A DNA stretch of 64,000 nucleotides from Labilibaculum filiforme (GTDB lineage: Bacteria; Bacteroidota; Bacteroidia; Bacteroidales; Marinifilaceae). The position numbers were made by a program, and so were the translations under genes. The notes under the pieces were generated by a model that saw nothing but the letters and a program-made list of their open reading frames with translations, did no database searches and was not told the origin of the DNA. How positions within the stretch are numbered: position 1 is the stretch's first letter; each line of letters starts with the position of its first letter. The DNA is taken from assembly GCF_002843315.1 (NCBI RefSeq), contig NZ_MVDD01000005.1, positions 124,001 through 188,000 on the forward strand. The letters run 5' to 3'. Positions 1 through 64,000 of this stretch are shown here, piece after piece.

Positions 1-60
1 ATAACTGGTTGCAATTCATGCTGCTATTTGCCAAAACAAAAGCGCAAAATTCATTAGAAA

Positions 61-1236
61 CTATATGGTAAAATCATTAGGAGTGGTTTTATGCAGCTCC
101 ATAGTACTACACGCATTAAACTGCATAAAATCGGGTAGTTCCTTACACAAAGCTTCCGCAAACGCATCTCTTTTCACCAAACTCGATTCCAGCACCAAAT
201 GATTAATATGCAATATCGATTCTTTTCGATCTACTTTGCAATCCATTCGTGCCACTAATTTGCCATCCCATAAAATAGGCAGCGAAAAATAACCATACTG
301 GCGTTTTGCTGCAGGGAAATAACATTCCATCTGATAATCGAAATCAAAAATATTTTTCATTCGCTTGCGCTGAATCAGTAAATTATCGAAGGGAGAAAGA
401 ATTTTTAATTTACTTAGCGGCAATGGCTTAGATAGTAATTCTAGTAAATTAGGCAAAGCGTAATAGCTGTTTTCGCCAACTGCTACTCGCAACAATTCGC
501 CGGCAATATGCATTTCCTGCAAAGTAGAAGAAATTAAAGCCCTGGTATTTTTTAGCAAATAAGCCATTTCAGAGGCTTGTCCCAGTCCGTTACTCTGTAA
601 ATAGCGCAGTATCAAAAAACGAGCGTATTCCTCCTGCGAAGGCGTCGAGCAGTCCATATTATCAGGTAATACTCTTTCGGTAAGATCGTAAACTTTATGA
701 AAATTTTTCCGGTAAGGAATCATCAAATCGCCCTGCATAAACAAATATTCTAAGGCTCGCTTGGCAGGTTTGCTTTCCCAATCCATCTTTTTTTTCGCGG
801 TATGCTCAAAATCCTTCGCAAGCAAAGGCCCTTCCTTGCGAATTCGCCTTAGTACTTGTTTCATCAATTTCTCGTCCCTATCGTACCAATGGCTCTGCTT
901 CCCACTTGCAATTTCTCGTTTTCGCACCAAACTATAGCGATAATCGCACATCGGTAGGTAAGCTGCCGCATGCGACCAATATTCAAACACCTTTTTATTG
1001 CAGATTAACTGCTCTAAATGAGTATTTTGATAGCGTGGGTTTCGTGCCCATAAAATATGATGATGCGCCCGTTGCACTACCGAAATAGTGTCGATTTGAA
1101 TATAAGAAAGATGCTCAATAGTCAAAAGCGTGGCATCTAATGCCGTACCTGTTTCCTTTGCAGGCGGTAACTTTTGTGATAACAAAACTAGTTTTCGGGC
1201 TTCTGCTTTGGAAAGGCTTTCGCTTATTTTTATCAT
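61..1236 (-). CDS. ycaQ: YcaQ/AlkX-type winged-helix DNA glycosylase
   Basis: Looks like a member of the HTH_42 (YcaQ) family, whose characterised members unhook interstrand crosslinks or excise bulky alkyl adducts. Visible family hallmarks are the N-terminal block YIQIDTISVVQRAHH followed by an EYWSHAAAYLP segment. The QID triplet fits the Q-hydrophobic-D catalytic motif that I associate with the YcaQ branch (AlkZ uses Q-x-Q). About 391 aa, normal for the family. I take the start at 1236 (MIKISESL...) rather than the in-frame ATG at 1272, because an AAGGAAG stretch sits just upstream of it and the extra 12 residues do not look like family sequence. It lies 220 bp downstream of the cobalamin ABC genes, so it may be separately transcribed. 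Confidence 0.85.
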   Translation of the reverse strand: MIKISESLSKAEARKLVLLSQKLPPAKETGTALDATLLTIEHLSYIQIDTISVVQRAHHHILWARNPRYQNTHLEQLICNKKVFEYWSHAAAYLPMCDYRYSLVRKREIASGKQSHWYDRDEKLMKQVLRRIRKEGPLLAKDFEHTAKKKMDWESKPAKRALEYLFMQGDLMIPYRKNFHKVYDLTERVLPDNMDCSTPSQEEYARFLILRYLQSNGLGQASEMAYLLKNTRALISSTLQEMHIAGELLRVAVGENSYYALPNLLELLSKPLPLSKLKILSPFDNLLIQRKRMKNIFDFDYQMECYFPAAKRQYGYFSLPILWDGKLVARMDCKVDRKESILHINHLVLESSLVKRDAFAEALCKELPDFMQFNACSTMELHKTTPNDFTI

Positions 1237-1458
1237 GTAGATCTTCCTTGAATTACACCAATTTAATATCAAAATACCTTTTTATAACCAGCTGTTTTTT
1301 AACTATTAAAAAGCATAAAACTAATGACTTATAAAATAATACTGATCGTAATTTAGTTCTACCGCCCCTCTTACCAACGAAGCTAAAACTGGTACAAAAA
1401 TTAAACTGCCAATATAGTAAACAGAATGCGAAGCGAAAATTATTGAGTCCCTTTTTTC

Positions 1459-2502
1459 CTATTCCGAAAAAATAGTACAGGAACTTTTCACCTCTAGGTA
1501 AACTTGCATTTTCATTACCTGATTCACAAAAACTTCCAGCGAACTTTCTGTTTGTATGCATTCACCATCTACAAACAGGGAAAATGCTTCTTTTGAGTCA
1601 TTTTTCACCTCTAACCAACTACTCTCCTCCTCATTCGCCCTTATCACCTTAATTCCCTTGCGGGATAATGCTCTTCTTAACAAAACATATTCGAAACCGT
1701 GGCCTTTTACAGCTACTTGCGAATGTTGATCGTGCATTACTTTAAACAATCCCGTTTTATTATCGAACACGATTCCTTTGTGCTGAAACATTCTTTGAAA
1801 GGCATTTTGCAATAATAAATCTTCGGGACTACCAGTAATTAGGGGAACACCATTTTGTAACAACCACAAACGATCGGATAGTTGCAAAGCCAAATCTAAA
1901 TCGTGAGTCGACATTAAAATTGATTTTTGGGAGGTATTGGCAATATCTCGCAATAGCTGCATAATTTCTACCCTGGCAGGTAAATCTAAAAACGCCGTTG
2001 GCTCATCCAAAATAATCAATGGAGTATCCTGCGCAAGCGCCTTAGCTATAAAGGCTTTTTGTCTTTCTCCATCGCTTAACGATGAAAGTAAGCTGTCTTT
2101 TTTGTGATCGATACCACACTCCTGCATCGCCCGCGACACCATAATTTTGTCCGCAGCATTCAATCGTCCCATCATCCCCGTGTAAGGGCTACGCCCATAA
2201 CCTACCAATTCCTGAACACTGGCATTTGGAACAACAACCCTATCGGTTAAAACAACCGCAATTCGTTTCGATAATTCCTTTTCGCTTAGCTGATTCACTT
2301 CCAAATCATCAATAAGAACAGAACCGCCTAAAATAGGCTGAAAACCACAAATACTTCTCATTAAAGTACTTTTCCCTGTTCCATTCGATCCTAACAGACA
2401 AATTAACTCCCCGGCTGGAATCGTTGCAGATAGATTTCCGGCAACAAGTTTGTTCCCATAACCAATCGAAAGATTTTTAATTTGCAATAGATTTTTATTC
2501 AT
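1459..2502 (-). CDS. btuD: Cobalamin-type ABC transporter ATPase (BtuD-like) with C-terminal extension
   Basis: ATP-hydrolysing subunit of a FecCD/BtuCD-type importer. Walker A GSNGTGKS is at residues 38-45, the ABC signature LSDGERQ at 142-148, and Walker B LIILDE at 162-167 followed by the H-loop segment STHDLD. The ABC core ends near residue 250. About 95 further residues form a small extra domain (HGFEYVLLRRALSRKGI..., later LEVKNDSKEAFSLFVDG) that E. coli BtuD lacks. It lies 8 bp after btuC and is the last transporter gene of the riboswitch-led operon. Cobalamin or cobinamide is the likely substrate from operon context; the family alone would also allow haem or siderophores. Confidence 0.9.
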   Translation of the reverse strand: MNKNLLQIKNLSIGYGNKLVAGNLSATIPAGELICLLGSNGTGKSTLMRSICGFQPILGGSVLIDDLEVNQLSEKELSKRIAVVLTDRVVVPNASVQELVGYGRSPYTGMMGRLNAADKIMVSRAMQECGIDHKKDSLLSSLSDGERQKAFIAKALAQDTPLIILDEPTAFLDLPARVEIMQLLRDIANTSQKSILMSTHDLDLALQLSDRLWLLQNGVPLITGSPEDLLLQNAFQRMFQHKGIVFDNKTGLFKVMHDQHSQVAVKGHGFEYVLLRRALSRKGIKVIRANEEESSWLEVKNDSKEAFSLFVDGECIQTESSLEVFVNQVMKMQVYLEVKSSCTIFSE

Positions 2503-2510
2503 ATCAGAAG

Positions 2511-3551
2511 CTAAAAGTTTTCTTTGCGTTTTTTCCAGATTACCGAAATAACCACCGGAGCACCAATAAAAGCAGTTACCGAATTAATTGGCAATTCACT
2601 ATCTATTCCGGGAAGACGAGCCAATAAATTGCACAATAAGGCAGTTATCGCCCCTAAAATACAGGCATTACAAATTAAATAAAAATGATTGCTTGTACGC
2701 GACACCAATTTGGCCAAATGCGGAACAGCCATACCAATAAATATAATGGGTCCACAAAAAGCAGTTACAATAGCTGTTAAAGTTCCTGCACATAGAATGA
2801 TTAGTAAACGTGCTCGTTTAATTTTTAATCCCAGGTTACTGGCATACCGATCGCCTAAAGCCATTAGGTTTAACGATTTGCTTAAAAATAAAGCAAGTAG
2901 CGAAGGAATAATGGTAATTATCGCAAACAAATAAGCCCGATCAACCGACATACGTGAAAAACTACCCAAACCCCAAATTACGTAGTTGTGTACATCTTCT
3001 TCCATGCTATAAAATTTTAACACCCCAACCACCGAATTGGAAAGGTAACCAATCATCACCCCAATAATTAAAACACTGAGCGTTCCTCCTATTTTATGGG
3101 AGATAAATAAAATAATAGCCAATACTGCAAAAGCACCGCCTAGCGAAGCGATAATTACTGCTAAATCGCCCCAAATACCCAATCGAGAGAAAGAAAAACC
3201 CCAAAATTGTCCGGCAATTAATAGCACAAAACCAACCCCTAAACTAGAACCCGATGAGATTCCTAAAACAGAGGGACCTGCCAAGGGATTACGAAAAAGT
3301 GTTTGCATTAACAAGCCAGCCACTCCCAAAGCCATTCCGGCTCCCATAGCAACAATGGTTTGTGGCAAACGGGTGCGCAATAAAATATTCTCCCAAATAA
3401 TATTCGAGGAGCCATGCCCAAGCACTATATCAAAAACTTCGGAAATAGGGACGCTTACCGACCCCATTGCTAAGTTTAAAGCAAGTAAAATCAGCAAAAT
3501 ACCGAGAGATAATGGAATGAGAATTGATTTTCTTAGTAAGTTGTTCTGCAT
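2511..3551 (-). CDS. btuC: Cobalamin-type ABC transporter permease (BtuC/FecCD family)
   Basis: Inner-membrane permease of 346 aa with about ten hydrophobic helices, the usual FecCD length. Family-typical segments are RLPQTIVAMGAGMALGVAG, FRNPLAGPSVLGISSG and FIGMAVPHLAKL. The stop lies 8 bp before btuD and the start 6 bp after btuF, a compact btuF-C-D order. It would form the translocation pore with two BtuD subunits and receive substrate from the lipoprotein BtuF. Substrate assignment rests on the upstream cobalamin riboswitch. Confidence 0.93.
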   Translation of the reverse strand: MQNNLLRKSILIPLSLGILLILLALNLAMGSVSVPISEVFDIVLGHGSSNIIWENILLRTRLPQTIVAMGAGMALGVAGLLMQTLFRNPLAGPSVLGISSGSSLGVGFVLLIAGQFWGFSFSRLGIWGDLAVIIASLGGAFAVLAIILFISHKIGGTLSVLIIGVMIGYLSNSVVGVLKFYSMEEDVHNYVIWGLGSFSRMSVDRAYLFAIITIIPSLLALFLSKSLNLMALGDRYASNLGLKIKRARLLIILCAGTLTAIVTAFCGPIIFIGMAVPHLAKLVSRTSNHFYLICNACILGAITALLCNLLARLPGIDSELPINSVTAFIGAPVVISVIWKKRKENF

Positions 3552-3557
3552 ATTTTT

Positions 3558-4685
3558 TTACTTTAAAACCTCATAAAACTCCGGTTGATAGTTGGGCAAT
3601 AAATTAGGATGAAAAAAATGAATATAATCTGCTAATATCACATCTGGTTTCATAGCATTTTGCTCGTAATAAGGCTTTTCTCGAATGTTACACATCACTA
3701 CATTTCCATTTTTATAAGCTTTAAAATCGCCATATCGTGCATCTTGCTTTACCAAAGCTTCCCGATCGAAACCAACTGGCTCTGGAACCAAAATTCGCCA
3801 AAAATCGGCATTAGCAGCTTTGGTGTAAACACTTTCGAAGCCCAATGGATAGGCGCCTTGCTGATCGTCCTCAATAATATATTTCGCACCTGCATCGCGA
3901 AAATAATTGGCGTAAAAGCTTTTCCCTCCGGGCACATACCAAGTACCCGATTTCATTTTCCCCGAAAATACCGTTGGTCGCACCCTTACATTTTCGGTAA
4001 GGTTTTTCAGCGAATCGTAGCGAATAGAAATTTTTTGGAACAAAGAATCGGCTCGCTCCTCTTTTCCAATAAAAGGAGCAATCATCTTTACCCATTCAGC
4101 TCTTCCCAAAGGTGTTTTTTCATCGTAAGCAGCCATTGGAATTAACGGAATCCCTAAGTTTCTTAATGCATCGTAACCACCCGACTTAAAGGGCGATACA
4201 AAAATTAAATCTGGATTTAATCCGGCAATTAATTCGGCATTAAAGTGACCTTCTTTTCCAACCCGTTTCACACTTCCATTTTTAATTCGTTTGCTTATTC
4301 CCTCGTGAAACAAATGACGACTACTATTGGTCGCTACAATATTATCGATATCCTTTAAGGCAAAAAAGTAGGTAAGTTGTGTTGACGAAAGGCAGATTAT
4401 TTTTTTACAAGGAACCTGAATAGTTGTGGTACTTTTATCGCCTGCTAATTTCTTTTTTACCAACTTAAATTCCTGATATGTAGAATCATTTGCTTTATCC
4501 TTGTAAATTCTGAGTAACTTATCCTCTTGGGAATGAAAAATTTCGAAGCCCTTAGCATGCTCCAAATTTTCCTTCTTGTATGTTTTCGATACTTTAGAAT
4601 CTAAATTCTTAGCACTAGGTTTACAAGCTGTTACCGAAAACAGAAGTACAATCAAAATATACCATCCAAAATAATTCCTTTTCAT
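3558..4685 (-). CDS. btuF: Periplasmic cobalamin-binding lipoprotein (BtuF-like)
   Basis: Substrate-binding protein of the TroA/BtuF fold, 375 aa. The N-terminus is a lipoprotein signal (FSVTAC lipobox near residue 21), so it is anchored in the envelope. After a variable 100-residue segment the two-lobe domain begins around KKIICLSSTQLTYFFALKD, continues with GLNPDLIFVSPF, and ends in the second lobe (DADFWRILVPEP). The start is 100 bp after the preceding gene and the stop is 6 bp from btuC. Corrinoid specificity is inferred from context. Confidence 0.88.
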   Translation of the reverse strand: MKRNYFGWYILIVLLFSVTACKPSAKNLDSKVSKTYKKENLEHAKGFEIFHSQEDKLLRIYKDKANDSTYQEFKLVKKKLAGDKSTTTIQVPCKKIICLSSTQLTYFFALKDIDNIVATNSSRHLFHEGISKRIKNGSVKRVGKEGHFNAELIAGLNPDLIFVSPFKSGGYDALRNLGIPLIPMAAYDEKTPLGRAEWVKMIAPFIGKEERADSLFQKISIRYDSLKNLTENVRVRPTVFSGKMKSGTWYVPGGKSFYANYFRDAGAKYIIEDDQQGAYPLGFESVYTKAANADFWRILVPEPVGFDREALVKQDARYGDFKAYKNGNVVMCNIREKPYYEQNAMKPDVILADYIHFFHPNLLPNYQPEFYEVLK

Positions 4686-4784
4686 ATCATTCTATGTTTT
4701 TACCTTATGGAACCTAACACGCTACAACAATCAATTTCCTTTAGGTGCCAACGCCTTTACCATAAACGTTTCATCATCTTTTTC

Positions 4785-5498
4785 TTAATGCTCTAGTCCC
4801 TTTTTGATATATTTAACAAAACCCATCGCTCGCCCTTCTTTATCATACGAATAGGTGTGTTTTGAATCGCCGCGCCTCCCTGTTTTATAACTCGCGAAGC
4901 TTTCTACTAGTTGGGAATTCGAATTGTAAGAATAAGCATTACTCTTCACCAATTCTTCATCGTCGTTCCTTTTGTACTTTTCAATCAATCGGCCGGTTGC
5001 ATCGTACTTGTTTTCGGTAAAAAACAGCACCAACTGCTCATTTTTCCCATTGCTTTCTTTATACTCCGTCTGATCGCCATTTTTGTTGTATTTATAATAC
5101 ACTCTTTTCGTCAACTGGCCATTGTTATCATATTCCGTTTCAATATTCTGCCCTAAACTATTGTAGCGATAAACCTTACCACTTTTCGAGCTTTTTACCC
5201 AATCTGTTTTTTGGCTGACAACTTTCTGATTTTGTGCATTAAACTCATATTCATAAGTAGCCAACAAAGTGCCATCGGCTAAATATTTCTCCGTTTTTAT
5301 CTTATTCCCCTTATCATCGTAAGAATAAACCACCCTTTTGGTCAAAATATTGTGAGCATCAAAACTCAACTTCTCAGTACGTAGTCCACTTTCATTGTAA
5401 ACAAACTTCCCAATGCTCGAAACCTCGTAATCCTTCGCATCCTGCCCGTTCACCAACACGCAATGCATCAAAAACAACCAACTAATTAAGTATTTCAT
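4785..5498 (-). CDS. Exported YD-repeat-like (RHS-like) protein of unknown function
   Basis: About 237 aa. Start set at 5498 (MKYLISWLFLMH...), which gives a clean signal peptide ending near VNGQ; the longer frame to 5555 overlaps cbiK and adds non-signal residues. The mature part is made of repeated strand-turn units such as YSYDDKGNKIKTEKY, YRYNSLGQNIETEYD, YKYNKNGDQTEY and YSYNSNSQLVESF. These are RHS/YD-type repeats of about 20-30 residues predicted to form beta structure. It sits between cbiK and btuF in the corrinoid operon, so a periplasmic or surface role in the same process is possible, but no function is assignable. Confidence 0.75.
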   Translation of the reverse strand: MKYLISWLFLMHCVLVNGQDAKDYEVSSIGKFVYNESGLRTEKLSFDAHNILTKRVVYSYDDKGNKIKTEKYLADGTLLATYEYEFNAQNQKVVSQKTDWVKSSKSGKVYRYNSLGQNIETEYDNNGQLTKRVYYKYNKNGDQTEYKESNGKNEQLVLFFTENKYDATGRLIEKYKRNDDEELVKSNAYSYNSNSQLVESFASYKTGRRGDSKHTYSYDKEGRAMGFVKYIKKGLEH

Positions 5499-5509
5499 AC
5501 TTCTCAATT

Positions 5510-6400
5510 TTAAGCTTCTAATTCCTTTAAGCTTTCCTGCAGGTGCTCTATCCAAATTTGAACAACTCCTGGCAAATCAGCCATTCCTATTAAAACTGCT
5601 TCTACTTGGTAACCTTTTGCCTCCAATACCGACTTCCAAGACTCCTCCTCTGTTCCTGCCATATCGTTTCGAGCATGATCTCCAGCAATCGTCATAAAAG
5701 GAAGTAGATACACCTTGTTTATTTTTTGTTTCAATAGCTTTTCCATCACCTGATTTAATTCGGGATAGCCTTCGACAGTAGCTAGGAAAACATTCGGATT
5801 TTTTTCCCACAAATAGTACTGCATGCCAGGATAATAAATATTAGAAGAATGATGGGTTCCATGTCCCATATAAACAAGCGCATCGCCCTCGAGCATTTCT
5901 TTAGGCAAATTTTCCAACAAAACATTGCCTAACTTCTCCACATCTTTTTGGTGAAATAACAAAGGCTTGCCTAATTTCACCACCTCAATTCCCTTCGGAA
6001 TTCCCGAAAAAGCCACAACCGTCTTTTTCAGATTTTCGTATTCTTCGCCTGGAATTACGTGTAAGGATTGAACCGCAACCTTAGTAAAACCTTCCTCACC
6101 CATTTTCGCTAAGGCCTCTGCAGGTGAATCGATAAGTTCACCTCTCGAGCGAAGAATTTTGCGAATTATTTTTGAAGTAAAAGCCCAACGTATCTCCCGA
6201 TCGGGAAAACTTGCTTTCACTTTATCTTCGATATGTTGAAAACTTTCTCTGGTTTCGGGATAACTGGATCCAAACGAAACAAGCAAAATTCCAGTTTTAT
6301 TCGATTTTTGTGTGTGGGCTACCGCCATAAAGGAAGGCATTAGTAAAAATAGGAACAAGCCTATCTTGCAAAAATTAGGGAATTGGTATTTTTTCATCAT
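5510..6400 (-). CDS. cbiK: Exported sirohydrochlorin/anaerobic cobaltochelatase (CbiK type)
   Basis: Class II chelatase that inserts Co2+ into sirohydrochlorin (or related tetrapyrroles). The 296-aa protein starts with a hydrophobic signal peptide (IGLFLFLLMPSFMAVAH) before the chelatase domain beginning TGILLVSFGSSYPETR. Metal and catalytic residues appear as GHGTHH (His180), TVEGYP (Glu210) and GDHARNDM (His242). The 30- and 32-residue spacings match His145/Glu175/His207 of Salmonella CbiK as I recall them. A signal peptide on CbiK is known for the Desulfovibrio periplasmic form (CbiK-P). It lies between the PepSY gene and the YD-repeat gene; its start overlaps the stop of the PepSY gene by 4 bp, indicating co-transcription. 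Periplasmic location is inferred. Confidence 0.9.
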   Translation of the reverse strand: MMKKYQFPNFCKIGLFLFLLMPSFMAVAHTQKSNKTGILLVSFGSSYPETRESFQHIEDKVKASFPDREIRWAFTSKIIRKILRSRGELIDSPAEALAKMGEEGFTKVAVQSLHVIPGEEYENLKKTVVAFSGIPKGIEVVKLGKPLLFHQKDVEKLGNVLLENLPKEMLEGDALVYMGHGTHHSSNIYYPGMQYYLWEKNPNVFLATVEGYPELNQVMEKLLKQKINKVYLLPFMTIAGDHARNDMAGTEEESWKSVLEAKGYQVEAVLIGMADLPGVVQIWIEHLQESLKELEA

Positions 6401-7908
6401 TGTATTTTATTTTTAACCAGCTTCGCTGGTGCCGAAAGTGACTTTTTAGCGCTTCTCTTCATCCATTTTACTCCCAACACCAAACCCGTTGCACTTAGCA
6501 CTGTTCCTCCTAAGGATAAAAATAGGAGCAGGAACTTTCGTAACCATTCGTGTTGTTTTAAAAAGGGAAAATCCAAAGTATGTAAGGATCTGTACAACCA
6601 ACGGTGCGCCCTGTCGTTGCTATTGCAGCTTTTTAAAAGCGCTCCCGTTTGCGGATGGATGTACATGCTGGTTTTATCGGCATCCTGTAAATTGATTTGC
6701 CATACTGGTAAAGGTCGTCCCCACATTCCTGATTGCTGATAGTAGGAATCAAATTCATTTAGCTCTTTTAGCTCGTAATTGGTATTTGCAAATACACGAT
6801 TGCACCAAATGCTTACTTCCTGCTTGGAATAAACTTCTTTTGCAATAATCCCATCACTATCAATTACATAAGTATCTGGCAACTCGTAATTATCGCGATA
6901 CACCCAAAAGCAGGCTTGATTCATTACCGTTTTCCAAACTACTTTTCGAATGGGTTTTTCTCCTTTTATTACCTTCCACAAATCGGGGAAGGATACTTCT
7001 GCATGCTGTTTCACATCTGTTTTCTGGTTCCAAACTTTAGACGGAACTTCCTTCGCATGCACAGGAATTATAGCTGTAGGAATATCCACCACCGAGAAAA
7101 ATCCACTCAATATAAAGGTGAATACAAAAAAACCAAACAAAAATCCACTAAGGTGATGCCACTTGTACCAAAACTTTTTATAAGGACTAAAAGCAGTCCA
7201 TTTCGCACTTTTTTTCTTTTTTTTCAGCCGTATAAAACCAGCAATTAAACCACTTATACTCACCAAAATACCTAGAAAGGATATCCAGGCAACTACATTG
7301 GTCCAAAGTCCTGCTTGCAAACGAAGCGATGTAAAGTAAATCCAATGAGGAATAGCTCCCAAGCGTGCTGCCCATCTGGTTCGTCTATTGGTTTCCTGAA
7401 CAATTGTTCCACTTTTTGCCGAAATATAGATTTGAGTATGTGCCTCATCATCCATATAGCATTTGTATAGTGGAAGAAAACTTCGGTAGTACGACCAGGG
7501 AATCCATTGATCTAACTGTTGTACTTTTACAAGCGAAGACAGCTTTGCCTTGCAAAAATTTTCGGCTAAATAAACTGCTTCATCCTCACTGGTATTTTTA
7601 CATTTCTGCAATGAGATAGCATCATACACTTCTTGAGATTTACGGCCGGAATAAACTCTATAAACAGGCTTTCCATTCATTTTCTCCAATTCTATCTCTC
7701 CCGAAAAAATATCCAACGGAGCCTGAATAGCATCAAAATCAGCCTTTGTTAAGGAGGATAAGTGTAAGAACCTTTCCTCTTTGGAAGCATGCGGAAAACC
7801 AGCGAAAATCAGGACAAATCCTGATAAAAACCAAATCACAAACATCAGGCTAAGAACACTGCCCGTTAGATCGTGAATAGATAAAATAAGATTTTTTAAT
7901 CTGCTCAT
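6397..7908 (-). CDS. PepSY-associated transmembrane protein
   Basis: A 503-aa inner-membrane protein of the PepSY_TM type (PiuB-like). It has an N-terminal helix (LSLMFVIWFLSGFVLIFAGF), a first periplasmic PepSY-like region, a central helix pair (around VVAWISFLGILVSISGL and HHLSGFLFGFFVFTFIL), a second PepSY-like region with WQINLQDADKTSMYI, and a C-terminal helix (LLLFLSLGGTVLSATGLVL). Members commonly neighbour TonB receptors for iron or haem and may reduce or transfer electrons to the imported metal complex; that role is not proven. Here it follows the BtuB-like receptor by 99 bp and overlaps cbiK by 4 bp. Confidence 0.85.
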   Translation of the reverse strand: MSRLKNLILSIHDLTGSVLSLMFVIWFLSGFVLIFAGFPHASKEERFLHLSSLTKADFDAIQAPLDIFSGEIELEKMNGKPVYRVYSGRKSQEVYDAISLQKCKNTSEDEAVYLAENFCKAKLSSLVKVQQLDQWIPWSYYRSFLPLYKCYMDDEAHTQIYISAKSGTIVQETNRRTRWAARLGAIPHWIYFTSLRLQAGLWTNVVAWISFLGILVSISGLIAGFIRLKKKKKSAKWTAFSPYKKFWYKWHHLSGFLFGFFVFTFILSGFFSVVDIPTAIIPVHAKEVPSKVWNQKTDVKQHAEVSFPDLWKVIKGEKPIRKVVWKTVMNQACFWVYRDNYELPDTYVIDSDGIIAKEVYSKQEVSIWCNRVFANTNYELKELNEFDSYYQQSGMWGRPLPVWQINLQDADKTSMYIHPQTGALLKSCNSNDRAHRWLYRSLHTLDFPFLKQHEWLRKFLLLFLSLGGTVLSATGLVLGVKWMKRSAKKSLSAPAKLVKNKIQ

Positions 7909-8007
7909 AATAAGCTATCAAAATTGGCAAAGAGCAAATCCCCCGATCCTAAATTTCTAATTTTTAAACAGTTCAGGAGATTTGCTTTATGCAGATAAAT
8001 GTGTATT

Positions 8008-10236
8008 CTATTTTGCAAATTTAATGTTACAACCAACAAATACGGTTCTACCCGGATTTAGAGTTCCGTAATGAGATCCGTATGGACGATCGTCTACGTA
8101 ATCGAAAATATTATCAAGCCCGGCAGTAATTTCGAAAGATGTACCTGCTCCGGTAAAACGATGTGCAGTAGTCAATTTCCAAAGGTTATATCCCTCGGCA
8201 TTTTTTTCTCCCTCGTAAAATTTATCATCCTGAATTCTACCTGTTAAGCTTACGTTTAAAGCATAATCTTTCCAGTTTCTATCGTATAGTAATCGTAAAT
8301 TAACGTAGTTCCTAGCAACATTCTCTAAACGGATATCATCTGTTTCATTCATCGCATCAACATAAGAATAACCACCACCAAACGTAAAACCTGCACCAAC
8401 TTTCACATTAAACAAAAAATCAAATCCCTGCGATTTAGTTTCTCCAATATTGTAATGCTCCCGGGTCTTTTTAACTCCTTCGGCTAGGTCGGAAGCACTA
8501 GTCTCTATGCTTCGGTAGGAAATCATATCATTAATACTATTTTGATAAGCCGATACACTAAGTGATAATTTGGAAACAATGTATTCTACCGAAAAAGAAT
8601 AATAATCGGACTTTTGCGCATCAAGATCAACATTTCCCAGGTAAAGAGTTCCACTTTTTTCATAATGATAATACAACTCTTTTAAAGTTGGAGCCTTAAA
8701 TCCTTTCGCATAAGTTGCTCTAAAATTAAAGGCATTCCATTTATACAAAGTTGATAATTTCGGGGTAAAATCGCTTCCAAATTCTTTGTGCTTCACATAG
8801 CGAATACCAGCTACCAACGAAAGATTTTTTATTAGTTTAATTTCATCCTGAGCAAAGGCCGCAAAAGTATAAGCCTCCTCTTTGGCACTTACTAATCTGC
8901 CATCCGATTCCAAACTTTCGTTAACATACTCTCCACCCAAAGTAAACTGGTGAGAGTTTCTGATTTTGAAAATGTATTTTAGGTTTACATCCTCGCGTTT
9001 TTGATTGGTATTAAGAATTTTATCGCCTAAGGCATGAAGTTGTTCCCCTGTTTTCGAAGAAATATCCTCCTGATTGTACTTGTAGTAGTATTTGTATTCG
9101 TCGGAGTTAAAATCAAGACTGATGTAATCTTTCTTATTCAGTAAGTACTTTGCTCCTGCCGAATACGAAAAATCTTTGTAGTAATATCCATATTTTTTTA
9201 CCGTAACAGGATACAATACATCCTTTTCGTAAGTCGATCCTAAGGCATAAACACTCAATTTTTTTGTTAGTGCATAATCAAAACGCTGACTAATGGTGTA
9301 ATCCTCGTAAGCATTTACCTGCTTGGCATCTGTAGCTACAAGTACATCATCCGATGTGTCTTCGGTATCCATATCGTTTTGTATTTCGAACTTGCTTACC
9401 TGCCATCCCTTCGACTCCTTTCTGGTGTAGGTGGTTAGCGATGAAAAACGACCTAAGTTCAGACCTACTTTATTAAAATACTGTCTGTTTCCATATTCGC
9501 TAAAACGAGAATTACTTTCTGCAGCAACTTTTCGTTTCGATTTTTTTGTAATTACATTAATAACACCAGCAATAGCTTCCGATCCGTACAAGGAAGATGA
9601 TGCTCCTTTTACCACTTCTAATCGCTCAATATCATCTGGGTTGATTCGACTAATATCATTCTGTCCCCCAATATCTCCATACAGTCTTTTTCCATCCACC
9701 AACACAAGAATGTAATCGTTGCCCAATCCGTTTAATTGCATAAATGCACCCATACTTCCCGGACTAAAATCAAAAGAGGGACTTACTCCTGTCATTAAAT
9801 CAGCAAAATCGCTTGGTGCGACTGCTTCAATCAACTTCTTACTAATTAATTCGGTTTGAACCGGTGCATTTTTTAAATGATGGGGAGTTCCTGTACCAGT
9901 AATTACCACCTCCCCAATTTCTTTTTCCGATTTCTCTAACTGAAAATTAAGGGTGTTAATTCCGTCCTTAATTTCAATCATCTCTTTTGTTTTACCATAT
10001 CCCGAATAGGAAACAACTATTTCGTAAGCTCCTACTTTTAAATTGCGAAACGAATAATATCCTTCACTATCGGTCGCCACTCCAATGGTGGTTCCATAAA
10101 AATAAACATTAGCACCAATCAAAGGAGTAGTCCCGTCCTTTTCTGTAACTGTTCCAGACAATGCCCCAACTTGAGCAAATAAACCCTGACTTAATCCTAA
10201 AAATAGACAAATCAGTAGGTAACTTTTAAACTGCAT
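8008..10236 (-). CDS. btuB: TonB-dependent outer-membrane receptor, BtuB-like
   Basis: Outer-membrane active transporter of 742 aa. Order: signal peptide (LICLFLGLSQGLFAQ), carboxypeptidase-regulatory-like beta domain (GTVTEKDGTTPLIGANVYF), plug domain with GEVVITGTGTP and the segment ERLEVVKGASSSLYGSEA, then a beta-barrel ending in an aromatic-rich strand (TVFVGCNIKFAK). It is the first gene after the cobalamin riboswitch, so a corrinoid such as vitamin B12 or cobinamide is the likely ligand. The regulatory-like N-terminal domain is typical of Bacteroidota receptors and is absent in E. coli BtuB. The 143-nt gap to the riboswitch contains no other gene. Confidence 0.9.
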   Translation of the reverse strand: MQFKSYLLICLFLGLSQGLFAQVGALSGTVTEKDGTTPLIGANVYFYGTTIGVATDSEGYYSFRNLKVGAYEIVVSYSGYGKTKEMIEIKDGINTLNFQLEKSEKEIGEVVITGTGTPHHLKNAPVQTELISKKLIEAVAPSDFADLMTGVSPSFDFSPGSMGAFMQLNGLGNDYILVLVDGKRLYGDIGGQNDISRINPDDIERLEVVKGASSSLYGSEAIAGVINVITKKSKRKVAAESNSRFSEYGNRQYFNKVGLNLGRFSSLTTYTRKESKGWQVSKFEIQNDMDTEDTSDDVLVATDAKQVNAYEDYTISQRFDYALTKKLSVYALGSTYEKDVLYPVTVKKYGYYYKDFSYSAGAKYLLNKKDYISLDFNSDEYKYYYKYNQEDISSKTGEQLHALGDKILNTNQKREDVNLKYIFKIRNSHQFTLGGEYVNESLESDGRLVSAKEEAYTFAAFAQDEIKLIKNLSLVAGIRYVKHKEFGSDFTPKLSTLYKWNAFNFRATYAKGFKAPTLKELYYHYEKSGTLYLGNVDLDAQKSDYYSFSVEYIVSKLSLSVSAYQNSINDMISYRSIETSASDLAEGVKKTREHYNIGETKSQGFDFLFNVKVGAGFTFGGGYSYVDAMNETDDIRLENVARNYVNLRLLYDRNWKDYALNVSLTGRIQDDKFYEGEKNAEGYNLWKLTTAHRFTGAGTSFEITAGLDNIFDYVDDRPYGSHYGTLNPGRTVFVGCNIKFAK

Positions 10237-10379
10237 GATAGAATAGTTTTTTTTAATAAAACATTACATCCTGCTTCCAAAAGTTTACAAAACAAAGAAT
10301 TTTAGAGTAGTAAATACTGAACACACACGCAAGTCCAATACATAAACTTCGATTCCCGGAAGCAAAATGATATTAGTTA

Positions 10380-10566
10380 CGACTTGGCAGGTCTCCTGAC
10401 TTATCTCAGTTTTTACAGCCTTCCCCCCTTTACGAGAGTGGCTTGCGGTGTAAAAACCATATTCTGCACATTGCAGAATGAGATTTACAGTAGCGGGTAC
10501 TGTTCCGGTTTCTCACCGGATTCCCTTTTCATTCCCTCCAACGATAGTTCGAGTAGAACACCAAAA
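10380..10566 (-). promoter_or_regulatory. Cobalamin (AdoCbl) riboswitch
   Basis: Reading the minus strand, the B12-box AGTCAGGAGACCTGCC is at 10386-10401. Upstream are the conserved core elements GGGAATCCGGTGAGAAACC and CAGTACCCGCTACTG. This is the canonical order and spacing of the cobalamin riboswitch. It lies in the leader of the BtuB-like receptor gene and presumably lowers expression of the whole uptake operon when adenosylcobalamin is plentiful. Confidence 0.95.
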
Positions 10567-10572
10567 TCGAGA

Positions 10573-10580
10573 CAAATGTA
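10573..10580 (-). promoter_or_regulatory. Bacteroidota -7 promoter element of the cobalamin operon
   Basis: Minus-strand TACATTTG matches the Bacteroidota -7 consensus TAnnTTTG. A start site about 7 nt downstream would fall at the 5' edge of the riboswitch, supporting both calls. No clear -33 TTTG is seen. Confidence 0.65.
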
Positions 10581-10695
10581 TACTGTTTTTTTTAATATCC
10601 TGTTAAAGAAATATTTAAATCATCCTGTTTTTAAACACAAGCCTTACAGAAAATGAATTTTGAAATTTATCTGCCATTATTATTGATTTTCACCC

Positions 10696-10800
10696 CGTAG
10701 AAACGCAATTTATCGCGTCTAAAATGACAATCAGTTCTAATAAAATCCAATCCATAAAAATTCCCAAAACATAAAAAAAGCGATGAATCGCGTCTCTACG
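10696..10800. repeat. MITE-like imperfect inverted repeat
   Basis: Arms of about 22-25 bp, at 10696-10720 (CGTAGAAACGCAATTTATCG...) and 10779-10800 (AGCGATGAATCGCGTCTC...), are inverted copies with a few mismatches, separated by about 58 bp of AT-rich sequence. The right arm also contains the small palindrome GCGATGAATCGC. The form resembles short dispersed non-coding repeats of bacterial genomes; no coding content. The surrounding non-coding stretch 10581-11198 otherwise holds only the tRNA-tail copy and its hairpin. Confidence 0.6.
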
Positions 10801-10890
10801 AGATTTGATTTCCATGCATACAAAAATGAATTGTTGAAAAATCTAAAAAAATGGAAAACATTTTACGAAACAGCTCAACTAAAAAAAAAC

Positions 10891-10925
10891 AAAACCCTCA
10901 TAATCATATGATTATGAGGGTTTTT
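10891..10925 (-). terminator. Hairpin terminator next to the tRNA-tail copy
   Basis: A near-perfect palindrome, AACCCTCATAATCAT and its inverse, about 14-bp stem. On the minus strand it is followed by a T-rich run. The same arrangement, with a related central ATAATC/GATTAT core, follows the intact tRNA-Arg at 14941. Confidence 0.7.
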
Positions 10926-10939
10926 AGTAGCCCCAACAG
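10922..10939 (-). repeat. Copy of tRNA-Arg 3' end (possible attachment site)
   Basis: The 18 bases TTTTAGTAGCCCCAACAG are identical to those at 14969-14986, which cover the 3' half of the T-stem, the acceptor strand and the tail of tRNA-Arg(CCT). Upstream of the identity (towards 10960) the sequence no longer fits a tRNA. This is what a tyrosine-integrase att site at a tRNA 3' end looks like, but no integrase is present between the copies. Confidence 0.55.
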
Positions 10940-11198
10940 AACCCAATTTAGAACTCATAAACAACTCTTTATTAGTTTTTTGTGTGGTTTTTCTCAGGTG
11001 AAAATCCCCTTATTTGTCCCCCTTATAAATATTCATTGAATATTGGGTTTTACGGCAATCTCTCTAATTAATCTAAATAAATTGCTATCAAGTTTTACCT
11101 TTTTAGACAGTCTGACGTACCGGCTATGCAGCGTAAGTTTGTGTTGCACCTGTGGCAAGCCTATGATGTATGAGCCATTGTGTGGCTGGGGTTGTTAG

Positions 11199-11975
11199 TT
11201 AATTTGACGCATTATTATTCAACAATTCTTTAACTTCTTTTCGATAGCTTCTGCCAATATTTAGCCTAATATCATCTACTAAAACTTCATCAAGAGAATG
11301 TTCTTTAATTCTATCAGTATTGATTATAAATGAACGGTGAATTCTTAAAAAAGTATCGGGTAATCTTTCCGATAGTCGACTTATTTTCTCTTTGCTTGTA
11401 ATTTCTTTGTTGCTAGTAATCACCTTGATATAATCCGATAAGCTTTCGATGTAAACAATATCGTCGTAGGCTATTTTGGTCATTTTTCGATTAGACATGA
11501 TTTTAAGAAATGATTTCTTCATTTTCTCTTTTTCCTCCAAAAGTTGTTGAATTACTTGTTGGTTTTCATTTATTTGATTAAACATCAAGAGAAACGAACC
11601 AACAAATACCAGCAAATACAATACAACTGCTAAAAGCATCGGTTTAGCAGCATCAGTATCCAAACTTTGATAATTCATATTTACCAAGAAGAAAAAAGTA
11701 AACAATAAAACCAACATTTCGAGGTAAAACGAAATAATAGCTGTGCAAAAAGTATAAAATGCAAACCTCCTGTACCTTTTTGTAAAGTAAAATCTAGGTA
11801 CAAGCACATAGTTGAAAAAATAAGAGGTCCCTATAACAACTAGAAAAATCATGCTCACGAAGTAAAAGGCATTGATCCTGTCTTCCCACGAAAATCCGAA
11901 TGCTCGGATTAGAACGAGTAAAACAAAAATCCAATAAGCAATATGTAAATGAATATTTTTTGGTTTTTTATACAT
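11199..11975 (-). CDS. Membrane-anchored LytTR-family transcription regulator
   Basis: A 258-aa protein. The N-terminal half has four predicted membrane helices (for example IAYWIFVLLVLIRAFGFSW and FVSMIFLVVIGTSYFFNYVL). A short coiled linker follows (NQQVIQQLLEEKEKMKK), then a LytTR DNA-binding domain from about residue 160 (YDDIVYIESLSDYIKVIT, later FLRIHRSFIINTDRI). There is no receiver domain, so it is a direct membrane regulator rather than a response regulator. It is transcribed away from the ExbB-like gene, with about 130 bp between the two starts. It lies inside the tRNA-bracketed segment. Target genes unknown. Confidence 0.82.
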   Translation of the reverse strand: MYKKPKNIHLHIAYWIFVLLVLIRAFGFSWEDRINAFYFVSMIFLVVIGTSYFFNYVLVPRFYFTKRYRRFAFYTFCTAIISFYLEMLVLLFTFFFLVNMNYQSLDTDAAKPMLLAVVLYLLVFVGSFLLMFNQINENQQVIQQLLEEKEKMKKSFLKIMSNRKMTKIAYDDIVYIESLSDYIKVITSNKEITSKEKISRLSERLPDTFLRIHRSFIINTDRIKEHSLDEVLVDDIRLNIGRSYRKEVKELLNNNASN

Positions 11976-12126
11976 TCTATTTAATTATTTCGGGCTAATT
12001 TCGGCAAAGATATCGTTATTACCATTTAGTGTCGACAAACAACCGATTAAGAAGCGGATTCGACCTTGATAGATTTACTTATCTCACATAATTTGGCAGA
12101 AGTATTAATTGCAAATTTACTTATTT

Positions 12127-12534
12127 ATGAAAGATTTATTTATTACGGGAGGATCTTTTTTTATGTGGGTTCTAACTCTTTTATTAATTATTACAGTTGC
12201 TTGGATTATTTATCATTTTATACTTGCTTACAGTTCCAAACAAACAGATAAAGCGGTTCTATTACGAAAGCTTGGATACGGAAAATCAATTGGACTATTT
12301 GCACTAATGAGTGGAATTTTGGGTCAAATGTTTGGATTTTTTAGCATGTTTATAATATTGGAAGAAGGAGTAGCAAAATCAATTAATTATGCGCCATCAG
12401 CAATATTTGAAGGACTAGAAACTACTACAATTGTTCCATCTTATGGAATTCTCATTTATCTTTTGTCACTATTGTTATGGTTTTCATCATCAATATTGAT
12501 TGAGAAAAAGCAAGAAAATCAGTATTCCGCTTAA
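12127..12534 (+). CDS. MotA/TolQ/ExbB-like small membrane protein
   Basis: About 135 aa with three predicted helices: one near residues 10-30 (FFMWVLTLLLIITVAWIIYH), a central pair around GLFALMSGILGQMFGFFSMF, and a C-terminal helix (GILIYLLSLLLWFSSSILI). The GLFALMSGILGQMFGFF stretch and the central polar loop with IFEGLETTTIVPSYG resemble the TM2-TM3 region of ExbB/TolQ proton-channel subunits. No ExbD/TolR partner is adjacent. Start at 12127 (MKDLF) preferred over 12109. It is divergent from the LytTR regulator and precedes a membrane serine hydrolase, suggesting a small regulated module. Confidence 0.65.
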   Translation: MKDLFITGGSFFMWVLTLLLIITVAWIIYHFILAYSSKQTDKAVLLRKLGYGKSIGLFALMSGILGQMFGFFSMFIILEEGVAKSINYAPSAIFEGLETTTIVPSYGILIYLLSLLLWFSSSILIEKKQENQYSA

Positions 12535-12630
12535 GCTCCCTATCAATTTTTAAATACTTCAATATGCGTTCTCGGTCTGCCAACCGACGGGCATCCTATA
12601 CCCTAACATTTAATTTTTAAATCAAATATT

Positions 12631-14520
12631 ATGAAACACTTACTTATTGCATTTCTAATTCTATATTTATTTTTTTCATTCGAGAATAAAATATATTCTC
12701 AAAATACAGATGTGCTACCAATTGATTTAAACACTTGGATCGATTCTCAATTTACGGAAGGCTTAGATTCCCTTAATATTGCAGGGGCTACCATAGTTTT
12801 AATGCAGGGAGATTCAATTCTTCATATAAAAGGTTATGGCGTAGAAGACATTGAATCCAAAACGCCTGTGAGTAGTCGCTCTTCTATCTTTGAAATTGGC
12901 TCTATTTCAAAAACGTTTGTAGGTACAGCTGTCATGAAATTAGTTGAGGTTGGACTGTTAGATTTGGATCGGGATGTTAATAATTATCTCAAATCCTTTC
13001 AATTAGCATATAAATTCAACGACTCGATTACCATAAGACATCTTTTAACGCATACGGCTGGGTTTGATGATTGCAATATAGGCACTATAGCTCATGCTGA
13101 GGAAGATATAATTCCCTTAGCCCAATATATAGAAAAACGAATGTCACCACAGATACGCCCTTCAGGTAAGGTCATATCGTATTCTAATAAGGGTTATGCC
13201 TTACTAGGGCTCATTGTTGAAGAAGTAACTGGCATACCCTTTCATGAGTACGTTAGAAAAATGATTTTGCAACCCTTGGAAATGAATTATAGTGGTTATA
13301 GACGACAAGCCGAACTCAAAGAAAACTACGTTACCAGTTACTTGCAAAAGAACGAGCAACTAATTCCATACGAGCCTGCCTTTCATCACTTCTACCCCGC
13401 ATCCTCATTTCGATCAACAGCTAATGACATGGGGCACTACATATCTATGTTTCTGAATAATGGGGAATTTAATGGAGTTCAAATTTTAGATTCCACCACT
13501 GTTATTAAAATGCATCAAACAGGATTTAAGCACTACAAAAAGGCTAATTTCGGTTGGCTGTTAGGTTTTGAGGATTCGCATTGGTATGAAATAAGAACGG
13601 TTAGTCATAGTGGTGGCATTCAAGGTTTTTCTAGTCAATTAACATTGATACCGGAAAAAAATTTAGGTTTGTTTATTTCTGTCAATTCTTCGAATTTTTA
13701 CCAACAGAAAAGTCGAGTATTTATGGATAAATTTAGTAACGATTTGTTTACACGACTCATTCCAGAATGTTTGGTTAAAAAAGAAAAGGCAACAGTTTCG
13801 CCCAAGGTGGGCGCTGTTGATGAACCATTAGAGATATTTACCGGCACGTATCGATTTACAAGATATGCACATACAACTTTCGATAAAGTGAGTGTTTTAG
13901 TTGGATTGACGCCTGAAATTGAAATTGTATCAAAAGATAATACACTTGAAATAGTAGAATGGAACGATAAACTTGTTCCTATATCCGATTTAACATTCCA
14001 TTCAATATATGATAGATACTTAGCTTTTGGCAAGAATACGAAAGGCGAAATTTCTTATTTTTTTACAGATTCTTATTCTTACCAGAAATTAAAATGGTAC
14101 GAACCTATTAAATTTCAACGTTTATGGATAGGTAGTATTGTCCTTTTTCTATTGTTTTATATAATTACAAGTGTAGTGCGTAAACTATTTGTGCGCAACA
14201 GAAACAGTCATTTGCTTAAAAAAATCAATTTTTCGCTAGCCTCTTTAGTTCTCCTTTTTATTGCAGTGCTTTCTTATGCTTTATTTACCACCGACCCTTT
14301 TGAATTTTTCTACGGAATACCTTTGCTCATTAAAATGGCATTAGTGATCCCTTTTTTAATTATTCCATTGGAATTTGCTTCAGTATACTTAGTGATAAAA
14401 GCCTTTAGATATAAGGAGCTGAAAACTTCCGATTTAATTTATCAATCTGTAATTGTTGTTGCAACTTTGCTATTTATTCCTTGGTTAATGTATTATAATT
14501 TAATTGGTTTCAATTATTAA
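12631..14520 (+). CDS. Class C beta-lactamase-like serine hydrolase with C-terminal membrane helices
   Basis: A 629-aa exported protein (signal peptide IAFLILYLFFSFENKIYS). The penicillin-binding-like domain carries SISK (Ser91, Lys94), the Y-x-N triad YSN at 184-186 and HSGG at 326-329 in place of KTG. These fit the class C/esterase/D-peptidase group (PF00144). Residues ~395-500 form a separate beta-rich domain. The last ~120 residues have four membrane helices (LWIGSIVLFLLFYIITSV onwards). Such proteins hydrolyse D-amino peptides or esters in the envelope, and true antibiotic resistance is unlikely. It is last in the plus-strand pair with the ExbB-like gene, 96 bp downstream. Confidence 0.85.
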   Translation: MKHLLIAFLILYLFFSFENKIYSQNTDVLPIDLNTWIDSQFTEGLDSLNIAGATIVLMQGDSILHIKGYGVEDIESKTPVSSRSSIFEIGSISKTFVGTAVMKLVEVGLLDLDRDVNNYLKSFQLAYKFNDSITIRHLLTHTAGFDDCNIGTIAHAEEDIIPLAQYIEKRMSPQIRPSGKVISYSNKGYALLGLIVEEVTGIPFHEYVRKMILQPLEMNYSGYRRQAELKENYVTSYLQKNEQLIPYEPAFHHFYPASSFRSTANDMGHYISMFLNNGEFNGVQILDSTTVIKMHQTGFKHYKKANFGWLLGFEDSHWYEIRTVSHSGGIQGFSSQLTLIPEKNLGLFISVNSSNFYQQKSRVFMDKFSNDLFTRLIPECLVKKEKATVSPKVGAVDEPLEIFTGTYRFTRYAHTTFDKVSVLVGLTPEIEIVSKDNTLEIVEWNDKLVPISDLTFHSIYDRYLAFGKNTKGEISYFFTDSYSYQKLKWYEPIKFQRLWIGSIVLFLLFYIITSVVRKLFVRNRNSHLLKKINFSLASLVLLFIAVLSYALFTTDPFEFFYGIPLLIKMALVIPFLIIPLEFASVYLVIKAFRYKELKTSDLIYQSVIVVATLLFIPWLMYYNLIGFNY

Positions 14521-14537
14521 GAAATGGGAATAACACT

Positions 14538-14576
14538 CCCCTGCTTTGCGAAGTTAAAAACTTCGAAGAGCAGGGG
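14538..14576 (+). terminator. Terminator-like hairpin after the serine hydrolase
   Basis: Arms CCCCTGCT (14538-14545) and AGCAGGGG (14569-14576) with an inner stem CGAAGTT/AACTTCG give a long imperfect hairpin 18 bp after the stop. The T-run afterwards is weak. The rest of 14577-14940 is AT-rich with no gene seen. Confidence 0.6.
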
Positions 14577-14940
14577 TAATATGATTGTTACAATGTATGG
14601 GATACTACTCGCTATTATAAAGGATTCTTAAGAATTATTTATCCAGATCTTATCTAGTTCCTATCTCGATCACTTATCCCGCTTCCATATCGATCATTTA
14701 CCCTACTTAAACGATCTTTTTGATAGCAAAACAAATCAATTTGGCAGCTAAATAACGGAATGTAAATTAAGCTGGTTTTCCCAATTCTAAAGGACTTTCA
14801 GAGTAAATGAATAAATTGTAAGGGTTTGGCATATTTAAGCAGTTAACTGGTTATAACATGCCTAAATTGTTTTCAAAAGGAGTAATATTTTTTTAATAAT
14901 TTGCTAGTTCAGAATGGAACTAAAACAGCATTAAAATGAA

Positions 14941-14972
14941 AATACTGATAATCGTTTGATTATCAGTATTTT
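14941..14972 (-). terminator. tRNA-Arg terminator
   Basis: AATACTGATAATC and its inverse GATTATCAGTATT form a 13-bp hairpin directly after the tRNA 3' end on the minus strand. Confidence 0.65.
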
Positions 14973-14974
14973 AG

Positions 14975-15046
14975 TAGCCCCAACAGGACTCGAACCTGTA
15001 TCTAGTGTTTAGGAAACACTTGTTCTATCCCTTGAACTATGGGGCC
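14975..15046 (-). tRNA. tRNA-Arg (anticodon CCT)
   Basis: The minus strand folds as a cloverleaf: acceptor GGCCCCA/TGGGGCT, D-arm GTTC..GAAC, anticodon stem AGTGT/ACACT with loop TTCCTAA (anticodon CCT, reads AGG), and T-arm ACAGG-TTCGAGT-CCTGT. The G1-U72 pair is a wobble. CCA is not encoded (CTA follows). Its last bases are duplicated at 10922-10939. Confidence 0.95.
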
Positions 15047-15130
15047 AAAGAACATGCAAAAATATTCAAATCTTGCTAATCAGCAAAACAATTGCAAAAA
15101 GGATTCAAATAAATAAACTGCATCGCCGAA

Positions 15131-15865
15131 TTATTGCTCCTCCTGAAACAGTTCGTAAAGGACAAATAAAGATTTTAAATTGCTAAAACCATCAATTTGG
15201 AGCGCGTAAAAGTTCAAAATTGCTCGCAAAAGAACATCCAACTCCTCCTTATTCATTTTTAGATCGTTAACACGATCAATTGAAGTAGAGAATAAAGAAT
15301 AAAGCCTTCCACTTACCTCTTTTTCGAGACAGTGAGCATGCTTCCTCTCCTCCACTACAAATAAGCCATTATCTAAATCGAAAAAGGCATTTTGATCGGA
15401 CCAATTAAGTTGTGGATAAAAACCAAGAAAACCGCTTAGCTTACTTAAAAAATACAAATGAAATCGTCCGATTGGCTCTTCACTCAAGTCGAGGTAACGA
15501 ATACTATTATACAGAAATACAAATAGTTCCTGATTCTGCTCTTCTTCTCGAAGTACTTTCGAACATACTTCAGTTAGAAACAAAACCATAGTACTCTTGT
15601 ACACATCAAAAACCAAATTATTAAGATTCTCGCAAAGCCGAACCTCCTTTAACGACTGAATATTCTTTCCTTCGCGATGATAAACTTCCATTTCCAAGAG
15701 AAAAAACGGCCGAAATAAATTACTTTTCCTACTTGATTTCTTAGACCTTCCGCCTTTTACCATATACGTTTGTCGACCAAACTTTTCGGTATACACCTGA
15801 ACAATCAAGCTGGTTTCTCCATACTTAATCTGATTCAGAACAATGCCTTTGGTCTTATGAATCAT
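15131..15865 (-). CDS. recO: DNA repair protein RecO
   Basis: A 244-aa protein of normal RecO length, helping RecA load onto SSB-coated DNA in the RecFOR pathway. The N-terminal OB-fold is recognisable in GIVLNQIKYGETSLIVQVYT, followed by MVKGGRSKKSS. The C-terminal helical region includes GFLGFYPQLNW. The Zn-binding cysteines of some RecO proteins are not evident. It is 250 bp downstream of porZ in the same orientation, an association I recall from other Bacteroidota. Confidence 0.93.
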   Translation of the reverse strand: MIHKTKGIVLNQIKYGETSLIVQVYTEKFGRQTYMVKGGRSKKSSRKSNLFRPFFLLEMEVYHREGKNIQSLKEVRLCENLNNLVFDVYKSTMVLFLTEVCSKVLREEEQNQELFVFLYNSIRYLDLSEEPIGRFHLYFLSKLSGFLGFYPQLNWSDQNAFFDLDNGLFVVEERKHAHCLEKEVSGRLYSLFSTSIDRVNDLKMNKEELDVLLRAILNFYALQIDGFSNLKSLFVLYELFQEEQ

Positions 15866-16114
15866 ATTCTTTACAATTAATGCATGTACATTTTAAACAT
15901 TCCATAATTATCGCAATACATATCTTTTTGTAAACAAGCTATTAGCCATTAGCTTTTCATATTTCACTGAAGTCAGAAGCATCAACAAATTAAGTCTTGA
16001 GCTACAAATTGTGATATTTTTCTTGATACTCTCGAATCTTACTGCTTCACAATTTTTAAGCTAAAACTAGTTTACTTACAGCCAACAAGAACTCAAGCAT
16101 AAATTGAATCACTT

Positions 16115-18397
16115 TTAATTAATGAACAACAATTTAATCACTTTCGATTTAGAACCATCGGAATTGGAACAGAAAATTAAATACACTCCAGTGTGAACAC
16201 GCGATCCGTTAAAATTGCGTCCGTCCCAAATAAACTGCCCGCCTTCCGATTCTCCTTCCATCACCAAATTCCCGCTAATATCGGTGATTTTCACCGTCGA
16301 TTCGGCAATTAAACCGCTTACAACAACATCTCCGTGATAAGTTTCTCGAACCGGATTCGGATACACATACAAATTGTTGTACGATTCATTTCCCGCAGTA
16401 ACTTCCCCTTTGTAGGAAACCATTCCTTTATCAGTAATAAAAAAGACTTCGCCTGTTTTGGGATTTACACTTATTTTGTCGACCGCATTGGAAGGCAATG
16501 GGCTATTTTCACTTGTAAAATGAGCCAATTGCTCATCACCATTTTCTGATATCAGGAAAGCTCCCGTATTTGCCGTTCCCATCCATTTTTGATTGGCACC
16601 ATTTATAGCGATGGTATTCACACTCTCGGTTCCCAATAAAAATTGGGTAGAGCCATCAATACTAATAATTGGTTGGTAAGCAAAAAAATCTCCCGTTCTA
16701 AAAATAGTTCCAGGATTGGAATAAACCGCAACACCATTCGAAGTTCCCACCCACACATCGCCCGTATCATCTTCTATTACATCGAAAACTTTCGAACTAA
16801 TGATCGAATTATTTTCGTCACGAATCAAAAAGGAAGCAATTGCATCATCGTCCTGATTGGCGAGTGTTCCATTTTCATTAAACGCAAAAAGGCTTTGTCC
16901 GGGAGCACTTAAAACCCATTTATCGCCATTATCCAGACACAGAATTTTTTGCATATCTACTCGATTGGCAAGTGCCGTATACGTCAAGCTCGTCCATTCC
17001 TCCTCCATGGAACGAACTTTTACCGGAGCCGACGAATTAGCATCTAAAATCCATAGCATACCATCCTCATCCGAATCCATTCCACTTATTCCTTTCGTTC
17101 CCAATGGCGAGTTCTCAAAATTCCAATTGGCTTGATATTCTTTATCTTCAAATACAAATATTCCAGCCCCCCAACTAGCAACATAAACCAAGGACGGTTC
17201 TCTTTTATTCCCGGCTAATAAATGCAAATCCATTTTATTCTGAAAAGCTGTTGTATTTTCTTTCGAGTAGTTATTCCATTCCTGATCTTCGAACAAAAAC
17301 AATCCTGCAAGTTCTCCTAATCCTTCATTAGTCGCACCAGTACCACCAGCAACCGCCCAGGTTTGCTCGGCAACTGAAAATAGGTTCGTGATAGAACCAC
17401 TTAGCGGACCATCTGGCTTAATTGTAATTGCTCCAGTCGTACTTATTTCGCACAATGACTTCTGATTATCCGCAACAAAGCTTCTCCCCTCCACTTCCAA
17501 AACGTCCCTTATTTCGGTAAGACCAGAATAATTTACGGATGTTTTTTCATTCCCATTCGAACTAAATATCCGAGTTTTATCGGTCTGCACCACCCACAAT
17601 TCATTATTCATCTCCCTTAAAGAATAAACTTTTGCAAAACTCCCCGAAAAACTTACCCACGCTCCATTGCTAGTTTGATACAACTCACTTGCCGTTTCGG
17701 ATACAAATCTACTTGCGATTACTGTTTCCTCTACAAGTACCAAATGCTCACATTCTTTTTGATAATCAGGCAATCCTATCTCTCGACTCCAATTATTAAA
17801 ATCGGATAAATTCGAGCCCGTTAACGAAGCTGTGTAAATTCCCTGATTGGTTGCTGCCCAAATTTTATTGGCATTAATCGCAATATCATTTACTCGTAAA
17901 TTCCCGCCATCGCTAACAATAAAATAGGTGTCGGCCACTTCTTTTTTATCCAAATTAATCGCTACAATCCCAAAATTTGTTGCCAAATACACCAAATCAG
18001 CAGTGCTAACAATTGCATTAATCGACTTGTCTTCAATGAGTCCAAACTTTTTAATATCTGCAATATTTGAAATCACTCCCTTCGATATAATATCCAGATT
18101 ACCACTTTTATAAGCTACAATTAAGCTTTCCGAACCTTCGTGCCAGCCTATGGCTGAAATTTCCGATTCCGATAAGCCTTTTGTTTTGCTGTAAGCAACA
18201 ATTTCGTTATCGTTTAGGGAATAGGAGAACAAACCCGATTCACTTAAACAATACAAACTTTCGCCGCCTTTTAACAAGCTCTTTGCTTTTTGATATGGCA
18301 AATGCTCCCTCCATTCCCCAATCTTTATCTGGCTTTGACCATTACTGATAAGTAGTAAAAATAAAAAAGTGAAAACGGAAAGGAATCGTTGAATCAT
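16115..18397 (-). CDS. porZ: Type IX secretion system component PorZ
   Basis: A 760-aa exported protein with signal peptide (FLSVFTFLFLLLISNGQSQ). The N-terminal region IGEWREHLPYQKAKSL starts a two-propeller region with many short repeats of the two-component-regulator propeller type (for example DVWVGTSNGVAVYSN). The C-terminus is a type A sorting domain: YVYPNPVRETYHGD, later TVKITDISGNLV and GVYLIF. Length and architecture match P. gingivalis PorZ (about 776 aa), a surface component of the attachment complex that binds A-LPS and helps the sortase PorU. It indicates that this organism has a T9SS. Confidence 0.9.
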   Translation of the reverse strand: MIQRFLSVFTFLFLLLISNGQSQIKIGEWREHLPYQKAKSLLKGGESLYCLSESGLFSYSLNDNEIVAYSKTKGLSESEISAIGWHEGSESLIVAYKSGNLDIISKGVISNIADIKKFGLIEDKSINAIVSTADLVYLATNFGIVAINLDKKEVADTYFIVSDGGNLRVNDIAINANKIWAATNQGIYTASLTGSNLSDFNNWSREIGLPDYQKECEHLVLVEETVIASRFVSETASELYQTSNGAWVSFSGSFAKVYSLREMNNELWVVQTDKTRIFSSNGNEKTSVNYSGLTEIRDVLEVEGRSFVADNQKSLCEISTTGAITIKPDGPLSGSITNLFSVAEQTWAVAGGTGATNEGLGELAGLFLFEDQEWNNYSKENTTAFQNKMDLHLLAGNKREPSLVYVASWGAGIFVFEDKEYQANWNFENSPLGTKGISGMDSDEDGMLWILDANSSAPVKVRSMEEEWTSLTYTALANRVDMQKILCLDNGDKWVLSAPGQSLFAFNENGTLANQDDDAIASFLIRDENNSIISSKVFDVIEDDTGDVWVGTSNGVAVYSNPGTIFRTGDFFAYQPIISIDGSTQFLLGTESVNTIAINGANQKWMGTANTGAFLISENGDEQLAHFTSENSPLPSNAVDKISVNPKTGEVFFITDKGMVSYKGEVTAGNESYNNLYVYPNPVRETYHGDVVVSGLIAESTVKITDISGNLVMEGESEGGQFIWDGRNFNGSRVHTGVYLIFCSNSDGSKSKVIKLLFIN

Positions 18398-18447
18398 ACT
18401 TTACCAGTACTAAATTATACGTAAACGAAATATTTAAATACAAGAAA

Positions 18448-19029
18448 TTAATTGTGAAGACTCAATAAGTAAGTCACCAATTTTTGAACCGCCAAACCTC
18501 GGTGACTAATTCTATTTTTCTCCTTCATATCCATTTCTGCAAACGAAATTCCATATCCGCCTGGCTCAAAAATTGGATCGTAACCAAACCCATCAATTCC
18601 TCGCTCTTTTTCAAGGATATTTCCTGAAACAATCCCTTCAAACTGCACCTCCTTACCATCAATTATTAAGGAGATTACGGTTCTAAACCTAGCTTTTCTA
18701 TTTTTCACACCTTTTAGGTTCTCCAAAACCTTTTTCATATTGGCTTTTGCGTCCTTTTCTTCTCCTGCATAACGGGCAGAATACACTCCAGGCTCATTGT
18801 TCAAAGCTTCTATTTCCAAACCGGTATCATCTGCAAAACAATTCACATTAAATTTATCGAAAACGTATCGAGCCTTTTGACTAGCGTTTTCTTCCAGCGT
18901 TTCATAATCTTCAGGAATCTCCTCCTTGCAGTTAATAGCTGCCAGGCTTAACAGTTCCATCTCTTGGCCTAAAAGATTTTGAAGTTCCTTAAGTTTATTT
19001 AGGTTATTAGTTGCAAATACAAGCTTCAT
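18448..19029 (-). CDS. rdgB: Non-canonical purine NTP pyrophosphatase (RdgB/HAM1)
   Basis: About 193 aa. It hydrolyses dITP/ITP/XTP to monophosphates, cleaning the nucleotide pool. Start at 19029 gives the classic MKLVFATNNLNKLKEL; the upstream in-frame ATG would add 11 unrelated residues. Other family blocks are CFADDTGLEIEALNNEPGVY, SARYAG and the C-terminal GFGYDPIF...ISHRGLAVQKL. It sits 51 bp before porZ on the same strand. Confidence 0.95.
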   Translation of the reverse strand: MKLVFATNNLNKLKELQNLLGQEMELLSLAAINCKEEIPEDYETLEENASQKARYVFDKFNVNCFADDTGLEIEALNNEPGVYSARYAGEEKDAKANMKKVLENLKGVKNRKARFRTVISLIIDGKEVQFEGIVSGNILEKERGIDGFGYDPIFEPGGYGISFAEMDMKEKNRISHRGLAVQKLVTYLLSLHN

Positions 19030-19049
19030 ACTGTGTCTTAATTTTAGGA

Positions 19050-19081
19050 TATAAAAAAACAACGGCTATATAACCGTTGTT
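19050..19081 (-). terminator. Rho-independent terminator after the universal stress gene
   Basis: AACAACGG (19058-19065) pairs with CCGTTGTT (19074-19081); on the minus strand it is followed by TTTTTTAT. It lies between the stop of the universal stress gene and the rdgB start. Confidence 0.8.
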
Positions 19082-19107
19082 CAAATATATAAATTCCAAT
19101 TCATGCT

Positions 19108-19935
19108 TTAATAAAAACTGCCATATTTGGCAAGATCTGTTCGTGGATTTACACACATTACAGGAATATGAGCCGAATTTGCAATCACAAACTGCTCATG
19201 TGCTCCTAACATATAATCCTGAAAAGAAATATTTTTTGTTGTCATGATTAAAATGATATCTGCTTCAATTTTCTTAGCAAATTCGACAGTTTCCATGGCA
19301 AAATCATTGCCTCCGTCCGCAGTATCAATCTCATAATCGATGCCTCTGTTTTCTAAATATTTTTTCGCAAATACTAAATTCGCTTTTGTTCTCTGAAGCA
19401 TTTGTCCTTCAGGAATCTTAGGAGTAATTATCCGCATTTTTGCTTTAAAGAATTTACCTAAAAATTCGGCCCAGCTTAATTTCTCTTTATTTTCCTTTTT
19501 AAAGTCGACAGGTAACACTACCGAAGAGTACTTTTTATGAACTGGTGGTGCTTGAACCACAATAAATGGAACACGAGATCCAACAATCACCTTCAGCGCC
19601 CAGCTTCCGGTAAGTTTCTGCATTCCTTTAATACCATGTGTACCCATAAGTACTAACATGGAATTCATTTCTTTGGCAATATCATTAATAGACGTAAAGA
19701 TACTTCCCTCACGAACAATTACTGCAGGGCGAACTCCCCTTTCCTTATCAATTTGCGCAACTGCCTTGGCCATATTGGCATTAGCTTCATCTAACTGAGA
19801 GCCTTTTTTGATAATGTGCAACAACGTAACCGTTGCATCTACATTCTCAGCAAATATTAAAGCGTGTTCCAATGCGTACTCCGCGACAATCGAAAAATCC
19901 CACGCCACTAGTATTGATCTCTTAATGTTTTCCAT
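19108..19935 (-). CDS. Tandem-domain universal stress protein (UspA family)
   Basis: A 275-aa protein with two Usp domains. Domain 1 begins SILVAWDFSIVAEYALEHAL and has LVLMGTHGIKGMQKLTGS, a degenerate form of the G-x2-G-x9-G-S/T nucleotide site. Domain 2 (from about residue 140) begins SVVLPVDFKKENKEKL and ends DYMLGAHEQFVIANSAHIPV. Universal stress proteins bind ATP or other nucleotides and support survival under stress. It is a single-gene unit with its own terminator. Confidence 0.92.
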   Translation of the reverse strand: MENIKRSILVAWDFSIVAEYALEHALIFAENVDATVTLLHIIKKGSQLDEANANMAKAVAQIDKERGVRPAVIVREGSIFTSINDIAKEMNSMLVLMGTHGIKGMQKLTGSWALKVIVGSRVPFIVVQAPPVHKKYSSVVLPVDFKKENKEKLSWAEFLGKFFKAKMRIITPKIPEGQMLQRTKANLVFAKKYLENRGIDYEIDTADGGNDFAMETVEFAKKIEADIILIMTTKNISFQDYMLGAHEQFVIANSAHIPVMCVNPRTDLAKYGSFY

Positions 19936-20098
19936 AGTTTATAGTAAAAGAGGATGGTCGTAAATAGTTTTAACATAACCGTGCTACAATTTAGCTAATT
20001 TCTACTAAACTAGCAAATTTTAACAACGACTCACATTATTCTGTATTAATTACAGCTAAAGTACATTATTTAAAATTTCTTGGCTATTTTTATTAACA

Positions 20099-21646
20099 TT
20101 GTTTATCAGGAATTATAACTTACAACAAATGACCTTAGTACTATACAATGTAACACTCTTTCCAACAACTGATTGCATGCAATATCTACTTGTATCTTTA
20201 GGAGGAAATGCGTTCGATTTTATTTCTGAAAACATGATTGTTCTGGCTATTTTGCAATTATTCCTTATTGCTTTCATGTATTTATGGTTTAAATGGAAAC
20301 TAATAAAACAAAAAAGAGAGATTGAAAATGAATTTTACGATAAAAATCAAGAGATAATTCTTCAAAAAGATAAGGCCGAAAAACTTCTTTCCAACTTATT
20401 ACCCCAACAAACTGCCGAAGAATTACAATCTACCGGAAAAGTAAGTTCCCGAAGATTCAGAATGGTTACCGTTTTATTCTCGGATATTCATGGGTTCACC
20501 AAAATTGTGGAACAAATGAATCCAGAAGATCTGATTGATGAACTGGACAAATTTTTCATGCATTTCGATTCAATAGTTGATAAATTTAATATCGAAAAAA
20601 TTAAAACCGTTGGGGATGCGTACATGTGTGCTGGTGGTATTCCCAATAAAAACAGAACAAATCCTATAGAAGTTATTTTGGCTGCAATGGAAATTCAACA
20701 GTACATGAAAAGCATGAAAATAAACTCGAAGGCAGGTAAGAAAGGCATTTGGGGATTGCGAATTGGAGTTCACACAGGTCCTGTAATTGCAGGGGTTGTA
20801 GGCACTAAAAAAGTTAGTTACGATATATGGGGCGATACAGTTAATACTGCCAGTAGAATGGAATCTTCGGGTTCGGTAAGCGAAATTAATATCTCGGGCA
20901 TGACCTACATGTTAATTAAAGATTTCTTTATTTGTGAATACCGTGGAAGAATGCCCGTAAAATACAAAGGAAATATTGACATGTACTTTGTGAAGGGATT
21001 TAAGCCAAATATGTCGAGCGATTTAAAAGGATTAGTTCCTAATCAGCACTTTCTTACTCAATTTCAAATGCTTCGTTATGACGATTTGGAAGAAGCAATT
21101 CTTACTAAGCTAGAGAATGAATTGCCTAAGAATCTGTACTATCACAATTTAAAACATACCATTGATGTTATTACCGAAGTAGAAATAATTGGTAGAAAAG
21201 AAGGCATTTCGGATGCTGAAATGCTAACCATTAAAACCGCTGCATTGTTTCATGATTCCGGCTTTATTCTTTCCTATAACGAACATGAAGAATGTAGTGT
21301 GAAAATGGCGCGACACATTCTTCCCAAATATTTTTATTCCGAGCAACAAATCAACGAAGTTTCGAACCTAATTATGAATACGAAATTTCCACCGCAACCA
21401 AAAACTAAGCTGGAAAAGATAATATGTGATGCCGATTTGGATTATTTGGGTCGGACCGACTTTATTCCTGTTTCCGGCAACTTATACCGAGAACTAAAAG
21501 AACATGGCAGAATTAAAAGTATTGATGACTGGAATCGTCTACAAATAAAATTTATCGAAAACCATCAATACTTTACAGAAACTGCTCGTAACATGAGAGA
21601 TGTAAATAAAATACGCCAGCTCGATAAACTTCGCGAACTGATTTAA
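20099..21646 (+). CDS. Membrane class III adenylate cyclase fused to an HD phosphohydrolase domain
   Basis: A 515-aa protein; the start is uncertain (ATG at 20099, 20129 or 20177). One membrane helix (residues ~47-65, MIVLAILQLFLIAFMYLWF) and a coiled linker lead into a class III cyclase domain: FSDIHGF (Asp129) and KTVGDAYM (Asp173) for metals, Lys169 and Asp242 for adenine selection, and DTVNTASR (Asn249, Arg253) for catalysis. All key residues are present, so adenylate cyclase activity is likely. The C-terminal ~180 residues are an HD domain: YYHNLKHT, AALFHDSG (His385, Asp386), then CDADLDYLG. Having synthesis and a possible phosphodiesterase in one chain is unusual. It is transcribed divergently from the universal stress gene. 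Confidence 0.88.
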   Translation: MFIRNYNLQQMTLVLYNVTLFPTTDCMQYLLVSLGGNAFDFISENMIVLAILQLFLIAFMYLWFKWKLIKQKREIENEFYDKNQEIILQKDKAEKLLSNLLPQQTAEELQSTGKVSSRRFRMVTVLFSDIHGFTKIVEQMNPEDLIDELDKFFMHFDSIVDKFNIEKIKTVGDAYMCAGGIPNKNRTNPIEVILAAMEIQQYMKSMKINSKAGKKGIWGLRIGVHTGPVIAGVVGTKKVSYDIWGDTVNTASRMESSGSVSEINISGMTYMLIKDFFICEYRGRMPVKYKGNIDMYFVKGFKPNMSSDLKGLVPNQHFLTQFQMLRYDDLEEAILTKLENELPKNLYYHNLKHTIDVITEVEIIGRKEGISDAEMLTIKTAALFHDSGFILSYNEHEECSVKMARHILPKYFYSEQQINEVSNLIMNTKFPPQPKTKLEKIICDADLDYLGRTDFIPVSGNLYRELKEHGRIKSIDDWNRLQIKFIENHQYFTETARNMRDVNKIRQLDKLRELI

Positions 21647-21805
21647 TTGATTTTCATTTTTTTCAGGCTTATTGATTATAAATTACAAGCTAAAAGCCTT
21701 TTTTATTTTCAATTTCGTTGTTTTAGCCAGCAAAACAATGTAAATTTAATAGTAGAATACTACAGAAGTATTTCATCTAAAAAACAATTTTAAAAAGGGG
21801 AAATA

Positions 21806-23029
21806 ATGATTACAAATCTTGAAGACATTCTTTCTGATAGTGCTAAAGGCATGAAACGATCTGTTATCAGAGAGTTACTAAAATTGACACAAAAACCGGA
21901 AATTATCTCTTTTGCCGGCGGGCTTCCCGCTCCAAGCACCTTTCCTATTCAAGAATTAAAGCAAATAAGCAATGAAGTTTTAGAGGAAGATGGACTTGCG
22001 GCCTTGCAATATGGAGCTACCGAAGGAGATACTAAACTTCGGGAAATTCTTACCAAAAGATATCAGCAACAAGGACTAAAAATTTCCACCGAAAACCTGG
22101 TAATTCTTACTTCATCGCAACAAGGACTCGATTTAGCTGGAAAAATATTTCTGAACCGGGGAGATAAATTTATTTGCGGATTACCAAGCTATTTAGGTGC
22201 TTTAGGTGCTTTTTCAAGCTATGGAGGTATTCCAGTTGGAATTAAATTTGATGAGTTTGGAATGCGTTCCGACTTGCTTGAAGCAACTTTAGCTGCGATG
22301 TTAAAGGAAGGAACACTACCAAAATTCATTTATGTAATTCCTGATTTTCAGAACCCTGCTGGCATTACCATGCCTGAATTTCGAAGACTGGAAATCATTT
22401 CAATAGCCAAAAAATATAATATTCTTATCGTTGAAGATAGTCCTTACCGAGAATTACGATTCGAAGGGAAAGCACAAAAAATGATGTTCGAACTAGATAA
22501 TTCGGGACATGTAATTACATTGGGAACCTTCTCAAAGATATTCGTGCCTGGTTTTAGAATTGGTTGGGTAATTGCTCACGAAACCATTATCGACAAATTT
22601 GTGAAAGCAAAACAATCGACTGATTTATGCACTTCGGCGTTTGTTCAGAAAATAGCAGCCAGCTATTTAGAAAAAGGGCTTTTCGATAAAAATTTGAAAA
22701 CCATTATTGAGATGTATCACCGCAAACGTGATATTATGCTGGCAGCCTTTGAAGAATTTATGCCAAAAGGTGTTAGCTGGACAAAACCTGAGGGTGGTTT
22801 GTTTCTTTTTCTTAACTTACCGGAAGATATGGATGCCAAAGATCTTTTTGAAATTGCTATTCAAAAAAATGTTGCATTCGTATTAGGTTCGGCTTTCCAC
22901 TGCGATGGAAGTGGTAAAAATACAATGAGAATCAACTTTTCGTATGTAGATGAAGAACACAGCAGAATTGGAGTGCAACGCCTAGCAGCATCTATTAAAT
23001 TGTTGATGAATAACAAAGTAAATGCGTAA
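21806..23029 (+). CDS. PLP-dependent aminotransferase (2-aminoadipate/LysN-like, class I)
   Basis: A 407-aa fold-type I aminotransferase. Visible are the N-terminal ISFAGGLPAPSTFP, the substrate/PLP blocks YGATEGDTKLRE and PDFQNPAGITM, and the Schiff-base lysine in TLGTFSKIFVPGFRIGW. This resembles the MocR-like/LysN/kynurenine aminotransferase group that uses 2-oxoglutarate with broad amino donors. It is preceded by AAAAGGGG at a good RBS distance. A stand-alone gene with its own terminator; substrate not determinable from sequence. Confidence 0.9.
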   Translation: MITNLEDILSDSAKGMKRSVIRELLKLTQKPEIISFAGGLPAPSTFPIQELKQISNEVLEEDGLAALQYGATEGDTKLREILTKRYQQQGLKISTENLVILTSSQQGLDLAGKIFLNRGDKFICGLPSYLGALGAFSSYGGIPVGIKFDEFGMRSDLLEATLAAMLKEGTLPKFIYVIPDFQNPAGITMPEFRRLEIISIAKKYNILIVEDSPYRELRFEGKAQKMMFELDNSGHVITLGTFSKIFVPGFRIGWVIAHETIIDKFVKAKQSTDLCTSAFVQKIAASYLEKGLFDKNLKTIIEMYHRKRDIMLAAFEEFMPKGVSWTKPEGGLFLFLNLPEDMDAKDLFEIAIQKNVAFVLGSAFHCDGSGKNTMRINFSYVDEEHSRIGVQRLAASIKLLMNNKVNA

Positions 23030-23107
23030 CGGTTTGATCCTTTTTAATGGAATCAAACACATTTTTTTAGTATTTATAAATCCTAATTCTCACCTTACAT
23101 TGAGATT

Positions 23108-23135
23108 AGAGGGAATTCCGTTTGGAATTCCCTCT
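23108..23135 (+). terminator. Rho-independent terminator after the aminotransferase
   Basis: AGAGGGAATTCC and GGAATTCCCTCT form a perfect 12-bp stem with a 4-nt loop, followed by TTATTTG, 79 bp after the stop. Confidence 0.88.
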
Positions 23136-23364
23136 TTATTTGTAACAATACCTTGTGCCCTACCACAAGCATTTAAACATGAAGATATTACAAATTCAAA
23201 ATAACTTATTGAAAATATCACTACAGAACAACAGCAAAAAAAATTGAAACCCTTTTGATTCCTATTTCATAATACAGGAAAAATGTATTGGCTCCTTCGT
23301 TTTCTCCGTGGCAAAAAAAACATGCTTTAATCTAGAAGTAAGCACTTAAAAAAACTCAATAAAA

Positions 23365-23397
23365 AAAGAGGAAATCCAAAATTGAAATTTCCTCTTT
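23365..23397 (-). terminator. Rho-independent terminator of ilvE
   Basis: AAAGAGGAAAT and ATTTCCTCTTT form an 11-bp stem with a 10-nt loop, followed on the minus strand by a T-run. The 23136-23364 stretch between the two convergent terminators holds no recognisable gene. Confidence 0.85.
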
Positions 23398-23434
23398 ATA
23401 TGTTTATATAGTTGACTAACTGTCAATTATATTC

Positions 23435-24451
23435 TTAGAATTCGATAATTGTATTCCAATTGTGTTTGTCTTCAACCGTTCCGTACTGAATTCCACGAAG
23501 CGTATTGTACAATTTTAAACTGGTTTCTCCTGCCTCATCGCCATAAAAATAATCTACTTTATTATCGGCATCAACAATTTTGCGAATTGGAGAAATTACA
23601 GCAGCGGTACCACAAGCTCCAGCTTCGGTAAAATCAGCTAATTCTTCCACTGTTACTTTTCTACGTTCCACAGTCATTCCCATATCTTCAGCAATCTGAC
23701 ACAAACTTTTGTTGGTGATCGATGGCAAAATAGAATTTGATTTTGGAGTTACGTAAGAATTATCTTTAATTCCAAAGAAGTTAGCAGGACCACATTCGTC
23801 GATGTATTTTTTTTCTTTTGCATCTAAAAATAATACTGCAGAAAATCCTTCCTTATGTGCACGAGTTCCTCCACGAAGTGAAGAAGCATAGTTACCACCC
23901 ACTTTAATTGTTCCTGTTCCTTGTGGAGCAGCACGATCGTATTCGCGATAAATCACGTAATCGGTTGGTTTGAATCCTTCTTTAAAGTATGGTCCAACTG
24001 GCATTACAAATACTGCAAAAGTATATTCAGGAGCTGGGTTTACACCAACTTGTGCTCCATTTCCGAAAAGTACCGGACGAATGTATAAAGAGGCTCCCGA
24101 CTCGTATGGTGGAATCCATCTTTCATTCAATTTAATCGTTTTAATAACCGCTTCTTCGAATAAATCAATCGGCATTTCCGCCATCATAATACCATGAGAA
24201 GAAGATTGCATACGTTTCGCATTTTCATCGATACGAAATACTCTCACTTTTCCATCAGGACCTTTAAAAGCCTTTAAACCTTCAAATGCCTGCTGTCCGT
24301 AATGCAAGCCAGTAGCTGCAATATGTACATTTACCTGATCTGAAGAAGAAACTTCTAATTCTCCCCATTTTCCATCACGAAAGTGACAACGAACATTGTA
24401 ATCGGTTTTAGTATAACCGAAACCAAATTGTTTCCAGTCTATGTTTTCCAT
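23435..24451 (-). CDS. ilvE: Branched-chain amino acid aminotransferase
   Basis: A 338-aa fold-type IV PLP enzyme, last step of Leu/Ile/Val synthesis and first of their degradation. The length and N-terminus fit the group II BCAT form, with HYGQQAFEGLKAF, RPVLFGNGAQVGVNP and the catalytic lysine in GTIKVGGNYA. DECGPANFFG and the PLP-phosphate segment EAGACGTAAVISPI follow. A TAAGTTTG promoter element at 24511-24518 gives a leader of about 50 nt. It is closely followed in orientation by DUF2797 upstream but has its own promoter and terminator. Confidence 0.96.
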   Translation of the reverse strand: MENIDWKQFGFGYTKTDYNVRCHFRDGKWGELEVSSSDQVNVHIAATGLHYGQQAFEGLKAFKGPDGKVRVFRIDENAKRMQSSSHGIMMAEMPIDLFEEAVIKTIKLNERWIPPYESGASLYIRPVLFGNGAQVGVNPAPEYTFAVFVMPVGPYFKEGFKPTDYVIYREYDRAAPQGTGTIKVGGNYASSLRGGTRAHKEGFSAVLFLDAKEKKYIDECGPANFFGIKDNSYVTPKSNSILPSITNKSLCQIAEDMGMTVERRKVTVEELADFTEAGACGTAAVISPIRKIVDADNKVDYFYGDEAGETSLKLYNTLRGIQYGTVEDKHNWNTIIEF

Positions 24452-24510
24452 CTTTAATTAAGAATTTTACGATTAGTAAAGAATATTTATTGTGTTTGTG
24501 TTTAATATAG

Positions 24511-24518
24511 CAAACTTA
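24511..24518 (-). promoter_or_regulatory. Candidate -7 promoter element of ilvE
   Basis: Minus-strand TAAGTTTG fits TAnnTTTG, about 60 nt before the ilvE start; it overlaps the end of the DUF2797 gene. Confidence 0.5.
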
Positions 24519-25319
24519 GTCTTCAACAGAAAGTTCAATAAGGTATCCACTGTGCTTTCTGATATTGAGAACTTTTCCGTCGTCAAAGATAAGATATTGT
24601 CCTTTAATTCCTTTTAAAATACCCGAGTATTCTTTCTCCTTTTCGAATCCAAAACTGACTATTTTTTCTGGTTGTAAAACCATTGGGTAAATCATTTCAA
24701 ATACCTGATCTTCATCAGAAATATATTGTTGCAACTCTGGGTGTAATAGCTGAGAAGCTTTTTGTTTTTCGGATAACAAATCAACGCCATCAGCATTGTC
24801 TAATTTTAGCATTGCTCGCCAATTGGTTTTATCTGAGAAATGCTCTTTTAAGGCTACTTCGATAACACCTGCAATATGACGATTGGGTGTTTTGGCTAAT
24901 TTTATTGCTTTGCTGGCTCCTTGATCCATCCATCGGGTAGGCACTTGTGATTCTCGTGTAACTCCAACTTTTAGGTTTCCAGAATAGGCCAGATATACAA
25001 AATGAGGCTGAAGCGTGTGCTTTTTTGACCATTCCATATCGCGAGAAATTCCTAAATACGAAAGATCCAATTCCGGACGAAGAATACTTGCGTCGGTCTG
25101 CGGAAGTGTGGTAAAACAGGAATAACAGTATCCTTGCGAGAAAGATGTTTTTGTTATTTTTCCACAATGAATACAATTAATTTGACCTAAATAAGTAAAG
25201 CTGAGCTTTTTACCTACCAAAGGATTCATTTCAACTAAATCCTCGCCTATTGGCAACTGATACTCAACTACATCCTTAAGATCAGTTCGCATTTTACTGA
25301 TATTTCCTTGCTTTTGCAT
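24516..25319 (-). CDS. DUF2797 domain protein with zinc-ribbon-like N-terminus
   Basis: A 267-aa protein (start could also be the ATG at 25292, MRTDLKD). It has an N-terminal cysteine cluster CIHCGKITKT...CYSC suggesting one zinc site. The conserved block VYLAYSGNLKVGVTRE followed by RWMDQGASKAIKLAKT and EVALKEHFSDKTNWRAML is typical of DUF2797. The GIY-YIG-like look of 'YLAYSGNLKVGVT...R' is noted but no nuclease function is established. It lies 11 bp after the TlpA-like gene and is probably co-transcribed with it. Confidence 0.85.
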   Translation of the reverse strand: MQKQGNISKMRTDLKDVVEYQLPIGEDLVEMNPLVGKKLSFTYLGQINCIHCGKITKTSFSQGYCYSCFTTLPQTDASILRPELDLSYLGISRDMEWSKKHTLQPHFVYLAYSGNLKVGVTRESQVPTRWMDQGASKAIKLAKTPNRHIAGVIEVALKEHFSDKTNWRAMLKLDNADGVDLLSEKQKASQLLHPELQQYISDEDQVFEMIYPMVLQPEKIVSFGFEKEKEYSGILKGIKGQYLIFDDGKVLNIRKHSGYLIELSVED

Positions 25320-25330
25320 TCAATTCTCTT

Positions 25331-25837
25331 TTATAAATTCTCTTGAATCACTTTCATCATATGATCGAGTTCCTTCTGATTGAAGCCAACTCCCTGCCAT
25401 ATAATTTTTCCTGTTTTATCAACAATAAAGTTACGAGGAATGTATTGACTTGCAAATTTTGCATACACCTCACGTTTCGAATCGGGAGCGATGGGAAATG
25501 TAAAGCCTTTTTTCTTATTGAATTCCAGTAATTGTTCCTTGGTATGTTCGCGACCAATAGAAATCATTGCAAAATTTTCATTTTTAAATTTAGGCCATAA
25601 CTGACTTTCAACTTCTGGCAGTTCTTTCATGCATGGTCCGCACCAGGTAGCAAAAAAATTAATCAGAACCACTTTTCCCTTTAAATCGCTGATAACAAAT
25701 TCATTCCCATCCAAAGTAAGAACAGAAAAATTAGGAATCTGATCGCCATTTTTCAGCAAAGATCCTTGATAATCATCCTGTGCAAAAAGTGTTGTTGTAG
25801 CAATAATTGCCAACAGAGTAATGAATATTTTTTTCAT
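25331..25837 (-). CDS. TlpA/ResA-like thioredoxin family protein
   Basis: A 168-aa exported thiol-disulfide protein. Signal peptide (FITLLAIIATTTLFAQ), then a thioredoxin fold with the active site TWCGPCMKEL, the block GKVVLINFFA, and the cis-Pro region YIPRNFIVDKTGKI. It probably reduces disulfides in the periplasm (cytochrome c maturation or outer-membrane protein folding). It is 11 bp upstream of the DUF2797 gene. Confidence 0.92.
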   Translation of the reverse strand: MKKIFITLLAIIATTTLFAQDDYQGSLLKNGDQIPNFSVLTLDGNEFVISDLKGKVVLINFFATWCGPCMKELPEVESQLWPKFKNENFAMISIGREHTKEQLLEFNKKKGFTFPIAPDSKREVYAKFASQYIPRNFIVDKTGKIIWQGVGFNQKELDHMMKVIQENL

Positions 25838-26087
25838 GTTTTATTTTATTTACATCAATAACAATAGATCGTTAGATTTTAGATATGAGACATGAGACCG
25901 ATTAACAATACATTCATTTCGAAATACATAACGAATTATTGTCAATAATATATTCTTTCCTTTTCCGTCGCGAATAACAATATTTCCTCAATTAAAATAA
26001 TAGTGCGCGACGGTTTACAACTATTACCGATCACACAGGCCTGCCCTGTGCTATATTATACTTTTTCGACCTTTCAACTTTAGACTT

Positions 26088-26157
26088 TTCGACCTAAGAC
26101 CTAAGACCTAAGACCTTTGACCTTTTAGACTTTAGACCTTTAGACCTTTAAACTCTT
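26088..26157. repeat. Heptamer-type direct repeats (GACCTAA/GACCTTT)
   Basis: Successive 7-8-bp units such as GACCTAA (three in a row), then GACCTTT, TAGACTT and TAGACCTTT fill this non-coding stretch between the U32 gene stop and the TlpA gene start. The rest of 25838-26087 is AT-rich with no gene recognised. Similar heptamer tracts (ACTTGAT/ACTTGGA) recur at 39.9-41.3 kb. Confidence 0.7.
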
Positions 26158-26163
26158 AAATTT

Positions 26164-27420
26164 CTACTGAATTAAATCGTTGGTAACCTCTACAATCTTA
26201 TACAGTTTATCCGATCGGCGAATCATTGTATCCAGTGAAATGGAAAAACTATCTCCTTTCACAGCTTTTTCTACCGATTTTAAATCTACACGAATTTCTT
26301 TAATGGTAGTTTCAACTACACCAGTTGTTGGTCCGGTAATCAAAATATGATCGCCAACCTTTAATTCCTGCGATTCCAATAAAAACTCAGCCACTTTAAT
26401 CTTGGCAAAGTAATTTGTGCCCTTGCCAATTAGCATTTTACGTTTGGTAGCACGGTTGCCGTACTCCTCACTCCACTCCCCAATTTTTTGTCCGAGATAA
26501 TAACCATCCCAAAAACCTCGATTGAAAACAGTAGCCAAATTTGTCATCCATTGGTCAATTTTATCGCGAGTATAATCTCCTTCCAAATACGCATCGACTG
26601 CTTCGCTGTAGTTTTCGACCACTGTTTTTACATATTCGGGAGAGCGGGCTCGGCCTTCAAATTTCAAGACACGAACTCCTGCATCGAGCATTTTATTCAG
26701 AAAACCGATGGTGCACAAATCTTTGGGCGACATGATATATTCATTATCGATCTCGAGCTGATTTCCCGATTCCTTTTCGGTAACGATATAGGCTTTTCGA
26801 CAAGTTTGCATGCATGCTCCGCGATTGGCAGAAGAATTTTTCTCGTGCAGACTCAAATAGCATTTTCCAGATACTGCCATGCACAATGCTCCGTGCGCAA
26901 ACATCTCAATTTGAATCAGCTCCCCTTTCGGACCACGAATTTCCTCTTCAACAATTTGCTTATAGATAGCTGCCACCTGATTCAGATTTAATTCCCGGGC
27001 TAAAACTACTACGTCGGCAAATTGAGCATAGAACTTCACTGCTTCTATATTGGTAATGTTGCATTGTGTAGATATATGAACTTCTACATCGATGCTGCGG
27101 GCGTACATGATTGCAGAAACATCTGCAGCAATAATCGCTGTTACACCGCCTTCTTTTGCCGCATCAACAATTTTATGCATTACCTGTATATCATGATCGA
27201 ACAAAACCGTATTCACTGTTAGGTACGACTTGATATTATTCTCTTTACAAATAGATGCAATATTGTGTAAATCTTCGATGGTAAAATTATTCGAAGATCT
27301 CGATCTCATATTCAACTGCTCAATGCCAAAATAAATAGAATTGGCTCCTCCTTGTATCGCTGCCATTAATGATTCGTAAGAACCAACCGGAGCCATTAAC
27401 TCAATTTCGTTTCTCTTCAT
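26164..27420 (-). CDS. U32 family peptidase-like protein (TrhP/YegQ-like)
   Basis: A 418-aa cytoplasmic protein with the U32 signature E-x-F-x2-G...C: IEMFAHGALCMAVSGKCYLS, then cysteines in NRGACMQTCRKAY that fit an iron-sulfur site. N-terminal LMAPVGSYESLMAAIQGGA and FGIEQLNMRSR are the usual TIM-barrel opening. A C-terminal beta domain starts near residue 330. E. coli homologues TrhP/RlhA hydroxylate tRNA U34 or 23S rRNA C2501 rather than act as proteases, so RNA modification is the favoured role. It is divergent from the serine hydrolase at 27950. Confidence 0.88.
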   Translation of the reverse strand: MKRNEIELMAPVGSYESLMAAIQGGANSIYFGIEQLNMRSRSSNNFTIEDLHNIASICKENNIKSYLTVNTVLFDHDIQVMHKIVDAAKEGGVTAIIAADVSAIMYARSIDVEVHISTQCNITNIEAVKFYAQFADVVVLARELNLNQVAAIYKQIVEEEIRGPKGELIQIEMFAHGALCMAVSGKCYLSLHEKNSSANRGACMQTCRKAYIVTEKESGNQLEIDNEYIMSPKDLCTIGFLNKMLDAGVRVLKFEGRARSPEYVKTVVENYSEAVDAYLEGDYTRDKIDQWMTNLATVFNRGFWDGYYLGQKIGEWSEEYGNRATKRKMLIGKGTNYFAKIKVAEFLLESQELKVGDHILITGPTTGVVETTIKEIRVDLKSVEKAVKGDSFSISLDTMIRRSDKLYKIVEVTNDLIQ

Positions 27421-27677
27421 TTAAAAAATTCCCTTTCACTCGAAAAAATAAAAAACTTCCCTTGTAAGTTGATAATGCCTGTTAACAACAAAGCTTATCC
27501 AACAAACACTTTCTTTCTGATTCTCAGCAAAAGTAATCTTTATGAGCCATTCCTGCAAAACAAATAGGCAATCAAATGAAAGGCAAAACAATAATTCCAA
27601 AGCTTCCCAAGCACTCTCTTTTCGAATCAGAAAAATAAAAAAGAAAGTGCTATAATTTGAATAAAAAAACAGAAGTT

Positions 27678-27714
27678 GTTAATTTGAGTTAATTCCCGTT
27701 AATTGAAGTTAACG
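27678..27714. promoter_or_regulatory. Four GTTAA(TT) direct repeats at 10-bp spacing
   Basis: GTTAATT occurs at 27678, 27688 and 27698, with GTTAACG at 27708: one unit per helical turn. It lies in the divergent region between the U32 gene and the serine hydrolase, about 85-120 bp upstream of the latter's promoter element. It looks like a multi-site binding platform for a regulator; the regulator is unknown. Confidence 0.55.
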
Positions 27715-27797
27715 ACACAAGCCAATCATCTATAATACTGAACATTACCTACTATTGCAATTATTTTAAAATAATGATGGAAACTCAAAAATGTTAG

Positions 27798-27805
27798 TAC
27801 ATTTG
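27798..27805 (+). promoter_or_regulatory. Candidate -7 promoter element of the class A-like hydrolase gene
   Basis: TACATTTG matches TAnnTTTG; the predicted start site near 27812 gives a leader of about 138 nt containing two small hairpins. Confidence 0.55.
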
Positions 27806-27861
27806 AGCAGTTCTCACTAATACATTTTAAGGGTCGCGATAGTTAAAAAATATGTAAATAA

Positions 27862-27898
27862 AACATTATACAATAATGTTATCGTGCGCAAAGCGCAC
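27862..27898 (+). promoter_or_regulatory. Two adjacent 3-nt-loop hairpins in a 5' leader
   Basis: AACATTAT-ACA-ATAATGTT (27862-27880) and GTGCGC-AAA-GCGCAC (27884-27898) stand back to back, 52 nt before the start codon at 27950. No T-run follows, so this is not a simple terminator. It could be an mRNA-stabilising or regulatory leader. Confidence 0.5.
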
Positions 27899-27949
27899 TA
27901 AATTAGGGAAAGCAAGAATAAGTGTATATTTTAAAGGGAAGTTGATAGT

Positions 27950-28876
27950 ATGAAAACGCGATTTATAGTAGTAACAGTTCTATTGGTTGTTGTATATTTT
28001 GGTTGTGCAAACAAATCGATTAATGAACAGGTTGTAAAAAAAGAAATGGCCTTACCGTTACGGTCAGCCGACCAAATAATTCCTTTGCAGGAACTAAAAA
28101 ACAGCGATTTACAGAATAAACTCGATATAAAACTAAAAAAGAACAGCAAATGGAAACGTTTGATCGAAAATAAGAAAATGGCTGTTGGTTTAGTCGATTT
28201 ACGAGATTTAGATAACATTCGATTTGCTAGCGTAAATGGCGATAATATCATGTACGCCGCTAGCTTGCCAAAAATTGCGGTTTTATTAGCAACCGCAGAT
28301 GCTCTGGAAAAAGGAGAAATAGAAGAAACTCCAGCTATTTTGAGCGACATGAGACTTATGATGAGTCGATCGAATAATCAGGCAACTACCCGCTTAATTG
28401 ACCTATTGGGATACGAAAAAATTAAGGATGTATTGATGGATCCTACCTACAAATTGTATGATGAAGAACAAGGTGGAGGCTTATGGGTTGGGAAAAGGTA
28501 TGCAAAAACAGGAGCACGATATCCTGAACCTCTTAAAGGAATCAGCCATGCAGCAACTGCAGATCAGGTTTGTCGTTTTTATTATATGCTAATCAATGGG
28601 GAATTGGTTAGTCCTGATCGATCCAGTCAAATGTTAGAAATGATGGTAGATCCTGAAATTCATCACAAATTTGTAAATACCATCGAAAAAGTTCGTCCCA
28701 ATGCCAAATTGTTCCGAAAATCAGGAACCTGGAAAAATTTTCATGCCGATTCGATATTGGTATGGGGAAAAGAGGATCGATTCATTCTAGTTGGTTTACT
28801 TCAAGATGATGATGGCGAAAGAATTTTGAGACAGCTGGTTTTAGAAGTTGAAGATGTATTAGACGATATAAACTAA
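27950..28876 (+). CDS. Class A beta-lactamase-like serine hydrolase, lipoprotein
   Basis: A 308-aa protein with a lipoprotein signal (lipobox VYFGC, Cys19). The penicilloyl-serine-transferase motifs are SLPK (Ser105, Lys108), SNN (141-143) and KSG (257-259), in class A order and spacing. The Glu of the omega loop is not obvious, so it may be a peptidoglycan-active or regulatory relative rather than a resistance enzyme. It precedes the transporter-HEAT gene by about 350 bp on the same strand, with a terminator hairpin between. A second class A-like hydrolase lies at 32082-33356. Confidence 0.87.
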   Translation: MKTRFIVVTVLLVVVYFGCANKSINEQVVKKEMALPLRSADQIIPLQELKNSDLQNKLDIKLKKNSKWKRLIENKKMAVGLVDLRDLDNIRFASVNGDNIMYAASLPKIAVLLATADALEKGEIEETPAILSDMRLMMSRSNNQATTRLIDLLGYEKIKDVLMDPTYKLYDEEQGGGLWVGKRYAKTGARYPEPLKGISHAATADQVCRFYYMLINGELVSPDRSSQMLEMMVDPEIHHKFVNTIEKVRPNAKLFRKSGTWKNFHADSILVWGKEDRFILVGLLQDDDGERILRQLVLEVEDVLDDIN

Positions 28877-28949
28877 TCGTAAATTCCCTTTTTACTGTGC
28901 AGCAAACAGCTTCTAACTTATTTTTAAAATACTGAGAATCTGTTTTTTC

Positions 28950-28980
28950 TTCACCTAGATGCTTGAAAAATCAAGGTGAA
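28950..28980 (+). terminator. Terminator hairpin after the class A-like hydrolase
   Basis: TTCACCT (28950-28956) pairs with AGGTGAA (28974-28980) and is followed by ATTTTGTTTTT. The remaining 28981-29228 is AT-rich and holds no gene that I can support. Confidence 0.75.
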
Positions 28981-29228
28981 ATTTTGTTTTTCCCTGATCT
29001 CTAGTCCTTAAGTGACTAAATACTATGGGCAAAATAACTCCAAAGCATCTAACATCTTGATACTTACGATTGCTTTTGCAAACTACTTCGCTCCCGTTAA
29101 AATATTTTATTAAATTGAGAAAGAACTTAACATTTTTTCTCAATTTTGTTTTTTAATAAAATATCGTTTTAAACGTAAGGGTAACACAAGACTTTTAAAC
29201 CTAACCATATACTACCAGATTATACCGA

Positions 29229-32081
29229 ATGAAAAATTTTGAGAGTTCTGTTAGAAATGTTTTCCAGGAAGCTTTTCAATACTTCTTAAACAAATCGTTC
29301 GATATTCGAGTAGGTGAATATCGAAGGGTTGTTTTAATGCAAGTCAATATCTTTTTGATCATCTCTACTCTTTTGATCATCAAGCCAATTGTTAATTCGC
29401 TATTTCTTTCCTCCTTCGGTTATTCTTATCTTCCTACAGCATTCATTATCGTTTCTATTTTTGCGGTTGCTATTTCCAGGTTGTATTCCCGCTTGTTATC
29501 GAAATTCGCATTCGATAAAATTATGACTCGAACGCTTCTAATTTCGGTTATAACCCTGTTTGTTTTTGGATTGTTGCTTCGCCTAAACATACTGGTACAA
29601 GTGGTGCTTTTACTGTTTTATGTTTGGGTAGCCCTTTTTGCTGTAGTCTCCTCCTCTCAATTTTGGGTATTGGCCAACATTATTTTTAATGCGCGAGAAG
29701 CCAAACGAGTGTTTGGTTTTATTGGTGCGGGTGCAATTGCCGGAGGAATTTTTGGTGGTTACCTAACCTCCATTATGGCTCCAATAATTGGTAGCGAAAA
29801 TCTTATTTTTTTTAGTATGCTGGTATTGTTGCCAAGCATTTGGATTACTAAAAAAATATGGGCCGAAAGAGACAGCGAACAGCAACTGGTGCAACAACAA
29901 AAAGTACAGGAAGAGCACCAACCCGAAAACCCATATCAAATCATTAAAAAGTCGAGACATTTAAGTTTAATGGCAGGCATTATTGGAGTAAGTGTTGTTG
30001 TTGCCAAGCTGGTAGATTACCAATTTAGCGCAATCGCCTCTACCTCCATCCTCGATCCGGATCGATTAACCGCCTTTTTTGGGTTCTGGTTTTCGAACTT
30101 TAACCTTTTATCCTTATTCATACAATTGTTTCTTACCCGACGAATTGTTGGTGTATTTGGTGTGGGCAGCTCCCTACTAATTCTTCCCGGCGCTATATTT
30201 TTAGGAGCTTTAAGCATGCTGTTTTTTCCTATACTTGGTGCCGCAATATTTATTAAGTTATGTGATGGCAGTTTAAAACAATCTATTAATAAATCGGCCA
30301 CCGAACTCTTAGCTTTACCCATTCCACTCGAAATTAAGAGTAAAACCAAATCTTATATCGATGTAACTGTAGATAGTGTTGCTTCCGGAATTGGAGGATT
30401 GCTTTTATTTTTCCTTGTTAATGGATTACAGCTCTCTACGAATTGGATCAGCTTAATGATTATTGGTTTGCTTGCGCTTTGGATCTACTTTGCCTTGCAA
30501 GTAAGAAAAGAATATCTAAAATCATTTAAACTAAAGATCAGTAAAAAAATTAGCCGGAAGAAAGCAGAAAAAAAGGCTGAAACCACCGAATCGGTTATCA
30601 GTAATCTGCAAAAGCAATTGGAAAGCACTAAGGAAAATCAATTATTGTACATTATTCAGAAAACACGAGAAATACCTAGAGTAGAGTTCTATTTACGACT
30701 TAAACACCTGCTCTCGCATCCATCAAGTAAGGTTAGAGCCGAGGTAATTACCAATCTTAAATCCTATATCAATCACAATTTATCGGGCGACATGCTACTT
30801 TTGGTAAATGATGAGGATCAGGAAGTTCGTGTAAAGGCTTTTGAATACTTAATCGCACTAGCGCCTGGCAACCGTGTAAAATTAATTGAGTCGTATCTGG
30901 AACATGAAGACGATAAAATTCGGGAATCGGCCTTATTGGCATTAGCAATTGAAACTCGTGGAAACCAAGAGCTCCAGAACTGGTTTTCATTTGGAGATCG
31001 CTTGCAGATGCGAATACAACAAATGAATAAAACAGAAGATATAAACGAGAAAGACAAATTACACCAACATATTATACAAGTGATTGGAGCTTCAAGTGCT
31101 TCTGGATATTTTAGTTACTTGCAAAATGCTTTTCATCACGAAAGAGAAGAAATTGTTACAAAAGCGATTGAAGCTGCTGGGAATACTGCACACCCTCAGT
31201 TCATTAGCGTACTATTGAATTTCTTAAATCAGAAAACTTTTTTACCAACGGCACAAACGGCTTTAGCAAATTACGGCAGCAGAGCCTTTTCTGTATTCCA
31301 AAAACTAATTCAAGAGGAGAAAATTTCGGCCGAATTAGTCCGAAAACTGCCTGTGGTTGCACAAAAAATAAACAGTCAGAAATCAATTGATTTTCTTTTC
31401 TTTTTACTTGATTACGAGGACTATATGGTTCACTTGGAAAGCTTGAAAGCTTTAAATAATCTTAAACAAAGCTTTCCCCATCTGTTTTTTGACAAGAAAC
31501 TGGTTATGAGTCTTATTGTAGAGGAAATACACTTGTCGCAGAATAGCTTAGTGGTGTTAAAATCAAAATTTGTAAATAAAGTAGATACCGATTCTATTCC
31601 TGCAGAAATTATGGATGCACGAAATAGTTTAATTCATTTATTAGAACGAAGACTTGATGGTAGCTTAGAGCGTATTTTCCGTCTGTTAGAGCTGCGATAT
31701 CCTCCGGAAGATATACTAACCGTTTACAAAGGCATTCAAAGCAATAAGACTGATCTTAGGATGAATGCAATTGAATTCTTAGATAATGTATTGGAAGCTC
31801 GTTTAAAAAAGATCCTGATTCCAGTACTGGAAACAGCCATTTTAAATAGTATGGCTGAACCGGTTTTTAGTTTATTTGCCGAAAAAGAACCCGATGAATT
31901 TGGATGCTACCGACTTATCTTAGAAGGTGTTGATGTGAAACTGAAATTAGCTGTATTCTACTTACTGGAACAACTAGCAGACCCAAAGTTTTTGCCTTTG
32001 GTTCAAACTTACCTGAATTCCGAAAACTTAAAAATTAGAACATTTGCTCAAAAAGCAAATAAGGCAATGATAGCTGACTAA
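29229..32081 (+). CDS. Nucleotide-transporter-like (Npt1/Npt2, ATP/ADP translocase-like) membrane protein with HEAT repeats
   Basis: A 950-aa protein. Residues ~30-430 hold about ten to twelve membrane helices. Blocks such as SSQFWVLANIIFNAREAKR followed by VFGFIGAGAIAGGIFGGYL resemble the TlcA/NTT nucleotide transporter family. The remaining ~500 residues are soluble alpha-helical HEAT-type repeats (for example KVRAEVITNLKSYI, EVRVKAFEYLIALA and KIRESALLALAIET). Family members exchange ATP/ADP or import nucleotides in intracellular bacteria and plastids; similar HEAT-fused proteins in free-living Bacteroidota have no known substrate. Its stop abuts the stop of the convergent serine hydrolase with no gap. 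Confidence 0.82.
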   Translation: MKNFESSVRNVFQEAFQYFLNKSFDIRVGEYRRVVLMQVNIFLIISTLLIIKPIVNSLFLSSFGYSYLPTAFIIVSIFAVAISRLYSRLLSKFAFDKIMTRTLLISVITLFVFGLLLRLNILVQVVLLLFYVWVALFAVVSSSQFWVLANIIFNAREAKRVFGFIGAGAIAGGIFGGYLTSIMAPIIGSENLIFFSMLVLLPSIWITKKIWAERDSEQQLVQQQKVQEEHQPENPYQIIKKSRHLSLMAGIIGVSVVVAKLVDYQFSAIASTSILDPDRLTAFFGFWFSNFNLLSLFIQLFLTRRIVGVFGVGSSLLILPGAIFLGALSMLFFPILGAAIFIKLCDGSLKQSINKSATELLALPIPLEIKSKTKSYIDVTVDSVASGIGGLLLFFLVNGLQLSTNWISLMIIGLLALWIYFALQVRKEYLKSFKLKISKKISRKKAEKKAETTESVISNLQKQLESTKENQLLYIIQKTREIPRVEFYLRLKHLLSHPSSKVRAEVITNLKSYINHNLSGDMLLLVNDEDQEVRVKAFEYLIALAPGNRVKLIESYLEHEDDKIRESALLALAIETRGNQELQNWFSFGDRLQMRIQQMNKTEDINEKDKLHQHIIQVIGASSASGYFSYLQNAFHHEREEIVTKAIEAAGNTAHPQFISVLLNFLNQKTFLPTAQTALANYGSRAFSVFQKLIQEEKISAELVRKLPVVAQKINSQKSIDFLFFLLDYEDYMVHLESLKALNNLKQSFPHLFFDKKLVMSLIVEEIHLSQNSLVVLKSKFVNKVDTDSIPAEIMDARNSLIHLLERRLDGSLERIFRLLELRYPPEDILTVYKGIQSNKTDLRMNAIEFLDNVLEARLKKILIPVLETAILNSMAEPVFSLFAEKEPDEFGCYRLILEGVDVKLKLAVFYLLEQLADPKFLPLVQTYLNSENLKIRTFAQKANKAMIAD

Positions 32082-33356
32082 TTAAGGCTTCCGAATTAAA
32101 TCATCAATACTACTAGCTAATCCCATATGATCGAGATTGGAATTCTTTCTCAATACATTCGTCATTACCACCACCATGTAGGTTGCTCCGTCGGGTTGTT
32201 CAACAATTACCACGGAATTCATATAGTTCTGTACATTTCCCATGTACTTTTTGCAGGTAAATCCCTCTTCGGGTTTGCACTGATACAAACTTCCCGATTT
32301 AAAATAAATAGCTGCATTGGTTAAGCGAGGCGAAGCACCATAGCGAATTCGTCGATCGGTCATATACATCATTCTTTTAATTTCGAGACTACTATTATAA
32401 TCTACAATTTTACCACGCTCCAAAGCAATTAAGAACTTCATTAAACCACGCGGACTGCCAATACTACCGCCCGAACCTGGAATAATGCGTTTAGCTCCCT
32501 GCGTAAACATACTCCCTAATCGCCATTCCTCTTCGCTAATTCCAATTTTAAGCAAAGGTTCATTTACAAGCAAGTTGGCCAAATTTTGCAAACTAGCCCG
32601 GGGAGTTGTTTTAAAATACTCGGAAGCCTGTTCCTCGGTAAGATTTGGGTAATCTTGTCCGAAAGCACGCATTAGCACCGCTTCGCGCCAAACAATGCTT
32701 GCAGCACCATTATTACTTACCGAAAGCATATGATCTACCCATTCGTAAAGCGAAAAAATATCGTATTCCTTAACCGTTCTTTTCACCAAAACATTTGTGA
32801 TGGTGTCGAAAAAAGGAACCGTATGTTCGTCGTAATTTCCCCACGTTCCGGCTTTTACAAATCGCGTTTTTAACAAATTTACCCGATCCTCATACGAATT
32901 AGGATAAAGTCGTTCCAGCTCATTAAATAAGCCAGCTATTACCGCCAACTTACCCACACTACCTGGTTGAAAACCTTTGGTATCCTGGCGAGAAGCATAT
33001 CTTATTTTTTTTCCATTGGTGATATCAAGTAATGCCACCGAATAGCTTTCGTGCAGGTTGGGAAACAAATTATTTAGCTTTTGCTGCAACTTTTTATCGG
33101 CCTGAGGAAAAGTTTCCAAACTATCGCCCCGAACTCCCAGTAAATTCAATTTGATATCCTTTATGGACTTAAGTGCACCTGGAATTGGTTTTGTATCCTT
33201 AATTTGTCCATCAATAATTTTTTGCAAACGCACCAAACGTCTTATCCCTGTAGTTTTGTAACCATCAATTGGATAAGGCTCCCCGCTTCCTTCTGCAAAA
33301 GTGAAAAAGGAAGAAAACAAGAAAACGATTATGAGTAAATTTTTACGATTCATCAT
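32082..33356 (-). CDS. Exported class A beta-lactamase-like serine hydrolase
   Basis: A 424-aa protein with an N-terminal signal (IVFLFSSFFTFAEG). Motifs are SVGK (Ser133, Lys136), SNN (214-216) and KSG (353-355). At 424 aa it is much longer than a class A beta-lactamase (~290 aa), with an extra ~100-residue N-terminal region and a long segment between SNN and KSG. The start overlaps the end of the dikinase gene by 4 bp (ATGA), so the two are translationally coupled. A role in peptide or envelope hydrolysis is inferred; resistance is not suggested. Confidence 0.85.
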   Translation of the reverse strand: MMNRKNLLIIVFLFSSFFTFAEGSGEPYPIDGYKTTGIRRLVRLQKIIDGQIKDTKPIPGALKSIKDIKLNLLGVRGDSLETFPQADKKLQQKLNNLFPNLHESYSVALLDITNGKKIRYASRQDTKGFQPGSVGKLAVIAGLFNELERLYPNSYEDRVNLLKTRFVKAGTWGNYDEHTVPFFDTITNVLVKRTVKEYDIFSLYEWVDHMLSVSNNGAASIVWREAVLMRAFGQDYPNLTEEQASEYFKTTPRASLQNLANLLVNEPLLKIGISEEEWRLGSMFTQGAKRIIPGSGGSIGSPRGLMKFLIALERGKIVDYNSSLEIKRMMYMTDRRIRYGASPRLTNAAIYFKSGSLYQCKPEEGFTCKKYMGNVQNYMNSVVIVEQPDGATYMVVVMTNVLRKNSNLDHMGLASSIDDLIRKP

Positions 33357-36256
33357 TTTAAAATTGTAGTGAGTGAAATGGACTGAACTGATTTAACCTC
33401 GGGAGAAACAGACTGTAAGTAAGCCGAAGCTTTTGCCTGCTTATTCTCAACAAAAGGACGTACTTGAAACAACCATAGCTTGTTATTTTTAAAACCCAAC
33501 TCAACATCCCAAGGACCATTACTATGAACCCCTTCGGTCGTTTTTAATTTTTCCTGCAATTTATTTGCAAAAACACGAATCTCTTGCAGATTCTCCATCG
33601 ACAAAATCGATTTTTCGAAAGTACTGCTCAGCTTTAAAGTGCCACCCGTTGAAGGCAAACCGTTATAGCTAGGCTCTCGTGCCGGCGACAATAATTTATT
33701 TACGCCACTTGCCTCCAAAACATGAGATTGCGCCACTTGTCCGTCTACCGCACCACCAGCACCTCTGCTAAAAGCAATTGTTAGCTCGTCGGTATTCCCC
33801 GACTGCACGCCTTTGGTGATTAACACGCCAGAATAATCCACATCTACACTCGGGATTATTAAAATAGAAGGAAAAACATTCTCAGGATTCAACAAATAAC
33901 TTTGTCTCCACTTATAGCTTCTTTCGGAATAAGGCGAAGCCCAAACATCTTTAATTCCCTGCACTATTTTTTCAGTATCGAGCACATTAAATAGTGTTAA
34001 ATTAAGACCTGCTCCTGTAAAGCTCTTTAAATCTTCCATATTGGTATCGCTACGCAGGAAAACCGGTACTTTTCCCATCGGTTTACCCAATACGGAAATA
34101 AACTGTTGCTTTATATCCTCCTTAAATTCAGGTAGTAAAGGCATTTTTTTTATCGCTTCGCTTAAGGTAGCCAATTGCCCCAATACATACTCATCTACTT
34201 CTATACCAGGAAGTCCAGCCTTTTGTTTTTCCGTTGCAACGCGAAAAGTTTGGTTTAAAAACTGCCAATAGGAAAGATTTACTTCTGGCATTGCTTGATC
34301 CATATGCTTTCGGAATATCCCGAAAGGGACTACCAAACCTTCCACCACCTGATCGGGAAACAATTGCTTTAGTTGTCCTAAATTTGCAGCCTTAGGACCA
34401 CATAATTTTCCTGAGTTGGCAGCATTTACCTTTCGGAGATTTACCAATTGAGTTTGATTCAGATCAATTTGCTCTACCGGAATTCTAATTTTTTCCTCGC
34501 TTCGTTTTTTCACCACAAACAATTTCTTCTCCTCATCGGTCATCCTACTTTCTGGCTTAATAATCACTTTTCCTTTCGGCGATACCACATAAAAAACCGA
34601 TGTTCCCGAATATTTTTTAAGATCGGTAAGGTTTTGCTGCGAGAGTACCGCATTTGGTATTCCTAAATTACGAGCCAAAAGTTGTACGTGCGATACCATA
34701 TTTCCTTCCGAAACAGTTGCAATACCGGCTACCGGTTTTAAATCGGAAGGTGGCTTGCTAAACAAATATATTTTCTCTTTCGATACTTCGATCTTGTCAA
34801 CATTACCTTCAACCACCACTAATTCTCCTTTGGCAAAACCAGGATTTAAACCTCTAAAATGACTTTGATTTTCGATATCCATCACCTCGTTGGACTGCAT
34901 AGAAATCAAATTCATAAAATCGCCCAATCGGCTTACCGAAGCACCCAAAGGAAGCAAAACCGAAGAGCGAATACGATCGTCGGTAAAATGATAGGTAAGT
35001 GGTTCAAAAGCACCAAAAGTACTTATGGTTTCGTCGAAAACCGCAGTATTCATTCCGGTTCCCCACTCTATAATGCTACGCGCACAATCGTGCACTTTTC
35101 GGATGGTTTCCAAAGAAATATCCGAAACATCGGGAGCCTGCAAATCATTTTTTACTTGTTGCCATTCCCATAATTCAATATATCCGCATGCCGTTGCAGC
35201 CTTGGCAAGCATTTCATTCAAGTTAATTACTCCCTTTAAACTTTGCGGTTTCCAACTAGTTAATTCATAAAACAGAATGCTTTCTAACTGAATCGAAACA
35301 TCTAAAAAGGCCAAACGATTGGCAGGAAGTTCCTGCAACAGATTCTCCCGAATTTCGAATAACATATCGCTAACGGCTTTTACCCGTTGCTCTCCTTTTG
35401 TATTGGCTTGTAGTTTGGTGAAATTAAGCATGCTTTGCTTTAATTTCGAGCTAACAGGAACTTTTACCAAGTATCGTTCTAAATCTTTTAAATGAATTGG
35501 CTGATAATAAACTTCCAGTTCGCGTATCAATTTATCGACCTGTTCTTTGGTGTCCGCTTCGAGCTTTGTGTACTTTTTCGTTTTGTAGGCTTTTACTCGT
35601 TCAATATCCGATTGATCGGGCTGTCCGTGAATTTTAATCCGCGCATCCATAAACTCCACATCGCTATCTGCAATTAGCAAAGACAAGGAGCGAATGTTCT
35701 GCAGACTTTTGGTTTCCTGCATATGAGGAAGGCCACGAACGGCTTCGCGCACTAAATAAAACTGACTTTTAAGTGCATCCTCATTCGCCAGCAACCAGTT
35801 GCAAAATTTAATTCCCCACGCATTTTCATCTTCTGCCTGAATGGCTCCCCGATAAAATTGCCCGCGACGAAGTACCCAAGCATTATCGGTGGCTTGTAAA
35901 TATTTCTCCAACAAATATTGTTTTAATCGGGATTGTTGATTGGAAGCATCCCAAAAATCCTCGTTGGGAGTGGTTGCCAAAATCTGACCTAAAAACACGT
36001 GGTTGGTTTGCGCCAAACGAACTACTGCATCTTTGTATTTTGCACGTTGAACGCCTCCGGGTTCGGGACAGCGCATTTTAGGGGCCACCATCGATCCATC
36101 GGGACAAAACCACATAATTTGCTGATAAGGGCCTTTCGGATCCTTCTTAAAACTTTCAATCATTTTGCTGATTTCAAGATTGGAAACCGGTTGTGCCTGA
36201 GCCACAATTCCCCAAAAACAAATTCCCAACACAAACACAAGTACTCTTAACTTCAT
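33353..36256 (-). CDS. Signal-peptide-bearing dikinase (PEP synthase/glucan water dikinase-like)
   Basis: About 967 aa. Start at 36256 gives a good signal peptide (VFVLGICFWGIVAQAQ) and lies just downstream of a TAAATTTG promoter element; the in-frame ATG at 36310 lies upstream of that promoter. Residues ~25-460 are a unique region, largely helical with hydrophilic repeats. Next is a phospho-histidine (PEP-utilisers mobile) domain with SEGNMVSHVQLLARNLGIP (His523). A C-terminal ATP-grasp domain follows from about 615: GPKAANLGQL, VVPFGIF, RSDTNMEDLKSFTGAG (from Arg735), ending WLFQVRPF. His domain before ATP-grasp and no TIM barrel matches glucan/phosphoglucan water dikinases, not PEP synthase or PPDK. 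An exported ATP-dependent dikinase is puzzling. Confidence 0.83.
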   Translation of the reverse strand: MKLRVLVFVLGICFWGIVAQAQPVSNLEISKMIESFKKDPKGPYQQIMWFCPDGSMVAPKMRCPEPGGVQRAKYKDAVVRLAQTNHVFLGQILATTPNEDFWDASNQQSRLKQYLLEKYLQATDNAWVLRRGQFYRGAIQAEDENAWGIKFCNWLLANEDALKSQFYLVREAVRGLPHMQETKSLQNIRSLSLLIADSDVEFMDARIKIHGQPDQSDIERVKAYKTKKYTKLEADTKEQVDKLIRELEVYYQPIHLKDLERYLVKVPVSSKLKQSMLNFTKLQANTKGEQRVKAVSDMLFEIRENLLQELPANRLAFLDVSIQLESILFYELTSWKPQSLKGVINLNEMLAKAATACGYIELWEWQQVKNDLQAPDVSDISLETIRKVHDCARSIIEWGTGMNTAVFDETISTFGAFEPLTYHFTDDRIRSSVLLPLGASVSRLGDFMNLISMQSNEVMDIENQSHFRGLNPGFAKGELVVVEGNVDKIEVSKEKIYLFSKPPSDLKPVAGIATVSEGNMVSHVQLLARNLGIPNAVLSQQNLTDLKKYSGTSVFYVVSPKGKVIIKPESRMTDEEKKLFVVKKRSEEKIRIPVEQIDLNQTQLVNLRKVNAANSGKLCGPKAANLGQLKQLFPDQVVEGLVVPFGIFRKHMDQAMPEVNLSYWQFLNQTFRVATEKQKAGLPGIEVDEYVLGQLATLSEAIKKMPLLPEFKEDIKQQFISVLGKPMGKVPVFLRSDTNMEDLKSFTGAGLNLTLFNVLDTEKIVQGIKDVWASPYSERSYKWRQSYLLNPENVFPSILIIPSVDVDYSGVLITKGVQSGNTDELTIAFSRGAGGAVDGQVAQSHVLEASGVNKLLSPAREPSYNGLPSTGGTLKLSSTFEKSILSMENLQEIRVFANKLQEKLKTTEGVHSNGPWDVELGFKNNKLWLFQVRPFVENKQAKASAYLQSVSPEVKSVQSISLTTILK

Positions 36257-36283
36257 AACTAATTTATTTATGCAAATTGTAGT

Positions 36284-36291
36284 CAAATTTA
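36284..36291 (-). promoter_or_regulatory. Candidate -7 promoter element of the dikinase operon
   Basis: Minus-strand TAAATTTG fits TAnnTTTG; predicted start about 20 nt before the ATG at 36256. Confidence 0.55.
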
Positions 36292-36430
36292 TCATTTTTC
36301 GTAACATCAATTCTATTCTTAACCGATTATCTTACAACAAAAAACAATCCAAATTTATTCGTGCCAGAAGCCTATATATTAGATCAACAATTAATTTAAA
36401 CAGCTTAAAATTTAAGCTAAGTTTTTAGAT

Positions 36431-36934
36431 TTAGTACTGATTTAAAACACCTATTACCTCATTGTAGTTATGTGGTAGCTTTTTATTCAGCACTTTTCCA
36501 TTTCTATCCACCAAAAAAAGAACCGGAATGGCTCGGGTAAAAATCTCCTCCCCGGGAAAAGCTTTTTCTAATAGCAATTGAATGCCCAAATTTTGAAATA
36601 TGCCTTTGTCGGGCCCCGCGAAATCGAGAAAATAGGAATTTATTTGTACGTTAGTGTTGGAGAGCAGAGAAGCTACTTCTGATTTATTTTTACTTGCTGC
36701 AATTAGTAGTATCTGATATTCGGAAGTGTCGATATTTTCCTGCAGTTGGGGAAGCGTTTCGGCCAGTGTCTTTCGACAGCCACTGCACCAAGTTGTCCAT
36801 ATGTAAACTATTGTTTTGTTCTTTTGGGAGATTAGGTGAGTCAATTTCTCGGAATCCATCATTCGTTCCTTTTCGAGACTATTGGAGCAGGAAAGTGTTG
36901 CAAATAATAGGCTGATGACAAGTAAGTATCTCAT
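36431..36934 (-). CDS. TlpA-like thioredoxin lipoprotein
   Basis: About 167 aa. The start is set at 36934 because MRYLLVISLLFATLSC is a lipoprotein signal with Cys in place; the in-frame extension to 37075 reads into non-coding palindromic DNA. The active site is WTTWCSGCRKTL (C-S-G-C), with downstream GKVLNKKLPHNYNEV. Predicted envelope thiol-disulfide oxidoreductase, probably reducing. Stand-alone; neighbours give no specific hint. Confidence 0.85.
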   Translation of the reverse strand: MRYLLVISLLFATLSCSNSLEKERMMDSEKLTHLISQKNKTIVYIWTTWCSGCRKTLAETLPQLQENIDTSEYQILLIAASKNKSEVASLLSNTNVQINSYFLDFAGPDKGIFQNLGIQLLLEKAFPGEEIFTRAIPVLFLVDRNGKVLNKKLPHNYNEVIGVLNQY

Positions 36935-37051
36935 GGCAAGTATTTTTATGCCGAAGAAGATACAAATTTTATTCTTTTGGAGATAAAAATGATAGCCGAA
37001 TTCGTGGCACTTTCCTGTCGAGTTACACCTAACTTGATGCGTGGCAGAATG

Positions 37052-37103
37052 CTCGAATAACCGCAACACCCCCAATATTTTATGACCGTGTTAGCAGCCG
37101 TTA
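37052..37103. repeat. Imperfect palindrome between orphan genes
   Basis: AATAACGG...CTAACAC on one strand faces GTGTT...CGGTTATT, giving an imperfect hairpin directly downstream of the orphan gene at 37104. It resembles the GC-richer palindromic segments at 38246-38366 and 11100-11195. Confidence 0.4.
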
Positions 37104-37751
37104 TTAAATCTCTATTATTTTAATATTACTATTTTTTAGTTCATTTTTTATACTTTCGATATTGTCACTTGATTTCTCAAATTGTTGTTCAATATATCCA
37201 GGAGGATAATCAGTCCATCTATTGTGAACTGCATATTCCTTCAAAGATTGCTCTAGAATCTTTTCTCTACGTGTTATTGAAGGAAGGTAAACTCCACTAA
37301 TATTTTTACCAGATACATTTAACTCTTTTTGAATCAATTTAAGGTCATCAATATTCCAAAATGCATACCCAATCAAAATATCAGTGGCACTGTTATTTAT
37401 CTTTGAAATAAGCAGTTTAAACTCATGTTCTTTTTGCTTGCTATATTCAAGTTGTGGATTCGGGTCGGGAATCTCTACTTTATTAATCTTTTCAAAACTA
37501 TTTAAATCATCAAATTCGGGAAGACTTACGTCCAAATTCAAAGTCAGGTTGATACGAATAGTTTTTTTTTCATTCAATATTGAACAATCTCTCATATAAC
37601 CTTTGTGAGAATCATAAACTTCTTTAATCAACCAAATTTTCTTACATGAAGGACATTCAAATTGTTCCAATTTCTCATGAAACCCAATTCCTTTTCCAAC
37701 ATTACATGTTCCTCCTGTAACAAGAGCCACTTTACCCTTTAGTGGTTTCAT
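37104..37751 (-). CDS. Hypothetical protein with an SDR-like N-terminus (possible chimera)
   Basis: A 215-aa protein that I do not recognise. The first ~23 residues, KPLKGKVALVTGGTCNVGKG, look like the start of a short-chain dehydrogenase (TGGTxxGIGKxIA, with Asn where the first Gly should be). A P-loop reading (GTCNVGKG) is weaker. Thereafter no Rossmann fold continues: there is an ECPSCKKIW zinc-knuckle-like motif, then a charged, mostly helical region (DILIGYAFWNIDDLKLIQKEL, ISGVYLPSITRREKIL). It could be a fusion, or a gene whose true start was replaced. The stop of the upstream exported protein gene is 4 bp from its start, so the two may be co-transcribed. Confidence 0.6.
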   Translation of the reverse strand: MKPLKGKVALVTGGTCNVGKGIGFHEKLEQFECPSCKKIWLIKEVYDSHKGYMRDCSILNEKKTIRINLTLNLDVSLPEFDDLNSFEKINKVEIPDPNPQLEYSKQKEHEFKLLISKINNSATDILIGYAFWNIDDLKLIQKELNVSGKNISGVYLPSITRREKILEQSLKEYAVHNRWTDYPPGYIEQQFEKSSDNIESIKNELKNSNIKIIEI

Positions 37752-37755
37752 TCTT

Positions 37756-38178
37756 TTAAAAATTAATACTGATTCCTATTTTAGGGAGTAATTTTGTGTC
37801 ATCTTCTAAATCCGTTTTAAGCTCCACTCCCAATAGTAAAGTAATATTTTCACTTATAATATTGTTTTTACACAAGTATAATGGTAAACGAAAATAACCA
37901 AATTCCCCATCAAATATGGAAGCTCCTATTCCCCATGATAGATTAATATCGGATCCTTCTTTAAACGAAAAATCATTTCGCAATAATAACGAATACTCCG
38001 ATACACTGTAATAGTCATCATTTGCCTTCACTCTTATTTCCGGGTAAAACTTGCTATCTGTAAACGTGGCAAATCCGAATTCGTTTGTATTATAGTAACT
38101 TGCTCTCCATTTTGTAGTTTGTGAGAATGCCGACATAGTAAATCCTAAAACTAGGAGTAGTAATAATGCTTTTTTCAT
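37756..38178 (-). CDS. Small exported beta-rich protein, unknown
   Basis: A 140-aa protein with a clear signal peptide (KALLLLLVLGFTMSAFSQ). The mature part alternates short beta strands with aromatic residues (FGFATFTDSKFYPEIRV, FGYFRLPLYLC, LLPKIGISINF) and ends in Phe. This is consistent with a small outer-membrane barrel or barrel-like protein. No family recognised. It is 4 bp upstream of the chimeric gene. Confidence 0.65.
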   Translation of the reverse strand: MKKALLLLLVLGFTMSAFSQTTKWRASYYNTNEFGFATFTDSKFYPEIRVKANDDYYSVSEYSLLLRNDFSFKEGSDINLSWGIGASIFDGEFGYFRLPLYLCKNNIISENITLLLGVELKTDLEDDTKLLPKIGISINF

Positions 38179-38245
38179 AAGTTGGTTTTGTAAATAATGG
38201 ATTGTAATATGTTATTTTTCAAAGCTTGTTTTCGTTTGTATTAAC

Positions 38246-38366
38246 GCCAGCTACCGAACGAATCCTTTCGTGTGGCTTTTATCTTTTTATCAAAGAACCT
38301 GATACAATCGCGCACTAACGGGGGTGCAGTTCCTGCCACACAAACGCTTAGTTGTTGTATGCTGGC
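38246..38366. repeat. 121-bp nested imperfect palindrome (attC-like or other structured site)
   Basis: Outer arms GCCAGC (38246-38251) and GCTGGC (38361-38366), inner arms GTGTGGC (38270-38276) and GCCACAC (38335-38341), are nested symmetrically around a 58-bp centre. It lies between two orphan genes and is GC-richer than its surroundings. The nested arms recall integron attC sites, but a canonical GTTRRRY core pair is not evident. Confidence 0.5.
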
Positions 38367-38372
38367 TTTTCT

Positions 38373-39167
38373 TCATTCTTCCTCTATCTCAACGAAATCT
38401 TTCTCAATACTATTAAAAACATTTATTGTTGCGCTTATTGCTTTAAACAAATCAAAGCTTAACATCTCACTGAAAACTTCTGAATACCTATTTAATTCGT
38501 CCTTTGATTTAGTCTTTAGATGAATCATGTTTTTTCTGTGATTATATAATTCATTGATAACTTCTAAATTTTCACGTCTTGTTTCCCAGAAATCATTTTG
38601 TTTTATAGCTAACGGCACTACAGATTCTAATTTTTCCTTAAATGAAATACCATTCTCAATCTTCTTCTGATTGTAATTTGTCTTACCGTGTTTATTTTCT
38701 TTTTTATAAGAAAAATTAGTAGGTATTATTTGATTCATAAAACTTTCTAATGCACTAACAAGCATTATAACACTACTAGTAACTGCCTTAATATAACTTG
38801 TGTAACTCTGATTTGTACAACCGTAGCTAAAATCCAAGATAAATAAGTTTGTATCATTACCACGTTTGCCAAATCTGATAAATTCATCTGATTTAATTTT
38901 TTGCGAAACCTCAAAAAATTCTAGAGAAGATGTTAAGAATAAATGAGTAGGGCTAGGTAGGACTGATATGAATTGTTTTTCATCATGCTTTATTCCTAAC
39001 ATTTGATATACTCGTTCTTTCTCTCCTTCATGTTTAGCTATAACAATGAAATTATTTGATTTGTTGTGATTGGAATTATCGTTATTTGCTAATTCGGATG
39101 GGGATATTTTAGCCAAAGATTCTTCTGTTATTATTGGATCTGCATGTGGTGGAATTTTTATTTTCAT
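38373..39167 (-). CDS. HEPN-like hypothetical protein
   Basis: A 264-aa cytoplasmic protein with no signal peptide. The C-terminal half is helical and carries MLVSALESFMNQIIP followed ~70 residues later by ELYNHRKNMIHLK. The R-x4-H of HRKNMIH fits the HEPN ribonuclease motif (R-x4-6-H), and a helix bearing an acidic residue before it is typical of the fold. HEPN proteins act as RNases in toxin-antitoxin and phage defence, but no nucleotidyltransferase partner is adjacent. The N-terminal ~110 residues match nothing that I know. Confidence 0.6.
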   Translation of the reverse strand: MKIKIPPHADPIITEESLAKISPSELANNDNSNHNKSNNFIVIAKHEGEKERVYQMLGIKHDEKQFISVLPSPTHLFLTSSLEFFEVSQKIKSDEFIRFGKRGNDTNLFILDFSYGCTNQSYTSYIKAVTSSVIMLVSALESFMNQIIPTNFSYKKENKHGKTNYNQKKIENGISFKEKLESVVPLAIKQNDFWETRRENLEVINELYNHRKNMIHLKTKSKDELNRYSEVFSEMLSFDLFKAISATINVFNSIEKDFVEIEEE

Positions 39168-39617
39168 TTTGATATTCTATGTTTATTTAAGCTTGCATAC
39201 AACTTATAACTAAAGCCATGGCCTTTATTTCATTTTTACTACTTTAAAAAGTGTGTTTATCGTTCCTAATAGATCGGTAATTAACACTAATTATGATGAC
39301 AACACGAAATGTCATATGTAAAAACTCCTCTAAAGTATCAAATTTCAACTAAGATTCATACTGTCAAACTTGCCAACTTGCTTTGTACACATAAAATATA
39401 TTTTAAGCAATTATTATTTGCTTAGTAGGTTAGGGAAATTATTCTGTTTCGCCAAAGAGATCAGTAATCTTTCTGCTAGTCGTTTAAAATAGCAAGCCAA
39501 TACAAGCACTTGTAAAGAATAGCTCTTAAAATAGCTTATGCTGTCGCACTCCTCTTTCCAGCTACATCCCCAAAAAGGGGATTTTTTTGCTCCCTGCAAA
39601 AACAAGAGAGCTCGCGA

Positions 39618-39860
39618 ACATTTGTACATGGCTTGCTTTATCAAAAAAGGGAGCCATCAACATTTGTTCACGGTTTGCTTTACCGAAAAAGGGAGTCATT
39701 AACATTTGTTCACGGTTTGCTTTATCAAAAAAGGGAGCCATTAACATTTGTTCACGGCTTGCTTTACCGAAAAAGGGAGTCATTAACATTTGTTCACGGC
39801 TTGCTTTACCGAAAAAGGGAGTCATTAACATTTGTTCACGGCTTGTTTTATCAAAAAACA
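39618..39860. repeat. 42-bp minisatellite, about six units
   Basis: Units beginning ACATTTGTTCACGG recur at 39618, 39660, 39702, 39744, 39786 and 39828, exactly 42 bp apart. Two alternating sub-types occur (TTATCAAAAAAGGGAGCC and TTACCGAAAAAGGGAGTC). Because 42 is divisible by three, long open frames appear on both strands, but none has a convincing start or protein character. The stretch 39168-39617 before it is AT-rich with no gene seen. Confidence 0.9.
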
Positions 39861-39904
39861 AGAGAATTTCAGAAAGAAAGAAAGAAAGAATCATCCTTTT
39901 TTTT

Positions 39905-39952
39905 CCTTGTTACTTGATACTTGGAACTTGATACTTGTTACTTGATTTACTT
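39905..39952. repeat. ACTTGAT-type heptamer tract
   Basis: CTTGATA, CTTGGAA, CTTGATA and CTTGTTA follow each other at 7-bp period. Equivalent tracts lie at about 40058-40090, 40440-40485, 40838-40863 and 41212-41267, always at the same place in the larger repeat unit, and their length differences account for the variable unit length. Confidence 0.8.
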
Positions 39953-39957
39953 TGAGG

Positions 39958-41440
39958 TTAAATCATTTTGTAGGCTACGCACCCCTCTGCCTGTCGGCAT
40001 CTCCCCTTAAAAAAGGGAGAATTCCAGAAACGAAAGCATCATCTTTTTTTTCTTGAGACTTGGAACTTGGAACTTGGAACTTGGAACTTGACGCCTGATT
40101 TATGAATCGCATTGCAATTTCGTCGCTTGTTGCAACACCTCCTCTATCTAAATTTTTAACTGCGACGATTTTACTTTACATCGCAAATACCTGGGGTGGC
40201 AGTCGCTTCGCTTCTTTACCCCAGGCTATTGGAATTTGAGCCCTTCAGGCTCAACATTTGCAAACAAAATAGAAAGTTCAGAAAGATAGCATCATCTTTT
40301 TTTTCCTTTGTGCTCTTTGGGTTGCCCTTTGATTTACTTTGTGGTAAACTATTTTGTAGGCTACGCACCCCTCTGCCTGTCGGCATCTCCCCTTAAAAAA
40401 GGGAGAATTCCAGAAAGAAAGTATGATCCTTTTTTTTTCTTGATTCTTGTTACTTGTTACTTGTTACTTGATACTTGGAACTTGACGCCTGATTAATGAA
40501 TCGCATTGCAATTTCGTCGCATGTGGGAACGCATCCTTTATCTAAATTTTAACTACTACCAATTCCTTTTACGCACAATAACCTGGGGTGACAGTCGCTT
40601 CGCTCCTTTACCTCAGGCTATTGGAATTTGAGCCCTTCAGGCTCAGCATTTGCAAACAAAATACAAAGTTCAGAAAGATAGCATCATCTTTTTTTTCCTT
40701 TGTGCTCTTTGGGTTGCCCTTTGATTTACTTTGTGGTAAACTATTTTGTAGGCTACGCACCCCTCTGCTTGTCGGCATCTCCCCTTAAAAAAGGGAGAAT
40801 TCCAGAAAGAAAGTATGATCCTTTTTTTTCCTTGATACTTGATACTTGATACTTGTTACTTGACGCCTGATTTATGAATCGCATTACAATTTCGTCGCTT
40901 GGTGCAACACCTCCTCTATCTAAATTTTTAACTGCGACGATTTTACTTTACATCACATATACCTGGGGTGGCAGTCGCTTCGCTTCTTTACCCCAGGCTA
41001 TTGGAATTTGAGCCCTTCAGGCTCAACATTTGCAAACAAAATACAAAGTTCAGAAAGATAGCATCATCTTTTTTTTCCTTTGTGCTCTTTGGGTTGCCCT
41101 TTGATTTACTTTGTGGTAAACTATTTTGTAGCTACGCACCCCTCTGCCTGTCGGCATCTCCCCTTAAAAAAGGGAGAATTCCAGAAAGAAAGTATGATCC
41201 TTTTTTTTCTTGATTCTTGTTACTTGTTACTTGTTACTTGATACTTGATACTTGGAACTTGGAACTTGACGCCTGATTTATGAATTGCATTGCAATTTCG
41301 TCGCATGTGGGAACGCATCCTTTATCTAAATTTTTAACTACTACCAATTCCTTTTACGCACAATAACCTGGGGTGACAGTCGCTTCGCTCCTTTACCTCA
41401 GGCTATTGGAATTTGAGCCCTTCAGGCTCTGTATTCTAAA
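39958..41440. repeat. Composite tandem array of two repeat elements (four units)
   Basis: Four units of ~380-400 bp. Element B (about 65 bp, GCTACGCACCCCTCTGCCTG... to AAGGGAGAATTCC) starts near 39973, 40359, 40751 and 41132. Element A (about 150 bp) begins at ATGAATCGCATTGC... at 40102, 40496, 40874 and 41280. Spacing of element A is 394, 378 and 406 bp, varying through the heptamer tracts. Element A ends in the hairpin GAGCC-CTTCA-GGCTC. No gene is supported here. Confidence 0.9.
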
Positions 41441-41530
41441 AAAATAGCTTACTCCTTATCTTATTGATACTTGATATCTACTCCTGTAAGAGAGGAAGAA
41501 AAAGGAACTAAAACAAATATGAACATCTTT

Positions 41531-42658
41531 TTAAAGCACGAGGTTGAATAAATACCCCAAAATAATAATGAATAAAGTGATGATACCAAAGAAAATACCA
41601 ATCAGTTTCCACTTCATTACTTTCTTTAATAAAGTTGCCTCGGGCAATGATAAGCCTACTACTGCCATCATAAAAGCAATGGCGGTTCCTAGTGGCACTC
41701 CTTTTGCAACAAACACTTGAATAACGGGAACTATACCTGCGGCATTTGCATACATAGGAACAGCAAGGATAACCGCTAATGGAACAGCATACCATTTATC
41801 AGCAGATAAAAACTCGGTAAAGAAATTTTCGGGCACATAACCATGCATGGCCGCTCCAATGGCTATTCCAATAATCACGTACAACAATACTTTTCGAACA
41901 ATATCCCATCCTTCTTTAATAATGGAAGGCAGACGATCTAAAAAGGATAATTTTTCAGCGTCCCATTCTTCCTGCTCTTGTATTGCATTATCCTGTATTT
42001 CTCGTACCCAATCGCTTAAGTATTTATCGAGCTTCAGTTTTCCTAATACAAAACCACCCAACATCCCCATTAAAATACCTGTTCCCGCATAAATAACGGT
42101 GGCCTTTACGCCAAATAAGCCCAAAAACATAGCTACAGCTACCTCGTTCACCAAAGGGGAAGTTATTAAATAGGCAAAAGTTACGCCTAAAGGGATACCT
42201 CCTTTTACAAAACCAATAAATAATGGTATGGATGAACAGGAACAAAATGGAGTAACTGCACCAAAAAAAGAGGCGAAGAAATATTCCAATCCATACATTT
42301 TTTTAGTAGTCAGGTAAATCCGTAATCGGTCCACCGGAAAATAAGCATTAACAACTCCCATTAAACTACTAATTATAAATAGCAGAATTACAATTTTTAT
42401 GGTATCGTAAAAAAAGAAGTTAACTGCTGCTCCTAAATGAGATTCAGGATTCAACTTCAACAAATCAAAAGCAAAGGCATCAATGATATGCGGTAAATAG
42501 TGATACAAGGCTATTATAAGCGGTAAAACAACTGCTATGGAAGCAATTAATCGTGCTTTGCTATTCACCTCTTGATTCCTTTCATCAGAATTATCGAGAG
42601 CATAAGCCACACTCTCTGCTTTGTTTCTATTCTTTGTAGGGATGTTCAACTTATCCAT
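41531..42658 (-). CDS. arsP: Permease, ArsP/SO_0444-like
   Basis: A 375-aa inner-membrane protein with about ten helices. It carries the family hallmark TPFCSCSSIPLFIGF, whose cysteines are needed in ArsP for trivalent organoarsenical efflux, and the second symmetrical block YANAAGIVPVIQVFVAKG. Last gene of the ars operon, with an operator-like palindrome (42674-42693) directly upstream, so it may also be transcribed on its own. Substrate could be organoarsenicals or another thiophilic metal. Confidence 0.82.
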   Translation of the reverse strand: MDKLNIPTKNRNKAESVAYALDNSDERNQEVNSKARLIASIAVVLPLIIALYHYLPHIIDAFAFDLLKLNPESHLGAAVNFFFYDTIKIVILLFIISSLMGVVNAYFPVDRLRIYLTTKKMYGLEYFFASFFGAVTPFCSCSSIPLFIGFVKGGIPLGVTFAYLITSPLVNEVAVAMFLGLFGVKATVIYAGTGILMGMLGGFVLGKLKLDKYLSDWVREIQDNAIQEQEEWDAEKLSFLDRLPSIIKEGWDIVRKVLLYVIIGIAIGAAMHGYVPENFFTEFLSADKWYAVPLAVILAVPMYANAAGIVPVIQVFVAKGVPLGTAIAFMMAVVGLSLPEATLLKKVMKWKLIGIFFGIITLFIIILGYLFNLVL

Positions 42659-42673
42659 TGTTTATTTTTTTGT

Positions 42674-42693
42674 AGTTCGTTAAAATACGAACT
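42674..42693. promoter_or_regulatory. ArsR operator candidate 1 (upstream of the permease)
   Basis: AGTTCGT-N6-ACGAACT, 20 bp with perfect 7-bp arms, 16 bp before the permease start. It matches the palindromes at 44150 and 44489. Confidence 0.7.
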
Positions 42694-42708
42694 GATAATG
42701 TAAATTTT

Positions 42709-43407
42709 TTAGAAAAAAATCGTGATCATATAATACAGACCCACCACTATGAAAACTACTGCAACTACTCGTCTGAACCAAAGTTCAAAATTTTTCAGTT
42801 TATTGTAAATGGAACCAATTGAACCAACACTAAATGCAATAAGCCATGCAAAAATAATCACCGGAATTCCAGTAGCAATGGCAAAAAACACAGGCAAATA
42901 CAAACCACTTGCATTACTGATGGTCATAGGCATAAGCATGCCAAAATAAAGAACCCCGCTATAAGGACAAAATGCCAATGCAAACACTACTCCCAGTAAA
43001 AGAACTCCCCAAAAACTGTTGTTCGCTTTGTTTTCCATTTTTTCGGTCAACGAACCTATTCCAGGGATTTTAAAGTTGAGAACCCCAAGCATAAACAATC
43101 CGATGATCACTAAAAGTGGACCCAATACTTTTTCGCCCCACTCCTGAAAAAAGCCTGCAAATTCGAATTGACTGGCTCCAAAAAAGAAAAGCAAACCAAT
43201 TGTTGTATAAGTAATCGCTCGTCCCAAAGTATACACCAAGCCATTTATAAAAACCTTACGTTGGCTCACAATATCTTTACTGATAAAACCAATTGCAGTG
43301 ATGTTGGTTGCCAAAGGACAGGGACTTATGGCGGTCATAAGTCCCAGTATAAATGCCGTGAATATTGGAAACTGCGATGTTTCGAGAAAACTTTGTAATA
43401 CCTCCAT
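42709..43407 (-). CDS. arsG: ArsG-like/CcdA-type membrane transporter
   Basis: A 232-aa protein with six predicted helices and the CcdA/DsbD-type motifs ISPCPLATNITAI and ALAFCPYSGVLYFG (one Cys-Pro in each half), which carry electrons through thiols in DsbD relatives. NCBI names similar proteins ArsG family (aromatic aminobenzylarsenical efflux). It stands between the ArsF-like gene (2 bp gap) and the permease. Efflux or transmembrane electron transfer to the ArsF-like protein are both possible. Confidence 0.8.
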   Translation of the reverse strand: MEVLQSFLETSQFPIFTAFILGLMTAISPCPLATNITAIGFISKDIVSQRKVFINGLVYTLGRAITYTTIGLLFFFGASQFEFAGFFQEWGEKVLGPLLVIIGLFMLGVLNFKIPGIGSLTEKMENKANNSFWGVLLLGVVFALAFCPYSGVLYFGMLMPMTISNASGLYLPVFFAIATGIPVIIFAWLIAFSVGSIGSIYNKLKNFELWFRRVVAVVFIVVGLYYMITIFF

Positions 43408-43409
43408 GC

Positions 43410-43847
43410 TTACATCATTGAATCAACAGTGGACTTCAGTTTACTTTTTAATTTATCGGGATTGCTACGAGCGTTTAAAAAAGCATCGTTGGTTAAATTT
43501 ACCATTTTGTCTCCCTTTACAATTAAAAGTGAAGTACCACTAATTTTATATTTTGCTACCAAAGCTTTTTCTACTTCTTCTTCTCGATTAATCGATTGAA
43601 AAACTACCTTATCGCCATAATATTCTTTCACTGCTTCTTTCGAAACCGCTTCTACTGCCTCACAGGTAGCACAACGACGAGTAGCATGAAAATAGTAAAC
43701 TTTTACTTCGCTGGTTTTCTGATTTTCGTCACAAGTTACTTTTGTACTGCTTGAATTATTTGCTGTTGCGCCCTTGCAACATTGTGCCGATACGGCAACT
43801 ACTCCTACAAAAAGAAGGATACTTAAGGTGCTTATTAACTTTTTCAT
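43410..43847 (-). CDS. arsF: ArsF-like exported thiol protein
   Basis: A 145-aa protein with a signal peptide (TLSILLFVGVVAVSAQ). The mature part starts with Cys-Cys and contains a thioredoxin-like fold with FHATRRCATCEAVE (CATC active site) and SGTSLLIVKGDK. This matches what is annotated as the ArsF subunit (nitrophenyl compound nitroreductase) of arsEFG. It is 2 bp before the ArsG-like gene. Role inferred as a periplasmic redox partner. Confidence 0.8.
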   Translation of the reverse strand: MKKLISTLSILLFVGVVAVSAQCCKGATANNSSSTKVTCDENQKTSEVKVYYFHATRRCATCEAVEAVSKEAVKEYYGDKVVFQSINREEEVEKALVAKYKISGTSLLIVKGDKMVNLTNDAFLNARSNPDKLKSKLKSTVDSMM

Positions 43848-43863
43848 TTTGAGATCCGTTTTA

Positions 43864-44097
43864 TTATTTGCTTAATAATTTTACAATTTCATTTACCGAA
43901 GGTACTTTCCCCTTTACTACAATTTCTCCGTCAATAACTAGGGCAGGAGTCGTCATTACTCCAAAATTCATAATTTCAACAATGTCTTCCACTTTCGTGA
44001 TAGTAGCTTCTACTCCTGCTAATGCAACAGCTTCCTGAGTTGCTTTTTCAAGCGATTTGCATTTTGAACAACCTGTGCCTAATACTTTAATTTCCAT
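43864..44097 (-). CDS. Small thioredoxin-like protein (ArsE-like)
   Basis: A 77-aa redox-active disulfide protein of the thioredoxin_3 type. The start at 44097 (MEIKVLGTGCSKCKSLEK) places the CSKC active site near the N-terminus; the longer frame to 44163 covers an operator-like palindrome and is rejected. VMTTPALVIDGEIVVKG is the conserved cis-Pro segment. It lies between arsR and arsF and probably cycles thiols for the neighbouring transporter. Confidence 0.82.
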   Translation of the reverse strand: MEIKVLGTGCSKCKSLEKATQEAVALAGVEATITKVEDIVEIMNFGVMTTPALVIDGEIVVKGKVPSVNEIVKLLSK

Positions 44098-44149
44098 ACC
44101 TATACGTTTTAAATTATTTAAATCTATCTTGTTTATACTATCCATTCGC

Positions 44150-44169
44150 AGTTCGCAAAACAACGAACT
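44150..44169. promoter_or_regulatory. ArsR operator candidate 2
   Basis: AGTTCGC-N6-ACGAACT, 20 bp, in the 88-bp gap between arsR and the thioredoxin gene; one arm has a single mismatch to the other two copies. Confidence 0.6.
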
Positions 44170-44185
44170 TTGTCTTCAAATTTTT

Positions 44186-44485
44186 TTAGATTCCAAGAAA
44201 TTCTTTAAAAAGCAATTGGGCTTCTTTCCAGTTTTCTTTGTTGATACAATACTTAATTCTTGGAGATTCAATTTCGCCCTGAATTAATCCAGCATCCTTC
44301 AGTTCTTTTAGATGTTGCGATAAGGTTGATTTTGCAATAGGCAAATCGTCGCTTAAATTGCCACTGTAGCAACAACTTTGCTTCGACAACAATTCCATAA
44401 CATACATACGTACTGGGTGTCCCAAGGCTTTAGCATATCGGGCTGCCCTAATTTGTTTGTCGCTTGTAACGGTTTTTATATTCAT
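44186..44485 (-). CDS. arsR: ArsR-family transcription repressor
   Basis: A 99-aa winged-helix regulator. The start at 44485 is chosen because a TATATTTG promoter element at 44507-44514 implies a start site near 44500, downstream of the other ATG (44509). Recognition helix PIAKSTLSQHLKELKDAG; the Cys pair in SKQSCCYSGNLS (in the alpha3 region) fits metalloid sensing. It heads the operon arsR-trx-arsF-arsG-permease and probably represses itself at the adjacent palindrome. Confidence 0.88.
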   Translation of the reverse strand: MNIKTVTSDKQIRAARYAKALGHPVRMYVMELLSKQSCCYSGNLSDDLPIAKSTLSQHLKELKDAGLIQGEIESPRIKYCINKENWKEAQLLFKEFLGI

Positions 44486-44488
44486 CTC

Positions 44489-44508
44489 TGTTCGTAAATT
44501 CACGAACA
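44489..44508. promoter_or_regulatory. ArsR operator candidate 3 at the arsR promoter
   Basis: TGTTCGT-N6-ACGAACA, 20 bp with perfect 7-bp arms; overlaps the -7 element by two bases and ends 3 bp before the arsR start codon, an ideal place for autorepression. Confidence 0.75.
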
Positions 44509-44514
44509 AATATA
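44507..44514 (-). promoter_or_regulatory. -7 promoter element of the ars operon
   Basis: Minus-strand TATATTTG matches TAnnTTTG exactly and abuts the operator palindrome. Confidence 0.65.
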
Positions 44515-44607
44515 AGAGCTTTTTTTTAGCTGCAATAAAAAAACCTTATTTTTTTTCGTTCGATAAAAGATTTACCAGAAAAAAGTTTGACTTCTTTGAG
44601 TTCCCTT

Positions 44608-45010
44608 TTTGGTTAAATTGCAATTTCGTCGCGTGGGGCAACACCTCTTCGATCCAAACTTTTACTGGCGACGATTTTACTTTACATCACATATACCCAG
44701 GGTGGCAATCGCTTCGCTCCTTTACCCCAGGCTATTGGAATTTGAGCCCTTCAGGCTCAGCATTTGCAAACAAAATACAAAGTTCAGAAAGAAAGCATCA
44801 TCTTTTTTTTCTTGATACTTGGAACTTGACGCCTGATTTATGAATTACATTGCAATTTCGTCGCTTGTTGGAGCACCTCTTCGATCTAAATTTTTACTGG
44901 CGACGATTTTACTTTACATCACATATACCTGGGGTGGCAATCGCTTCGCTCCTTTGCCCCAGGCTATTGGAATTTGAGCCCTTCAGGCTCTGTATTTGCT
45001 GGAAAAAGAG
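44608..45010. repeat. Two further copies of repeat element A
   Basis: Copies start at about 44608 (5' end degenerate) and 44840, spaced 232 bp, with the hairpin GAGCC-CTTCA-GGCTC in each. They lie between the ars operon and the alpha/beta hydrolase. Nothing else is seen in 44515-45107. Confidence 0.85.
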
Positions 45011-45107
45011 AAGTTCAGAAAGGTAGCCTTAGACTTTTCTTCTTTGATACTTGTTATTTGTTACATGGGACTTACTCCTGAACAAACACGCCTCTGCCAA
45101 TATGTTT

Positions 45108-45896
45108 TTATTTTAATTTATTTAAGAAATCGCTAATAGCTTTCCAATATTCCTCTCCTCCTTGTTGATTGATCCACAAAGCTCTTGAGCCATGATGCCC
45201 AGCTCCTTCGGGAATAAACTGCACTTGGTTATCAAGCAATTTGTGTTTTTGAAGCAGATCGCTAATATTGTTTGCTTCGCTCTTGGAGCTGGTTAGAAAC
45301 ATCGGCTTGTTAAAATCTTCCAAAACATCCACTAAAGACCCTTTGGTTTCGGCCATGTAATTCCCCGGACTAAAGGAGATAACGGCATTTACATCTTCCC
45401 GTTCGGCAGCTAAATACAATGCCAAGGTGGAGGAATACGAAGATCCCCACAGAATTACTTTTGAGGTATATTTTTCAGTCAAGAAATCAAGCGCTGCAAT
45501 AATATCTGCTTCAGCATCGATATAATCTACGCTTTTTGTCATTTTAATAGCTCTTAAGTTAGTTTCGTTTTGAGTATTGCCAATAGGACCACCCGATCGC
45601 TGATCGATAGCCATGCAGTTAAAACCCATCGCATTTAATTGCTCGGCGATGCCCGCATATTCAAATTTATTGAAGCGTGCCTGGTGACAGAGTAAAATGA
45701 ATGGAGCTATCTCGTTAATCTGATACAAATGTCCAGTAATCTTCAAGGAATCTAAAGATTCGAATTCAACCACTTCGGGATATTCTCCACTTGCTTCCGA
45801 TTTAATATCGTGTGCTTCTGATTTTGGACCAATAGGTTTGCAGGATGCAAAAAATAGGCTGTATGCAACTAGTAATAAAAAGATATTTTTCATCAA
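45108..45896 (-). CDS. Alpha/beta hydrolase, lipoprotein
   Basis: A 262-aa protein with lipobox SLFFASC, so envelope-anchored. The alpha/beta hydrolase core shows ILLCHQARFNKFEYAG, the nucleophile elbow VILWGSSYSSTLALY (GSSYS), and the catalytic His region in EGAGHHGSRAL. It resembles dienelactone-hydrolase/acyl-peptidase types; the substrate is unknown. It stands alone between two blocks of repeat element A. Confidence 0.85.
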   Translation of the reverse strand: MMKNIFLLLVAYSLFFASCKPIGPKSEAHDIKSEASGEYPEVVEFESLDSLKITGHLYQINEIAPFILLCHQARFNKFEYAGIAEQLNAMGFNCMAIDQRSGGPIGNTQNETNLRAIKMTKSVDYIDAEADIIAALDFLTEKYTSKVILWGSSYSSTLALYLAAEREDVNAVISFSPGNYMAETKGSLVDVLEDFNKPMFLTSSKSEANNISDLLQKHKLLDNQVQFIPEGAGHHGSRALWINQQGGEEYWKAISDFLNKLK

Positions 45897-46039
45897 TTTT
45901 TAATTTAGTATAGGTACAATACGATGCTTAAAAGTAAAAATACCTTGCTTAAAAACCAAAGAAATAAAGTTGATAATGTTATGCCATTCAGCAATTAACA
46001 CCATCCTATTTTTCAAATCGCACAACCAACCGGAGTCAC

Positions 46040-46282
46040 TTAATGTCCATTTTTTTTCAAATTATATTGTTCTTGATTTAATGGGTTTCCATTGTGGCAA
46101 ATCGGACAATAATGAATGTATCTAGTTTTTATTGGAAAAACGGAAATGAAGAACAGACTTGCAAAAGTGGCATTCTTTTCCAATATCCAGTTGGTGGTAT
46201 TGTTGCAATGGTAACAATGTTCCTGTATATAACATTGTTGCTTTTCTACTACTTTATCGTTGGCTCCGAAAATGAAGATCAT
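46040..46282 (-). CDS. Zinc-ribbon domain protein
   Basis: An 80-aa protein. It opens with IFIFGANDKVVEK, then CYHC (after EH), a hydrophobic stretch FASLFFISVFPIKTRYIHY, and CPIC, giving a C-x2-C...C-x2-C zinc ribbon of the zinc_ribbon_15 type that I recall as 'FIFGTxxK' proteins. A plus-strand frame over the same DNA is its shadow. Function unknown. It is flanked by element-A repeats on the far side of 46456. Confidence 0.72.
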   Translation of the reverse strand: MIFIFGANDKVVEKQQCYIQEHCYHCNNTTNWILEKNATFASLFFISVFPIKTRYIHYCPICHNGNPLNQEQYNLKKNGH

Positions 46283-46455
46283 ATTGCTATTTTAATTAGT
46301 CCCATAAGGGGTTTGGGATAATTTTTACAAGATAATATTTGATTTTAGGAATAAACTAAGTCTTGCAAAAAAAAATTTAATTAGAGTCAATATGTATCCT
46401 GTTTTCTGATTTTATGCGTTATTCATTGATTTAATTATTGTTGACATTGCTATTT

Positions 46456-48103
46456 ATGAATCGCATTGCAATTTCGTCGCGTGGGGCAACACCTCTTCGA
46501 TCCAAACTTTTACTGACGACGATTTTACTTTACATCGCATATACCCGGGGTGGCAATCGCTTCGCTCCTTTACCCCAGGCTATTGGAATTTGAGCCCTTC
46601 AGGCTCTGTATTCAAAAAAAATAGCTTACTCCTTATCTTCTTAATACTTGATACTTAATTTATGAATCGCATTGCAATTTCGTCGCGTGAGGCAACACCT
46701 CTTCGATCTAAATTTTTACTAGCGACGATTTTACTTTACATCACATATATCCGGGGTGGCAGTCACTTCGCTCCTTTACCCAAGGATATTGGAATTTGAG
46801 CCTTTCAGGCTCTGTATTCAAAAAAAATAGCTTACTCCTTATCTTCTTGAGACTTGATACTTAATTTATGAATCGCATTGCAATTTCGTCGCGTGGGGCA
46901 ACACCTCTTCGATCCAAATTTTTACTGGCGACGATTTTACTTTACATCACATATACCCGGGGTGGCAATCGCTTCGCTCCTTTACCCCAGGCTATTGAGA
47001 TTTGAGCCCTTCAGGCTCTGTATTCAAAAAAAATAGCTTACTCCTTATCTTCTTAATACTTGATACTTAATTTATGAATCGCACTGCAATTTCGTCGCTT
47101 GGGGGAACGCATCCTTTATCCAAATTTTTACTGGCGACGATTTTACTTTACATCGCAAATACCTAGGGTGACAATCGCTTCGCTCATTTACCCCAGGCTA
47201 TTGGACTTCGAGCCATTCAGGCTCTGTATTCAAAAAAAATAGCTTACTCCTTATCTTCTTGAGACTTGATACTTAATTTATGAATCGCACTGCAATTTCG
47301 TCGCGTGGGGCAACACCTCTTCGATCCAAATTTTTACTGGCGACGATTTTACTTTACATCGCATATACCCGGGGTGGCAATCGCTTCGCTCCTTTACCCA
47401 AGGATATTGAAATTCGAGCCCTTCAGGCTCAGCATTCTAAAAAAATAGCTTACTCCTTATCTTCTTGAGACTTGATACTTAATTTATGAATTGCACTGCA
47501 ATTTCGTCGCGTGGGGCAACACCTCTTCGATCCAAACTTTTGCTGACGACGATTTTACTTTACATCACATATACCCGGGGTGGCAATCGCTTCGCTCCTT
47601 TACCCAAGGATATTGGAATTTGAGCCTTTCAGGCTCTGTATTCAAAAAAAATAGCTTACTCCTTATCTTCTTGAGACTTGATACTTAATTTATGAATTGC
47701 ACTGCAATTGCGTCGCGTGGGGCAACACCTCTTCGATCTAAATTTTTACTGGCGACGATTTTACTTTACATCACATATACCCGGGGTGGCAATCGCTTCG
47801 CTCCTTTACCCCAGGCTATTGGAATTTGAGCCCTTCAGGCTCAGCATTCTAAAAAAATAGCTTACTCCTTATCTTCTTGAGACTTGACGCCTGATTTATG
47901 AATCGCATTGCAATTTCGTCGCTTGTTGGAGCACCTCTTCGATCTAAATTTTTACTGGCGACGATTTTACTTTACATCACATATACCCGGGGTGGCAGTC
48001 GCTTCGCTCCTTTGCCCCAGGCTATTGGAATTCGAGCCCTTCAGGCTCTGGACTCGCTGGAAAGAGAGAAGTTCAGAAAGCATTATCCTTTTTTCTTTGT
48101 GTA
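46456..48103. repeat. 206-bp tandem repeat array of element A, eight units
   Basis: Units begin at 46456, 46662, 46868, 47074, 47280, 47486, 47692 and 47898, every one exactly 206 bp apart despite many base differences between units. Each unit contains three consecutive hairpins: TCGTCGC...GCGACGA, CCNGGGGT...ACCCCAGG (with TCGCTTCGC inside) and GAGCC-NTTCA-GGCTC. The third hairpin has a variable loop and a constant stem. A spacer ends ...TAGCTTACTCCTTATC. Most units hold an open frame of 45 codons starting at ATG. Confidence 0.93.
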
Positions 48104-48116
48104 CTTTGTGATATTC

Positions 48117-49487
48117 TTAGTTTTCCGTTGTTGGAAACTCCTTCACTAATTTAATATCTTTTAAAAGTGTCTCTTTCTGATCCGATGAAACTGAATTTCG
48201 GTAATCTTTCAAAATAGATTTTAACTCTTTGTAAGTTTGTGTTTCTAAAACAGGAATCTTCTCGGATCCGGTATTCTCTAAAATATCAATTACCTTGTTT
48301 ACCGTCATGCCATTAATATCAAAAGCAGGTTGATATGCCATTTGTTTATCGGTATCGGTGACTAGTTCGGCCACCAAGCCGGCATTTGTTAAATCAAAAA
48401 GAATTTCCCGCACCAAACGAATAGGCATCTGTAATCGGTGAGAGATATCCTGCGAAAGCATAGGAATTTCGTCCTTTTTAAAATTGTGGATAATTAAATG
48501 AAGTACATATAAACTTAGTAAACGCTTGTAGTCGTAGGTTATTTCGGAGGTTTCTGTTTCGAATTCGTAATTTTCAACATTTTGTTCGGCAAAAGAAATT
48601 TCGGCTCCCAATAAAACAACCAACCAACTCATTTGCAACCACATCAAGAATAATGGCAAGGCTGCAAAACTACCATAAACAGCATTGTAGGTAGTTACCA
48701 TTCCCTGAAACTCGATATATAAGATCTGAAACAATTGATAGATTGTACCTGCAATGATACCTGCCAACAAACTAGATTTAAATTTCACATGTGTATTCGG
48801 CATAAACGTATACAGCATGGTAAATAAGGTCCAAACTAGGAAATAAGGTGTCAAATTAATCAGAAAACTAAGATATGGCCCAACGGATTCGAGCAAAGTA
48901 TTCCCTTGAGTTACCTGCTTAATCATGGTTTTTAAAAAAACAGTTGCTCCACTCGAACCAATTAGCAAGATGGGTGCAAAAATCATAATTGCAGTGTAAT
49001 CGCTAAATCTTCGCCCCCAGGTTCTCCCCTTCTTTATTCGCCAAACATCGTTAAACGATTCCTCGATATTCGCCAAGACTTTTAATACCGACCAAAATAA
49101 AATGACAAATCCCAACCCAGCAATTAAGGATCCTTTTGTATTTAGAAGCATTTTATTTGCAAACTCAATCAGCCAATTCAGCACTTCTTCCTGTCCCGAA
49201 AGGTTAGCTATCAGTTCTTTTTCCAATTTCTTTTCCAAATCGAATCCCTTAGCAATTCCGAAACCCATTGCCAACACCGGCACAACCGATAGTACTGAGT
49301 AAAAAGTTAAAGCGGATGCCCGCAATTGGCATTTATCTTCGTAAAATCCTTTAATCGCTAAAAGATAAATTCGTAGTTGTCGAATTAAAAAATAACGAGG
49401 TCCTGATAATTCCTTTAAGCGCATGTTCCACACACCACGACTTAAAAAATTCATTATTATATCGATATAAGTACGAATACTCTTCAT
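48117..49487 (-). CDS. YihY/BrkB family inner-membrane protein
   Basis: A 456-aa protein. Six predicted helices occupy residues ~50-310 with the family block LRASALTFYSVLSVVPVLAMGFG, then YNAVYGSFAALPLFLMWLQMSW. The C-terminal ~130 residues are a soluble extension that looks like a winged helix (LSQDISHRLQMPIRLVREIL...GLVAELV), as in UPF0761-type proteins. Function in the family is unsettled (once called RNase BN in error). The stop is close to the end of the repeat array. Confidence 0.88.
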   Translation of the reverse strand: MKSIRTYIDIIMNFLSRGVWNMRLKELSGPRYFLIRQLRIYLLAIKGFYEDKCQLRASALTFYSVLSVVPVLAMGFGIAKGFDLEKKLEKELIANLSGQEEVLNWLIEFANKMLLNTKGSLIAGLGFVILFWSVLKVLANIEESFNDVWRIKKGRTWGRRFSDYTAIMIFAPILLIGSSGATVFLKTMIKQVTQGNTLLESVGPYLSFLINLTPYFLVWTLFTMLYTFMPNTHVKFKSSLLAGIIAGTIYQLFQILYIEFQGMVTTYNAVYGSFAALPLFLMWLQMSWLVVLLGAEISFAEQNVENYEFETETSEITYDYKRLLSLYVLHLIIHNFKKDEIPMLSQDISHRLQMPIRLVREILFDLTNAGLVAELVTDTDKQMAYQPAFDINGMTVNKVIDILENTGSEKIPVLETQTYKELKSILKDYRNSVSSDQKETLLKDIKLVKEFPTTEN

Positions 49488-49628
49488 TTCTTGCTAATTA
49501 GTTAGTAATTTATGAGTTCGAATTTACATAAAAGGCAAAGATTTACCAATAATTTCAAAATCTTCACTTTTGATTCTTTCAAAAAAGTAAAAAATCTTTA
49601 TCTGCTAAGAAATGTTCTACCCTTTTTT

Positions 49629-49636
49629 TAAGTTTG
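49629..49636 (+). promoter_or_regulatory. Candidate -7 promoter of the two-component/glycolipid operon
   Basis: TAAGTTTG fits TAnnTTTG, 34 nt before the response-regulator start. Confidence 0.5.
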
Positions 49637-49670
49637 TAAGAACAATACTGACTTTTTATCCCTCATTCGC

Positions 49671-50354
49671 ATGAAAAAAGAAATTCTAATTATTGAAGAT
49701 GACCTTTCCTTGCAAAAAACTTTAGCTACTTACCTTTCAAATTCTGGATTCCAATGTACTTGTGCATCGGGAATTCAAGAAGGTAAATCTTTTTTCGATA
49801 AAAAATTTTTTCATATTGTTTTACTTGATTTGGGACTACCCGATGGTGATGGTTTGGATTGTATCTCCTTTATCAAATCCATTTGGGAAGATACAGGCGT
49901 TATTATTATTTCGGCTCGAGATAAATTGGAAGACCGGGTAGATGGCTTAAATTTAGGTGCCGACGACTATTTAGTGAAACCCTTTCATTTATCGGAACTA
50001 AACGCAAGAATTAATGCGCTTTTGCGAAGAAACATTCATTACGAGAATCAAATCTTAAACTTTGGTGATATAGAAATTGATACTAGTTCTAATCAGGTAA
50101 AAATAAAAAATGAACTAATTGATTTTAGTCGAAAGGAGTTTGATTTACTGCTTTATTTTATCGAAAATAAAAATAGAGTTCTCACTAAAGAGAGCTTATT
50201 TGAACATGTGTGGGGAGAAAATTCGGTTTTTATGGACAACTCCGATTTTATTTACACGCACATTAATCGCATTCGAAAAAAAATCAAAACCCATACTGGT
50301 TCCAATTACATAAAAACCGTTCATGGATTTGGATATAAACTTGACATTCAGTAA
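49671..50354 (+). CDS. OmpR-family response regulator
   Basis: A 227-aa protein with a receiver domain (acidic pair IEDD, phospho-acceptor in LLDLGLPDGDG, Thr/Ser equivalent IIISARD, Lys in YLVKPF) and a winged-helix Trans_reg_C domain (DFSRKEFDLLLYFIENK, then THINRIRKKI...VHGFGYKLD). It is first in the operon and 2 bp before its cognate kinase. By analogy with PmrA/PhoP it probably regulates the downstream envelope-modification genes. Confidence 0.93.
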   Translation: MKKEILIIEDDLSLQKTLATYLSNSGFQCTCASGIQEGKSFFDKKFFHIVLLDLGLPDGDGLDCISFIKSIWEDTGVIIISARDKLEDRVDGLNLGADDYLVKPFHLSELNARINALLRRNIHYENQILNFGDIEIDTSSNQVKIKNELIDFSRKEFDLLLYFIENKNRVLTKESLFEHVWGENSVFMDNSDFIYTHINRIRKKIKTHTGSNYIKTVHGFGYKLDIQ

Positions 50355-50356
50355 AT

Positions 50357-51613
50357 ATGAGACTCCTAACAAAAATTAATCGGTCCTACTTAAAATATGG
50401 CTTATTGGTATTTCTGATAGCAGATATTGCCATAATCGCAGTTGCAAATTACATTTTAAAGGATGAACTCGACCAACAACTACAACTTGAAGCAAAAGAG
50501 ATTTTTGAAGTTCTGAAAGAAAGAGGCGAGTTCCAGAGTATTTATCCTACCGACATTGTCACGCCTATCTCCTTTCAGGAAATAAAAATTAGTAGCGAAA
50601 AAGATACCCTGATATTTGACAGAGACGAAAATGAACTTGTTCCCTACAGAGAGTTCACCTTCTATCCATCAATTAACAACCAGCATTATAGAATTACAAC
50701 CAGACAAATGTTGATGGAATTTGATGACATTTTCGCAATTTTTACCACCTTAATATCCATTGTTTTAGTGCTTATTTTTATTGGCTTACTGCTATTTACC
50801 CGCCAGTTAAACCTATCTCTCTGGAGAGCTTTTAACAGCAATCTTGATAAAATTAAAAACTACTCCTTAACTCCCCCTACTAAATTGGAATTGGCAACCA
50901 CTGGAATCAATGAATTTGATGAATTAAATGAGGTACTTTCGATGATGTCGAGTCGTTTGGAAAAAGATTATACTGCGACAAAAGAATTCTCGGCAAATGC
51001 TGCACACGAACTGCAAACCCCACTTGCTATTATCCGAAATAAATGCGAAAATTTATTCTCAAACTCCAATTTAGACAAGGATACCATTGAAACGATACAT
51101 GATATTTATCTTTCTACCGATAAACTTTCGGGTATTACCAAAGCATTACTTCTTCTCGCAAAAATTGATCACGGACAATTTAATGAAAAAGACAGAGTCT
51201 CCTTTAATGAAATTTTCAGCTATTGGCAGCATGCTTTTCAGGATGTTTTACAAGATCGAAACCTATCTGTTACAATCTCGGCAACAGGAAATTGTCAAAT
51301 ATTAATGGACAAAAGATTAGCTAATTTATTTATTCAGAATATTTTTATTAACTCGGTTAAACACAGTAAAGATGGTAAAGAGATAGCTATTTCTTTTAGC
51401 AAAAATGCCTTTACGATTACTAATTCGGGCGAAAAAGCCATTGATCAACCCGATTTAATCTTTAATCGTTTTTATACCGAAAGTAAAAATATTGGATCAA
51501 CAGGAATTGGTTTGGCTATCCTAAAAAAGATTGCAGACCATTATAAAATTAATATCGACTACACATTTAAGGATTTTAAACACATATTCACATTCGAGTT
51601 AGAAGATTGTTAG
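50357..51613 (+). CDS. Sensor histidine kinase
   Basis: A 418-aa membrane kinase. A first helix (YGLLVFLIADIAIIAVANYI), an extracytoplasmic region of about 100 residues, and a second helix (IFTTLISIVLVLIFIGLLLF) are followed by an HAMP-like linker, the H-box AAHELQTPLAIIRNK, the N-box FINSVKHSKDGKEI and the G-box STGIGLAILK. The acidic sensor region is short and gives no ligand clue. Paired with the response regulator. Confidence 0.93.
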   Translation: MRLLTKINRSYLKYGLLVFLIADIAIIAVANYILKDELDQQLQLEAKEIFEVLKERGEFQSIYPTDIVTPISFQEIKISSEKDTLIFDRDENELVPYREFTFYPSINNQHYRITTRQMLMEFDDIFAIFTTLISIVLVLIFIGLLLFTRQLNLSLWRAFNSNLDKIKNYSLTPPTKLELATTGINEFDELNEVLSMMSSRLEKDYTATKEFSANAAHELQTPLAIIRNKCENLFSNSNLDKDTIETIHDIYLSTDKLSGITKALLLLAKIDHGQFNEKDRVSFNEIFSYWQHAFQDVLQDRNLSVTISATGNCQILMDKRLANLFIQNIFINSVKHSKDGKEIAISFSKNAFTITNSGEKAIDQPDLIFNRFYTESKNIGSTGIGLAILKKIADHYKINIDYTFKDFKHIFTFELEDC

Positions 51614-51665
51614 CTTTTTGTTAGAATCGGGTTGTTTTTTTACATCGTATTATAATTTATAAAAT

Positions 51666-53576
51666 ATGACTTTTAAAAACATCCTACACAGTCGATATGG
51701 CGGCCTTGTGCTATTTGGTTTTATTTTCCTTGCCATTTCAACTTTGGTTCGAACCATCTTATTAATCACCGATTTACAAAATATAGATCTAAACTTTATT
51801 CGGTTTATACAGATTTACAGCATTGGTCTGTTTTACGATTTAGTATGCATTTCCTACTTTATCATCCCCTATGTTCTGTATTTGATCTTTGTTCCCGATA
51901 AAATTTTCAACTCCAAAATTCATCGTTGGATTTCGTATGTGATTTTTATTATTACTATTGGTATTCTGGTTTTCTCTGGAATTGGCGAGTGGTTTTTTTG
52001 GGAAGAATTTAGCGTTCGTTACAATTTTATAGCAGTTGACTATCTGGTTTATACTCACGAAGTTATTTCAAACATCCGCGAATCCTATCCGATGCCTTTA
52101 ATCTTATCTGGTATGCTATTGATATCAGGAGGAATATTTGCTTTGGTTAAAAGACATTTCGATGCTATTTTTCAATCCGAATCTCGTCTCGTATCTCGCC
52201 TTGGAATAGGTTTTATTCTATTGTCTTTTGCTCTTGTGTCCTTTTTCACAATTACTAAAAGTTCTGCTACAATAACAGAGAACACGTACTCCAACGAGTT
52301 GGCTCACAATGGAATTTATCAAATATTCTCGGCCTTTCGAAATAATGAGCTGAATTACAATACCTTCTATCAATCTATTCCTGATAAAGAGGCTTTTACA
52401 AACCTCCGGGAACTAATGAAAACAACCAACAGCGAATTTACCAGCGAAGATGTTTTCGATGTAAGTCGTAAAATTACCTATCCCGGAGCTGATAAAAACT
52501 ACAATGTAATGCTAATCACAGTGGAAAGTCTGAGCGCTTCCTTTTTTACCGAATTTGGGAATAAAGACAATATCACTCCCAACATGGATACCATTGCTCA
52601 AAAATCACTCTTTTTTACCAATTTCTATGCAACAGGTACTCGCACTGTGCGTGGAATGGAAGCTTTAACGCTCTCCTTACCTCCAACACCAGGATTTTCG
52701 ATCGTGAAACGACCAAATAACGAAGGCATGTTTACGCTTGGAAATGTATTAAGCTCGAAAGGCTACAATTCTAGCTTTATTTATGCCGGAAACGGTTATT
52801 TCGATAACATGAACTACTTCTTTGAAAACAATGGTTATAAAGTGGTAGATCGGAAAGATTTTAAGGATAATGAAGTTACATTTGAAAATGCCTGGGGTGT
52901 TTGCGATGAAGATTTATTTGCAAAAGCAACTCAAGTGGCCGATAGTAGTTATAAAGAGGGAAAGCCTTTTCATAATTTTATCATGACCACATCCAATCAT
53001 CGTCCCTACACCTATCCCGATTCAAAAATCGATATTCCTTCACACTCCGGAAGAAAAGGTGCTGTTAAGTATACTGATTTTGCTATTGCAAAATTTCTTC
53101 GCGAAGCGAAAGATCACGAATGGTTCAAAAATACCATTTTTGTGATTGTTGCTGACCATTGTGCTTCCAGTGCTGGCAAATCATCTCTTCCTGTTGATAA
53201 GTATCACATACCACTTATTATTTATGCTCCACATATTATACAGCCAGCTACCAATAATACGCTAGCTTCTCAAATTGATTTTGCCCCAACCATTATGGGA
53301 CTTTTAAACATGGATTACACCTCGAAATTTTTTGGAAAAGATATTCTTACCGACCAACCAAATCGTGCTTTAATGGGGACTTATCAAATCGTTGGTCTTT
53401 TGCAGAGTAACAAGTTAGTGCTTCAACTACCCGTAAAACAAACGGAATGTTTTAGTATAACAGGAGAAGAACAAAATACTGCAAAAATTAATCCCAACGA
53501 ATTAAAGGATGTTATCACCTACTATCAGACAGCCAGTTACCTTTTTCACAATAAAAAATATTCTTTTGATAACTAA
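51666..53576 (+). CDS. LTA synthase/EptA-like membrane sulfatase-fold transferase
   Basis: A 636-aa protein. Five N-terminal helices (residues ~10-210) are followed by an extracytoplasmic alkaline-phosphatase-fold domain: NVMLITVESLSASFF, a catalytic-Thr candidate in ATGTRTVRGMEAL, and metal ligands in VADHCASS. The family transfers phosphoglycerol or phosphoethanolamine onto envelope glycolipids. In a Gram-negative next to ArnT-like genes, lipid A or glycan phospho-modification is likelier than teichoic acid. 52 bp after the kinase. Confidence 0.88.
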   Translation: MTFKNILHSRYGGLVLFGFIFLAISTLVRTILLITDLQNIDLNFIRFIQIYSIGLFYDLVCISYFIIPYVLYLIFVPDKIFNSKIHRWISYVIFIITIGILVFSGIGEWFFWEEFSVRYNFIAVDYLVYTHEVISNIRESYPMPLILSGMLLISGGIFALVKRHFDAIFQSESRLVSRLGIGFILLSFALVSFFTITKSSATITENTYSNELAHNGIYQIFSAFRNNELNYNTFYQSIPDKEAFTNLRELMKTTNSEFTSEDVFDVSRKITYPGADKNYNVMLITVESLSASFFTEFGNKDNITPNMDTIAQKSLFFTNFYATGTRTVRGMEALTLSLPPTPGFSIVKRPNNEGMFTLGNVLSSKGYNSSFIYAGNGYFDNMNYFFENNGYKVVDRKDFKDNEVTFENAWGVCDEDLFAKATQVADSSYKEGKPFHNFIMTTSNHRPYTYPDSKIDIPSHSGRKGAVKYTDFAIAKFLREAKDHEWFKNTIFVIVADHCASSAGKSSLPVDKYHIPLIIYAPHIIQPATNNTLASQIDFAPTIMGLLNMDYTSKFFGKDILTDQPNRALMGTYQIVGLLQSNKLVLQLPVKQTECFSITGEEQNTAKINPNELKDVITYYQTASYLFHNKKYSFDN

Positions 53577-53690
53577 AAATTAAATAGCAACTTAAATCAT
53601 TATAACACTTAATAAGAGCTACATACAAACAAAACAATGGGATTTTAGGTGTAAACTTGTTCTCTTACATATTTTAAAATCATCAACAAT

Positions 53691-54419
53691 ATGATTCACA
53701 AAAATAAAGAATTTGAATTAACAATTATTGTACCTGTTTTTAACGAAGAAGACAATATGCAACGTGTACAAGAGGAATTTACGGCCTATTTTGCAAGTTC
53801 AAAATACAAATCAAAAGTTCTGTTTGTAAACGATGGTTCCTCGGATGGAAGTCAGAAAATGATTGAAGATATTTGTAAAGATTCTGATCACTTCTTTTAT
53901 CTCGAATTGAATAAAAATCACGGCTTAAGTGCGGCAATTAAAGCCGGTTTCGATAATACAACAACACCCTTTGTAGGATATATAGACTCTGATCTTCAAA
54001 CAACACCTTTCGATTTTGATTTATTAATGGAACATCGCCATGAATTTGCGTTGGTTACAGGTATCCGCCAGAATAGAAAAGATACGTTTGTAAAAAATAT
54101 GAGTTCGAAAATTGCAAATGGTTTTCGTCGCTACATGACCAAAGATACTGCCGAAGATACTGGTTGTCCTTTAAAAGTAATAAAAACCGAGTACGCAAAA
54201 CAAATGCCATTCTTTACTGGGATGCACCGTTTTATTCCCGCCTTAATTATGTTGCAAAAAGGAGAAATAAAGCAAATTCCAGTTCGCCATTTCCCAAGAA
54301 TTGCAGGCGAAGCTAAATACCATCTTTTCAATCGATTGGTTGGTCCGTTTAAAGATTGTTTCGCTTACCGCTGGATGAAAAAACGTTACATTGACTACGA
54401 AATTATTTCCCGTAACTAA
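53691..54419 (+). CDS. GT2 glycosyltransferase, dolichyl-phosphate mannose synthase/ArnC-like
   Basis: A 242-aa soluble or peripheral GT-A enzyme: TIIVPVFNEEDNMQRV, VNDGSSDGS, and the metal-binding YIDSDLQTTP region with KNHGLSAAIKAGF before it. It lacks the C-terminal membrane helices of ArnC. Probably loads a sugar onto undecaprenyl phosphate for the ArnT-like enzyme downstream. Its stop overlaps the LAB_N start by one base. Confidence 0.9.
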   Translation: MIHKNKEFELTIIVPVFNEEDNMQRVQEEFTAYFASSKYKSKVLFVNDGSSDGSQKMIEDICKDSDHFFYLELNKNHGLSAAIKAGFDNTTTPFVGYIDSDLQTTPFDFDLLMEHRHEFALVTGIRQNRKDTFVKNMSSKIANGFRRYMTKDTAEDTGCPLKVIKTEYAKQMPFFTGMHRFIPALIMLQKGEIKQIPVRHFPRIAGEAKYHLFNRLVGPFKDCFAYRWMKKRYIDYEIISRN

Positions 54420-55054
54420 TGGATAACCTATACATTTACACCATTGGTTTTTTTGCGCAAGCTCTTTTTTCAGCGCGATTAATTGTACAGTGGGTAAAAT
54501 CTGAAAAAGCCGGAAAAACATTATCACCTGTATCGTTTTGGCAAATCAGTATTTTGGCTTCGTGGATGCTCTTTATTTATGGCTTGCTACGCAATGATTT
54601 TGCGATTATTTTGGGTCAGGTGATTGCTTATTCCATTTACATCCGAAATTTACATCTTCAAAACAATTGGAAAAATTTGCCAATAACAACTCGATTAATC
54701 GCAATAATTACTCCTATTGTTGTTTTATTGTTTATGCTAAAAAATTGGGAGTTTCACCATCAACAATTATTTAAAAATGAGGACATTCCTACTCTACTTT
54801 TACTTTGGGGAGTAGCTGGACAAATTACTTTTACCTTCCGTTTTGTTTACCAATGGATCTATTCGGAGCGAAAAGGAGAATCGTTACTTCCTATGGGTTT
54901 TTGGGTGATTAGTATCATTGGATCCGTCATGATCTTATCCTACGCTCTTTACCGAAAAGATCCTGTTCTTTTCTTAGGTCAAGGTTTTGGAATGATAGTT
55001 TACTGCCGTAACATGATACTTATTCGAAAGCAAACTCAACAGCTAAACCACTAA
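54419..55054 (+). CDS. Tandem LAB_N (lipid-A-disaccharide synthase N-terminal domain) membrane protein
   Basis: A 211-aa protein made of two similar membrane halves: GFFAQALFSARLIVQWVKSE / SPVSFWQISILASW in the first and FTFRFVYQWIYSERKG / LLPMGFWVISIIGS in the second. Each is a LAB_N unit of ~70 residues that in other bacteria occurs fused to LpxB or as small accessory proteins next to ArnC/ArnT. Its duplication is clear by eye. Probably handles a lipid-linked sugar (flippase-like role proposed for such small proteins, unproven). Confidence 0.85.
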   Translation: MDNLYIYTIGFFAQALFSARLIVQWVKSEKAGKTLSPVSFWQISILASWMLFIYGLLRNDFAIILGQVIAYSIYIRNLHLQNNWKNLPITTRLIAIITPIVVLLFMLKNWEFHHQQLFKNEDIPTLLLLWGVAGQITFTFRFVYQWIYSERKGESLLPMGFWVISIIGSVMILSYALYRKDPVLFLGQGFGMIVYCRNMILIRKQTQQLNH

Positions 55055-55066
55055 ACTTCTACAAAA

Positions 55067-56731
55067 ATGATTCAACGTATTCTTTTTGAGAACAAAACTA
55101 TTATTCATATTCTATTTTTATTAGTGGTTTGCTATTTTTCATTCTTCTTCGCCAATAGTAGCTTTTTTGTGAACATTATGGAGGCACGAAACTTTGTGAC
55201 TGCCCGTGAAATGATCGAAAAAGGAAACTGGCTGGTACCAACAATGAATGGCGAATTGCGATTGGCTAAACCGCCACTCCCAACCTGGATTACTGCCGTA
55301 TTTGGCATGTGGTTTGGAATCGAAAATGTTAGCATACTCCGTTTCCCATCGGGAATCATGGCAAGCTTCATGGTGATATTCATGTATTTTTTCACTATTT
55401 CATTAAACAAGAACCGAATAGCCGCACTAACCAATAGTTTAATTCTGGCAAGTAGTTTCTATGTTCTTTTCATGGGACGAAATGGCACCTGGGATATTTA
55501 TTGCCATAGTTTTATGCTTGGTGCTATTCTGCTGTTTCACAAAGCATGGAAAACAGAAAGTAAAAACTGGATGCTTTTTATTGGAGCCGGTATTTTCTTA
55601 GGCTTGTCCTTCTTAAGCAAAGGTCCTGTTGCATTTTTTGCAGTTCTAATTCCATTTCTAATTGCTTATGTTTGGGTTTATGATGGACAAGTAATTCTGA
55701 GAAAATGGCAACCTCTCCTACTAAGTGGTGGTATATTTATTGTAATCAGTTTTTGGTGGCCTGTTTTTATTTCTTTAGTTCATGTCCATGAAGCTACTAC
55801 AATTGCAAAGCTTGAATCTGGTTCCTGGATGAATCGCCATGTTCGCCCCTTCTATTACTATTGGAACTTTCCGATACAATCGGGTATCTGGACACTACTT
55901 ATTTTTTCTGCCTTACTTTTCCCCTATGCATTAAAACGATTCGAAGCCGTAAAAGAATACAAATTTGCACTAATTTGGACATTGGCATCTGTAATTTTAC
56001 TTTCGCTTATTCCAGAAAAAAAAGACAGATATTTACTCCCCGTATTGATCCCAAGTGCCCTACTAGCTGGCCAATTAGTACAACACTTATTTCGGGTTTT
56101 TAAAAACAAAACAGCCAATAAATGGGATATTCTAATTTTCGGAGCTAACCTTTGGTTAATTGCCTTTGTTGCACTTATTCTACCTGTTGGAATTTTTATC
56201 TTTTTCTATCAGGAACAACAAATTTCATTACCTGATTTTATCCTATTTAGTCTTCTCTCCGAAGGAATTTTTCTTCTTTTAGTGCGAGCATGGAAAAACA
56301 AAAACAGTTTAAACTTAGTGTTCGGAATGCTTAGTTTAATGCTAATTACCGAACTATTTATCATTCCCGCAACTCCAGATATTTTAAACAGAAATCCCGA
56401 TTTTAAAGATATTCGTGGCGTTAGAAGATTTGAAGAGATTACTGATTTAAATTTTTACAGCACTGGCGAAGAAGGATTTCGAATTGAATTAGTTTGGGAA
56501 GTGGGTCGTGAAGTAAAGGAATGGAACTTTACGGAATCATCAGGTTTGCCGGAAAATAAGGCATTTGTAGTTTTTTCAAGTAGCCCGCCTACCGAAATTA
56601 TACCAAAAAGCATACAAAATAAGGTAAATATCAAAATTCTTGATTTTTATGACAACAACCGATACAGCCAAGGTAAACATCGCAACAAAACTTATTTCCA
56701 AAAATATGTATCCGTAATTCATCCCAAATGA
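55067..56731 (+). CDS. ArnT-like phospholipid-carrier-dependent glycosyltransferase (GT83)
   Basis: A 554-aa integral membrane enzyme. The first periplasmic loop after helix 1 has MEARNFVTAREMIEKGNWL and RLAKPPLPTWI, the ArnT/PMT signature. About 11-12 helices and a soluble C-terminal domain (from residue ~450) follow. It would transfer a sugar from undecaprenyl phosphate to lipid A or another acceptor. 12 bp after LAB_N. Confidence 0.9.
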   Translation: MIQRILFENKTIIHILFLLVVCYFSFFFANSSFFVNIMEARNFVTAREMIEKGNWLVPTMNGELRLAKPPLPTWITAVFGMWFGIENVSILRFPSGIMASFMVIFMYFFTISLNKNRIAALTNSLILASSFYVLFMGRNGTWDIYCHSFMLGAILLFHKAWKTESKNWMLFIGAGIFLGLSFLSKGPVAFFAVLIPFLIAYVWVYDGQVILRKWQPLLLSGGIFIVISFWWPVFISLVHVHEATTIAKLESGSWMNRHVRPFYYYWNFPIQSGIWTLLIFSALLFPYALKRFEAVKEYKFALIWTLASVILLSLIPEKKDRYLLPVLIPSALLAGQLVQHLFRVFKNKTANKWDILIFGANLWLIAFVALILPVGIFIFFYQEQQISLPDFILFSLLSEGIFLLLVRAWKNKNSLNLVFGMLSLMLITELFIIPATPDILNRNPDFKDIRGVRRFEEITDLNFYSTGEEGFRIELVWEVGREVKEWNFTESSGLPENKAFVVFSSSPPTEIIPKSIQNKVNIKILDFYDNNRYSQGKHRNKTYFQKYVSVIHPK

Positions 56732-56752
56732 TTTTGACTTAAACACGTAATA

Positions 56753-57706
56753 ATGAAATCAATATTAATTACAGGCTGTGCCGGTTTTATAGGTTCTCAC
56801 CTAACTGAAAAATTTTTAGAACTAGGATACCGCGTTATTGGAATTGATAATTTCGATCCCTTTTATCCGAAAAGAATTAAAGAAGGAAATATGAATTCCT
56901 TTCGTTCAAAGGCAACATTTACATTTTACGAAATAGATTTACGAGTAGATTCGAGCCTGGATCTCATCGAAGAATCAATCGATTTGGTGGTGCATTTAGC
57001 CGGAAAGGCAGGCGTACGACCTTCCATAGAAAATCCTCAGGCTTATATCAACAGCAACATTACTGCAAGTAGAAATGTATTGGATTTTATGCGTAAAAAA
57101 CGAATTAAAAAACTGGCTTTTGCGTCATCCTCATCCATATATGGAAATAATAAGGAAGTTCCTTTTTCCGAATCGCACAATGTTGATCATGTGATATCCC
57201 CTTATGCTTTTTCAAAAAAATCATGCGAGATTCTGAACCATAGCTATCATCATTTATACGATTTGGATATCATTAACATGCGATTTTTCACCGTTTTTGG
57301 TCCTCGCCAGCGTCCCGATTTAGCTATTCATAAATTTTTAAAACTATTTAGAAACAAACAGGCTATTCCAATGTTTGGTGATGGTTCAACGGCAAGAGAT
57401 TACACTTACGTGGATGATACTGTGGATGGAATTGTAAAATGCTGTAAGTATCTTTTCGATCACGAGGAAGTTTTCGAAACTCTGAATTTAGGAAACAGCT
57501 ACCCGATTCTTTTACGAGATATGATTAATGTTATTGCAAAAATGGCAAAATGCGAAGTTCAAATAAACAAATTACCCATGCAGGCAGGTGATGTAGATCA
57601 AACTTATGCTGATATTTCTCGTGCAAAAGAAGTTGTTGGCTACAATCCCCAAGTGAGTTTCGAAGAAGGAATTAAACGCTTTGTTGATTGGTTCGACAAT
57701 CAATAA
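56753..57706 (+). CDS. NAD-dependent sugar epimerase (UDP-glucuronate/glucose epimerase-like)
   Basis: A 317-aa extended SDR. NAD motif TGCAGFIGSHL, catalytic Ser/Tyr/Lys in FASSSSIYG and SPYAFSKKSCE (YxxxK), sugar-nucleotide segment FTVFGPRQRPDLAI. It probably makes the activated sugar used by the glycosyltransferases just upstream (21 bp gap). The exact epimerisation cannot be read from sequence. Confidence 0.9.
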   Translation: MKSILITGCAGFIGSHLTEKFLELGYRVIGIDNFDPFYPKRIKEGNMNSFRSKATFTFYEIDLRVDSSLDLIEESIDLVVHLAGKAGVRPSIENPQAYINSNITASRNVLDFMRKKRIKKLAFASSSSIYGNNKEVPFSESHNVDHVISPYAFSKKSCEILNHSYHHLYDLDIINMRFFTVFGPRQRPDLAIHKFLKLFRNKQAIPMFGDGSTARDYTYVDDTVDGIVKCCKYLFDHEEVFETLNLGNSYPILLRDMINVIAKMAKCEVQINKLPMQAGDVDQTYADISRAKEVVGYNPQVSFEEGIKRFVDWFDNQ

Positions 57707-57733
57707 AAAAACTCTTTATTGGCTGAAAACAAA

Positions 57734-57761
57734 AAAAGAGACTCCAATTGGAACCTCTTTT
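57734..57761. terminator. Bidirectional terminator between epimerase and glutathione peroxidase
   Basis: AAAAGAG and CTCTTTT flank the palindrome TCCAATTGGA; runs of A and T lie on both sides, serving the two convergent transcripts. Confidence 0.8.
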
Positions 57762-57787
57762 GCATGTCTAAATATTGACTATCAGAA

Positions 57788-58453
57788 TTATAGCATTTCT
57801 TTTATTTCTGCATCGAAATCTTCTGGAGCAATATTCGGCTCAATTCGTTTTACCACTTTCCCGTTTCTATCGATAATAAACTTGGTAAAATTCCATTTAA
57901 TGCCATTTCCTGCATAAATTTCAGGGAACTTCTCACTAATAAACCCCTTGAATTTTTGTCCCGATTCCGAATCATCAAAACCTAAAAACGGCTTTTCTTC
58001 CGATAGCATTTTGTAAAGTGGATGCGCATTTGTTCCGCGAACTTCAATTTTTTCGAACATCGGGAAGCTTACACCATAGTTTTTCTCACAAAAAGTAGCT
58101 ATTTCTTCCGATGTTCCCGGCTCTTGCTCTAAAAATTGATTACTCGGAAAACCCAAAATTACCAATCCCTGATCTTTGTACTTTTGGTACATTGCTTCCA
58201 AACCTTTATACTGTGGTGTTAAACCGCATTTACTTGCTGTATTAACCACTAAAACCACTTTTCCTTGATATTGACTTAAATCAACTTCATCTCCTGTTAA
58301 AGAGGCTACTTTAAAGCCATAAAAATTCTCTTTCATACATTTCTCTTTAGAACTACATTCCTTTTTACAGGCTGTTTTTGATTCTGTTTGTGCATTAGCC
58401 TGAGTAGAAAACAGACCAGCAGTAAAAATCAGCAGTAAAGCTATTTTTTTCAT
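57788..58453 (-). CDS. Exported glutathione peroxidase-like thiol peroxidase
   Basis: A 221-aa protein with signal peptide (IALLLIFTAGLFSTQANAQ) and a short cysteine-rich spacer (CKKECSSKEKCMKEN). The catalytic block is VVNTASKCGLTPQYKGLE with Cys rather than Sec. GFPSNQF supplies the Gln and KWNFTKFIID the Trp. Such Cys-Gpx enzymes use thioredoxin-type donors to reduce peroxides. Export to the envelope is less usual. Confidence 0.92.
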   Translation of the reverse strand: MKKIALLLIFTAGLFSTQANAQTESKTACKKECSSKEKCMKENFYGFKVASLTGDEVDLSQYQGKVVLVVNTASKCGLTPQYKGLEAMYQKYKDQGLVILGFPSNQFLEQEPGTSEEIATFCEKNYGVSFPMFEKIEVRGTNAHPLYKMLSEEKPFLGFDDSESGQKFKGFISEKFPEIYAGNGIKWNFTKFIIDRNGKVVKRIEPNIAPEDFDAEIKEML

Positions 58454-58678
58454 AATTTTAATGATTCCTAATGAAACTTACTGCAATAATGCCACCTTTA
58501 GGTGATTCATTTTAGCATCGTCTCGTTTCTATCCTTTTTATTGTTTGTGTTTGTTTTGCATTTCGAAAAAATCCTTACAATTTATGTCGCGTGCGATACA
58601 AATATAACTTTTTTATTCAGACCAGCCTATTCAAAATCGTTAAATGCTTGTTAATTTTTATTTCGATAGAAAGCACTA

Positions 58679-59713
58679 TTAGCTCATTTGCTTTCGTACT
58701 TCATTTGCAACCCACTCTGGCGTTATATCCACCATACATTGCTGATACACTTTTTGGGAACATTTCCCCGATCCGTCTTTTGAGCACGGACGGCACTTCA
58801 TGTTCACCTCGAGAGTTTTTATATGTTCTCCTGTAGTAAATCCAAAGGCTGTTGGTCCCATTAATGATAAAGCAGGTATTCCGAATTTATCTGCGGCATG
58901 CAAAAAACCTGTATCTCCTGAAATAACCAAATTCGATTTTTGCACCAAATAACAGGACTCCAATAAATTCGTTTTCCCACCAAGATTCAAAACTCTTTCC
59001 TTAGCAACAGCTTCAATTTCTTTACAAAACACATCATCAGGACCAGCTAAAATCATGAAATTATAATCTGGTAATTGTTGCACTAATTTTTGCCAATGAG
59101 AAACAGGCCAGCGTTTCATTATCCATGCGGCAGAAGGAACCAAAGTGACTAATTTAGATGCCTCCCCTTTCAGATTTGAAAAAACCTCCTCCTTCATTTT
59201 GAGTTTTAATTCCTCTGGAAAATACCAATTGCTATTTACTTTCGAATAATCGGTTAAACCCCATTTCTCAAGTGGTTTCCGAAACGATAACATCCCTTTA
59301 AAAGGCATTGGGAAGCGATCCACACCAAACTTAAACAGCAAAATTCTTTTGATTCGGTCTTTGCTTCGCATTGTAAATTTTGTACCGATACCAAACCAAC
59401 GTTTCCAACGTGGCACCAATACTGTTTTTAATACGATCGATCGGATATTACTATGCGCATCGTACACATAATCGAATTTTTCTTTTTTGAGCGCTCCGGC
59501 CTGCTTTAAAAGTCCTTTAAACCCTTGTCCTCTATCAAATCCCCAAACTTTAAAAATACGTTGATCCATAGCTAAGAAAGAGGACATATCTTTTCTGGCA
59601 ATCCAATGAATTTCGGCATCTGGATACTGATTTAAAATACCATCTATCACGGTCATGCATTGAATAATATCACCTATGGAAGAAAATCGTATAATCAGGA
59701 ATTTTTTTGGCAT
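58679..59713 (-). CDS. Heptosyltransferase-like glycosyltransferase (GT9)
   Basis: A 344-aa GT-B enzyme: N-terminal LIIRFSSIGDIIQCMTVIDG is the classic ADP-heptose:LPS heptosyltransferase start, with the donor-site block LVISGDTGFLHAADKFGIPAL and a cysteine-rich tail (CRPCSKDGSGKCSQKVYQQC). It likely adds a core sugar to LPS. Its start is followed upstream by a T-rich non-coding stretch to 59852. 58454-58678 holds nothing that I recognise. Confidence 0.9.
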   Translation of the reverse strand: MPKKFLIIRFSSIGDIIQCMTVIDGILNQYPDAEIHWIARKDMSSFLAMDQRIFKVWGFDRGQGFKGLLKQAGALKKEKFDYVYDAHSNIRSIVLKTVLVPRWKRWFGIGTKFTMRSKDRIKRILLFKFGVDRFPMPFKGMLSFRKPLEKWGLTDYSKVNSNWYFPEELKLKMKEEVFSNLKGEASKLVTLVPSAAWIMKRWPVSHWQKLVQQLPDYNFMILAGPDDVFCKEIEAVAKERVLNLGGKTNLLESCYLVQKSNLVISGDTGFLHAADKFGIPALSLMGPTAFGFTTGEHIKTLEVNMKCRPCSKDGSGKCSQKVYQQCMVDITPEWVANEVRKQMS

Positions 59714-59852
59714 TTTTTATTTCGGATATGAGATGTGAGATACTAGAGTTGAGATTCCAACAATGCAAAAATAAGCAATTCTATTTTGAAGATTCTAAAT
59801 TAAAGGCATTATTCATATGAAAATTTGTTTCTCTGTTCCCCTAACTAAAAAA

Positions 59853-59876
59853 AAGCCCGGAAGGATTTCCGAGCTT
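59853..59876 (-). terminator. Terminator of the atpD-atpC operon
   Basis: AAGCCCGGAA pairs with TTCCGAGCTT (one mismatch) around a GGAT loop; on the minus strand a long T-run follows. Confidence 0.85.
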
Positions 59877-59921
59877 GTGTTTTATTCTATTCGAAGGCAA
59901 AAAATTACCCGCAATTATAAT

Positions 59922-60161
59922 CTATTTATCTGCCAATACCGAAATCACATTTTTCTTACACTCAACAACACCACCGTTTACTTCAAAGAAAATTTCTTTT
60001 TCTCCAACTGGTTTTAGTTTAATTGTTCCTTTCTCGAGAGTAGAAACAATCGGAGCATGGTTTTTCAATATTTCAAACGATCCGTTTTTCCCTGGAAGCT
60101 GAACTAATTCAACCTCTCCGGAGTACAGTTTTTTTTCGGGTGTAACAATTTCCAAATGCAT
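59922..60161 (-). CDS. atpC: F1F0 ATP synthase subunit epsilon
   Basis: A 79-aa protein consisting of only the N-terminal beta-sandwich (HLEIVTPEKKLYSGEVELV, LPGKNGSFEILKNHAPIV). The C-terminal helical pair present in E. coli epsilon is missing, as is common in Bacteroidota. It couples the rotor to F1. It is 107 bp downstream of atpD. Confidence 0.95.
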   Translation of the reverse strand: MHLEIVTPEKKLYSGEVELVQLPGKNGSFEILKNHAPIVSTLEKGTIKLKPVGEKEIFFEVNGGVVECKKNVISVLADK

Positions 60162-60169
60162 ATTTTCTA

Positions 60170-60265
60170 AGTTTAAAGTACTTAAAGGTTAAAGTTCAAA
60201 GTACTTACAGCTTCAAATAAAGTAAAAATAACTTTAGGCATTTAAAACTTTAAGTACTTAAAATC
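60170..60265. repeat. Short direct repeats between atpD and atpC
   Basis: AAAGTACTTA-like 7-10-bp units (AAAGTACTT, AAAGTTCAAAGTACTT, TTAAGTACTTAAA) recur in the intergenic gap; similar in style to the GACCTAA and ACTTGAT tracts elsewhere. Confidence 0.5.
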
Positions 60266-60268
60266 TTA

Positions 60269-61780
<1,512 letters not shown>

Positions 61781-61818
61781 TTACATTATTTTTTTGGATC
61801 ATTAATATCGCATGACAA

Positions 61819-61826
61819 CAAATTTA
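61819..61826 (-). promoter_or_regulatory. Candidate -7 promoter of atpD-atpC
   Basis: Minus-strand TAAATTTG fits TAnnTTTG, about 39 nt before the atpD start; a GACAA/TTGTC inverted pair flanks it. Confidence 0.6.
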
Positions 61827-61873
61827 AAATTTTTTGTCAATAAAGGAGAATCTTATCTTAAATTTTAACATTC

Positions 61874-62848
61874 TTAAACGGAACGATTTACTAAACCCTT
61901 TACTAAGGAATAAAGTTCCTTTTTCTTTTCGGCTTCTACATTTACTTTATCCAAGTATTCCAGGCATAAGGTAAAGTAATTCTCAATCTTTTTCACTGAG
62001 AATTCGCGAACATTTAGTTTTTCGTAGATCGCGCGAACTGTTTTTATTTTTTCTTCCGGATTAAAATCTTTCTTGGTAATCCAAGATTTCAATTCACTTT
62101 TAACTTCACTCGATGCAGTTTCCAAAGCTTTAATCAAGAGAAAAGTTTTCTTATTGGATAAAATATCTCCTCCAATTTTCTTTCCAAAGACCGCCTCATC
62201 ACCAAAAACGTCTAACAAATCATCCTGCAATTGAAATGCCATTCCCAGATTTACTCCAAAATAGTACAACAATTCAGCATCCTTCGAGCTAGCATCGCCC
62301 ATAATTGCGCCCATTTTTAAACTTCCTCCTAAAAGAACTGCTGTTTTTAGTCGAATCATATTTAGATACTCATCGAGTTCAACATCGTTTCTTTCCTCAA
62401 ATTCCATATCGAACTGTTGTCCTTCGCACACTTCCAATGCGGTTTGATTAAAGACAGTAAGCACATCGCGCAAGTATTTATCTTCGCAAGATCCGATGTA
62501 TTGATAAGCCTTAATAGACATGGCATCACCGGAAAGAATTGCTACGTTACTGTTCCATTTCTCGTGTACGGTTTTCTTGTTTCTGCGAATTGGAGCGTTG
62601 TCCATTACATCATCGTGCAAGAGCGTAAAATTGTGAAATACTTCAATTCCAATAGCAGGTAAACAAACTCTGGAAAGATCATCTTTGTATAAATTAGCAC
62701 CTAATAGAACAAGAATTGGACGAAGTCGCTTCCCTCCTATGCCTAAAATATATTTCATTGGTTCGAAAAGGCCTTCTGGCGGAGCCGAAAACTCCAATCC
62801 ATCTATTTCTTTTTCGATGATTTCCTGAAGTTCATTAAAACTATACAT
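61874..62848 (-). CDS. Polyprenyl (E-type) diphosphate synthase
   Basis: About 324 aa. The start at 62848 (MYSFNELQEII) is chosen over 62905, whose extra residues do not fit the family. First Asp-rich motif LLHDDVMDNAPIRR (DDxxD) and second LQDDLLDVFGD, with GGKRLRP for IPP binding. It makes a linear isoprenyl diphosphate (geranylgeranyl, octaprenyl or similar) for quinones or carotenoids; chain length unclear. Confidence 0.95.
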   Translation of the reverse strand: MYSFNELQEIIEKEIDGLEFSAPPEGLFEPMKYILGIGGKRLRPILVLLGANLYKDDLSRVCLPAIGIEVFHNFTLLHDDVMDNAPIRRNKKTVHEKWNSNVAILSGDAMSIKAYQYIGSCEDKYLRDVLTVFNQTALEVCEGQQFDMEFEERNDVELDEYLNMIRLKTAVLLGGSLKMGAIMGDASSKDAELLYYFGVNLGMAFQLQDDLLDVFGDEAVFGKKIGGDILSNKKTFLLIKALETASSEVKSELKSWITKKDFNPEEKIKTVRAIYEKLNVREFSVKKIENYFTLCLEYLDKVNVEAEKKKELYSLVKGLVNRSV

Positions 62849-62996
62849 TTTTATAGAATTTAGATACAAGAAGCTAAAATAGGAGATCGAATAGGGACAC
62901 TCCAAAAACTTCTAATGATACTTGTGTTTTAATCAGAGATCGCTAAAAGCAATTAAAGAATAGCTTTCAGAAACAGCTCACTAAAATATAAAAAAA

Positions 62997-64000
62997 TCAA
63001 TTCACAGCATCTTCTTTTCCCTCTTTGTTTTCACTTGGAGCAATTCGAAGATCATCCAACTCAATATCTTCTTCTTCGTCGAAAATTTGAAGCAATGGTT
63101 CTTTAAATGATCGGTTGGTAATGAACTTTTCGAGTGTTAACAATAAGGATGGCAATAAAATTAGATTAGAAAGCATTGCCGAAAGTAATGTTAAAGACAC
63201 CAAAATTCCCAAAGAAACGGTTCCACCAAAATCTGACAAAGCAAAAATACCAAATCCGAAAAATAAAATAATAGAAGTGTACATCATGCTTTGTCCCGTT
63301 TCGCGAAGCGCTAGCACAACCGATGAACGAATACTCCAATTTGTGGCTTTTAATTCTTGTCGGTATTTTGCTAAAAAGTGAATGGTATCGTCTACCGAAA
63401 TACCAAAGGCAATACTAAATACCAAAATAGTGGATGCCTTAATCGGGATTCCAAAGAAACCCATTAAAGCTGCCGTAATAATTAATGGCAACAAGTTTGG
63501 AAGCAAGGCAACTACCACCATTCTTTTCGAGGAAAACATCCAAGCCATGAACGATGCAATTAAGAAGATTGCCAAAGCAAGACTAATAAACAAATTCTTG
63601 ATTAGGTATTTATTTCCTTTAAAAAAGATGATACTCGATCCGGTTACGTGGACTGTATATTGATCCTCAGGAAAAATAGTACTTACATGCTTAAGAATTT
63701 TCTGTTCCATTTCTTCCATTCTGGTAGTCCCGATATCCTTCATCCGAAAACTCATTCGGGTAATGGATTGAGTAGAATCCACGAAAGTGCTAAACAATTT
63801 TGAATCGTCGCCAGTATCGGCTTTTGCCAAATAGGACATAATTATATTACGAGTTTGATTACTAGGTAGATCGTAATATTTTTCTTTGCCATTAAAATAG
63901 GCCTGATTAGCAAATTTTGCAGCCTCCACAATTGAAACCGAGGATGATATTTCGGGATAAGTGCTTAGGGAATCGTTAAGCGCGTCTAATCGTTTTAAGG
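62997..64000 (-). CDS. RND superfamily (MMPL-type) exporter, C-terminal part
   Basis: Partial: the frame is open to the window edge (codons read upstream of the first start-like GTG as LKRLDALNDSLSTYPEISSS), so the true start is outside. It shows a periplasmic segment then five membrane helices with FGISVDDTIHFLAKYR, the second-half TM4 motif of RND/MMPL/SSD-type transporters, and a short acidic cytoplasmic tail (DEEEDIELDDL). Such proteins export lipids, hopanoids or other hydrophobic molecules. Confidence 0.88.
   Translation of the reverse strand, partial: LKRLDALNDSLSTYPEISSSVSIVEAAKFANQAYFNGKEKYYDLPSNQTRNIIMSYLAKADTGDDSKLFSTFVDSTQSITRMSFRMKDIGTTRMEEMEQKILKHVSTIFPEDQYTVHVTGSSIIFFKGNKYLIKNLFISLALAIFLIASFMAWMFSSKRMVVVALLPNLLPLIITAALMGFFGIPIKASTILVFSIAFGISVDDTIHFLAKYRQELKATNWSIRSSVVLALRETGQSMMYTSIILFFGFGIFALSDFGGTVSLGILVSLTLLSAMLSNLILLPSLLLTLEKFITNRSFKEPLLQIFDEEEDIELDDLRIAPSENKEGKEDAVN

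Follow-up and report, generated by a model that had tools for sequence, protein, structure and literature searches.

A 206-bp tandem array in Labilibaculum filiforme as a probable local amplification of a REP-like palindromic repeat

The tandem array of Labilibaculum filiforme described here is probably a local amplification of a composite palindromic repeat that is REP-like and was probably mobilized by a RAYT; a probability of roughly 0.6 is given to this reading. The array lies in a stretch of 64,000 nucleotides (contig NZ_MVDD01000005.1, positions 124,001 to 188,000), the whole of which was analysed and is called the window below. Comparison of the sequences supports dispersal of the element at unrelated genes, a three-hairpin fold, a polarity towards gene ends, and local amplification with mixing of units. 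The element is a candidate substrate for TnpA_Y1 subclass 1.2, and its polarity towards gene 3' ends is unusual for a repeat. Coordinates of the features are given in Table 1.

Table 1. Features of the repeat arrays and adjoining genes, in window coordinates
Feature	Position	Strand	Remarks
Array 1, four core copies, spacings 392/380/405	39942..41429	+	Copies at 40213-41429; behind ArsP-type permease gene
Predicted permease, 3' end towards array 1	41531..42658	-	ArsP_1, PF03773
Array 2, two core copies, spacing 232	44613..45053	+	Copies at 44719-44990; behind hydrolase-like gene
Hydrolase-like gene, 3' end towards array 2	45108..45896	-	Pfam matches just below curated cut-offs
Main array, eight units, exact 206-bp period	46452..48050	+	Unit starts 46454, 46660, 46866, 47072, 47278, 47484, 47690, 47896
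Hairpin C of unit 3	46886..46934	-	Gene-sense 5' UCGUCGC, 35-nt loop, GCGACGA
Hairpin A of unit 3	46956..46991	-	CCxGGGGU/ACCCCxGG stem around GC-NNN-GC mini-stem
Hairpin B of unit 3	47004..47018	-	GAGCC-UGAAG-GGCUC
BrkB-family membrane protein gene	48117..49487	-	Pfam PF03631; stop codon 65 bp from last model hit of main array

Tandem Repeats Finder describes the main array with 7.8 copies, 92% matches and 0% indels at a period of 206. A scan of the window with a core pattern found eight copies in it with all seven spacings equal, which bears out the invariant period reported in a preliminary description of this DNA. The 14 copies counted there were also recovered, as 8 + 4 + 2 in three arrays, and none was found on the opposite strand anywhere in the window. 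Unit 8 has the core but not the linker common to the others, from which it differs at 29-31 of 46 positions. Units 1-7 vary at 41 columns, namely 9 of 68 in the linker, 2 of 17 in the spacer, 14 of 53 in the hairpin C region and 16 of 68 in the hairpin A-B region; within the main array, variation is no higher in the linker than in the core. A CRISPR array, with its short repeats between unique spacers, was ruled out, as what recurs in units 1-7 is the entire 206-bp unit with its linker. Of 105 informative column pairs, 57 fail the four-gamete test and so cannot be placed on one tree; recent duplication accompanied by exchange among the units would produce this pattern. Recent copying and mixing of whole units, and not a requirement for this length, best accounts for the constant spacing; the mixed units agree with the recent homogenization that had been proposed as one of two explanations.

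On the gene-sense strand, each element of about 150 nt consists of hairpin B, hairpin A and hairpin C, in this order, and in the last unit it is hairpin B that lies nearest the stop codon of the adjacent gene. The spacer between hairpins B and A ends in a near-invariant AATAG (gene-sense). The three loop bases of the GC-NNN-GC mini-stem in hairpin A differ between loci. Hairpin C follows hairpin A at a distance of typically 18-23 nt and mostly has a stem of 7-10 bp and a loop of about 30-39 nt; examples of its stems are UCGUCGCA/UGCGACGA, CCGACGCA/UGCGUCGG, UCGGCGCA/UGCGCCGG and UCCAUCGC/GCGAUGGA. It was present in 148 of 167 copies, compared to 31 of 167 shuffles, using a finder that accepted G.U pairs solely on the gene-sense strand, with single-base shuffles as the control (one of 168 hits did not have enough flank). 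Together with compensatory changes in all three hairpins, this upholds the earlier count of three hairpins per unit.

Stems had been described as conserved while loop bases change. Within the main array this holds for hairpin B, in which the reported CTTCA, TTTCA and ATTCA loops stand between invariant GAGCC/GGCTC arms. It does not hold for the other two hairpins: arms of hairpin A are altered in several units, e.g. ACCCAAGG in units 2, 5 and 6, and those of hairpin C in units 1, 6 and 7. Stem-preserving double changes, which were to be expected of a structured unit, are present between arrays and genomes. In an alignment of 126 distinct copies that was fitted to the structure, and so favours it, 92.8% of cells were paired (82.9% after shuffling), double changes occurred at 13 of 15 pairs (7.2 shuffled), and 184 cells were changed on both sides (58.8 shuffled). 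When the partner was shifted by one, two or three columns, pairing fell to 56.3% or less. The selection of copies left out the sources L014, L154, L182 and L183 and matches above E 1e-9. A MAFFT alignment of 32 rows gave paired cells and a covariation score in the same direction, with the number of pairs with double changes within the range of the shuffles (4 vs 2.9; other strand 3 vs 2.1). Two rows of congener G003 were dropped from A2/A3, as MAFFT misaligned a one-base loop insertion. The three-hairpin structure with compensatory changes is thereby supported between loci.

Mismatches that are G.U on one strand only indicate which strand folds. In hairpins A and B, 74 were G.U on the gene-sense strand and 34 on the reverse (27 loci vs 8, with 4 equal), and among distinct hairpin C stems the numbers were 38 and 16; both kinds of mismatch were counted equally, and the counts are not independent since the copies are related. 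This points to the strand that runs in the direction of the adjoining gene as the one that probably folds. Predicted folding of one unit was unremarkable (z -1.90 as gene-sense RNA, -0.49 as other-strand DNA), so that folding energy does not carry the structural case. A known RNA family was excluded for the arrays, which had no match in Rfam 15; a permissive search gave one irrelevant match outside them (42587-42642). Elsewhere in the window, a Cobalamin riboswitch was identified at 10369-10581 (-) with 91 bits. A sigma-70-like match (TTGCCA or TTGTCA, 18 nt, TAAAGT) occurs in six of the eight units on the gene-sense strand, 46527-47792 (-), as a consensus match and no more. The phylum uses promoters other than the sigma-70-like consensus.

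All three arrays of the window turn their hairpin B end to the stop codon of a minus-strand gene (41531, 45108, 48117). The same polarity was seen at loci taken from the strongest matches listed in the host and its relatives, with open frames of at least 100 codons as gene calls, which is a rough method. The gene on the hairpin B side has its 3' end towards the element in 62 of 76 clusters, in 45 of 58 after homologous neighbour genes were collapsed, and in 12 of 12 clusters of the host genome alone; where that gene lies within 250 bp, the count is 40 of 44. On the opposite side of the element, 39 of 73 genes have the 3' end inward, which is no bias, and replication-strand bias as the cause of the orientation is disfavoured for that reason. 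Between co-directional genes hairpin B is towards the 3' end in 26 cases and towards the 5' end in 7, and 31 clusters lie between convergent genes and 7 between divergent ones. The adjoining genes are varied: 78 clusters fall into 60 groups by the gene on the hairpin B side. These 78 clusters are 83 minus four in the Y1 neighbourhoods of loci L182 and L183 and minus L139:263.

Such a position could also be that of a selected three-hairpin RNA in the 3' UTR, acting as a stability element or as a 3'-UTR small RNA source or sponge, with the copy number of the array tuning the dose. The compensatory changes, the strand asymmetry and the closeness of hairpin B to stop codons all agree with such an RNA, as does the lack of intrinsic-terminator-like sites on either strand of 45900-48300 (0, compared to 2.0 in shuffles), on account of which the hairpins were also rejected as intrinsic terminators. 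Against it stand the many kinds of adjoining genes, the missing Rfam match, a core no better conserved than the linker within the array, and the array's absence behind brkB in several congeners, which argues against an essential role. The signs that agree with it would also be expected of a single-stranded-DNA transposase substrate, and a selected 3' UTR RNA as the whole explanation is considered unlikely. The preliminary description had suggested a structured RNA or a protein-binding array. Between these the apparent gene-sense fold decides only in part, as it fits a transcribed 3'-UTR element and a single-stranded-DNA substrate of a transposase alike.

Related sequence is dispersed in the host genome, with 36 matches on 7 contigs, more than chance would give, and eight of the 12 host clusters hold two or more copies. 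The search of relatives that had been proposed found the same element in congeners and in other genera. Among the 78 clusters in the host and relatives there are 45 with a single copy, 16 with two and 17 with three or more. A model of hairpins A and B had matches in 27 of 56 family genomes including the host, and in 9 of 17 genera. At order level, 49 of 295 genomes including the host had matches, which were not checked singly. Among named genomes, exact-pattern matches were obtained in Labilibaculum, Marinifilum, Ancylomarina and one Sphingobacteriia MAG. A plasmid collection yielded no match, and a literature search of titles and abstracts found no description of this repeat. Array-specific periods, mixed units and a linker conserved as much as the core could all come from plain tandem duplication of neutral DNA with chance palindromes, having neither mobility nor function. 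This explanation is rather improbable, as copies of the core occur beside unrelated genes and in other genera, with changes that preserve the stems and a preference in orientation towards gene ends, and the single-copy clusters are not given by local duplication.

The periods differ from array to array, near 165, 206, 212, 229, 252, 255, 280, 302 and others or mixed, and several arrays contain small indels; spacings in host clusters include 280/280/260/281, 226/213/212/212 and 270/283. The gene neighbourhood of the main array is common to congeners. In the one-contig congener G003, units of about 252 bp stand behind brkB and, past a small open frame, behind a hydrolase gene whose product is 76% identical to that of the window. 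Congener G004 has two 233-bp units behind its hydrolase gene (75% identical to the window's). Directly behind brkB, the model element is present in one of eight congeners and was not found in the other seven, where the available flank was 1479-1494 bp in five loci, 964 bp in one and 235 bp in one. A degenerate hairpin-C-like stretch 3' of brkB in congener G008 (L229) was noticed by eye together with its flank and is possibly the remnant of a lost array. In the host, an array at L014 5782-7148 (contig C29) is without the hairpin A triloop insert and has spacings of 353-354 and 125 bp.

With 233 or about 252 bp at the same two sites in congeners, and other periods and indels elsewhere, the earlier proposal of a constrained length is not supported. 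Where congeners have the same element at the same site with other periods, an exact period does not call for a functional interpretation. Selection for the exact spacing, e.g. by helical phasing of a protein-binding array, would account for seven equal spacings without an indel and is very improbable in view of the range of periods of the same element and of the period at the brkB site of G003. That the units encode a short peptide is scarcely credible: an ATG-started frame exists in all eight units (45 codons in five), but it ends after 30 codons in unit 4 and continues further in units 5 and 8, a shift of the frame was noticed by eye in the G004 copy, and the better-paired strand is the opposite one.

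Further repeats were observed in and around array 1. A different 78-bp repeat (CACCCCTCTGCCTGTCGGCATCTCCCC...) occurs in four copies among its units (39974-41208), and a similar stretch is found in the linker of an array of genome G006 (L037). Heptamer runs of the CTTGATA/CTTGTTA type lie within and beside array 1 (39906-41269). A 42-bp tandem repeat of 5.8 copies (39617-39858) is located within a minus-strand open frame of 110 codons (39562-39894).

The link to transposases comes from repeats that flank Y1 genes. A profile search identified six Y1 genes in the host genome, none of them in the window; a single one shares the contig of the arrays, at a distance of about 150 kb. No tnpA gene lies within the repeated unit or array, by which the element does not qualify as an IS200/IS605 insertion sequence. 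Y1 genes are present in all 10 relatives searched, so presence alone is uninformative. Of 36 Y1 loci in the host and ten relatives, 11 had model matches of 20 bits or more, 18 in all, and four of the six host loci are among them. In 612.8 kb of array loci there were seven matches of 20-27 bits: three fall within an array or right next to it, two are no more than 250 bp from a Y1 gene, another is 1.8 kb from such a gene, and the last lies elsewhere. In the Y1-flanking copies, hairpins A and B are joined by a short spacer and the loop of hairpin B is often UUUCA or CUUCA; the stems are other ones. Among the copies inspected, a third small hairpin upstream of hairpin A, at the place that hairpin C takes in the arrays, was seen by eye in 8 of 11; the flanking copies of L182 and L139 are without hairpin C. 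The three-hairpin forms closest to a Y1 gene lie at about 0.6 kb (L048, with a hairpin-C-like stem recognized by eye) and at 2.1 and 3.7 kb (L183), and the Y1 protein of L048 falls outside the two branches described below. In 11 genomes, among the loci listed, the exact window-type element was not found directly beside a Y1 gene.

A tree was built from the Y1 proteins of 64 of 73 loci, with nine left out that had no extractable protein; from 49 Y1 matches in ten relatives, 30 were taken as loci, plus 5 more. Genes with flanking copies (model hits of at least 20 bits) clustered in the tree, with 7 label changes compared to 15.1 in shuffles (0 of 500 as low). An earlier labelling, before L224-L228 were scored, had shown no clustering (10 changes, 111-117 of 500 shuffles as low). 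Two branches, chosen after the labels were known and the larger with a support of 88, contain 14 flanked genes of 17, vs 3 of 47 others. Loci L222 and L223 had been fetched because of model hits, and the Fisher test was therefore also done without them (12 of 15). Proteins of both flanked branches have the motif Y---Q--HH. At order level, 30 further Y1 loci had no model hit at E 0.1, and two others that were found from the model side did have hits. In a search by structure only, 6 of 41 Y---Q--HH loci had a two-hairpin motif next to them, compared to 0 of 25 other loci; the association therefore covers part of the subclass only. Given the flanking copies, and with the exact form unseen beside a Y1 gene, mobilization of the element in trans by a Y1 transposase is plausible. 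The Y1 link favours a REP-like mobile repeat.

Other repeat families were also noticed at Y1 genes. The host Y1 gene at L044 1283-2348 (contig C2, near 220.5 kb) lies amid another palindromic repeat, partly with a 117-bp period and with copies on both sides. Two more host Y1 genes have their own flanking repeats, hairpins of the GCCGTAGGT type at L042 (C13) and of the CCGCTACGCGG type at L043 (C1). In the order-level genome G145, the 5' part of the Y1-flanking repeat is iterated in a short run (TTATATGCCATCGGTTGC...) at about 2123-2302 of L223.

In the preferred reading, of a REP-like repeat amplified in place, the element is dispersed in Marinifilaceae genomes and, via hairpins A and B and the spacer, is akin to repeats found beside certain Y1 (HUH) transposases, which have a single domain and are of the TnpA subclass 1.2 type. 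A subclass 1.2 TnpA might recognize the folded single strand and move the element to sites just behind genes in one orientation. Units of element plus linker would then have been tandemly duplicated and mixed by gene conversion or unequal crossing-over, a step supported by comparison, and duplication and mixing would give each array its own period. Transcription of the adjoining gene may extend through the array and give the mRNA a structured 3' UTR, which as a side effect might protect or tune it. A bolder version appears doubtful: a class of mobile 3'-UTR riboelements, three-hairpin and strand-specific, spread by subclass 1.2 TnpA in one orientation behind stop codons, in which array copy number tunes the upstream mRNA. 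If true, it would give subclass 1.2 TnpA a substrate, the relevant passages of Quentin 2018 (PMC6006769) reporting no REP for that subclass.

Among known systems, REP/BIME/REPIN sequences with their RAYT (TnpA_REP) come closest. The relevant passages of Di Nocera 2013 (PMC3733652) describe REP/BIME/REPIN as dispersed intergenic palindromes, mostly behind coding regions, with some clusters reiterated together with flanking DNA. The present element is likewise a dispersed, multi-copy, intergenic palindromic repeat, and relatives that share hairpins A and B adjoin Y1 genes. It differs in the three-hairpin unit, in place of a palindrome of 20-40 bp, in that its exact form was not seen directly beside a Y1 gene among the loci listed, in its preferred polarity relative to the upstream gene, and in the foot of the hairpins, where GT[AG]G is absent: the gene-sense consensus of 32 copies, read from the alignment, has AATAG before hairpin A and is variable before hairpin B. 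Unit architecture, the missing GTAG foot and polarity set the element apart from known REPs. As for the transposase, Y---Q--HH is the signature of TnpA_Y1 subclass 1.2, found mostly in Cyanobacteria and Bacteroidetes and generally without typical terminal IS200 structures, according to the relevant passages of PMC6006769. The flanked Y1 proteins of the tree have the same motif. Those passages report canonical REPs for subclasses 2.2, 2.4, 2.5, 2.7 and 2.8, while structures of an atypical kind belong to 2.6 and 3; table row and figures aside, no REP partner of subclass 1.2 is mentioned in them. Tandem arrays are known from Pseudomonas fluorescens SBW25, for which parts of Bertels and Rainey 2011 (PMC3116915) describe REPs regularly spaced at 112 and 72 bp, head to tail as here. 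They have different sequences and alternate between two types, and those parts of the paper give their orientation relative to the genome half, not to the adjoining gene. Since REPs are known, from the portions of PMC3733652 and PMC3116915 considered, mainly behind coding regions and also in regular tandem arrays, the kind of arrangement seen in L. filiforme is a known one.
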